Assembly (NCBI GenBank): GCA_024762585.1
Contig: JANTHE010000007.1
Coordinates: 1 to 35,266 of the forward strand
From: Sulfuricurvum sp.
GTDB taxonomy: Bacteria > Campylobacterota > Campylobacteria > Campylobacterales > Sulfurimonadaceae
DNA length: 35,266 bases
Direction of reading: 5' to 3'
The notes beneath the pieces were generated by a model, which was given only the letters and a program-made list of their open reading frames with translations, was not told where the DNA came from and searched no databases. A program made the translations under genes and the position numbers. This document shows positions 1 through 35,266 of the stretch, piece by piece; positions within the stretch are counted from its first letter, which is position 1; every line of letters begins with the position of its first letter.

Positions 1-626
1 AGATGGTGCAGGCACTCAAACCGCTCGATGACGCCTATGATCTCATGCGTGTTGACGTCAGCACCTATCAGGCGACCTCCGGTGCAGGCAAATCCGCTAT
101 GGAAGAACTGGTGAAGCAGATGCAGGATTTTTTCGCCTTCAAGCTCGATGAAAGTGAACACGCAAAGTTCCCGCATCAGATCGCGCTCAACCTGATCCCC
201 CAGATTGACGTGTTTCAAGACAGCGGCTACACCAAAGAGGAGATCAAAATGGTCAACGAGACCAAAAAGATTCTCCATAAAGATGTGGAACTCAGCGCGA
301 CCTGTGTCCGTGTCCCCGTCTTGCGTGGCCACTCCGAAGCCATCACAATGACATTCGACAGTGCCGTTGAAGCGGCGGAAGCGCGCGACCTGCTCGCAAA
401 AGCGCCCAATATTATCATTGAAGACGATCCGAAAAACGGTGTCTACCCCATGCCTGCTGCCTGTGTGGACCGCAACGAAACGTTCATAGGGCGTATTAGA
501 AACGATCTGTACCGCGACAACATGCTGCACATGTGGGTCGTTGCCGACAATCTCCGCGTCGGCGCCGCGACCAATGCCGTGCGCATCGCGCAGAAGTGGA
601 TCGAAATGGGAGGCACGGATGCTTGA
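1..626 (+). CDS. asd: Aspartate-semialdehyde dehydrogenase, 3' part (5' end outside window)
   Basis: The window opens inside this gene; about 207 C-terminal residues are visible. The enzyme reduces L-aspartyl-4-phosphate to L-aspartate-4-semialdehyde with NADPH in the cytoplasm, the branch point to lysine/diaminopimelate, threonine and methionine. The visible part begins in the helix just after the catalytic cysteine (which must lie upstream), followed by the family hallmark STYQATSGAG and, near the end, DNLRVGAATNAVRIAQ, the conserved C-terminal region. Full-length homologues are about 340-350 residues, so roughly 40% is missing. The ATG at position 3 is an internal methionine, not the start. 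The stop codon overlaps the start of the next gene, so the two are probably co-transcribed and translationally coupled. Identification is firm from the motifs. Confidence 0.93.
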   Translation, partial: MVQALKPLDDAYDLMRVDVSTYQATSGAGKSAMEELVKQMQDFFAFKLDESEHAKFPHQIALNLIPQIDVFQDSGYTKEEIKMVNETKKILHKDVELSATCVRVPVLRGHSEAITMTFDSAVEAAEARDLLAKAPNIIIEDDPKNGVYPMPAACVDRNETFIGRIRNDLYRDNMLHMWVVADNLRVGAATNAVRIAQKWIEMGGTDA

Positions 627-1131
627 AAGAGTCTTTGAATCCGGACTGTGGAACAGCCGTCTCTTTACGCTCTTTGCCGTCATCTTTTCGATGATCGGTG
701 CAATCATCCTCTTTATCGTCGCCAGCCTCGACATCTGGGAAGTGATGGTCATGATCTGGAACCTGTTTGCGCACCATATCCACCCCGAGCACCTGCACGA
801 GGAGGTGATCTCCGCCATCATCGGCTCGATCGACCTCTACCTGATCGCCATCGTCCTGCTCATCTTCAGCCTCGGCGTTTACGAGCTTTTTGTCTCCAAG
901 ATCGATGCCGCCGAGGATTCCGATGGAAAAAGCTCGACCGTCTTGCAGATTCACTCCCTAGACCAGCTCAAAGACAAAATTGCCAAGGTGATCGTCATGG
1001 TCCTGGTCGTTAATTTTTTCCAGCGCGTGCTGCATACCGAGTTTCACGGGGCGCTCGAAATGCTCTACTTCTCGGGGTCGATCCTGCTGCTCGCGCTTGC
1101 GCTCTATTTTCTGCACAAGGGCGATCACTGA
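619..1131 (+). CDS. YqhA/UPF0114-family inner-membrane protein
   Basis: Predicted 170-residue membrane protein. I chose the ATG at 619 because GGGAGG lies 5 bases upstream, inside the end of asd; a longer open frame back to 541 would run far into asd and lacks a good ribosome binding site. The sequence shows about four hydrophobic segments: residues 14-36 (LFTLFAVIFSMIGAIILFIV), about 65-85 (IGSIDLYLIAIVLLIFSLGV), and two near the C-terminus (AKVIVMVLVVNFFQ and FSGSILLLALALYFLH). This layout and the polar stretch ending GVYELFVSKID fit the YqhA/UPF0114 family, whose function is not well established. It overlaps the asd stop by 8 bases, which suggests one transcript. Family assignment is from memory of the motif pattern and is good but not certain. 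Confidence 0.8.
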   Translation: MLERVFESGLWNSRLFTLFAVIFSMIGAIILFIVASLDIWEVMVMIWNLFAHHIHPEHLHEEVISAIIGSIDLYLIAIVLLIFSLGVYELFVSKIDAAEDSDGKSSTVLQIHSLDQLKDKIAKVIVMVLVVNFFQRVLHTEFHGALEMLYFSGSILLLALALYFLHKGDH

Positions 1132-1137
1132 TCGCTC
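1119..1137 (+). other. Stem-loop across the yqhA-like stop codon
   Basis: Bases 1119-1126 and 1130-1137 form an 8-pair stem (one G-U pair) closed by a 3-base loop, built around the near-palindrome GCGATCACTGATCGC that contains the TGA stop. There is no T run after it, so it is not a classical Rho-independent terminator. It may be an mRNA processing or stability element between this gene and hemE, or chance. Confidence 0.3.
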
Positions 1138-1167
1138 ACCCTTAAACACCATATTTAGGATAGTACT

Positions 1168-2217
1168 ATGAGTAAAATTTTCGTCGACGCCTGCTTGGGC
1201 AAAGAGACTCCTTATACCCCTGTCTGGATGATGCGGCAGGCGGGACGCTACCTCCCCGAATATATGAAAGTGCGCGCGGAAGCGGGCAGTTTCCTCAACC
1301 TCTGCCACAACCCGGAAAAAGCAGCCGAAGTCACCCTTCAGCCGCTCGACATCGTGGGTGTCGATGCCGCCATTCTCTTCAGCGATATTCTCGTCATCCC
1401 TGACGAGATGGGGATGGACCTCTCTTTTGTCAAGGGCGAAGGTCCCAAGTTCAGCGACCCGCTGAAAAGCAAAGAGGATCTCGACCGGCTCATCGGCGGC
1501 GAAGAGGCCGCAAGCAGACTTACCTATGTCTACGACACCATCAAGCTTCTACGGCAGCAACTCGATGCCCGCGGCGATAACAAGGCGCTGATCGGCTTTA
1601 CGGGCGCGCCGTGGACGCTGGCTACCTACATGATCGAAGGACAGGGGACCAAGACCTACAACATCTGTAAAAAGATGATGTACTCCGAACCGGAACTGCT
1701 GCATGCCATTTTGAAAAAAGTGACCGAGGTTGTCAAACTTTACATGGAAAAGCAGATCCAAAGCGGCGTTGATGTTGTGCAGATCTTCGACTCCTGGGCG
1801 GCGGCGATCGAACCGGGCAAGTACGACGAGTTCTCCTGGAAATACATGGTCGAAATCGCCGAGTACCTCAAAGAAAAATACCCCCACATCCCCATCATCA
1901 TGTTCCCCAAGGGAGTCGCGGCCTTCATCGAACGCGGCGGCGTCTACGGCAACTTCGACGTCATGGGCATCGACTGGGGGACGCCAATGGCGCTGGCCAA
2001 AGAGAAACTCGGCGATCGCTATGTGCTGCAGGGCAACATGGAACCTTGCCGTCTCTACTCCAAAGAAGCGACAACGGCGTGTGTCGAAGCCATCCAGCAG
2101 ATCATGGGCGGCAAGCGGCACATTCTCAACCTTGGCCACGGCATCCTGCCCGACGTTCCGGTCGAAAACGCCATCCATTTCGTCAACGAGTGTCACCGAG
2201 TCAGTGAAAAAAAATAG
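1168..2217 (+). CDS. hemE: Uroporphyrinogen decarboxylase
   Basis: 349 residues, the usual family length. The cytoplasmic enzyme removes four carboxyl groups from uroporphyrinogen III to give coproporphyrinogen III in heme synthesis. The hallmark [13 protein letters not shown] is at residues 20-32 and carries the substrate-binding arginines (R23, R27); the expected catalytic aspartate is D73 in [21 protein letters not shown] and FDSWAA follow, and the C-terminal [11 protein letters not shown] is present. The start ATG has AGGA seven bases upstream. The last codons lie over the start of the next gene. Heme supply fits an organism with c-type cytochromes (one is encoded at 22703). Confidence 0.97.
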
Positions 2218-3148
2218 CTCGATATTCGGCCCGGTGAATTCCCGCCGTTTCGGCACCTCGCTGGGCATCGACCTCTCACCCTCGATCAAGCAGTGTAACT
2301 TCGACTGCCTCTACTGTGAACTGGCCCCGGCGTATCCGGTCACGTCGCAAACGGTGCATGTCGGCGTGGATGAGATCATAGAGGAGCTCAAAGCTGCCTT
2401 GAAAGTCCATCCCGATATCGACGACATTACGGTCACGGCCAACGGCGAACCGACGCTCTATCCCGAGCTTGACACCCTGATTGAACGCATCGATGCCATC
2501 AAGGGAGAGACGAAGACGCTGATTCTCACCAATAGCGCCACCATCGACGATCCCGATACGTTCAGAACCTTGCTGAAGTTCGACCAGGTCAAGCTTTCGC
2601 TCGATGCCGTTTCTCCTGAGGTCTTCAAAAAGATCGACCGGCCGGCCGAAGGGATCGATATTGCAGCCATCATCGAGGGCATCAAAGCGTTCTCGCAACA
2701 ATACAAAGGCGACCTCTACCTGGAAATTCTCTTTGTTCACGGCCTCAACGACACCGACGACGAAATTGCCGCGCTAAACAGCGTCTTGCGAGACATTCCG
2801 TGCAAACGTATCGACCTGGGCACCATCGACCGTCCCCCAGCCTACCCCGTGCAGGGGCTCAGTTACAGCGAACTGCATGCTGCCGCTGCCAAATTCGACG
2901 CCGACCTGCCGATCCACATCGCCTCGCGCACCCACGCCGAATCATGCCAAAGCCGGTACAGCGACGAAGAGATCGTCAACACCCTCGACAAGCGACCGCT
3001 AAGCATGGAAGACATGGAACTGCTGTTCGACGAAGCAACGATAAAGCGGCTGCAAAAGCTGATCGAAAGCGGCAAAATCGTTTCCGAAAACAGCTCGGGC
3101 ATCACCTTCTATCTCCCCGCTGAAAACCTGCATCGAAAACGCCAATAA
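2204..3148 (+). CDS. Radical SAM protein (COG0731-like)
   Basis: The product is about 314 residues if translation begins at the GTG at 2204, which lies inside the last codons of hemE. The open frame extends back to 1730, but that part only shadows hemE. Close to the N-terminus, [19 protein letters not shown] carries the CX3CX2C triad that binds the [4Fe-4S] cluster used to cleave S-adenosylmethionine. The following stretch [14 protein letters not shown] resembles the SAM-binding GGEPT motif, and the barrel continues through [12 protein letters not shown]. These features fit the COG0731 group related to the wybutosine enzyme TYW1; the substrate in bacteria is not established. The GTG start has only a weak upstream purine stretch, so coupling to hemE translation is likely. 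The hemE pairing may be positional only. Confidence 0.82.
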
Positions 3149-3153
3149 AATTC

Positions 3154-3182
3154 TTGACAATTTAAAAAGAATCGTCTATAAT
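3154..3182 (+). promoter_or_regulatory. Consensus sigma70 promoter of tRNA-Asn
   Basis: TTGACA at 3154-3159 and TATAAT at 3177-3182 are both perfect matches, separated by exactly 17 bases. Transcription should start near 3189-3190, leaving a leader of roughly ten bases before the tRNA. It is the only promoter in the window where I see a full -35 box, as expected for a strongly expressed stable RNA. Confidence 0.9.
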
Positions 3183-3199
3183 TTCGGCCTCACAACGAT

Positions 3200-3274
3200 T
3201 CCGGATTAGCTCAGCGGTAGAGTAGGTGACTGTTAATCACTTGGTCACTGGTTCGAATCCAGTATCCGGAGCCA
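3200..3274 (+). tRNA. tRNA-Asn (anticodon GUU)
   Basis: A complete cloverleaf can be folded: acceptor arms 3200-3206 (TCCGGAT) and 3264-3270 (ATCCGGA), D-arm with AGCTCAGCGGTAGAG, anticodon loop CTGTTAA at 3230-3236 with GTT at 3232-3234, T-loop GGTTCGAATCC, discriminator G at 3271 and an encoded CCA at 3272-3274. GUU reads asparagine codons. It stands alone, with no second tRNA next to it, and separates the housekeeping block upstream from the surface-glycan genes downstream. Confidence 0.97.
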
Positions 3275-3360
3275 TTTTCTTCGACGCTTTTTCCTTCACC
3301 CATTCAAGTAGTTAATGGACTCTTCGTCTATGATCCTTTATTTGCAATCGGTATTAGCGC

Positions 3361-3366
3361 TATAAT
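3361..3366 (+). promoter_or_regulatory. Candidate -10 box for the sulfotransferase-like gene
   Basis: GCTATAAT ends at 3366, giving a likely transcription start near 3373 and a leader of about 18 bases that contains the ribosome binding site AAGGAA (3381-3386). No convincing -35 box at standard spacing, as for most promoters in this window. Confidence 0.55.
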
Positions 3367-3391
3367 ACACCTACCATTTCAAGGAACGCAT

Positions 3392-4210
3392 TTGAGTAAA
3401 AACGTCACGTTTCATATCGGCCTGGGCAAGACCGGCAGCACGTACCTGCAGCACGAGTTTTTTCCGAAACTCAAAGGGGTCGAGTACATACCGAGCCGTA
3501 AATACCACAAGATTTTCGAGATTCTGAAAAACAAGCCCGACGGCAGCTACTTCATTTCGCGAGAATTCGACCAGCAGCTCGAATCCGAATGCACGACAAT
3601 TGCCGAACACTACCCCGATGCGAACATCATCATGGTCCTGCGCCCGCCGGCAAGCTGGATAGCGTCGCAGTACCGCCGCTTTGCGAAAAACGGCATCCAT
3701 GCGACGTTTCAGGAGTTTTTCGACATCGAAAACGATGCGGGGCGATGGAAACAAAAAGAACTCTATTTTTCACACCATATCGCTTTTCTGGAAAAGACCT
3801 TCAACAAGAAGCCGCTGGTACTCTTTCACGAGGATCTGAAAAAAGATCCTCACTCCTTCATGAAAAAGATGGCGGATTTTGCGGGAGCGTCCTACAATGA
3901 AGCGGATATCTCGCTCGATCCGGTGCATAAGTCGCACAGCGAAAAGCGGCTGAAGATGATGCGAAAGTACGGCCACAAGTTCGTGCCGGAGGGGCACAAA
4001 TACAGCGACAATTACATCATCCACAAACTGCAGTGGCGCTGGAAGCAGATCAAGGTGCACACTCTGATGGCACTCTCGGCGCTCTTTCCCGAATCGCATT
4101 TCGATGATATCGAACTCATCCCCAAAGATCAGCTCGACAAAATCGCCGAGACGTTCGCGGAAGATTACGCCAAATGCAAAGCTTGGGCGGAGGCCAACAA
4201 CCCCGTCTAA
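3392..4210 (+). CDS. Sulfotransferase-like P-loop protein
   Basis: 272 residues, starting at a TTG with AAGGAA five bases upstream. Near the N-terminus FHIGLGKTGSTYLQ is the P-loop-like 5'-phosphosulfate-binding loop of PAPS-dependent sulfotransferases, and IIMVLRPPASWIASQYRRF (about residues 79-97) matches the 3'-phosphate-binding motif with its conserved Arg and Ser. PLVLFHEDLKKDP is the usual mid-domain strand. Such enzymes move sulfate from PAPS to a sugar hydroxyl; the acceptor cannot be told from sequence. It stands alone behind the tRNA and upstream of an LOS core region, so a glycan acceptor is plausible (inference). Two more sulfotransferase-like genes lie at 32357 and 34285, and this one is only distantly similar to them. 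Confidence 0.78.
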   Translation: MSKNVTFHIGLGKTGSTYLQHEFFPKLKGVEYIPSRKYHKIFEILKNKPDGSYFISREFDQQLESECTTIAEHYPDANIIMVLRPPASWIASQYRRFAKNGIHATFQEFFDIENDAGRWKQKELYFSHHIAFLEKTFNKKPLVLFHEDLKKDPHSFMKKMADFAGASYNEADISLDPVHKSHSEKRLKMMRKYGHKFVPEGHKYSDNYIIHKLQWRWKQIKVHTLMALSALFPESHFDDIELIPKDQLDKIAETFAEDYAKCKAWAEANNPV

Positions 4211-4217
4211 ATTGCGT

Positions 4218-4223
4218 TATAAT
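4218..4223 (+). promoter_or_regulatory. Candidate -10 box for the Uma2-family gene
   Basis: TATAAT lies in the loop and right arm of a short inverted repeat (TAAATT 4208-4213, AATTTA 4221-4226) just past the stop of the upstream gene. Predicted leader of about 33 bases, including one copy of a 12-base repeat (4227-4238) and the ribosome binding site AAGGAA (4253-4258). Confidence 0.5.
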
Positions 4224-4226
4224 TTA

Positions 4227-4238
4227 AGGGCACCTCTA
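4227..4238 (+). repeat. 12-base repeat AGGGCACCTCTA, copy 1
   Basis: Lies in the leader of the Uma2-family gene. An identical direct copy lies at 4801-4812 at the other end of that gene and a third, inverted, at 28819-28830. Three exact 12-mers in 35 kb are unlikely by chance. Confidence 0.6.
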
Positions 4239-4263
4239 AAAACCGAAACTGCAAGGAAGTACA

Positions 4264-4815
4264 ATGGGCGCATTAAAAGAAGATATTCATTATACGTATG
4301 ACGACTATAAATTATGGAAAGGAGAATGGGAGCTTTTTGACGGTATCGCGGTAGCGATGTCGCCTGCTCCGGTACGGAAACATCAAAGTTTGGCCGGTGC
4401 ACTGATTAGAGAGTTTGGCAATCAGCTTTATGACTGCATGGAGTGTGAAGTGCTCGGCGAAGTCGATTACAAAATCAGCGACGATACTATCTTACGTCCC
4501 GATATCGTCGTGACATGTGACGAGACGGGAGAAGCCTATCTTACTAAAGCACCCGAGATTATCGTCGAGATTGTATCCAAATCGTCCGCGAAACGCGACG
4601 AGGTTTACAAATTCGAGATCTACGAACGTGAAAAAGTACGCTACTACATCATCGTCTATCCCGATGACCTCATCGCCAAAGTCTACAAACTTGATGGCAA
4701 AACGTACGACAAGCAAGGGGATTTTACTCAGGAAACCTATACGTTTCAGGAGAGCCGTTGCGGCCTTACACTCGATTTTGCAAGAGTGTTTAAACGGTTC
4801 AGGGCACCTCTATAA
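4264..4815 (+). CDS. Uma2 family (DUF820) restriction-endonuclease-fold protein
   Basis: 183 residues, ATG start with AAGGAA five bases upstream. The central part has the layout of the Uma2/DUF820 branch of the PD-(D/E)XK nuclease fold: LRPDIVV with D80, then PEIIVEIVSKSS with E102 and K106, followed by the family's AKRDEVYK and YEREKVRYYIIV. These genes are very common in cyanobacteria and scattered in other bacteria, often in many copies; their role is not settled. It has no nearby helicase or methylase, so no restriction system is evident. The coding region is bracketed by direct copies of a 12-base repeat, the second forming the last codons (RAPL-stop), which may hint at acquisition as a unit. 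It converges on the msbA-like gene with 11 bases between. Confidence 0.82.
   Translation: MGALKEDIHYTYDDYKLWKGEWELFDGIAVAMSPAPVRKHQSLAGALIREFGNQLYDCMECEVLGEVDYKISDDTILRPDIVVTCDETGEAYLTKAPEIIVEIVSKSSAKRDEVYKFEIYEREKVRYYIIVYPDDLIAKVYKLDGKTYDKQGDFTQETYTFQESRCGLTLDFARVFKRFRAPL
4801..4812 (+). repeat. 12-base repeat AGGGCACCTCTA, copy 2
   Basis: Encodes the last four residues of the Uma2-family protein and is in the same orientation as copy 1, 574 bases upstream. The matching stretch shared with copy 3 is 13 bases (CAGGGCACCTCTA). Confidence 0.6.
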
Positions 4816-4826
4816 AGTAAGCTCGC

Positions 4827-6533
4827 TCACCCCTCTTTACCAGCAAGCCGACGAAAATCTTCCGACGCCTCCATCAACTCCACGAATGTTCCCGTTTCGG
4901 TAATCCTGCCTGCTTTGAAAAAGTAGAGCCGGTCCGCGTGCTCCACCGTGCTGAGGCGGTGGGCGATCATGATCGTGATCTTGTCTTTGGTGTAGCCCTC
5001 CAGTGCACGCTGTATGCGCGCTTCGGATTCGTTGTCCAGCGCGCTCGTGGCTTCATCGAGAATCAGTACCGACGCATTTTTGTAGATGGCGCGGGCGATG
5101 GCGATGCGCTGCCGCTGGCCGCCGGAGAGGTTCGCACCCGCTTCGTCCATGACGGTATGGACCCCTTCGGGCAGTGCGGCGGCAAAGTCGTACGCATCGG
5201 CCAGCTTGAGCGCTTCGACGACGCGTGCTTCATCCAGCTTCAGGCCATACGCGACATTTTCGGCCAGGGAGTCTTGCATGATGTAGACCCGCTGCGACAC
5301 GACCGCCATCTTGTCTAGCAGCGACCGGTGCTCATAGCTGCGGACATCCCTGCCATTGACGAGCAGCGTACCCGACGTAGGGTCGTAAAAGCGCAGCAAC
5401 AGGTTCACCAGCGAACTTTTCCCGCCGCCGCTGTCGCCCACAAGGGCGATCTTCTCGCCGCTGCGAATGACCATGCTGACGTTGTCGAGCGCCCGCTTTT
5501 CGCCGTAATAAAGCGACACGTGATCGAATTCGACGGAATCGATCGCCCCCTCGAGTTTCAGATCCCCCTCTTTGATGGCGCTTTGACGGTCGAGTACCTC
5601 GAAAATCCGCTCGCTTGCGGCGATGGCGTCCTGGATTTTTCCGTAGATGGAGCTGACCCGGCGCAACGGCTGAAAGGTAAGCCCCACGGCAGTAAGGAAC
5701 GCCGTGAACTCCCCGACTGTCATCTGGTTGTCGTATACATGTTTTCCGGCGATGTAGATGACGGCCGCCAGCCCTGTCGCTGCAATCACTTCAAGGATGG
5801 GCGAGACCAGTTCGTTCGTATAGACCGCTTTCATGTTCAGTTTGAAAAAATGGTTGTTCTCCGCGTCGAAACGTTCCATTTCGTACGATTCCGTGCCGTT
5901 GGCCTTGATGATCTCGGCGTTGTTAAACACCTCGGTCAGGCGCGTCACCACGTCAGCATTTTTCTCCTGTGAGCGGTGCGAAAGGCGCTTGAGCCGTTTG
6001 GCAATGAGCACCAGTGGGTAGATGGCGAGCGGCATGACGACGAGTGCGTAAAAGGCTAATGTCGGACTGAGGTAGATGACATAGGCAACCAGACCGATCG
6101 CCGTGAACGATTCGCGGACAAGCTCGGGAAGCATGTTGGAGACGAAATACTGCACCCGGTTGATGTCGTTGGTGATCCGGCTGATGAGATCGCCGCTGCG
6201 GTTGGCATGCAAAAAGGCCATGTCCAGATGCAGCATCCGGTCCAACAGCATCGAACGCAGCCGTGTCACCATGCTCAGACCGATATGGTTCATATAGACC
6301 GATTGCAAGTAGCGCCCGACCGATTTCGCGACGTAGATGCCGATCATCATCAGTGGGATCAGATAGAGCATCTTTGGGTCTTTTTCGATGAACATCTTGT
6401 CCATGAGCGGCTGCATGATCTGCGCCGTCGCTACCGTTGAGAGTACCGTCAGCGAGATACCGATGAAGACGATACAGTAGTATATCTTGTAACTTTTCAG
6501 ATAGGGCCAGTAGCGTTTGAACGTTCGTTTCAA
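4827..6533 (-). CDS. msbA: MsbA-like lipid A/LOS ABC exporter
   Basis: 568 residues with an N-terminal ABC-exporter membrane domain (about residues 1-310, six helices) fused to a nucleotide-binding domain. Visible ATPase motifs are the Walker A GDSGGGKSS (366-374), the signature LSGGQ (469-473), Walker B VLILDE (489-494) and the H-loop histidine (H525 in IAHRLS). This half-transporter should work as a homodimer flipping lipid A-core across the inner membrane. The membrane domain resembles MsbA and not the PglK flippase of N-glycosylation (I recall a clearly different PglK N-terminus). Translation seems to begin at a TTG (6533-6531) with AAAGGA about ten bases before it. It is divergent from the GT9 gene at 6593, with some 59 bases between, at the edge of an LOS core region. 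Confidence 0.85.
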   Translation of the reverse strand: MKRTFKRYWPYLKSYKIYYCIVFIGISLTVLSTVATAQIMQPLMDKMFIEKDPKMLYLIPLMMIGIYVAKSVGRYLQSVYMNHIGLSMVTRLRSMLLDRMLHLDMAFLHANRSGDLISRITNDINRVQYFVSNMLPELVRESFTAIGLVAYVIYLSPTLAFYALVVMPLAIYPLVLIAKRLKRLSHRSQEKNADVVTRLTEVFNNAEIIKANGTESYEMERFDAENNHFFKLNMKAVYTNELVSPILEVIAATGLAAVIYIAGKHVYDNQMTVGEFTAFLTAVGLTFQPLRRVSSIYGKIQDAIAASERIFEVLDRQSAIKEGDLKLEGAIDSVEFDHVSLYYGEKRALDNVSMVIRSGEKIALVGDSGGGKSSLVNLLLRFYDPTSGTLLVNGRDVRSYEHRSLLDKMAVVSQRVYIMQDSLAENVAYGLKLDEARVVEALKLADAYDFAAALPEGVHTVMDEAGANLSGGQRQRIAIARAIYKNASVLILDEATSALDNESEARIQRALEGYTKDKITIMIAHRLSTVEHADRLYFFKAGRITETGTFVELMEASEDFRRLAGKEG

Positions 6534-6579
6534 ATCCGGATCATCCTTTGTTTGAGTCTTCTCATTTTACCCAATTAGC

Positions 6580-6585
6580 TATAAT
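6580..6585 (+). promoter_or_regulatory. -10 box of a possible leaderless transcript
   Basis: AGCTATAAT is followed by only seven bases and then the ATG at 6593, so the predicted transcription start falls on or next to the start codon. The same geometry occurs at 16487-16492. Confidence 0.55.
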
Positions 6586-6592
6586 GCCGGAA

Positions 6593-7630
6593 ATGGAAAA
6601 AAGCACTGTGCCCCTGATTGACACCGTCACCTCCGTCCTCATCATCCGCTGCGGTGCTTTGGGCGACCTTATTTACGCCACCAGCGTCATTGATGCCCTC
6701 AGGACACAGTACGGCGACACCGTCACCATTGATTTCGTCTGCACCCCCGGTCCGGGAACACTTTTCAAATCCGACGAACGGGTTCGCCGCGTCTTTGGAC
6801 TCAAGCATCGGAGTTTTCCCCTATGGCTGAGCCGTGAAAAACGGCAGATCATCACGGCTTCCAGACAACATCCGTACGACCTTTTAATCAATCTGGAGTG
6901 GGGAGAGCAGTTTCACGATCTCGCCCGCGCCGTCCATGCGAAACAAAAACTGGGCATGCCGTTTTCGCGCCCGAATCTTCCCAAAGGTGTTATACATGCG
7001 GCAGATATGATCAAAGCGTTTTACGCCGACGCCGTTTCTAATGACGTCTTAAACAAAAGCGTGCCGCGGCTGATCGGCACACCGGAAAAAGCACTCCGAA
7101 CGCACTATGATCTTCCTGAACGCTATCTTGTCATCAACGCCAGCAATTCGCATATTAAAAAACAGCGTATCAATTACCGCGCCTGGCCACAAGAGCACTG
7201 GAAGCGACTGCTTGAACTGATCGACGGAAGCATCCCCGTCGTTATGATCGGCGGCAAAGGGGAGGAGCGTTATTTCGAACATATTCGCCCCTTTCCGGCG
7301 GGCACAATCGACCTTGTGGGCAAAACCCTGCTGTCCGACCTCATCGGCATTATTGAAAACGCCGAAGCCGTTGTCACGACCGACACTGGACCGGCGCATA
7401 TGGCCGCGGCGGTCAACACCCCTGTTTTCACCCTCATCGGCCCCACTCCGGAAGACGAGACCGGTCCGTACAAAACACCTAACAATGAAGTGCACATTCT
7501 CAAAAGCGACGTACCATGCCGCCCCTGCTACCGCACGCCCGTCATGGAGGCCTGCGAAGACAACATCTGTATGAAACAAATTACCCCTGAAATGGTGTAC
7601 GACGCCCTTTCGCCTCTACTGCGCTCCTAA
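6593..7630 (+). CDS. GT9 heptosyltransferase-type glycosyltransferase
   Basis: About 345 residues. The N-terminal strand VLIIRCGALGDLIYATSV is typical of GT9 (WaaC/WaaF/WaaQ family) enzymes, as are VVTTDTGPAHMAAA and FTLIGPTPED, which bind the ADP-heptose donor. The C-terminal stretch has the cysteine pattern CRPCY...C...CM seen in many GT9 proteins. It should add a heptose (or related sugar) to the LOS core on the cytoplasmic face. The frame is open back to 6548, but a strong TATAAT at 6580-6585 argues for the ATG at 6593; the ATG at 6584 lies within that box. There is no useful ribosome binding site before 6593, so the message may be leaderless. Which heptosyl step it performs is not clear; WaaF itself is probably the gene at 17759. 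Confidence 0.85.
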   Translation: MEKSTVPLIDTVTSVLIIRCGALGDLIYATSVIDALRTQYGDTVTIDFVCTPGPGTLFKSDERVRRVFGLKHRSFPLWLSREKRQIITASRQHPYDLLINLEWGEQFHDLARAVHAKQKLGMPFSRPNLPKGVIHAADMIKAFYADAVSNDVLNKSVPRLIGTPEKALRTHYDLPERYLVINASNSHIKKQRINYRAWPQEHWKRLLELIDGSIPVVMIGGKGEERYFEHIRPFPAGTIDLVGKTLLSDLIGIIENAEAVVTTDTGPAHMAAAVNTPVFTLIGPTPEDETGPYKTPNNEVHILKSDVPCRPCYRTPVMEACEDNICMKQITPEMVYDALSPLLRS

Positions 7631-7642
7631 GCCCTTTGTGGC

Positions 7643-7648
7643 TATAAT
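7643..7648 (+). promoter_or_regulatory. Candidate -10 box for the UDP-glucuronate decarboxylase operon
   Basis: GCTATAAT ends at 7648, 13 bases after the stop of the previous gene begins its spacer. The predicted leader is about 23 bases and carries AAAAAGG (7666-7672) six bases before the ATG. It would drive four overlapping genes to 10981. Confidence 0.6.
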
Positions 7649-7678
7649 CCGTTTCATATCCTTGCAAAAAGGTCTGTT

Positions 7679-8614
7679 ATGCGCAAACGAATACTTGTCA
7701 CCGGCGGCGCCGGTTTTCTGGGTTCTCACCTCTGTACCCGCCTGGTCAACGAAGGCAACGACGTCATCTGTCTGGACAACTTTTTCACCGGCAATAAGGA
7801 GAATATCGAGCATCTCATCGGCAACCCCTTCTTCGAAGTAATCCGCCACGACGTCACCCTGCCGATCTACCTCGAGGTCGACGAGATCTACAACCTCGCC
7901 TGCCCTGCTTCACCGCCGCACTACCAGTTCGACCCGGTCGCCACAACCAAGACCTCTGTCATGGGCGCCATCAACATGCTCGGCCTCGCCAAACGCTGCA
8001 AAGCAAAAATTTTGCAGGCATCGACTTCAGAAGTTTATGGAGACCCCGAGATCCATCCCCAGACCGAAGAGTACCGCGGATCGGTCAACCCTACAGGAAT
8101 ACGTGCGTGTTATGACGAAGGAAAACGCTGCGCAGAGACTCTCTTTTTCGACTATTACCGCCAACATGGTGTCGATATCAAGGTGATGCGTATCTTCAAC
8201 ACATATGGGCCCAATATGGACCCTTATGATGGACGCGTTGTCTCTAACTTCATTGTGCAAGCACTAAAAAGCGAGAATCTTACCATCTATGGTGACGGCA
8301 CGCAGTCGCGTTCGTTTTGCTATGTCGATGATCTTATCGAAGGTATGATCGGCCTGATGAACTCCCGTGATGGCTTTACTGGGCCGGTCAACATCGGCAA
8401 CCCCGGCGAATTCACGATGCTTGAATTGGCACAGAAAATTATCGATATCACCGGCTCGTCAAGCAAAATCACCTTCCATCCGCTTCCCCAGGACGACCCG
8501 ATGCAGCGCCAACCCGATATTACCCTGGCGAAAAACGAGCTGGGATGGGAGCCGACCATCTCGCTTGAAGCGGGACTTGAAAAGACAATTGGGTATTTTA
8601 AAAGCACGCTTTGA
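7679..8614 (+). CDS. UDP-glucuronate decarboxylase (UDP-xylose synthase type)
   Basis: 311 residues, a short-chain dehydrogenase of the extended type. The NAD-binding loop GGAGFLG is at residues 9-15; the active-site stretch [11 protein letters not shown] and ACYDEGKR carry the catalytic Tyr145 and Lys149. The combination [25 protein letters not shown] and [20 protein letters not shown] is the hallmark of UDP-xylose synthases, which oxidise and decarboxylate UDP-glucuronate to UDP-xylose in the cytoplasm. An ArnA-like or dTDP-glucose dehydratase role is less likely given these motifs. It heads a run of four genes with overlapping ends, so the product may be the donor for one of the two downstream glycosyltransferases (inference). 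No UDP-glucose dehydrogenase is in the window to supply the substrate. Confidence 0.9.
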
Positions 8615-9441
8615 TGGAACCTTGCCGTGTCGGAGTGATCGTCTCTGTCTATAAAGATGTCGAAGCGTTGCGCCTCATTATGAAGGCGTTACAAGCGCAG
8701 ACCCGCGCGCCCGACGAAATCATTGTTAGCGAAGATGGTGAAGATGAGACGATGCGTAATTATATTGAAACCCTCGACTTTCCCATCATACACTGTACAC
8801 AAGAGGATAAAGGGTGGCGTAAAAACCGTGCACTGAACCGCGCCATTACAAAGAGCTCCTGCGACTATCTTATTTTCATCGACGGTGATTGCGTTCCGTA
8901 TGATACATTTGTAGAAGCACATATGCTGCTGCGGGACTCCGACAAGGTTGTCTGCGGCAGACGAAGCGAACCGGGGATAAAGTTCAGTACTGCTTTGCGT
9001 GAAGGTCGTTTAAGCATGCAGGCATTCAAACGCCGATACCTGCGGAACTTCTTTGCGCTCAAACGTGATGCCGTTCGCCACTACGAACAGGGGATCTACC
9101 TCAAACCTCACGGCATACTTTTCAATCTGGTTCATGCCTTGAAAAAAAGTGAACCGCATCTGGTCGGCTGTAATTTCTCCTGTGATAAAGAAGCGCTTCA
9201 GATGATCAACGGTTTCGATGAAGACTTTACGATGCCGACGACAGGCGAAGATACCGATATTGAGCGTCGGCTGAAGCACTTTGGCATTGAAATGACCTCC
9301 GGACAATATGCTGCCAATATGATTCATCTGTATCATAAAAAACTGTTCAATCCCGAAATCACAACACAAACCGAAGCACTGATGGCACAAAAAGAGGACG
9401 TTTTTGTCTGCAAAAACGGTCTTGAAAGCCATAGGGATTGA
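8614..9441 (+). CDS. Family 2 glycosyltransferase
   Basis: About 275 residues of a GT-A fold enzyme. The N-terminus VGVIVSVYKDVEALRLIMKA and the nucleotide-binding stretch IIVSEDGEDE are typical of GT2; FIDGDC supplies the DxD-like metal-binding motif, and GEDTDIERRL is the later acidic motif. The region KGWRKNRALNRAI matches the group of GT2 enzymes with a C-terminal Glyco_transf_7-like part. The ATG overlaps the stop of the decarboxylase gene (TGATG); an in-frame TTG three bases earlier is a less likely start. Co-translation with the UDP-xylose synthase makes a pentose donor possible, but the donor and acceptor cannot be read from sequence. Confidence 0.85.
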   Translation: MEPCRVGVIVSVYKDVEALRLIMKALQAQTRAPDEIIVSEDGEDETMRNYIETLDFPIIHCTQEDKGWRKNRALNRAITKSSCDYLIFIDGDCVPYDTFVEAHMLLRDSDKVVCGRRSEPGIKFSTALREGRLSMQAFKRRYLRNFFALKRDAVRHYEQGIYLKPHGILFNLVHALKKSEPHLVGCNFSCDKEALQMINGFDEDFTMPTTGEDTDIERRLKHFGIEMTSGQYAANMIHLYHKKLFNPEITTQTEALMAQKEDVFVCKNGLESHRD

Positions 9442-9443
9442 TC

Positions 9444-10436
9444 ATGAAGACACTCTTTATCACCTCGCGTGCCGCCGATTATGTTCAAGATCTTACCTAC
9501 AGCGGACTCGTGAAGCTGTTAGGCGTTAAGAACGTCATCGATCTGCCGTGGAATAAAAAATTTCACTTCCCCTATAAAAAATATCCAAAAAACCTCGGCT
9601 ATACCGCCGGTTCCCTATTCACTTCTCTCGCAAACCGTTCTCTGAAAGCAATCGAACTGGTCGTCGTCGCCTCAGCAAAATGTGATGTTTTTGATACATA
9701 TCTTTCACTGATTGACGACATCCCGGCTTCCGCTGTCGTCGTTTTTATCGACGGCGGTGATCAGCGTGAAATCGGCGGCGGGCTTCGATTTGAGCAATGT
9801 GAAGAGACGTACAAGAAGGCGATCGGGAAACGTCCCTTCGATCTTATCTTCAAGCGCGAGTATTTCTTGGAAGATGATTGGGGTGCGAATGTCTTCGCAT
9901 TCCCGATCAGTTTCAATCCTGACCGTCTTCGTCCGCTTTCACCCCATAAAAAATATGACCTCTCTTTTTGGGCGGTCGAGACCGACCCCATACGCACCCA
10001 GGCGCTTGAACTGCTTGAAAATGCTTTTGACTGTCGCACCAACGGAACCCAGCGCAATCAAACCTTCCGGCAATATAAGCGCAAAGGAAGCTTTTACCTC
10101 CAGGAGCTAGCCGCGTGTAAAGTCGTGCTCAATTTTCGCGGCGGCGGATGGGATACGATGCGCTACTGGGAAGTGCCTGCAGTAGGATCGATGATGATCT
10201 CCCAAAAACCCGGAATCCGGATTGAGCATGACTTTATAGAGGGAAAACATCTGGTATATGTACAAGATGATTTAAGCGATCTGCTGGAACTCGGAGCGTA
10301 TTACATTACGCACGATACAGAACGTGAGGCCATGGCACGTGCGGCGCACGAACACCTTCTAACGTACCATACCGATGAAAAAAGAGCGGCATTTTTGCTC
10401 GAGCAAGTGACAAAGTATCAAAGGGGACGCTCATGA
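9444..10436 (+). CDS. Glycosyltransferase, CgeB-like (Glyco_trans_1_2 type)
   Basis: About 330 residues. The ATG at 9444 has AGGGA six bases upstream; a TTG at 9438 is in frame but worse placed. The N-terminal half is poorly conserved apart from short Rossmann-like strands. The C-terminal half, with VVLNFRGGGWDTMRYWEVPAVG and a following EHDFIEGKHLVYVQDDLSDL, matches the donor-binding domain of GT-B enzymes related to CgeB/spore-coat glycosyltransferases. In these the Glu of the RYWE segment contacts the nucleotide-sugar. It sits in the decarboxylase operon between a GT2 and an acyltransferase gene, so a role in adding an outer-core sugar is likely. Donor unknown. Confidence 0.72.
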   Translation: MKTLFITSRAADYVQDLTYSGLVKLLGVKNVIDLPWNKKFHFPYKKYPKNLGYTAGSLFTSLANRSLKAIELVVVASAKCDVFDTYLSLIDDIPASAVVVFIDGGDQREIGGGLRFEQCEETYKKAIGKRPFDLIFKREYFLEDDWGANVFAFPISFNPDRLRPLSPHKKYDLSFWAVETDPIRTQALELLENAFDCRTNGTQRNQTFRQYKRKGSFYLQELAACKVVLNFRGGGWDTMRYWEVPAVGSMMISQKPGIRIEHDFIEGKHLVYVQDDLSDLLELGAYYITHDTEREAMARAAHEHLLTYHTDEKRAAFLLEQVTKYQRGRS

Positions 10437-10981
10437 ACAGTTTCAGATGGATAGACTACCTGAGAAACAAGATTCGTATAGCATCAGGAAACCGTGTCAC
10501 AATTGGGAAAGCCCTCAAAATGAGCAAGACTTCTATTAAGATTAAAGGAAAAGGCAATCATCTTATTATTGGGGAACGCGTTAAACTACGCAGTTCGAAT
10601 ATCGAGATATTTGCAGACAACGCCCTGGTAAGTATCGGCGCTGGCACCATGATCGGGCACCACTGCCACATCAGCGTTCTTGATCATGAACGACGTATCG
10701 TCATCGGCGAGGAGTGCGGCCTCTCACGCCATGTCAAAGTCATGTGCTCCGACGGCCATCCCATCTGCCAAAACGGCAAACAGATCAATGAAGCGCGCGA
10801 TATTGTTTTAGGCGATCATATCTGGATCGGCGACAGTGTCACGATTTTAAAAGGGGTACGCATCGGCTCCGGAAGTGTCATTGGGATCAACGCTACCGTG
10901 ACGCGATCCATCCCGGAGGCCAGTATCGCTGTCGGCAATCCCGCCAAAGTGGTCAAAGAGAACATTACCTGGCAACCGTAG
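10433..10981 (+). CDS. Left-handed beta-helix acyltransferase (probable sugar O-acetyltransferase)
   Basis: 182 residues with repeated hexapeptides of the type [LIV]GxxxX, for example LIIGERVKL, VSIGAGTMIG, IVIGEECGLS, IVLGDHIWIGDSVTILKGVRIGSGSVIG and the family ending SIAVGNPAKVVKE. These form the left-handed beta-helix used by acetyl-CoA-dependent O-acetyltransferases such as the WbbJ/NodL/maltose acetyltransferase group. The expected active-site histidine could be H in CSDGHPI. The start ATGA overlaps the preceding stop by four bases and GGGGAC lies upstream, so it is co-translated with the glycosyltransferase. It probably acetylates a sugar of the same LOS structure. Its end overlaps the convergent GT4 gene by 17 bases. 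Confidence 0.87.
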   Translation: MNSFRWIDYLRNKIRIASGNRVTIGKALKMSKTSIKIKGKGNHLIIGERVKLRSSNIEIFADNALVSIGAGTMIGHHCHISVLDHERRIVIGEECGLSRHVKVMCSDGHPICQNGKQINEARDIVLGDHIWIGDSVTILKGVRIGSGSVIGINATVTRSIPEASIAVGNPAKVVKENITWQP

Positions 10982-12074
10982 CCAGCAAGCCCGATAGCGC
11001 ACGAAACTGTTTTGTAGTATCAAAACGCATCTGCGCACTGGTTTTCCCTCTGGCTGCAAGCGAAGTGTTCAATTTAGAATCTTCGCTTAACCGTGCAATT
11101 TTTTCAGCAAGATCATGCGCCGAGTTTTGCTCAAACAGCAGTCCCGTCACACCGTCATCGATTATCTCCAGCGGGCCGCAACGATTTGTTCCAATCACCG
11201 TCGTGCCCACCTGCATCGCCTCTATGAGCACCAGACCAAACGTTTCACAAGTTGTCGCCAGCACTATCGCATCGCACAGCTGGTAAAAATGGTGCGGGTT
11301 TTTCATGAATCCCAGAAAATGGACCTGTTCCCCAATCCCTTTCTGCTTCGCCTGAGCCTTGAGCGCATCGATGTAGCCTTTTTGCATCTCATGCCCGACA
11401 AACCACGCATTGACTTCTCTTCCCTGCACCTTCAAAGCGGCAACCGCCTCAATCAGCAGATGCTGTCCCTTCCCCTCTTCGATCCGGCCGACCATTCCCA
11501 CATTGAATCCACGCTGCATTCCATGCTGTCGTTTCAGCGAATCAATCTTCTGGGTATCCAACAATTCAGGCTCATCCGAACCCATATAGAGCACTTCTAT
11601 ACGGGGCCGAACCGCGTCGGGAATAAATCGTCGCAACTGGTCGGCGACCTGATGTGTCACCGGTAACATCATGTCAATATTCCTATACAGCAGCCGGTGA
11701 TAGGGGTCGTTCTTGAACTTTGTCATCGTCATGTTCCGCGTCTGCACCAGTTTGGGCTTGCGTTTTGAAAGCTTTTTGGCCATAACCGCCGCCGGAATAT
11801 CCTTGGTCCAGTGCAGATGCACGACGTCGATCCGCTCGCGGTCGATGATAGACGCCAGACGCTTCGCCGCGCCGAACATCAACAGCGTCGATTTTTTTTC
11901 AATCAGCTCGTAACGGTACGGCGTATCTTCATAATACTGTTCCAGTTTGCCTGCAGGATTGATAACACTGATGACGTTAAAATCCTCATCGAGCGCCTTG
12001 GCGGCGCGCACCATATAGAGCTCCAACCCGCCAAGATCGGGGGAGAGGCAGAGTTCGAGCAGATTTGTATTCAC
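10965..12074 (-). CDS. Family 4 glycosyltransferase
   Basis: 369 residues, GT-B fold. Near the N-terminus LCLSPDLGGLELYMVRAAKAL is the acceptor-side glycine-rich loop; FNVGMVGRIEEGKGQHLLIEA begins the donor domain; ETFGLVLIEAMQVGTTVIGT carries the EX7E motif of retaining GT4 enzymes. It starts at a GTG that shares four bases (GTGA) with the stop of the upstream toxin gene, an odd arrangement that ties its translation to a toxin-antitoxin pair. It ends 17 bases inside the convergent acyltransferase gene. Likely adds a hexose to the LOS core; donor unknown. Confidence 0.88.
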   Translation of the reverse strand: MNTNLLELCLSPDLGGLELYMVRAAKALDEDFNVISVINPAGKLEQYYEDTPYRYELIEKKSTLLMFGAAKRLASIIDRERIDVVHLHWTKDIPAAVMAKKLSKRKPKLVQTRNMTMTKFKNDPYHRLLYRNIDMMLPVTHQVADQLRRFIPDAVRPRIEVLYMGSDEPELLDTQKIDSLKRQHGMQRGFNVGMVGRIEEGKGQHLLIEAVAALKVQGREVNAWFVGHEMQKGYIDALKAQAKQKGIGEQVHFLGFMKNPHHFYQLCDAIVLATTCETFGLVLIEAMQVGTTVIGTNRCGPLEIIDDGVTGLLFEQNSAHDLAEKIARLSEDSKLNTSLAARGKTSAQMRFDTTKQFRALSGLLATVAR

Positions 12075-12418
12075 AGCGAAAGGTGCTCCCGGAGCCGCTG
12101 ATCGAGCTGATCCAGCTCTTCTTGTTGCAGTGCGGTCAGCAGATGCTCCAGACTGAAACGACCAAGATCGAGCGTACAGATTTCATTGACACATATTTCG
12201 CTCGTCTTTTCCAATCGATCTCTGGCGGGAATCCGCACCCGAAGCGTACCGCCGGCGAGCATCGTCGTCATCGGAGCGACAGTCACACCCTTGAACGCCA
12301 CTTTGTCGATATTGCGGTTCGCCACATCGTTTTGAACGACAACGGCCGGGCGAACTTTTCCGAATTCGCTGTTATATTTTTTACCGAAATTTACCAAGTA
12401 CACCTCACCGCGCTTCAC
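12071..12418 (-). CDS. MazF/PemK-type toxin
   Basis: 115 residues. The N-terminus KRGEVYLVNFGKK, then KVRPAVVVQNDVANRN (R23 the likely catalytic arginine) and VTVAPMTT (the Thr region) follow the MazF/PemK/Kid sequence pattern; these are ribosome-dependent or independent mRNA endonucleases that stop growth when the antitoxin decays. The start is a GTG overlapping the antitoxin stop by four bases (GTGA), with a strong GGAGGAG inside the antitoxin gene five bases upstream. The stop in turn overlaps the start of the GT4 gene. The C-terminal part EEELDQLDQRLREHL is longer and more charged than usual. Activity cannot be judged from sequence, but no catalytic motif is evidently broken. Confidence 0.82.
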   Translation of the reverse strand: MKRGEVYLVNFGKKYNSEFGKVRPAVVVQNDVANRNIDKVAFKGVTVAPMTTMLAGGTLRVRIPARDRLEKTSEICVNEICTLDLGRFSLEHLLTALQQEELDQLDQRLREHLSL

Positions 12419-12663
12419 GGCAGCTCCTCCGCGACCGATTCAGTATCCAAAAACTCCTCATACGCCTCTTGTGAAAGCGCTTTTTGATTGGCGGCAAGAT
12501 AGAGCTCGTCTTCGATTTTTTCCCGTATTGCCTCATAAATTTTATACGGAATCACTACACTGCGCACCACATGCTGCTTGGCATCTTCGACAAAGGTGAT
12601 CTCCTTGGGCTTGGTCACATAAGAAGGTTTTTTTACGATATCACTGGAGGAAATAGTCAACAT
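12415..12663 (-). CDS. Antitoxin partner of the MazF-type toxin
   Basis: 82 residues, ATG with AAAGG about five bases upstream. I call it an antitoxin because it is small, precedes the toxin gene with a four-base overlap, and has two halves: an N-terminal part with a strand-like HVVRSVVIPYKIYEAIREKIE that could dimerise and bind DNA, and an acidic C-terminal tail (QEAYEEFLDTESVAEELP) suited to blocking a basic toxin. The start SSSDIVKKPSYVTKP recalls some Phd/YefM-like antitoxins, but I cannot assign the family firmly. A promoter with two ATACTA repeats lies just upstream and may be the autoregulatory site. Confidence 0.72.
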   Translation of the reverse strand: MLTISSSDIVKKPSYVTKPKEITFVEDAKQHVVRSVVIPYKIYEAIREKIEDELYLAANQKALSQEAYEEFLDTESVAEELP

Positions 12664-12678
12664 ACTGCACCTTTTTAA

Positions 12679-12697
12679 ATACTATTATATCATACTA
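12679..12697 (-). promoter_or_regulatory. Promoter/operator candidate of the toxin-antitoxin genes
   Basis: On the minus strand TATAAT occupies 12689-12684, with the likely transcription start near 12677 and a short leader to the ATG at 12663. The box is bracketed by two copies of a 6-base direct repeat (ATACTA on the plus strand, 12679-12684 and 12692-12697) 13 bases apart. Type II antitoxins usually repress their own promoter, so these may be operator half-sites (inference). Confidence 0.5.
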
Positions 12698-13453
12698 ATC
12701 ATTACTATGTTCATTTTCCTGAAGCTCGAGCATGATGACATATTTCATATAGCTGTTATAGGCCGAAGCGAACGCCACATGCCACTCCGCCAGGCCGCCG
12801 AAAATGCCGCCTTTAGCGATCATGCCCTTGAAAAACGCCCCCGCACCGTGCGTGAAAGGGTCGTACCACTTTGCCCGCTTTCCTTCCTTGTAGCGCACAT
12901 ACGCCAGATTGACCGCGAAACGGTCGGCCTTGCGCACCAGCGTGCCGAAACTATCAAAGGAGTAGTGGAGCATATCGACATCGAGCTTCTCAAAGTTATC
13001 TGTAGCGACATGGCCGTGTTCGCCTTCGGTGGTGTAGCCGCATTTTTGACGGTTGTAAAGACGTACCACCCTATCGGGGTACCACTGCCGGATCTCTTTC
13101 TTCCCAATAAAGCTGCGCCGTTTGAACGAGAACCCCTCATACGGAGTGCTCTCCAGGTCCAGCGCTTCGATGGCACGAACGGCATCGTCGGTCAGCCGTT
13201 CGTCGGCGTCGATGCTCAAAATCCAGTCGTTTGTTGCCAGCGGTTCGCAAAACGCCTTTTGCCCCCCGTCTCCGAGATATTTCTGCTGTACGACCTTCAC
13301 CCCCATCTCTTCGGCGATCGTAACGGTCTCGTCCGTGCTGAATGAGTCAACGACGATCACTTCGTCGCAGACCTGTTGGATATTTTCTATCACCGCTCGA
13401 ATATTTTTCGCTTCATTCAGCGTTATGATGGTCCCAGTAATCTTTTTTAGCAT
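12695..13453 (-). CDS. Family 2 glycosyltransferase, WaaE/KdtX-like
   Basis: About 252 residues from the ATG at 13453; the frame stays open to a TTG at 13498 but that adds a stretch unlike the family. The N-terminus ITGTIITLNEAKNIRAVIENI and DEVIVVDSFSTDET are the GT2 donor-binding strands; WILSIDADERLT holds the DxD motif; and the sequence KKEIRQWYPDRVVRLYNR with GEHGHV fits the WaaE/KdtX group of LPS core glucosyltransferases. It overlaps or abuts the end of the GT9 gene upstream and precedes the toxin-antitoxin promoter by few bases. The start lacks a clear ribosome binding site, so the exact N-terminus is uncertain. Likely adds glucose to the inner core heptose (inference from family). 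Confidence 0.83.
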   Translation of the reverse strand: MLKKITGTIITLNEAKNIRAVIENIQQVCDEVIVVDSFSTDETVTIAEEMGVKVVQQKYLGDGGQKAFCEPLATNDWILSIDADERLTDDAVRAIEALDLESTPYEGFSFKRRSFIGKKEIRQWYPDRVVRLYNRQKCGYTTEGEHGHVATDNFEKLDVDMLHYSFDSFGTLVRKADRFAVNLAYVRYKEGKRAKWYDPFTHGAGAFFKGMIAKGGIFGGLAEWHVAFASAYNSYMKYVIMLELQENEHSND

Positions 13454-13490
13454 GCAAAACTTTAACACAGCACCGCTTGAATGCCGATCA

Positions 13491-14462
13491 CTAAACAAAG
13501 GAACGTAAGTCAGTTTTTACCTTTTCAAACTGCTCCGAACGAAGTTCTGGGTCATGGCTTAGCATATAGGGATGCTGCAGTGCTTTATCGCTCACCGCCT
13601 TCCAGCGCTTGACTGACGCAAAGAGCGTATCGGCAAAAAAGGTCATCGTCGGGGTGCCCACGGCAGCTGCAAGGTGATAGGTACCAGTTGAAGTGCTGAC
13701 AAATAGCCTAAATGATGCCAGCAGTTTGGCGAAATCGACCAATCCGCCACGAGAGCTGAAAAAAACGACGTCCAACCCGCGCGCTTTCTGCACCGCCTCC
13801 TGTTTCAATATATCCTCATCCGGGCCGAAAGTCATGACCACCTGGATATCGTTACGGTATCGTAGTGCTTTAATCAGCTCGATATACTCATCAAGCGTCC
13901 AGTTGGCATCGCTCGATCCTCCGAAACCGGGGTGAAAGGCGACCACCGGCTTACGGATGCCGTACTGTTCGCAAAATCGTCTGTAAGCAGCATCGATCTC
14001 TAGTTGAGGAAACTGCAGTAACGGTTGGCGATAAATCATGTCAAGGTCGGGAAAAAGCGTTTTGGCCAGCGCCAGGTTGTATTCAAACTCCGCCATCTCC
14101 ACTTTGGATCGGCGTTGGGGAATGCGTTCAGTATAAAAAATCTGGGCCAGTTTGGTCGCCGGAGCGATGCGGCGCGGGATGCGGGCAATCCACTGCGCAA
14201 GTGCTACACGGGTGTTTGAAAAAAGCGTCAGCGACACATCCGCCTCTACCCGGCGAAGTTTTGCAGCAAACTGCAGCAGCGGTTCGCCCTCGTCCACCAC
14301 TACCTCATCGATAAAATCGCACGCTTCGGCCAATGCGCGGTTCAGTGGTGCGACACAGGCGACAATGCGATTGTCGGGATTGTGTTTTTTTAGCACATAA
14401 AGCGTCGGCAGTGCCGTGATAAAATCACCCAGCTTGTCGGTACGGACAATGAGGATAATCAT
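13491..14462 (-). CDS. GT9 heptosyltransferase-type glycosyltransferase
   Basis: 323 residues. The start MIILIVRTDKLGDFITALPTL is the GT9 N-terminal loop that includes the acceptor-site aspartate; VVAFHPGFGGSSDANW is the linker strand that usually reads FHPG(A/S); VSTSTGTYHLAAAVGTP is the donor-binding motif, here with STG in place of the more common D(S/T)G. That replacement suggests a donor or specificity different from classical WaaC/WaaF. It is the first gene of a minus-strand run into a GT2 gene. The upstream AGGT is nine bases from the ATG, a weak ribosome binding site. Divergent from the LTA-synthase-like gene across a 164-base spacer. Confidence 0.85.
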   Translation of the reverse strand: MIILIVRTDKLGDFITALPTLYVLKKHNPDNRIVACVAPLNRALAEACDFIDEVVVDEGEPLLQFAAKLRRVEADVSLTLFSNTRVALAQWIARIPRRIAPATKLAQIFYTERIPQRRSKVEMAEFEYNLALAKTLFPDLDMIYRQPLLQFPQLEIDAAYRRFCEQYGIRKPVVAFHPGFGGSSDANWTLDEYIELIKALRYRNDIQVVMTFGPDEDILKQEAVQKARGLDVVFFSSRGGLVDFAKLLASFRLFVSTSTGTYHLAAAVGTPTMTFFADTLFASVKRWKAVSDKALQHPYMLSHDPELRSEQFEKVKTDLRSFV

Positions 14463-14626
14463 CTATTTGTACCTGACGTACTTTGATACGGTCCTTATGC
14501 TTTTCATAAAAAAATCGGTCGATTCCATCGCATTCCTTATGACCGTATGATCCATATAATTTTATCCTCCGCGCCTTTAGAATAAGATACAATTACATAA
14601 CATTTTCATTACAATGGCTAACTTCC
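14463..14626. promoter_or_regulatory. Divergent intergenic region
   Basis: AT-rich spacer between the minus-strand GT9 gene and the plus-strand LTA-synthase-like gene. Plus-strand -10 candidates are TATAAT at 14555-14560 and TACAAT at 14588-14593 or 14610-14615; I cannot decide which is used. No clear operator or terminator. A 9-codon frame from the ATG at 14614 overlaps the GTG start but looks like chance. Confidence 0.35.
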
Positions 14627-16484
14627 GTGCTATTCTTACGTAACTATTTTCTTGTTTTTCTGACAACCTGCCTGATCATCGCTATCACCAAATTTATCTT
14701 TGTCGCTTTTTATTTCGAGCAGTATGAAGTCTACTCTCCCGATATCCTTTTGTATGCAATCGCCTGGGGATACCGTTTCGATTTCGCACTCGCGGGTATT
14801 GTCAGTCTGTTTGTAACACTGTTTGACTTTTCCGCAAAACTATTGCGCTACACATTTGTACTCTCTCTCATGGCTGTTATCGTGCTTCAGCTCTCCGATA
14901 TCCTCTATTTCGAAGATGCCTCGCGACACATAGGATACGAATTAAAGGATATTCTTGTGGATACTTCAGGGTTGTTCATGACTGCCCTGAGCCAGAACAC
15001 TCTTTTTACTGTGGTCTCAATGGCACTCCTGCCATTACTATTCTGGCTGCTTTATCATTTCGTGCGGCGAACACTCCACCCTGTCCCCCTTAATCACACC
15101 TATCTGCCCAAAAAAGTGCTATTGATTGCACTAAGCATTTTTTTCGTACGCGGGATGTTCGCACACATTCCCCTGAATCCGTGGCAATCGAGCCAGATCG
15201 GCGACAACCGTTTGGCCGCAGTTTCGTTAAACGGAAGTTACAATGCACTCTTCTCTTTGTTTACAGCAAGCGGCGATATCAAGATGCCCGCTCTGCCTTC
15301 GGTGACCGACACAGAAATATCCAATACAATGGCGTCACTGTATGATGATAACAATGCAACCTACGAATTGACACCCAAACGTCAAAATATTATCCTCTTT
15401 TTTCTCGAAAGCTGGAGCGGTTCTTTATTACAACCCTACGGTGCTCCCGTGCAAAGCACACCATTTTTCGACACTGTTTTACAGCAATCACTACATCCGA
15501 TTGCCGCAATCGCCAATGGCCACAGGACTACAGAAGGGATGTTTGCTGCACTCGTCTCATTTCAGAATCCGCTTGAAAAAACAGTTGCAAAAACCCGTCT
15601 TCAGGATTTTGAATACCACTCATTAATCGATATTCTAAACGCGAATGGTTACAGCAGTGCTTTTTTTCAGGGTACGGCCAAAGAGACCAGCGGTACAGGC
15701 TCACTGGCTCAAAAGCTTGGATTTAAAAAGAGCTACGGAAAAGAAGATGTGACGACAAGACGCTATGAAACAAACTATTGGGGCATTCATGATCAGGATC
15801 TCTATACATTCGCGTTCAATAAGCTCAAACACCTTAAAGAACCATTCGTTCTCGGCATTAACGGCGCTACGACCCATGATGACAAGATCCCGTCGAGCGT
15901 CAAAAAAAATAGCTTTTGTCGACGATGAAAAACAGAACAACCGTCTTAATGCTTTGCATTTTTCGGATGCAGCCCTTCGTGAATTCGTCTCCGATGTCAA
16001 AGCGAAATTCCCAAATACCCTTTTTGTTTTTTTTGCTGACCACTGCGGTGGCGGGCAAGCAGGCAATTTCAACAATTTTTTGATTCCACTTGCCTTCTAC
16101 GGCAGCGGAATACAACCGCACACCGTAGACCATTTTGCTTCACAGCGAGATATTGCCCCTACCGTACTCGATCTCGTGCTGGGAGACTATAAAAAACTCG
16201 CACCCGATTTCTCGGGAAAATCACTCGCAAGGGATACGCACTTTTTTGCCGATTACTTTCGCAACGGTGTCTTTGGTTGGATTGAAAACAAGAGATTAAT
16301 CGAATATACTCCGGCAGCAGATGCCACTGCCTGCTTCGATGTCTCTTCGCCACTGCCTGTACCTGTGACATGTACCGCGCCGGAGAAAAGATACAAAGAG
16401 CATGCTCTTTCATTTGGGAATATCAGTCAAAAGCTTCTTTTTCAGGGGAAAACAGGAAATTTTCATCAATACCGTTTCCACTAA
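14627..16484 (+). pseudogene. LTA synthase-family (sulfatase-fold) membrane transferase, frameshifted at an A8 tract
   Basis: Two frames join into one protein of about 618 residues. The first (14627-15928) has about five membrane helices in residues 5-180, then the periplasmic alkaline-phosphatase-fold domain: ILFFLESWSGS (metal ligand E261) and NGHRTTEG with the expected nucleophile Thr (T301 or T302). It ends early in KKNSFCRR-stop. The second frame carries the rest of the domain, KKIAFVDDEK onward, including FVFFADHCGGG, the Asp-His metal site. The switch is in eight adenines at 15902-15909: with seven the frames would be continuous. Family members move phosphoglycerol or phosphoethanolamine onto glycans or lipids outside the inner membrane. 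It may be a true pseudogene, a phase-variable 'off' state, rescued by polymerase slippage, or a sequencing error. The GTG start lacks a good ribosome binding site. Confidence 0.83.
15902..15909 (+). repeat. A8 homopolymer at the frameshift site
   Basis: Eight adenines lie exactly where the reading frame must shift by one base. A seven-adenine version reads GTC AAA AAA ATA GCT and stays in frame. Homopolymers of this kind are prone to replication and transcription slippage. Confidence 0.85.
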
Positions 16485-16486
16485 GC

Positions 16487-16492
16487 TATAAT
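16487..16492 (+). promoter_or_regulatory. -10 box of a probable leaderless transcript
   Basis: AGCTATAAT, then seven bases without any purine-rich ribosome binding site, then the ATG at 16500. The predicted transcription start coincides with the A of the start codon. The box begins two bases after the stop codon of the previous gene. Confidence 0.6.
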
Positions 16493-16499
16493 ACCCCCA

Positions 16500-17762
16500 A
16501 TGAAACCGCCGTTTGCATGGGATGCCTACTCCGACCAGCCATACCAACTCAAAGACCGTACTTTTAAAAAACAGCTGCGCACTGCACAACGCACCTCTTT
16601 GCTAAAAACAGCCCTTTTCGGACTCTTCTGGTTGCCGCTCGGTGTACTTTCCATGCCGTTTCTTCGGCAAAAAAACGTTGAGACGGACCATTTTTTCGGA
16701 CTGCTCGTCGACCCGCTCCGCGAACCCGACAAAACACGTGATGTCATCGAATCGCTCGGCGTCCAGGAACTGCTCATACGCATCAAAATGTGGGAGACTG
16801 AATCCCTGGACGCCGTCACGGATTTTCTGCGCAAACTCGAGGGACGCTCTTTTCTCTTCGTGCTGATGCAGGACCGCGAACTCGTCGAGAACGAAACCTT
16901 GCGGAAGGTATCGTTTTCACGAATCTTCGCCGCACTCACACCCTTTGGTGCCCGCTTTCAAATCGGTACCACCCCCAACCGCCTCAAGTGGGGGTTTGCG
17001 AGCATAGACGAATACCTTGACTTTTTCAAAACTGCGCTGCGGCTTCGCGATGCAAACTATCCGCAGCTAAAGCTGATCGGCCCAGGTGTGATCGATTTCG
17101 AATATCCCTACACCGCCCACGCACTGTTCAACCTCAAAGGGGTCCGGTTCGACGCGCTCGCCGCCCTGCTCTACGTGGATCGCCGGGGTGCGCCGGAGAA
17201 CTCCCAGGCAGGATGCGACCTGCCCTGCAAGATCAATCTGCTTTCTTCACTGTCCATGCTGAGTCCCCGCGCCAAAGGTGATCTATACCTGACCGAGACC
17301 AACTGGCCGCTGACGGGTACGGCACCCTACGCCCCCACCAGCGAAAAGGAGTGCGTGGACGAAGAGGCCCATGCCAGCTATCTCGTGCGCTACTACCTGC
17401 TCGCTCTTGCAACGCAGCAGGTCCGCACCGTCTACTGGCACCAGCTGGCCGCGCCCGGCTACGGCCTTGTCGATACGCGAAAGGGGTGGCGCGAACGCCC
17501 TGCCTACCACGCTTTTAAAACGATTATCCATATGCTGAATAGCGCCCGATACGTCGCCCTTTCCCAAAAACGCGACCGTTTTGAAATGCTGCTGGAAAAG
17601 CCCGATGGACTGCTGCGGATTTTCTGGCGAAACGGCGGAAGCGAAACGCAGCACTTTGCACAGTCTCAACAGTTTACCGACAGGGACGGAAACACATTTA
17701 TAACTGATACCCTAGTCATTTCGGACGCACCGGTTTACCTGCATGAAAAGGAACAATCATGA
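16500..17762 (+). CDS. Membrane-anchored glycosidase-like (TIM-barrel) protein of the LOS locus
   Basis: 420 residues. A single hydrophobic segment at about residues 33-54 (LLKTALFGLFWLPLGVLSMPFL) probably anchors it in the inner membrane. The remainder looks like a glycoside-hydrolase clan-A barrel: a strand with FQIGTTPNRLKWG (154-166) where many barrels have an xNEPN acid/base, DLYLTETNWPLTG with E266 at the expected nucleophile position, and VRTVYWHQL near the end. In the first motif a threonine (T158) replaces the glutamate, so classical hydrolysis is doubtful. It overlaps waaF by four bases and is co-translated with it. I do not recognise a named family; it may trim, bind or remodel LOS or its lipid-linked precursor. 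The ATG has no ribosome binding site and may be leaderless. Confidence 0.7.
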   Translation: MKPPFAWDAYSDQPYQLKDRTFKKQLRTAQRTSLLKTALFGLFWLPLGVLSMPFLRQKNVETDHFFGLLVDPLREPDKTRDVIESLGVQELLIRIKMWETESLDAVTDFLRKLEGRSFLFVLMQDRELVENETLRKVSFSRIFAALTPFGARFQIGTTPNRLKWGFASIDEYLDFFKTALRLRDANYPQLKLIGPGVIDFEYPYTAHALFNLKGVRFDALAALLYVDRRGAPENSQAGCDLPCKINLLSSLSMLSPRAKGDLYLTETNWPLTGTAPYAPTSEKECVDEEAHASYLVRYYLLALATQQVRTVYWHQLAAPGYGLVDTRKGWRERPAYHAFKTIIHMLNSARYVALSQKRDRFEMLLEKPDGLLRIFWRNGGSETQHFAQSQQFTDRDGNTFITDTLVISDAPVYLHEKEQS

Positions 17763-18757
17763 AAGTGCTGATCCTCCTGCCCAACTGGTTGGGTGACGCC
17801 GTGATGGCGACCGCAGCGATCGAATCGCTGTGCGAGCACTATCCTCAGGCACGGTTGACGCTGGTGGGTTCGTTCGTCTCCGTCGAAGCGCTGAAACATC
17901 ACCCCATGTGCGTAGATACTTATGTGGACAGAACAAAACAGGGCGGAAACAGGCTGCTCAACACCTACCGGTTCGCCAAGACGATCGGCCCGCACGACGC
18001 GGCCATCAGTTTCCGAAACCAGCCGCACGCCTCGCTGCTGCTCATGTGGACAGGCTCGCCAAAAACCGTCGCCCGAAAAAGCTGGCATGCCTCGCTGCTG
18101 CTCAGCGACGCGGTACCGCTCTCACACGACGAACATTTGGTCCGGCAATACGAACGTCTGGCAGACCGCCTGACGGGGAGCACGATGCAGCCGGGACCGC
18201 TGCGGCTTTTTATTCCGCCCAAAACCTACGAACGCCCGACGCTTGGTATCAATCCCGGCGCGACTTACGGCTCGGCCAAGCGGTGGTATCCTGAAAAGTT
18301 CGCCGCCGTCGCTGCGCACTTTTCAACGCGCTTCGACATCGTTATTTTCGGAGGGCCGGGTGAAACGGAAATGGCCGACGCCATAGAAAACGACCTAAAA
18401 GAAAAAGGCGTAAAAAACTATCAAAACCTGGCGGGAAAAACAACAATTGAGGAGCTCTGCGCCGCTATCGGCGGTCTGTCGATCTTTATCACCAACGACA
18501 GCGGTCCAATGCATGTCGCCGCAGCCTACCGCATTCCGACCGTCGCCGTCTTCGGGCCGACACGCCACAAGGAGACGTGCCAGTGGAAAAACCCGAAAAG
18601 CGCGATTGTCCGGCACGACATGGAGTGTGCGCCGTGTATGAAACGTGAATGCCCACTGAAACATCATGAATGCATGAAATCGATCGAAGCACATGAAGTC
18701 ATCGAAGCAGTCGAACATTTAATTCTGCCTCCCCGGAGAGAGAATTTTGAACAATAG
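17759..18757 (+). CDS. waaF: ADP-heptose:LPS heptosyltransferase II
   Basis: 332 residues. The start MKVLILLPNWLGDAVMATAA is the WaaF form of the GT9 N-terminus; LGINPGATYGSAKRWYPEKFA is the WaaF signature linker; FITNDSGPMHVAAAYRIPTVAVFGPT binds ADP-heptose, and the C-terminal CAPCMKRECPLKHHECM is the typical cysteine-rich tail. The enzyme adds the second heptose to the inner core, in the cytoplasm, before MsbA export. It begins within the last codons of the glycosidase-like gene, with AAGGAA six bases upstream. ADP-heptose is presumably supplied by HldE/HldD encoded 1.3-3.8 kb downstream on the other strand. Confidence 0.93.
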   Translation: MKVLILLPNWLGDAVMATAAIESLCEHYPQARLTLVGSFVSVEALKHHPMCVDTYVDRTKQGGNRLLNTYRFAKTIGPHDAAISFRNQPHASLLLMWTGSPKTVARKSWHASLLLSDAVPLSHDEHLVRQYERLADRLTGSTMQPGPLRLFIPPKTYERPTLGINPGATYGSAKRWYPEKFAAVAAHFSTRFDIVIFGGPGETEMADAIENDLKEKGVKNYQNLAGKTTIEELCAAIGGLSIFITNDSGPMHVAAAYRIPTVAVFGPTRHKETCQWKNPKSAIVRHDMECAPCMKRECPLKHHECMKSIEAHEVIEAVEHLILPPRRENFEQ

Positions 18758-18849
18758 CGACGCACTCGGATATGCGACTGAATACATTTATTTGTTTTTT
18801 TAGATCATATAGAGTACAGTCTTGTAATACATTTACAGAGGAGACCGGG

Positions 18850-19434
18850 ATGAAAACAGTAATCAGTACTCTACTGGCAGCGATGCTTTCAACCACCCTT
18901 TTTTCGGATGAAATTGAGGAGCAGATCAAAGTGGGGTTGGAATCCTATCAGTCCGGTGACAGCAAAACTGCCATTGAGGACCTTAATTACGCCATCGCAA
19001 AACTCCAAGAAAAAGTAAATGCCGAGAATGCAAAGCTTCTCCCCGAACCCCTAGAAGGATGGAGCGCAGAGGCAGTAAGTAACGGCAGTGGCGCCATGAC
19101 GATACTTGGCGGCGGGACACAGATGTCGCGGTCCTACACGCACGGCGCGGAACGTGTCAAAATTTCCATTATGTCCGGCCCGATGATCGGTGCTACGCTG
19201 GGTATGATCAACAATCCCATGCTGCTCGGCAACAATCCCGATACGACTGCGTACCGATACAAACGCTACAAGGGCATGAAAAAAATCAATGGAAACTCCA
19301 CAGAAGTTATGCTCTCCGTTTCCGGACAGATCATGGTTCAGATTGAGGCAAATGGGGTAAAAAACGCAATGAAAGTAATCGAAAACTACTTACACGAGAT
19401 TGACTTTGCCAAGCTCAAAGAGGCGTTGCTGTAA
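18850..19434 (+). CDS. Exported protein of unknown function with a TPR-like N-terminus
   Basis: 194 residues from the ATG at 18850, which has AGAGGAGA just upstream; the frame is open back to 18772 but that part has no start context. Residues 1-19 (MKTVISTLLAAMLSTTLFS) are a signal peptide. Next comes one helix-turn-helix resembling a tetratricopeptide unit (GLESYQSGDSKTAIEDLNYA), a LLPEPLEGWSAEA turn, a Gly-rich GGGTQMSRSY stretch and several beta-like strands ending MVQIEANGVKNAMKVIE. Similar periplasmic proteins occur in other Proteobacteria as conserved hypotheticals, as far as I recall. It lies between waaF and the convergent yfaZ-like gene and seems to be a single-gene unit. Function unknown. 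Confidence 0.7.
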   Translation: MKTVISTLLAAMLSTTLFSDEIEEQIKVGLESYQSGDSKTAIEDLNYAIAKLQEKVNAENAKLLPEPLEGWSAEAVSNGSGAMTILGGGTQMSRSYTHGAERVKISIMSGPMIGATLGMINNPMLLGNNPDTTAYRYKRYKGMKKINGNSTEVMLSVSGQIMVQIEANGVKNAMKVIENYLHEIDFAKLKEALL

Positions 19435-19502
19435 TCTAGAATCCCCACTTTGCTTCTTCTGCATCTGGAAGATATGCGAACAGGCATCAGTGCTGCATTC
19501 TA

Positions 19503-20105
19503 TTAAAAACGAAACTTCACCCCGACAAACCACGCTTCATTAAAAATGATGTCCCCATGATCGGTGTCAAAGTCGGTGTCGATCTTGCGATAGCCTCCTG
19601 TCAGCGAAGCGAAATCAATAATCTGAATATCGAGTGAGAGGTCGTATTCGAAATAGTTCTTCGCATCGTTCCATGACAGCACCTGCGGCGCATAATAAAG
19701 CTGTGCACCGACAATAAACGGTACAGGAAGACCCAATGGCAGATCGTACGCCACATGCACCCCCAGCGGCAAGGCATAATAATCATAATCAGTGATCGAG
19801 GTGTGCACAAACTTCGCTCCAAGACCGAGTTTTAACGCACGATGACCAGAAATCCGCTGCTGTACGAAAAAGTGTGCGTCGTACAACTCGTGATCTTTAT
19901 CGAGATCGCGGTCGTTATGCTGGTGCGAACCGTGCAGATAGCGCCCCCCGAAAAAGAAAAGATCAGGATCGATAGCGGGATTAAACTGCCCCATGTCCAG
20001 ATTCAGTTGTGCATCCAGATCGTAGTTGTTTAGATTGAGCTCCACTTCATGCATCGCCAGCAGCGTTCCTGCCAGTACCCATAATAAAACCAGCTTTTTC
20101 AGCAT
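19503..20105 (-). CDS. YfaZ-like outer-membrane beta-barrel protein
   Basis: 200 residues. A signal peptide (MLKKLVLLWVLAGTLLA) is followed by alternating strands rich in Tyr/Asp/Gly (FFGGRYLHGSHQ, LGLGAKFVHTSI, LPLGVHVAYDLPLGLP, FIVGAQLYYAPQVL, ASLTGGYRKID) and a C-terminal phenylalanine in WFVGVKFRF, the signal for outer-membrane insertion. Length and repeat pattern fit the YfaZ family. The ATG sits seven bases inside the end of hldE, with GAAGGAAG as ribosome binding site, so it is the last gene of the hldD-hldE operon. Function unknown; being tied to heptose genes may be only positional. Confidence 0.75.
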   Translation of the reverse strand: MLKKLVLLWVLAGTLLAMHEVELNLNNYDLDAQLNLDMGQFNPAIDPDLFFFGGRYLHGSHQHNDRDLDKDHELYDAHFFVQQRISGHRALKLGLGAKFVHTSITDYDYYALPLGVHVAYDLPLGLPVPFIVGAQLYYAPQVLSWNDAKNYFEYDLSLDIQIIDFASLTGGYRKIDTDFDTDHGDIIFNEAWFVGVKFRF

Positions 20106-21535
20106 GTGCTTCCTTCTTGTATTTTGGCAATGGTCGAAGTGGTACTTTTTCCTTCCACAAAATCAACCAGTTGAAGTTCTCCGGAAAACTCGCTTCCGAC
20201 GACCTTCTTGCCGGCGTAATCCCCGCCTTTGACCAGTACGTCCGGACGCAGCATCTTAATCAGTTCATGCGGAGTATCATCGCTGAATTTCACGACATAA
20301 TCCACCGATTCCAATGCCGCCAGAATATAGGCGCGGTCATCTTCGCTGTTGACCGGGCGTGACGGCCCTTTGAGCGCGCGCACCGAAGCATCGGAGTTCA
20401 GACCGACGATGAGGATATCCCCGAAACTCTTGGCCACCTGCAGGTACTTGACATGCCCGACATGCAAAATATCAAAACAGCCGTTGGTAAATACGATTCG
20501 CTTGCCACCTCCACGACAGCGATTCACAATACGCCCGATCTCCTTAAAGCTTTTGATATGCGCATCAGAGCTGCTTTGGTGCAGCATTGCTTCATACTCC
20601 TCGATCTCGTCAAGCGTCACCGTCGCGGAGCCGATCTTGCCCACGACAACGCCTGCCGCAAGGTTTGCAAAACGCGCCGCATCATCAATGGAGCGTCCTG
20701 AGCTGAGCGCAAAGGCGATGGAAGCAATCACAGTGTCGCCTGCACCCGTGACGTCGTAGACCTCCTGCGCCACTGTCGGGAAACGCCTGAGACCATCGTC
20801 GTAGATACCGATACCGTCTTCGGAGAGCGTGATCATGGAGCGGTCAAGCTCGCATTCGTTTTTCAGCCACAGCAATGCCGCTTCCAGGCTTGTATCGTCG
20901 GTAATCTCGATGCCCGTCGCCTCGATGGCCTCCTTCTTGTTCGGTGTCAGCAGGTGTGCACCGCGGTATTTCGAGTACTCTTTTCCTTTAGGGTCGACCA
21001 GAACTTTTTTTCCGTTGTTGCGCGCAAGTGTGATGATGCCCTGCGCCAATTCCGTCGTCAGCACACCTTTTCCGTAGTCGGAGAGAATGATGATGTCATA
21101 GAGGAACAGGTCTTTTTTGACCGCGGCGAGAATCTTTTGCTCAGACGCCTCGGTGATCGCATCTTTGGACTCCCTGTCGTAGCGCAGGATCTGCTGGTTT
21201 GAAGCGACGACACGGCTCTTTTTGCTCGTCTTGCGTCCCGCTTGCGTCACCAAGCCTTCAGTCTTGACCCCGATGCTTTTGAGCATCAGGGTCAACTCTT
21301 TTCCGTTGGCATCGTCCCCAATGGCGGCAGCGACGCTGACGGTAGCACCGAGGGCGATCAGGTTATTGACAACGTTGCCTGCACCGCCAAGCACCGTTGT
21401 TTCATTGGAAACATCCACGACCTGTACCGGGGCTTCCGGCGAAATTCGCTCAGCATTGCCCCAAAGGTAGTGGTCGATCATCAGATCTCCAACGACAAGA
21501 ATGTTAGGTCGGCAGTTTTTAAGCTGAGGGATCAT
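20099..21535 (-). CDS. hldE: Bifunctional heptose-7-phosphate kinase / heptose-1-phosphate adenylyltransferase
   Basis: 478 residues, the full length for HldE (RfaE). The N-terminal part (1-about 310) is a PfkB/ribokinase-fold kinase: NILVVGDLMIDHYLWG and GGAGNVVNNL at the start, and DVTGAGDTV at 261-269 with catalytic D267. The C-terminal part is a nucleotidyltransferase with NGCFDILHVGH at 351-361 (HxGH motif). Together they make ADP-D-glycero-beta-D-manno-heptose from heptose-7-phosphate with a phosphatase (GmhB) acting between. GmhA and GmhB are not in the window. The start overlaps hldD by four bases (ATGA). Confidence 0.96.
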   Translation of the reverse strand: MIPQLKNCRPNILVVGDLMIDHYLWGNAERISPEAPVQVVDVSNETTVLGGAGNVVNNLIALGATVSVAAAIGDDANGKELTLMLKSIGVKTEGLVTQAGRKTSKKSRVVASNQQILRYDRESKDAITEASEQKILAAVKKDLFLYDIIILSDYGKGVLTTELAQGIITLARNNGKKVLVDPKGKEYSKYRGAHLLTPNKKEAIEATGIEITDDTSLEAALLWLKNECELDRSMITLSEDGIGIYDDGLRRFPTVAQEVYDVTGAGDTVIASIAFALSSGRSIDDAARFANLAAGVVVGKIGSATVTLDEIEEYEAMLHQSSSDAHIKSFKEIGRIVNRCRGGGKRIVFTNGCFDILHVGHVKYLQVAKSFGDILIVGLNSDASVRALKGPSRPVNSEDDRAYILAALESVDYVVKFSDDTPHELIKMLRPDVLVKGGDYAGKKVVGSEFSGELQLVDFVEGKSTTSTIAKIQEGSTC

Positions 21536-22539
21536 TCAACCTCTTCTTCAAACAGGCGTTTGATCTCAGGAAGGTATGCTTTAATGCCCTCTTCAAGCTC
21601 GAATCGGGATTTATAGCCCAGCCCGCGCATGGTTGAGCCGATATCGGCTTCGGTATGAAACTGGTAGCGCCCGACGAACGGATTGGGAATATACTCACAC
21701 GGCGTGTGGATAGCGAGCTGATCTTGCAGAATATCGACAATGGACTGGAACGAACGTGCCTTGCCCGTGCCGACATTGTAGATACCGTTCTCTTTGGGAT
21801 GCATCGCCAGAATATTTGCCTGGACGACATCTTCTATATAAATAAAGTCACGCAGAATTTCGTCTGAACCCTCGAACAGCTTCGGATTCTTACCGGATAA
21901 AATCTGATGGCCGAACTGCACCACCATCGATGATGTTTTATTTTTAAAATATTCGCGAGGGCCATACACATTAAAGTAGCGCAGACCGACAATACCGATC
22001 TTCTCTTTTTGTATATAGTCTCGGCTGAGATGGTCCATCATCAGCTTGGAAAAACCATAGACATTCTGTGGTGCTTCGCGTCCTACCGTCTGCGGTGAAG
22101 GCGCGTTGCCGTACGTCGCACCCGACGAGGCGTAGATCATGTTCGCACCCTGCCGCACCGCCATGTCCAGCAGATCCTTATAGGCATTCAGATTGGTTCG
22201 GATCATCAGGTCCTGCTCGAGCGCCGTCGTATCGGAGATGGCCGCTTCATGGAAGATGTAATCAAAATCATAGTCGCGCTCCAGCTTGGCCAGCAGCGCT
22301 TTGTCGTTGATGTCGCCGCTGATCACTTCGCCGCTGAACCCGATCAGGTTCTTGAAGTGGCCAAAACTCTTGAGATTTCCGTTGCTCAGCGTCTCACCGC
22401 TGCGGAAACTGTCGAGCACGACCACATGCGCATCGGGATGATTCTCCTGAAAATAAAAGGCAAGATTTGCACCTATAAACCCGGCTCCTCCGGTGATCAG
22501 AATCGTTTTGCCTTTAAGATCGTCATCGATATAACGCAT
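21532..22539 (-). CDS. hldD: ADP-L-glycero-D-manno-heptose 6-epimerase
   Basis: 335 residues, extended short-chain dehydrogenase. GGAGFIG (17-23) binds NAD(P); IYASSGATYGN and YGFSK (Y161, K165) form the active site; RYFNVYGPREYFKNKTSSM is typical of HldD (RfaD). It flips C6'' of ADP-heptose, the last step before WaaC/WaaF. The ATG has AAGGAGA upstream. It is the first gene of a three-gene minus-strand operon with hldE and the yfaZ-like gene. Confidence 0.96.
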   Translation of the reverse strand: MRYIDDDLKGKTILITGGAGFIGANLAFYFQENHPDAHVVVLDSFRSGETLSNGNLKSFGHFKNLIGFSGEVISGDINDKALLAKLERDYDFDYIFHEAAISDTTALEQDLMIRTNLNAYKDLLDMAVRQGANMIYASSGATYGNAPSPQTVGREAPQNVYGFSKLMMDHLSRDYIQKEKIGIVGLRYFNVYGPREYFKNKTSSMVVQFGHQILSGKNPKLFEGSDEILRDFIYIEDVVQANILAMHPKENGIYNVGTGKARSFQSIVDILQDQLAIHTPCEYIPNPFVGRYQFHTEADIGSTMRGLGYKSRFELEEGIKAYLPEIKRLFEEEVE

Positions 22540-22663
22540 ACACTCTCCTTGACTCTATAGTGAATATGAGATTTTATCATCATAAACGTAACACCCTGAT
22601 AAGCCAATGGGAACTTAAGCCACCATTATGGCAATTATTATGAAGGTTTAAGATAGCGGCTAC

Positions 22664-22669
22664 TATAAT
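22664..22669 (+). promoter_or_regulatory. Candidate -10 box for the cytochrome c gene
   Basis: ACTATAAT ends at 22669, giving a leader of about 26 bases with TGGAG (22692-22696) six bases before the ATG. No clear -35 box. Confidence 0.6.
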
Positions 22670-22702
22670 TACTCCGAAATCTAACTTTTAATGGAGAAAA
22701 CG

Positions 22703-22999
22703 ATGAAAAAAATCGCTCTTACTCTGCTTGTTGCAAGCGTTTCACTGATGGCGGCTGACGGTGCAGCTCTTTACAAAAAATGTGCGGCTTGCCACGGTGC
22801 AAAAGCTGAGAAAAAAGCCCTTGGCAAATCAGAAGTTATCGATACGTGGGATGCGGCAAAAATCGAAGAGGCGCTCAATGGCTACAAAGCCGGCACTCGT
22901 AATGTTCACGGCATGGGCGCGCTGATGAAAGGTCAGGTTGCATCTTACTCCGAAGCAGACATCAAAGCTGTTTCTGCTTATATCGCAGGCCTGAAGTAA
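22703..22999 (+). CDS. Small c-type cytochrome (c553-like)
   Basis: 98 residues from the ATG at 22703; an ATG at 22691 is in frame but lies within the ribosome binding site TGGAG that serves 22703. A signal peptide (about 1-18, cleaved near LMAADG) sends it to the periplasm. CAACH at 27-31 binds one heme covalently; M71 or M75 in HGMGALMKG is the likely axial methionine. Size and spacing fit the class I c553/c6 type that carries electrons to terminal oxidases or other reductases in Campylobacterota. It has its own promoter and a strong terminator, so it is a single-gene unit. Confidence 0.92.
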   Translation: MKKIALTLLVASVSLMAADGAALYKKCAACHGAKAEKKALGKSEVIDTWDAAKIEEALNGYKAGTRNVHGMGALMKGQVASYSEADIKAVSAYIAGLK

Positions 23000-23011
23000 T
23001 ATCGGCCACCT

Positions 23012-23050
23012 GCTTCGCTTCGGCGAAGTCTTCTCACTATTTAATTTTTA
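23012..23050 (+). terminator. Rho-independent terminator of the cytochrome c gene
   Basis: CTTCGC (23013-23018), loop TTCG, GCGAAG (23023-23028) make a perfect 6-pair stem with a stable UUCG tetraloop, extended by one G-U pair, followed by a T-rich stretch. It lies 13 bases past the stop codon. Confidence 0.75.
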
Positions 23051-23115
23051 ACACAAATTAATTTCTCTTCCTATACAATCTGACCATATCTCATCTGTTA
23101 TTGGAACCTATAATT

Positions 23116-25224
23116 ATGCCTCTAAAAAAACTGCAGCTTCCCGAGGATTCTTCAAGTACAAAAAAAGTACTCATCTATCTGTTTACAGCCTATTTTTTCG
23201 CAGTGGCAACCCGCGCAGCGCTCTATTTCCAAACCGCTGACATTTCCGCATTTTGGCTAAACGGACAGCCACTGCCCATCTGGTCGCCGGATGCCGGGCT
23301 CTATGGCTACTATGCCAAACAGATACTCGGCGGTCATACCTATCCCTTTGTCTCGGAGTATATGCCAGGGTATGTGATAGCGGGAGTTGTGAAGCTAAGC
23401 GGCTTCTCGATAGATTCTATAATGTTCTGGCTTCCGGCCGTGCTCTCTTCACTGATCGTTTTACCGGTTCTGATGGCTGCGCACGCTTACCGGCAGGATA
23501 CATTGGGATTGATTGCGGCACTCTTGGCCGCAACCAGCGCCAACTTTTATACTCGCTCGCACCTTGGCTACATGGATACGGATGTCTTGAATGTATTTTT
23601 CCCCTGGATGGCGATCGCTTACTGGATTTACGCATTAAAACACAACAGTATATTTTATGCCGTCCTTGCGGCGATCATGCTCGGGCTGTTCAGACTGTGG
23701 TACCACTCTTCCGATGCCATCATATTCGGCCTCTTTTTCGGCCTTTTGGTTACAGGGATACTTTTTTTCAGAAAACAGAATGTCGCCTACCAGACCATCA
23801 TCCTCGCTGCACCGATGCTTTTGCCAATTCCCTTCTGGGCCTCTTTGTCATCCGTCATCGCAACGGGATTCTTGTTTGGATTTCTTGAAAAACGCCTAGC
23901 GATCACTCCAAAGCATTACCTCTTTTTACTTCTGGCTGCAGCCGTTGCCATCCCGTTCATCATCAACCTAACAAGCTATATCGAACGGGCGCAGGACTAT
24001 TTTTCGAAATCCGACATGCTGGCCATCGCCACATCACATGGCGTTTTTCATTTCCAGGACTCCCTCTCAAGCGTCATCGAAGCCAAAGGAGCGCCAATCT
24101 GGCAGGTTTCGCCTGTCTTCAAAGGTCTCCTCGCCTATATATTCCCGGCCATCATAGGCTTCTTTCTGCTCGCTGCGGCCTACAGAGCGTTTGCCATTGC
24201 TGCTGTCCTCTTGATTCTGGGGTTTCTGAGTCCGATCGTCGGTATCCGCTTCACCATTTATGCCACTCCGGCGCTGGCACTCGGTTTTGCCTATCTGCTC
24301 ATTTTGCTGATGCATCATTTCTTTATTCAGCAGCGTATCAGGCAGCTGTTCACGGCTGCTGTATCCATGGCGGCACTATTACTGATGGGGATGAATATTG
24401 CGCTCTTCAATCCCCACCTGCAGCCATTTTATTTTCATAAAAACGAGGTCAAAGCACTCGAGGATTTTTCCATGCAAGCCGACAACAATGATCTGATATT
24501 GAGCTGGTGGGATTACGGATGGCCCATCTGGTACTATACCGGTAAAAACATCACCCTGGTCGACAACGGGCTTAATCACAGCGATACGTTTTATGTCGGC
24601 AATATGCTGCTCTCTTCCAATCCCACCTTTGTCGCGCACAGTGCGGCGTATGCCAGAAAAATAAGAAACAGCGGTGTCAAAGAGGTGATTCCCTACATCG
24701 CCCGGCACGGCGATGTCTTTGAACAGTTCAAGCTCCTCTCCAACCCCCAAAACTCTGTCGAAGCCCCTGGAAACAGTTATATTCTGCTGCATCGAGATAT
24801 GCTTGCGGTATTGCCCACGATCGCTGCCACCGCCGACAGAGACCCTCGCAGCGGAAATCCGACAAGGCATCGGCAGTTCTATCTGTCTGAGCTTCAAAAA
24901 CCCTATGATGGAAAAGATCCGATTCTCCACGGTGACACATTCACCCTTGACCTTCGCAGTGGTATCATCACCGGAAGCAATGGCGCAAGCTCCCGCGTTT
25001 CCGGCGTAGCGGTCTCTGAAAATGGCAAATTAACAGCAGCGCAGCGTTTCGACGCCAATGCACCGATGTACCTCATCATTTATAACCGAACAAAGGCACT
25101 GTATATGGATAAAAGTGTCTTTAACAGCTTTTTGATTCAGGCACTGGTGTTGGGAGTTTACAACAAAACGTATTTTGAACCGGTAGCAGAAACAGGGATT
25201 ATGAAGTTATTCAAAGTCCGATAA
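23116..25224 (+). CDS. pglB: PglB/STT3-type oligosaccharyltransferase
   Basis: 702 residues from the ATG at 23116; a TTG at 23101 is also in frame. The N-terminal two thirds (to about 440) is a multi-helix membrane domain with the catalytic metal-site aspartates: D59 in WSPDAG in the first external loop and the DTD motif in GYMDTDVLN (154-156). The periplasmic domain begins with WWDYG at 464-468 (SWWDYGWPIWYYTG), which reads the +2 Ser/Thr of the N-glycosylation sequon. Such enzymes move a lipid-linked oligosaccharide onto Asn in the periplasm. Unlike Campylobacter jejuni, no pgl cluster surrounds it; instead it converges, with 3 bases between stops, on a nine-gene glycan operon. Motifs look intact. 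Confidence 0.93.
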   Translation: MPLKKLQLPEDSSSTKKVLIYLFTAYFFAVATRAALYFQTADISAFWLNGQPLPIWSPDAGLYGYYAKQILGGHTYPFVSEYMPGYVIAGVVKLSGFSIDSIMFWLPAVLSSLIVLPVLMAAHAYRQDTLGLIAALLAATSANFYTRSHLGYMDTDVLNVFFPWMAIAYWIYALKHNSIFYAVLAAIMLGLFRLWYHSSDAIIFGLFFGLLVTGILFFRKQNVAYQTIILAAPMLLPIPFWASLSSVIATGFLFGFLEKRLAITPKHYLFLLLAAAVAIPFIINLTSYIERAQDYFSKSDMLAIATSHGVFHFQDSLSSVIEAKGAPIWQVSPVFKGLLAYIFPAIIGFFLLAAAYRAFAIAAVLLILGFLSPIVGIRFTIYATPALALGFAYLLILLMHHFFIQQRIRQLFTAAVSMAALLLMGMNIALFNPHLQPFYFHKNEVKALEDFSMQADNNDLILSWWDYGWPIWYYTGKNITLVDNGLNHSDTFYVGNMLLSSNPTFVAHSAAYARKIRNSGVKEVIPYIARHGDVFEQFKLLSNPQNSVEAPGNSYILLHRDMLAVLPTIAATADRDPRSGNPTRHRQFYLSELQKPYDGKDPILHGDTFTLDLRSGIITGSNGASSRVSGVAVSENGKLTAAQRFDANAPMYLIIYNRTKALYMDKSVFNSFLIQALVLGVYNKTYFEPVAETGIMKLFKVR

Positions 25225-25227
25225 TTC

Positions 25228-26568
25228 CTATTGTGCGCCCCGACGTGTCATCAAGACCTCGAATGTCTTAATGAAAATAATGAAGTCCAGCCACAACGAC
25301 CAGTTCTGAATATACCAGACATCAAGTTCCACCCGTTCGGCAAAGGTCAGGTTATTGCGCCCCTTAATCTGCCAAAACCCGGTAATACCCGGATGTACGT
25401 GCAAAATAGTTTCTGCTGCTTCGTCCAGCTTCATCCGCTCCTCAACCATATAGGGGCGCGGCCCAATTAGACTCATTTCGCCTTTGATGATGTTAAAGAT
25501 CTGCGGCAGTTCATCCAGTGAAAATTTTCGCAGCCATTTTCCGGCACGGGTAATGCGCGGATCACTTCGGTATTTATGATAAAGACGGTAATATTCCCTC
25601 TCTTCGGGGTGCTTTTTGAGATAGTCATCGAGCAAGTGCTGATTATCCGTGTGCATCGTTCGAAATTTGTAGCATTCGAATATCTTGCCCTCTTTGCCGA
25701 GTCGCTTCTGACGAAACAGTACCGGGCCGCGACTGCCCATTTTAATCCAGAGTGCTATCAAAGCGTACAGGAGAATGAAAAATGGAAAAATTGCCAACAC
25801 TGCCGTGATTTCCGCCACTTTTTTCATCACTATATTTTTTGTTCTAAAAAGCTGATTCTGGATGTTTATCATGCTGATCTGCCCAATTCGAAGATCAATA
25901 ATCTCTGCATTGGCGAAACTGAGATGGTGCAGGTAAGGGATGACAACGACGTCGCTGAAACGCTTTTTATATTTGGCAATCAAGCCTTCAAGCTCTTCGA
26001 CCGGCATCCCCCGCGTTGCGATAAAGACGATTCCTTCTTTGTCCGCATCGAGCGTCGGCACATATCCAAGATAGCGGTTGAGCCGTAACTGATTTTTCAG
26101 ATATTCGACCTGCTCTTTTTGCCCAATGATCAACGCTGATTTTCGCCAGACACCCATGTCAAAGAGCATTTTCTTCGCTATCACCCGGCCAAGTGGAAGC
26201 AGCCATGCCGCATTGAACAGCATCAGTACAATCATCGCCCGTGAATAAAGTTCGGAGCTTTTCGTTAAAAAAACAATTGCGGCGATAAAGACAAACAGGT
26301 AAAAAAGCCCCTGAAATATCTTTCGGGTCTCTTCCCAGAAGTCATTGCGGCGCGTATAGAGCCCCAAACTGTAAAAGATCAGCAACAGCAGACCAAACAG
26401 CAGCCCTGAAAACAGAAAACGAATCCATTGTCCGTCATAATCGCTGAAATAGGGGAAACGGTCAAGCCAAAGCCGTACACCGTGAGACAGCATGACGGCA
26501 AAGAACAACGACAGTAAATCTGTGGCAAGCAAGACAGCAACGGAGACGATTCGATGACGGTGATGCAT
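25228..26568 (-). CDS. Polyprenyl-phosphate sugar-1-phosphate transferase (WbaP/WcaJ type)
   Basis: 446 residues. About four helices in residues 7-125, a soluble middle part (about 140-235), a re-entrant helix (about 250-275) and the PglC-like catalytic domain with FECYKFRTM (297-305), SLDELPQ (catalytic D352-E353 dyad) and GPRP (369-372). This large polytopic form (WbaP/WcaJ-like), not the small PglC, transfers a sugar-1-phosphate from a nucleotide sugar to undecaprenyl phosphate and so begins a lipid-linked glycan. It is the last gene of the minus-strand glycan operon, 65 bases after the GT4 gene, and faces pglB. The sugar (hexose or N-acetylhexosamine) cannot be told from sequence. Confidence 0.93.
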   Translation of the reverse strand: MHHRHRIVSVAVLLATDLLSLFFAVMLSHGVRLWLDRFPYFSDYDGQWIRFLFSGLLFGLLLLIFYSLGLYTRRNDFWEETRKIFQGLFYLFVFIAAIVFLTKSSELYSRAMIVLMLFNAAWLLPLGRVIAKKMLFDMGVWRKSALIIGQKEQVEYLKNQLRLNRYLGYVPTLDADKEGIVFIATRGMPVEELEGLIAKYKKRFSDVVVIPYLHHLSFANAEIIDLRIGQISMINIQNQLFRTKNIVMKKVAEITAVLAIFPFFILLYALIALWIKMGSRGPVLFRQKRLGKEGKIFECYKFRTMHTDNQHLLDDYLKKHPEEREYYRLYHKYRSDPRITRAGKWLRKFSLDELPQIFNIIKGEMSLIGPRPYMVEERMKLDEAAETILHVHPGITGFWQIKGRNNLTFAERVELDVWYIQNWSLWLDFIIFIKTFEVLMTRRGAQ

Positions 26569-26633
26569 TCAGTCCCAGTATTTTTGGATGTATTATAACG
26601 ATTCAACCCAAAGAGAAAGCCTATTCGCCGAAC

Positions 26634-27731
26634 TCATGCACGCGCGATACACCTCTCCTGAACAAAAGAGAAAAACTCTTCCCTAAAGCGTTCCCTTTTG
26701 TAATTTTCAGCGTTTTCGGCAATCTTACAGGCATCAAAGCTCAATGTTTCGAATCGCGTAACCGCCTTGACGATGGAGACATTGTCCTGTGTCGAAAAAT
26801 GCACGCCGCTCACTCCATCGACAACAGTCTCTGCCGTACCACCGTCATCGAGCGCAATCACCGGAGTTCCGCATGCCTGTGCTTCGACCGGGACAATTCC
26901 GAAATCCTCCACAGCCGCATAGACAAACGCCTTTGCCCGCTGCATATAGTCCACAAGCACCTCATCATTCTGATAACCCAGCACTTCGACATTCGGACCG
27001 GCGATTTTTTTGATATCAGGGAGTTCCTCCCCTGCCCCAATAACGACCAGGCGCTTTTGCGGCATGGCATTAAACGCTTCAACGATGAGCCGGCTCTTTT
27101 TGTACGGAACCAACCGCGACGCCGTCAGGTAAAAATCCTCTTTTTCGCTATGCAGTCTGAATGCTGAGGTATCTACAGGCGGGTAGATTACGGCAGCGTC
27201 ACGGCCATAAATACGCCCTATGCGTTCACGGACAAATCGGGAATTTGCCACAAACGCATCTACCCGACCTTGTGTCGCCAAATCCCAACGGCGGATATAT
27301 TCCAGCGTCTTGCGCACCAGGAATTTTTTAGGCTGCCTTAGATGGCCCGTATATTCGTCAAAAAGATCCCAGGCATAACGAATAGGTGTATGGCAGTAGC
27401 AGATATGCCTTTGAGACTTATTTGTCCGTACACCTTTTGCCACGGCCCAGGAGCTGCTTATAACCAGATCGTACCCGGAGACGTCGATGGATTCAATGGC
27501 TTTGGGAAACAGCGGAAGGTAGTTTCTAAAATATTTTTTCGCTAACGGGAGTTTTTGCAAGAACGTTGTCCTGGGAACTCTGTCTCCCAGCAAGGCCTGA
27601 CGGTCCTGACTGCCCATGACATCGATCAAGGTAAATATATCAGCCTCCGGGAAGATCTCAAAAAGCTCCCTAAGTACTTTCTCCGCTCCAGTATAGGTAT
27701 CTAGCCAGTCGTGGACAATTGCTACTTTCAA
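26634..27731 (-). CDS. Family 4 glycosyltransferase (WbaZ-like)
   Basis: 365 residues. The N-terminus [20 protein letters not shown] has the acceptor-side loop of GT4 enzymes; SRLVPYKKSRLIVEAFN starts the donor domain; EDFGIVPVEAQACGTPVIA gives the EX7E motif. The stretch CYCHTPIRYAWDLFDEYTG is common in mannosyltransferases of the WbaZ type. It starts at a TTG that overlaps the preceding stop (TTGA), so it is co-translated with the other GT4 gene. Probably adds the second or third sugar to the lipid-linked glycan (inference). Confidence 0.88.
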   Translation of the reverse strand: MKVAIVHDWLDTYTGAEKVLRELFEIFPEADIFTLIDVMGSQDRQALLGDRVPRTTFLQKLPLAKKYFRNYLPLFPKAIESIDVSGYDLVISSSWAVAKGVRTNKSQRHICYCHTPIRYAWDLFDEYTGHLRQPKKFLVRKTLEYIRRWDLATQGRVDAFVANSRFVRERIGRIYGRDAAVIYPPVDTSAFRLHSEKEDFYLTASRLVPYKKSRLIVEAFNAMPQKRLVVIGAGEELPDIKKIAGPNVEVLGYQNDEVLVDYMQRAKAFVYAAVEDFGIVPVEAQACGTPVIALDDGGTAETVVDGVSGVHFSTQDNVSIVKAVTRFETLSFDACKIAENAENYKRERFREEFFSFVQERCIARA

Positions 27732-28753
27732 GATTCCAACACCTTTTCAAAGAGATTCAAATGAGCTTTGGCTGATTTCTCCCAGGAAAACCCGGCTGCG
27801 CGCGTGAGCCCCTTTTCTCTCATTTGGGCCTGCAACAGCCTGTTTTGCAGCACTATTCGGATCTTCTCGGCGATGTCGTCTACATTATAGGGATCGCAAT
27901 AAATTGCAGCATCACCACACACTTCCGGCATAGAAGAGACGTTAGAAGTGATTACCGGCGTCCCGCACGCCATAGCTTCAAGTGGTGGGAGACCAAAACC
28001 TTCATAGAACGAAGGAAAAACAAAGCAGGACGCCTCATTATATTCACGGATCAGCGCTTCATCATCCAAGCCCTTTTTAAAAACAATATTTTTGTTCGCA
28101 GCCGCGCGTTCCAATACTTTCTCACTCTTTTCAGAAAGCGAAAAATTACCAAAAAAATTACCAACGATCACCAGGGTATAGTGTTGCGCCTCCGGCAATC
28201 TTTCAAATGCCTCGATCACTCCTGTCACATTCTTGCGTTCATTGATGGAGCCGACATACAGTATCTGTTTTCGCTTCTGAATTTTAGGCAGAACCCTGTA
28301 CTTTTCATGGATTCCAAGCGGAATGACTGTTAGTTTTTCCTCGGCTTCCGGATAAAAACGGATGATTTCCTTTTTTGAGGCTTCCGATATGGTAATGATT
28401 CGATCGGCCCGATCGATGTTTTTCGGCACAAGCAAGCTGTAATAGATTCTGAACATCGGTGAAAAACTCTGCGGAAATCGTTTGAATGCTACATCGTGCA
28501 GGGTGAGCACCAGTCTGGTATTTGCAGGCAAATAGAGCGGAGCAATGTTCGCCGGGCAAAAAAGAAGATCGCTTTTTCTTCCCTTCAGGGGTAAAATCGT
28601 ATGCTCCCACACTTGCTGTAGATAATGCTGCGTGCTGATGGGTTTCAGTAATTCAAAATGCCGCTGCAATTGCCCATAGATGGATTCGGCATAATGTTCA
28701 ACGCCGGTACGAGCACTATGGCGCAATACCCTGCCATCAAATGCCAATTGCAT
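27728..28753 (-). CDS. Family 4 glycosyltransferase
   Basis: About 341 residues from the ATG at 28753, which has GGAGG eight bases upstream; a GTG at 28762 overlaps that site and is unlikely. The N-terminus [25 protein letters not shown], the linker [20 protein letters not shown] and [22 protein letters not shown] with EX7E are classical GT4. Its leader carries a 12-base repeat, a short inverted repeat and the end of a possible gene remnant, so it may have its own promoter or have been joined here by recombination. Donor unknown. Confidence 0.88.
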
Positions 28754-28802
28754 CCCATACACCTCCAGACACTTCTACTTCCTTTAATTTATTTTATCTA
28801 CA

Positions 28803-28849
28803 TAGAACTTCTAAATGCTAGAGGTGCCCTGCGCTCACAAAAAGTTCTA
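28803..28849. repeat. 8-base inverted repeat around a 12-base repeat copy
   Basis: TAGAACTT (28803-28810) and AAGTTCTA (28842-28849) are perfect inverted arms 31 bases apart. The spacer contains the inverted copy of AGGGCACCTCTA. On the minus strand the outer arm overlaps the TAG that closes the possible gene remnant. Could be a small transposon remnant, a terminator-like structure, or chance. Confidence 0.35.
28819..28830 (-). repeat. 12-base repeat AGGGCACCTCTA, copy 3 (inverted)
   Basis: Identical on the minus strand to the two copies that bracket the Uma2-family gene 24 kb away; it shares an extra leading C with copy 2. It lies in the leader of the GT4 gene. Confidence 0.6.
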
Positions 28850-29020
28850 CTCAATATCTTCATAAATCTGCAGTACACTATTGATATAGCGATGCGTGTA
28901 AGCGCCATACCTGGGATTCACCTCAAAGACCTTGATATCTCTCGCTATCGCTTTATAATTTTCCACCCACGACACTCCCCAACCCCTTGAGATAGCCTTT
29001 AAACTCTTCAAAATCTTTTT
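28847..29020 (-). pseudogene. Possible 3' remnant of an unidentified gene, overlapping the GT2 end
   Basis: A minus-strand frame of 57 codons starts past a TGA inside the GT2 gene and ends at a TAG at 28849-28847. Its latter 38 or so codons, beyond the GT2 stop, read like real protein: IKVFEVNPRYGAYTHRY then INSVLQIYEDIE, with a balanced amino-acid mix and ordinary codon use. Possible starts are TTG at 29011 or GTG at 28975 and 28966, none with a good ribosome binding site. It looks like the C-terminal end of a longer protein whose front has been lost, or the true end of the GT2 product after a frameshift. I do not recognise the family. Confidence 0.4.
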
Positions 29021-29864
29021 TCAAAAGTGATGCCAGCATCATACCTCCGCAGGTCCAAAAAAAAGACACATATCTGTAAACAGGTTTTTTCAGATAGGGA
29101 AGCAGCCGCCAATGGTTCACGATCTTCATCGTTGCGACAGATTCGACCCTGTCTCTTGAAACATCGGTCTGAAAATGCCTGACTTTCAATGCAGGATCAG
29201 CATACAGCCTGCCTGACTTCTGCGCAAATAGTGAAATAAAGATATCCTCACCCAGACTGTAATTTGAAAAAAAATCGACATCCGGCAGGCCGGAAAGCGC
29301 CTCCGTTCTAAATGACATATTACACCCGTTTAGATACTCGGTGACAAAAGAGTCGCGTTCATCGTTCCAGCGATACATAGAAGCGTTCAATCCTGTTATG
29401 GACAGCCTTCCTGCTACGCCTGAATTGTACAAAAAAAGGCGTGTATACAACTCTCTTGTCAAAGAATAGTGCGGCAATAATACATCGACGCCACCGACCC
29501 CGGCAATCAAACTGTTCTGTCGGTACATGAAGAGCAGTCGCTTCAGATATCCGGATTCCAGAACAATATCATCGTCCAAAAAAAGCAGCACCTCTCCTCT
29601 GGCTGATGCAACGGCTTTGCGCCGAGATGCATAAAGTCCGGGAATCTCTTTTCTGACACACCGGAAGTCTGCTTTTTTCAAAAAACGTTTCGTTTCATCC
29701 AGATACTCGGACGACAATGCGCCATCGTCAACCAGCAGCACCTCAAACGGTTCGCTAATATCCTCTTGCTGCCTTGCAATCGATTGCAGGCATTTTCGCA
29801 GGTCTGCTTCACGGTTTCGCGTACAGATAGCGATGGTCAAAAATGGATTATCATGGCAAGTCAT
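28953..29864 (-). CDS. Family 2 glycosyltransferase
   Basis: 303 residues. LTIAICTRNREADLRKCLQSI and FEVLLVDDGALS are the donor-binding strands; ARGEVLLFLDDDIVLE holds the DxD motif (DDD); SLGEDIFISLFAQKSG is the later acidic motif of an inverting GT2. One hydrophobic segment near the C-terminus (FFWTCGGMMLASLL) may hold it on the membrane. The ATG lies 14 bases inside the end of the GT14-type gene. At its end another frame stays open for almost 40 sensible codons (see the entry at 28847). Confidence 0.87.
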   Translation of the reverse strand: MTCHDNPFLTIAICTRNREADLRKCLQSIARQQEDISEPFEVLLVDDGALSSEYLDETKRFLKKADFRCVRKEIPGLYASRRKAVASARGEVLLFLDDDIVLESGYLKRLLFMYRQNSLIAGVGGVDVLLPHYSLTRELYTRLFLYNSGVAGRLSITGLNASMYRWNDERDSFVTEYLNGCNMSFRTEALSGLPDVDFFSNYSLGEDIFISLFAQKSGRLYADPALKVRHFQTDVSRDRVESVATMKIVNHWRLLPYLKKPVYRYVSFFWTCGGMMLASLLKKDFEEFKGYLKGLGSVVGGKL

Positions 29865-31335
29865 TATTTATCCGCTTGGCTATGGCCGCACTCTGTTCTT
29901 CAAGCACCGAGTGGTAAACACACTTTCTTTGTGACATCACAGCATTGATTTTATGATTAAAAGCTGAATTCATCTGATTTGATTCAATCAACACCACGGT
30001 AACGTTTTCAGCCCACTTTAACGCTTCGAGATACTCTGCCGCCTCATCCCCCAGTGTAAATACCAGTACATCGGTTTTGGATACGGCCATAACATCTTTG
30101 AGAAAAAACGGCCAGCTGTAATGCACTCGGCTGGCATCGCCAGCAGCATAACCGGCATAGATGTCTATCTTTTTGCCAAATTCCACCGCATCTCTATTGA
30201 AAAGATCATGAAAGTGCAGTGCCTTATCTGGCGCAATCAGCTCAGCGGCATCAATTCGGACCTGCTTATCTTCCGCGCAGACAACAACCACGCTTACCGG
30301 TAAACGGGCGATCACGCACTCCGAGCTGGAGCATTTGTGTGCGAGCTGTTTCCAGCGATGCTGTTCATAATCTTGCCGTTCACCAATTTGCTGCGCAAGC
30401 GCGCTTTTCAATGTGCCGGCATGCTGTTTCAGAAAATGCGCAAAGGCTTCGCGGTCCATGACCGCAATGCGCGACAGTTCGTTTTTAAGCGCAACGGCAT
30501 ACGGAGAAATTTTTCTTGCAAAAAACAAAAAATCCTTTTTGAGGAGCAGTTCGGGGAGATGGTCGTTGCAAAAAATTCTAGGCGAACCTTTTCGATTAAA
30601 CGCATAGCTGAGCAGCAACTTGTCCGAACGCTCATTTTCAGCAACAAGATGCCTGACGAGAGTTTGAAAAAACGATTCGTCCGGAACCCACGTCCGACAA
30701 TAAAACTGCTCCGTTTCGGGATGCTCTTGCAAAAACGAAAGCAGTCTCGAGACCGTCGAAGCACGCAGGCACCACCACTGAGAGCCAATGGAGGGCTTCA
30801 GTCCCGCAGGCAACGTTCGGCGGATTCCGATTCTTTTCTGAAATCGAAGGGATTGACTGAAGAGTACCGGTGTTTTGGCCCAATTTAAAAAATGGTATTG
30901 CTCCCAGCGTTCTTGCTGAATGCCATCTACGATCCATCGTGTTTTTTCAGCGTCGACTGCCTCGATAAAGTCAAAATCACTGTTTTTCAGATACGCTTCA
31001 AGCAGCTGTATCGGCTTGATCGGCATACAGCTGCCCGAGAGTAGAAAATAGTGCGTATAACCGGCAGGGGACGCTACCGCCATTTTCAAACAGCGCAGCG
31101 TTCCTTCTACAATCGACCACTCTCCCCACTCTACCCTGAGCCGCTCTGCGAAAAAAATCGACCCCGCAGCAGTGTCCAGACCCCATGTATGCACTGCCTC
31201 CTGCAGCGATACCTGCTGCTTACTGTCATAATGGATAAAAACATCATTTCCGCTATTGCACAATGCACTCAGCAGCGGCCGAAGCATTTCTGGAGGCTCA
31301 TGGGCCAGCAGCAAGAACGCGATTTTGATGCTCAC
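29851..31335 (-). CDS. GT14 (beta-1,6-N-acetylglucosaminyltransferase-like) protein with an extra C-terminal domain
   Basis: About 494 residues. I prefer the GTG at 31335, which shares GTGA with the previous stop and has GGTGAG five bases upstream; a GTG at 31341 is the alternative. The N-terminal 290 or so residues are of the GT14/core-2 branching type: KIAFLLLAHEPPEML, DVFIHYDSK, then THYFLLSGSCMPIKPI and a stretch ending WVPDESFFQTLV, where D/E residues act in catalysis in the family. The remaining 200 residues form a separate alpha/beta-looking domain (PVSVVVVCAEDKQVRID; KTDVLVFTLGDEAAEY). This recalls bacterial GT14 proteins with added uncharacterised domains. It may add a branching GlcNAc (inference). 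Confidence 0.8.
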   Translation of the reverse strand: MSIKIAFLLLAHEPPEMLRPLLSALCNSGNDVFIHYDSKQQVSLQEAVHTWGLDTAAGSIFFAERLRVEWGEWSIVEGTLRCLKMAVASPAGYTHYFLLSGSCMPIKPIQLLEAYLKNSDFDFIEAVDAEKTRWIVDGIQQERWEQYHFLNWAKTPVLFSQSLRFQKRIGIRRTLPAGLKPSIGSQWWCLRASTVSRLLSFLQEHPETEQFYCRTWVPDESFFQTLVRHLVAENERSDKLLLSYAFNRKGSPRIFCNDHLPELLLKKDFLFFARKISPYAVALKNELSRIAVMDREAFAHFLKQHAGTLKSALAQQIGERQDYEQHRWKQLAHKCSSSECVIARLPVSVVVVCAEDKQVRIDAAELIAPDKALHFHDLFNRDAVEFGKKIDIYAGYAAGDASRVHYSWPFFLKDVMAVSKTDVLVFTLGDEAAEYLEALKWAENVTVVLIESNQMNSAFNHKINAVMSQRKCVYHSVLEEQSAAIAKRINNDLP

Positions 31336-32360
31336 AGCCACTCACCCCGGTTCAGCAATCCCGATGCCTCGAGAGTATGCCATGACGCATAACGAATCGA
31401 TACCGAAGCATCATGCAGATCCGTCTGTGCTTTTAGTGTGGCATGGTACTGTTTATATTCCGCAGAATCACCCCAGTGCTGCTGCGCCTGCATCTCCTCC
31501 TCGATCTTTTCCATCAACGTATGCAAGAACTTGAAATGCAGCAGTGCGCCTGTAGTGTGCTGTGCAGCATACTTGGTATTTAACTGTCTTGGAAACGCCA
31601 CATGCGTGGAAGATGCGTATACATAGTGTCGCTGCCACTTGACCAGCGGTACCTTATTGAGTGCCGGTGCCGCTTCGGGCGTATTTTGGTTAAACACGCG
31701 CATCCGAACGCCGCCCTGAATAAACTGGTTCTTATAGCGCTCCCCATACTCTACTCTATAGCCATACCCATCATAATACGGACAAAGCTTCAGCGGATCA
31801 CCCCCTTGCGAATAGACGACTTTTTCCAGTGGCCTGTCGGCGTACATATCGACCAGCAGCGTACACAGCGAGGACTGATCGACCGATTCCAGATACTGCG
31901 TCAGTTCCGGCAGCGTTCTGTGCTCCATATACGGATACACCAGGAACTCATCAGGGTCGCACACCAGGCACCAGTGTCCGGTTCCGATGCGCCGCAACAG
32001 CCAATTGAGCCAGTGCATTCCAAATGCAGCGGCTTTATAGCTTCCTTCTGTATAGAAGATGGTCACATCCTCATGCGCATTCAAAGCTTCTGCCATTCCG
32101 TCGTCGGAGCCATTGTCTACGAACACAAAATGGTTGACGCCCAGCTGCCGGTAATATGCCAGGAAATAGGGCAGGCGAACGGTTTCATTTTTCATGGTCG
32201 CAAACAGCAAGATATCGCCGGTATTGATCTTCTCCAGATGGTTCTGAACACATTTCAGTTCTCTTGCCTTGAAATGTTTGACGATGTGCAGGCGCAGATA
32301 TTCAAAGAGAATTCTCATGCTTCGGTAGCGACAGCCCAGCTGCCTTTTAAGCCATATCAT
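31332..32360 (-). CDS. Glycosyltransferase of the Glyco_tranf_2_4 / GT92-like group
   Basis: 342 residues. After a basic N-terminus, LLFATMKNETVRLPYFLAYY and VNHFVFVDNGSDDG are the typical start of this GT-A group; CLVCDPDEFLVYP contains the DPDE metal-binding motif; the Tyr-rich middle (YYDGYGYRVEYGERYKN) and a late HFKFLHTL with the conserved His are as in the family. Known members transfer galactose or other hexoses, but the donor here is unknown. ATGA overlap with the sulfotransferase-like gene upstream and GTGA overlap with the GT14-type gene downstream show tight co-translation. Confidence 0.83.
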   Translation of the reverse strand: MIWLKRQLGCRYRSMRILFEYLRLHIVKHFKARELKCVQNHLEKINTGDILLFATMKNETVRLPYFLAYYRQLGVNHFVFVDNGSDDGMAEALNAHEDVTIFYTEGSYKAAAFGMHWLNWLLRRIGTGHWCLVCDPDEFLVYPYMEHRTLPELTQYLESVDQSSLCTLLVDMYADRPLEKVVYSQGGDPLKLCPYYDGYGYRVEYGERYKNQFIQGGVRMRVFNQNTPEAAPALNKVPLVKWQRHYVYASSTHVAFPRQLNTKYAAQHTTGALLHFKFLHTLMEKIEEEMQAQQHWGDSAEYKQYHATLKAQTDLHDASVSIRYASWHTLEASGLLNRGEWL

Positions 32361-33295
32361 GCCAAACCGGCCTTCTTAAGCAGTTCTGGAATATAACGCT
32401 CGCGAACAGCCTTTTTTTCAGGAAACCGGGGAGCTCGTTGACGTATTTCAGCATCCAGAAACAGCTCAGATCGTCCAAAATAGTGCTGTGCCACCAAACG
32501 GTTGGAGCGTGCAAACCGTTTGGCAATCTTTTCCGCCTGTGCATCGGTCAGTATGATCTTGGACCGATCATCTCCGGGTAACTGCATCTGCTTCAATGCA
32601 GAGATAAGCTTCCATCGCTCTTTGGGATCCCGATCGATGAGATCAAGATGACGCAACACTCCGATCTGCATCGACGTCAATGAGGCATTGGCCTCTTTAG
32701 CTTTATTAAGCCGATACACATCAATGCCGGCAAAAGCAAAAAAATCCTCACTGGAATCAGTAATCCCCTTAGCTTCCACGGTTTTCACACGTATGTATTC
32801 GCGGGGAACGACCCGCTCGATTCTGCGAAGCAGTTTGTAGTAATCCATCCAGTAAAATCGCCACGATTTTTTTAAGAAATTTTCCACAGAAACAGAAGAG
32901 AATCGACGATCCCATGGCCATTTTATGTGCTGGTTGTACCACGACTCGAGCCATTCCGTCTGCCGCCGCAGATACAGCACGACTTCAACATCAAACTCCT
33001 TTTGCAGTTCTCGTAAAAAAGCAAAACGCTTCAACGTACAGAAGTCCTCGGCAGACAGAATAACCGTATGGGTTTCATCCGTATCTACCTTCTTGATCTC
33101 TTCACGCAGCATTTTGGCACTTAGGCTACGTCTTTTCAGACGGCCCGGAAGCGCAATATGTGCATCCTCGCCAAAAAGTCTTGGATAGAGAACACCCTGC
33201 TCCAGCAGTGAAGCCCGATTTTTCTTGAGTGTTTCCTGTATCGCTGTAGTACCGGTTCTGTGAACGCCCATATGTACGATCAGCCTTTTACGCAT
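32357..33295 (-). CDS. Sulfotransferase-like P-loop protein
   Basis: 312 residues, ATG with AGGTG about five bases upstream. RLIVHMGVHRTGTTAIQETL (residues 4-23) is the PAPS 5'-phosphosulfate loop; VEVVLYLRRQTEWLESWYNQ (about 103-122) corresponds to the 3'-phosphate-binding strand and helix, with Arg-Arg but a Glu-Ser order slightly unlike classical R...S. The rest is helical, as in sulfotransferases that act on bacterial polysaccharides. The gene begins one base after the GT2 gene ends, so it belongs to the same glycan operon. The acceptor is unknown; sulfation of the operon's glycan is an inference. Confidence 0.78.
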   Translation of the reverse strand: MRKRLIVHMGVHRTGTTAIQETLKKNRASLLEQGVLYPRLFGEDAHIALPGRLKRRSLSAKMLREEIKKVDTDETHTVILSAEDFCTLKRFAFLRELQKEFDVEVVLYLRRQTEWLESWYNQHIKWPWDRRFSSVSVENFLKKSWRFYWMDYYKLLRRIERVVPREYIRVKTVEAKGITDSSEDFFAFAGIDVYRLNKAKEANASLTSMQIGVLRHLDLIDRDPKERWKLISALKQMQLPGDDRSKIILTDAQAEKIAKRFARSNRLVAQHYFGRSELFLDAEIRQRAPRFPEKKAVRERYIPELLKKAGLA

Positions 33296-33296
33296 A

Positions 33297-34211
33297 TCAC
33301 ACCTGCTGCTGCTCTCTAAAAATCTTCAATAGCCGCCCAAAGCCCTTGAGCTTTTCGATTGGGTGACGCTTCAAAGGCAGTTTGTCCAGATACCGCAGCT
33401 GACTCATCAGCGCTTCGGAACAGCGGACACGCTTGTGGATATGTGCACAAAAACCCGACTGCTGCGCATTTTTAAATGCTATCAGCTCCTCTTTCGAAAA
33501 GCGCTGCAGGTAGTCATCGATAAAAGCAAATGTTTCGCAGCTCCAGTACTTCCAGCTGTACTCGGCCATATGTTTGACGGTTTTTGAATCCCCATGCATC
33601 TCAAATACACCCAAAACATCATCGATTCGAACCAGGTTATATTGAGCAGCCGCCGCCAGCAAAAACTCCAGATCCATCGCCAGATCGTTTGAAGCATTGA
33701 AAGGCGTGGTTTCTTGCAGGGTTCTTCGGTAAAAGTACTGCACAGGATTAATGGGAAAACTGGAGCTGTAGCGATTTCCGCCGTGATGCTCCCACTCTTT
33801 CCAGTGCCAAAGCATCTGCCGCAGCTGAATCTGCGGGGTGATGATCATCGCCTCCCCTTCTGGAGGGTGGACCTCCACTGCCCCCACGACCATATCCGCA
33901 CCCTCGGAAAAGCCGTCAATCACTGCCTTAAAGGCTCCGGGAAGAAAATAGTCATCTGCATTCAGATAGACGACTACGTCACCTGTACAGAGCGAAAAAC
34001 CTTTGTTCATTGCATCTGACTGCCCCTCGTCTTTTTCGCTGATCCATTTGAGGTGTGCATGCTGCTTTAGAATGTCAACGGTCCCATCATCCGAAAGGCC
34101 ATCTACAATAATGTGTTCAAAATGATCATACTTTTGGTCAAGTACACTTCGTATGGCTCTTTCTATAAATATTGCGCTGTTCAGCGCAGGCGTGATCACG
34201 GAAATTTTCAT
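33297..34211 (-). CDS. Family 2 glycosyltransferase
   Basis: 304 residues. ISVITPALNSAIFIERAIRSVLDQ and FEHIIVDGLSDDGT are the GT2 donor-binding strands, and VVYLNADDYFLPGAF carries the metal-binding NADD motif. ISEKDEGQSDAMNKGF is the short conserved helix of WcaA-like members. One segment (HHGGNRYSSSFPINPVQ) near the active site may bind the acceptor. It follows the sulfotransferase-like gene at 34285 by 73 bases, which hold a weak minus-strand -10-like GGATAAAATG but no terminator. The ATG has a poor ribosome binding site. Confidence 0.88.
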   Translation of the reverse strand: MKISVITPALNSAIFIERAIRSVLDQKYDHFEHIIVDGLSDDGTVDILKQHAHLKWISEKDEGQSDAMNKGFSLCTGDVVVYLNADDYFLPGAFKAVIDGFSEGADMVVGAVEVHPPEGEAMIITPQIQLRQMLWHWKEWEHHGGNRYSSSFPINPVQYFYRRTLQETTPFNASNDLAMDLEFLLAAAAQYNLVRIDDVLGVFEMHGDSKTVKHMAEYSWKYWSCETFAFIDDYLQRFSKEELIAFKNAQQSGFCAHIHKRVRCSEALMSQLRYLDKLPLKRHPIEKLKGFGRLLKIFREQQQV

Positions 34212-34284
34212 ATAGGCCAGTGTTTAATGATTTATATACTGCATTTTATCCTATATCACTTCAAACCCTGCCACGCCAGCGATG

Positions 34285-35109
34285 TCAAGACCATGTGGCA
34301 TCATCATAAAATGCCCGAGATACTTTTTGGGTACCCTCCCGAACTTCGCTGATCTCTTTCGCACTCAAAATAGTACGGTAGCTGAAAATATTTTCTGCAG
34401 AGTTTCGATAGAGCTGATGGACTTCTTCCGGGTCTCTCTTTTTTGCGTTGGTTTCCTTAGTCGTTTCCAGAATGTACTCTTGCACGGCTGAAGTATACGG
34501 GATATTGAAATAAGAAAAAATCTTCCTGAACTCATCTAGGGGATTCAAAGAGAGATCTTCATGTCTGACCAGCAAAATGTCCGGATAGTTTTTTTTATAC
34601 TCCAACGCATTCGAATAGATCAGATTCCACAGCAGTATCCCCTGCTGAACAATATCCTGCTTTTCATTTGCATACAGTGCAAGGCTCTTTTCAAAAGGGC
34701 CCAGCCGGGTTTTCATCAGACGCTTCTGCCCCAGAAAATGGTTAAAGTCGTGCTGCCAGTTCTGTCGTTTCAAACTCCCGACAAAGGCGGCAGGATGGCG
34801 TACTGAAATCAATACATGTGCATCCAAATGACGTATATAACTGTCAATCGAAAAAAATGAGAGCGGATCTTTAACGAGCATCCGTTTGCGTGTTAGCGAT
34901 GATTTTAACTTGTGAAGCTTCAGCTGCCATATCAGTTTTTTATTGGTTTCGATATCTTCAAACCAATACTGTACACCGTGTAATCTGTGACGGGAGTGCT
35001 CAAGGTTCAATGGCTCATCAAGATAACGAAAAACATTCGAACAATTCAGAACATTTCCTATCCACGTGGTGCCGGAACGGTGCGCGCCGGTAATAAGCAA
35101 AGGGTTCAT
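34285..35109 (-). CDS. Sulfotransferase
   Basis: 274 residues, the most canonical sulfotransferase in the window. PLLITGAHRSGTTWIGNVL (residues 3-21) is the 5'-phosphosulfate loop; AHVLISVRHPAAFVGSLKRQNW is the 3'-phosphate-binding motif with the conserved Arg-His-Pro and Ser; LLVRHEDLSLNPLDEF is the usual third element. It should transfer sulfate from PAPS to a sugar hydroxyl in the cytoplasm, since it lacks a signal peptide or membrane helix. It is the first gene of the minus-strand glycan run, with its own -10 box just upstream and a leader of only about ten bases with no clear ribosome binding site. Confidence 0.88.
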   Translation of the reverse strand: MNPLLITGAHRSGTTWIGNVLNCSNVFRYLDEPLNLEHSRHRLHGVQYWFEDIETNKKLIWQLKLHKLKSSLTRKRMLVKDPLSFFSIDSYIRHLDAHVLISVRHPAAFVGSLKRQNWQHDFNHFLGQKRLMKTRLGPFEKSLALYANEKQDIVQQGILLWNLIYSNALEYKKNYPDILLVRHEDLSLNPLDEFRKIFSYFNIPYTSAVQEYILETTKETNAKKRDPEEVHQLYRNSAENIFSYRTILSAKEISEVREGTQKVSRAFYDDATWS

Positions 35110-35125
35110 AACGTTTAGACTTCTT

Positions 35126-35131
35126 ATTATA
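35126..35131 (-). promoter_or_regulatory. Candidate -10 box of the glycan operon
   Basis: TATAAT on the minus strand at 35131-35126, within the palindrome ATTATAAT, puts the start of transcription near 35119 and leaves about ten leader bases before the ATG at 35109. No -35 consensus. It would drive the run of genes down to 25228. Confidence 0.5.
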
Positions 35132-35218
35132 ATATAACTTATTGTATTATTTTTAAACAGTACACCCGACTATTCCTGGTGTTTATTTCAACTGCACAGC
35201 CATTTCATCAAACTTTAA

Positions 35219-35224
35219 TACAAT
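35219..35224 (+). promoter_or_regulatory. Candidate -10 box for the gene entering at the right edge
   Basis: TACAAT, followed 29 bases later by the ATG at 35254. The spacing matches the promoter at 7643. Weak evidence without the gene. Confidence 0.3.
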
Positions 35225-35253
35225 ACGAATGATAACCAAGGAGAACTACAATT

Positions 35254-35266
35254 ATGTACCGTAACT
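35254..35266 (+). CDS. Start of a gene cut by the window edge
   Basis: ATG at 35254 with AAGGAG (35238-35243) ten bases upstream. Only four codons (MYRN) are visible, so the product cannot be named. The good ribosome binding site and the upstream TACAAT box support a real start. The 144-base gap before it is AT-rich and holds divergent -10 candidates. Confidence 0.5.

Follow-up and report, generated by a model that had tools for sequence, protein, structure and literature searches.

How does a gene that keeps the catalytic motifs of its family on both sides of a run of eight adenines come to be split by that run, and is the split a switch, a site of slippage, a sign of decay, a lost allele or a mistake of the draft? 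The question is raised by a PF00884 LTA-synthase-like gene (14627-16484, + strand), whose reading frame is broken at an A8 tract at 15902-15909. The window, by which we mean the whole stretch of DNA that was analysed, is an entire contig (G000:C7, 35,266 bases) of a Campylobacterota draft genome of 1.97 Mb in 221 contigs that is 89% complete. The broken gene comprises:

14627..15928, + strand: piece 1 (433 aa), with the membrane part followed by the first half of the sulfatase-fold domain
15902..15909, + strand: A8 tract, site of the +1 frame change (tblastn bracketing with genus orthologs)
15909..16484, + strand: piece 2, the rest of the sulfatase-fold domain in the +1 frame (PF00884 203-299/301)

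The open reading frame of piece 1 starts with GTG at 14627 and ends at an early TGA stop (15926-15928). Beyond the tract, the +1 frame from 15909 holds 191 open codons up to a stop at 16482-16484, and the two remaining frames reach stops after 0 and 5 codons. The two pieces match consecutive parts of the Pfam Sulfatase profile: piece 1 covers positions 1-176 of 301 (E=1.2e-14, 54.8 bits, gathering cut-off 25) and piece 2 positions 203-299 (E=2.6e-10, 40.6 bits, cut-off 25). Placing the frame change at A8 gives the residue spacing found over the tract in most intact orthologs, which locates the lesion at A8, about 69% into the gene. No further lesion was found within 14627-16484. The coordinates and the single A8 lesion described in the earlier note are thereby borne out, as open reading frames, frames and the split of PF00884 all agree. 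A hexamer coding test at the gene's own A8, which is a weak test, gave no clear call, and the AlphaFold model of an intact ortholog has a mean pLDDT of 58, too low to support a comparison of folds. A second eight-base run, T8 at 16027-16034, lies in frame within piece 2.

The motifs are indeed retained across the halves, as had been claimed: LESWS, GHRTTEG and TTHD are in piece 1 and ADHCG is in piece 2, each of them present as searched in 10 or 11 of 11 orthologs. We take their roles to be those in LtaS, namely the Glu of LES, the nucleophile Thr and the DH of the metal site. Judged from its sequence, the truncated product, which lacks the metal-site segment ADHCG, should be inactive. We rejected a translation restart in the right frame, since piece 2 has no Met codon in its frame beyond A8 and the ATG overlapping the stop belongs to another frame.

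What the enzyme may act on is suggested by its neighbors:

13491..14462, - strand: divergent GT9 heptosyltransferase-like gene upstream of the transferase (PF01075, 70 bits)
16500..17762, + strand: conserved protein between the transferase and waaF (420 aa; identity 64-71% in 3 genus genomes, which share the gene order)
17759..18757, + strand: heptosyltransferase II, waaF-type (TIGR02195, 179 bits against a cut-off of 134.6; GT9)
20102..22539, - strand: HldE-like kinase/cytidylyltransferase and HldD-like epimerase, for ADP-heptose supply (Pfam PfkB + CTP_transf_like; Epimerase; synteny)

The 420-aa protein has no Pfam or NCBIfam match, and the gene at 13491..14462 stays below every NCBIfam equivalog cut-off. 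The order transferase, 420-aa protein, waaF and HldE/HldD-like genes is common to three other genomes (G001, G006, G004). This conserved lipooligosaccharide-heptose gene order points to the heptose region of lipooligosaccharide as the most likely target of the transferase, which probably decorates the cell surface and may transfer phosphoglycerol or phosphoethanolamine. The enzyme is not LtaS proper: scored apart, the two pieces reach only 31.2 and 20.7 bits with the LtaS equivalog NF053595, against a cut-off of 970. With an intact genus ortholog as query, VP1736 (3lxq, 3.3e-24) and LtaS (4uoo, 5.9e-4) come nearest among solved chains. In the literature searched, we found no function for this branch of LTA-synthase-like enzymes and nothing to the point on vent relatives. 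The genome also encodes an intact paralog of the transferase (G000:C17:6710-8341; 638 aa, 26% identical). Elsewhere in the window, the membrane protein encoded at 23101-25224 (707 aa) contains WWDYG, the motif of PglB/STT3-kind oligosaccharyltransferases.

A place in a lipooligosaccharide heptose cluster favors one reading that the earlier note had offered, that reversible A7/A8 switching toggles a surface modification within the population. Short poly-A precedents exist in Campylobacter jejuni, where flgR and flgS are switched by shorter poly-A tracts (PMC3928116) and an A8 to A7 change was isolated in pgp1 (PMC5530802). Relatives of the gene speak on this point and on the age of the break. 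Clear orthologs occur in four of the seven other genus genomes (47-65% identical, frames of 627-651 aa, no internal stop); the remaining three have only distant paralogs, so that the gene is patchy in the genus. An order-wide search of 398 genomes gave nine that pass E 1e-60, our own included; in the eight besides it, the open frames span 616-635 aa. A contig scan added the ortholog L019 and the partial L021; the latter was left out of the break-site alignment of 11 ortholog sequences as its match ends before the break.

All 11 aligned orthologs read in frame through the break site. In four orthologs of the genus, identity to the window is level on the two sides of the break (before/after: 65.2/66.1% for G004, 59.0/61.1 for G001, 57.9/60.5 for G006 and 47.1/50.3 for G003). 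At positions otherwise invariant, as set by 10 other sequences (L004 was dropped, being nearly identical to L003), the window departs at 0 of 93 before the break and 1 of 42 after it, and the other sequences depart at 0-8 and 0-5, respectively. The single departure of 42 cannot date the event. We rejected gradual decay, as neither relaxed constraint nor added lesions are seen past the break, in keeping with the earlier argument that a decaying pseudogene would usually show more damage.

Aligning the tract among relatives shows that A8 is not retained: the local A run at the homologous site is 4, 4, 4, 5, 7, 4, 6, 7, 4, 4 and 4 in the 11 orthologs, and never 8. An in-frame A7 is present in two of them, where two AAA lysine codons adjoin. 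An evolved switch was dropped as the lead reading because the tract is not conserved, and nothing marks A8 as a purpose-built on/off switch.

Nor is the tract at 15902-15909 rare in itself; that it breaks a gene is the unusual part. The genome has 159 exact A8/T8 runs, seven of them in the 35 kb window, followed by eight A/T runs of length 9 and two of length 10. An order-4 Markov model gives expectations of roughly 204, 82 and 20 for lengths 8, 9 and 10, which are rough figures, as the model was built on 173 kb poor in A8 and scaled up. The sharp fall from 159 at length 8 to 10 at length 9 or more shows that run avoidance in this genome starts at 9, and selection against runs from about nine has been described for many genomes (Baranov and others, PMC1088944). 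G/C runs of at least 8 are found at only three places. For a switch, both a tract that is one of 159 and so few long G/C runs are unfavorable.

The same counts weigh on slippage rescue, in which RNA polymerase, as the earlier note proposed, or the ribosome slips on A8 and so yields some full-length enzyme. Such rescue is known on longer A tracts, in Citrobacter tssM, where an A11 tract gives about 20-25% (PMC4256274), and in Thermus dnaX, with slippage on nine As (PMC1088944). Here the avoidance of runs sets in above the length of our tract, and the frame would be restored only by a change of -1 or +2, as inserting one A brings the frame to an early stop. In E. coli RNA, single-base insertions dominate at homopolymers and deletions are rare; that study describes no case of a restored frame (PMC5574713). 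With a +1 slip meeting an early stop, deletions rare and avoidance only from 9 on, slippage rescue of the A8 transferase is disfavored, and we consider it very improbable.

If the tract is not maintained, how often do such tracts break genes in this genome? We surveyed 625 kb of it, chosen largely around A8 runs, which are thus over-represented, against open reading frames of reference DNA (2.05 Mb, mainly G001). Frame breaks were assessed over about 223 kb of usable homology, a sum that includes small overlaps between stretches, holding 31 A/T8, 2 A/T9, 69 A/T7, 242 A/T6 and 684 A/T5 runs and 170 G/C runs of 5 or 6. Two of the 31 A/T8 tracts were broken and 29 were unbroken; no break was confirmed at the 69 A/T7, 242 A/T6 or 684 A/T5 runs or at non-homopolymer sites within these ~223 kb. 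Four frame-break places were listed, two of which are real, the transferase and an alanine-racemase-like gene, and the other two proved to be antisense artefacts. On checking, further candidates were discarded as antisense artefacts or adjoining genes (L050, L062, L079, L080, L027, L084) or read as adjoining genes (L055, L072, L070, L081), and a candidate pair in L026 had no family match. A less strict pass viewed 93 non-edge A/T8 tracts by open frames only; both broken loci also passed, which makes it no proof of intact frames.

The second A8 break is new here and lies beyond the window. The racemase-like gene (L038 2761-3814; G000:C8, about 18260-19313) is broken at an A8 tract (L038 3104-3111; G000:C8 around 18603-18610), with the same sign as in the transferase. 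Its pieces meet at A8 and match at 71% and 65% an intact 369-aa protein of G341, a genome from another family of the order; no intact relative occurs in the seven other genus genomes. Since this reference (L154) was added by hand after a Pfam hint, the second break is not a blind find. An amino-acid-racemase-like gene is no obvious surface gene, which again counts against a surface switch.

Two breaks that share both the A8 context and the sign, with no other lesion in the transferase and none confirmed outside homopolymers, are also the pattern expected of miscounting. An error in a draft of this fragmentation and completeness would give the same picture as a slip: the consensus would have miscounted one A in each of the two genes, and the true genome would be in frame. 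With 29 of the 31 covered A/T8 tracts unbroken, such errors must be rare, and short reads seldom miscount an A8 run, which argues against an error if this is a short-read draft. We regard a consensus error as a real possibility, only moderately less likely than an insertion slip.

An insertion slip at A7 is the simplest real event. Tentatively, and at close to an even chance, we favor an ordinary slip of this kind, leaving a recent null allele or polymorphism of a dispensable LTA-synthase-like gene. An in-frame A7, made of a Lys-Lys pair and the next A, would gain one adenine during replication to become A8, and the product would end a few residues past the tract, before ADHCG. As the gene is otherwise undamaged, the allele would be young or polymorphic. 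We infer that the break is in the real DNA and is a loss allele rather than a maintained switch.

A genus lacking both MutL and canonical MutS1 can be expected to show slips of this kind, and slip-prone A tracts are plausible there. Neither MutL (TIGR00585) nor MutS1 (TIGR01070) was found over cut-off in any of eight genus genomes, as compared with 11 of 14 controls for each, and the absence of mismatch-repair genes in Epsilonproteobacteria is already in print (PMC2147049). The genome does encode a 1,027-aa MutS protein with domains I, III and V and a C-terminal HNH nuclease (L196:543-3626, G000:C27), the same make-up as the MutS7 of epsilonproteobacteria (PMC3166940). This protein may act alone, as a repair system of its own, and then possibly counts against a slip-prone genus; the 29 unbroken A/T8 tracts likewise suggest that A8 is not very unstable and count against a slip.

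The direction of the change also bears on the choice. In Listeria inlA, A6 to A7 insertions arise at about 5.5e-7 and A7 to A6 deletions at about 3.9e-8, some 14 times more rarely (PMC2831843). By analogy, this insertion bias resembles the sign of both confirmed breaks in the ~223 kb, and rare deletion would hinder a return from A8 to A7 in a reversible switch. Of the phase-variable reading, the slip-prone chemistry thus stands as plausible given the missing MutL and MutS1, whereas a tract that is unconserved, lies so far into the gene and is one among 159 does not suit it, and we judge such switching unlikely. A broader proposal is that in this genus in-frame A7 tracts slip mainly to A8, so that whole and truncated alleles of several surface and metabolic genes occur side by side within one population. 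Such genome-wide, insertion-biased A-tract variation, in a lineage with hardly any long G tracts, seems to us a rather doubtful extension.

A real break would be a further A-tract null allele, in a group whose known tract variation comes mainly from animal-associated species; the transferase and racemase-like tracts would then be two sites where metagenome reads could show whether these relatives vary their surface likewise. Should it instead be an error, the draft's A8 tracts call for care. The observation itself holds, is of a familiar kind and has low general interest.

Four known systems help to place the locus. LtaS and LTA-synthase-like enzymes (PF00884; 4uoo, 3lxq) share with the transferase an N-terminal membrane part and a sulfatase-fold domain; unlike LtaS, the gene studied here is Gram-negative, close to waaF and far under the LtaS equivalog cut-off. 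Thermus dnaX and Citrobacter tssM resemble it in having an early stop after an A tract and an open continuation in another frame, but their tracts are of 9 and 11 As, whereas ours has 8 and needs -1 or +2. In Campylobacter jejuni flgR/flgS and pgp1, a one-base change in an A tract likewise truncates the protein; those variants arose in cultures, in contrast to the single draft consensus and unconserved tract seen here. The inlA alleles of Listeria monocytogenes are alike in their A7-type tract, their one-base change and their natural nulls with intact sisters, and differ in having the tract at the 5' end of inlA, whereas the A8 of the transferase lies well into the gene.
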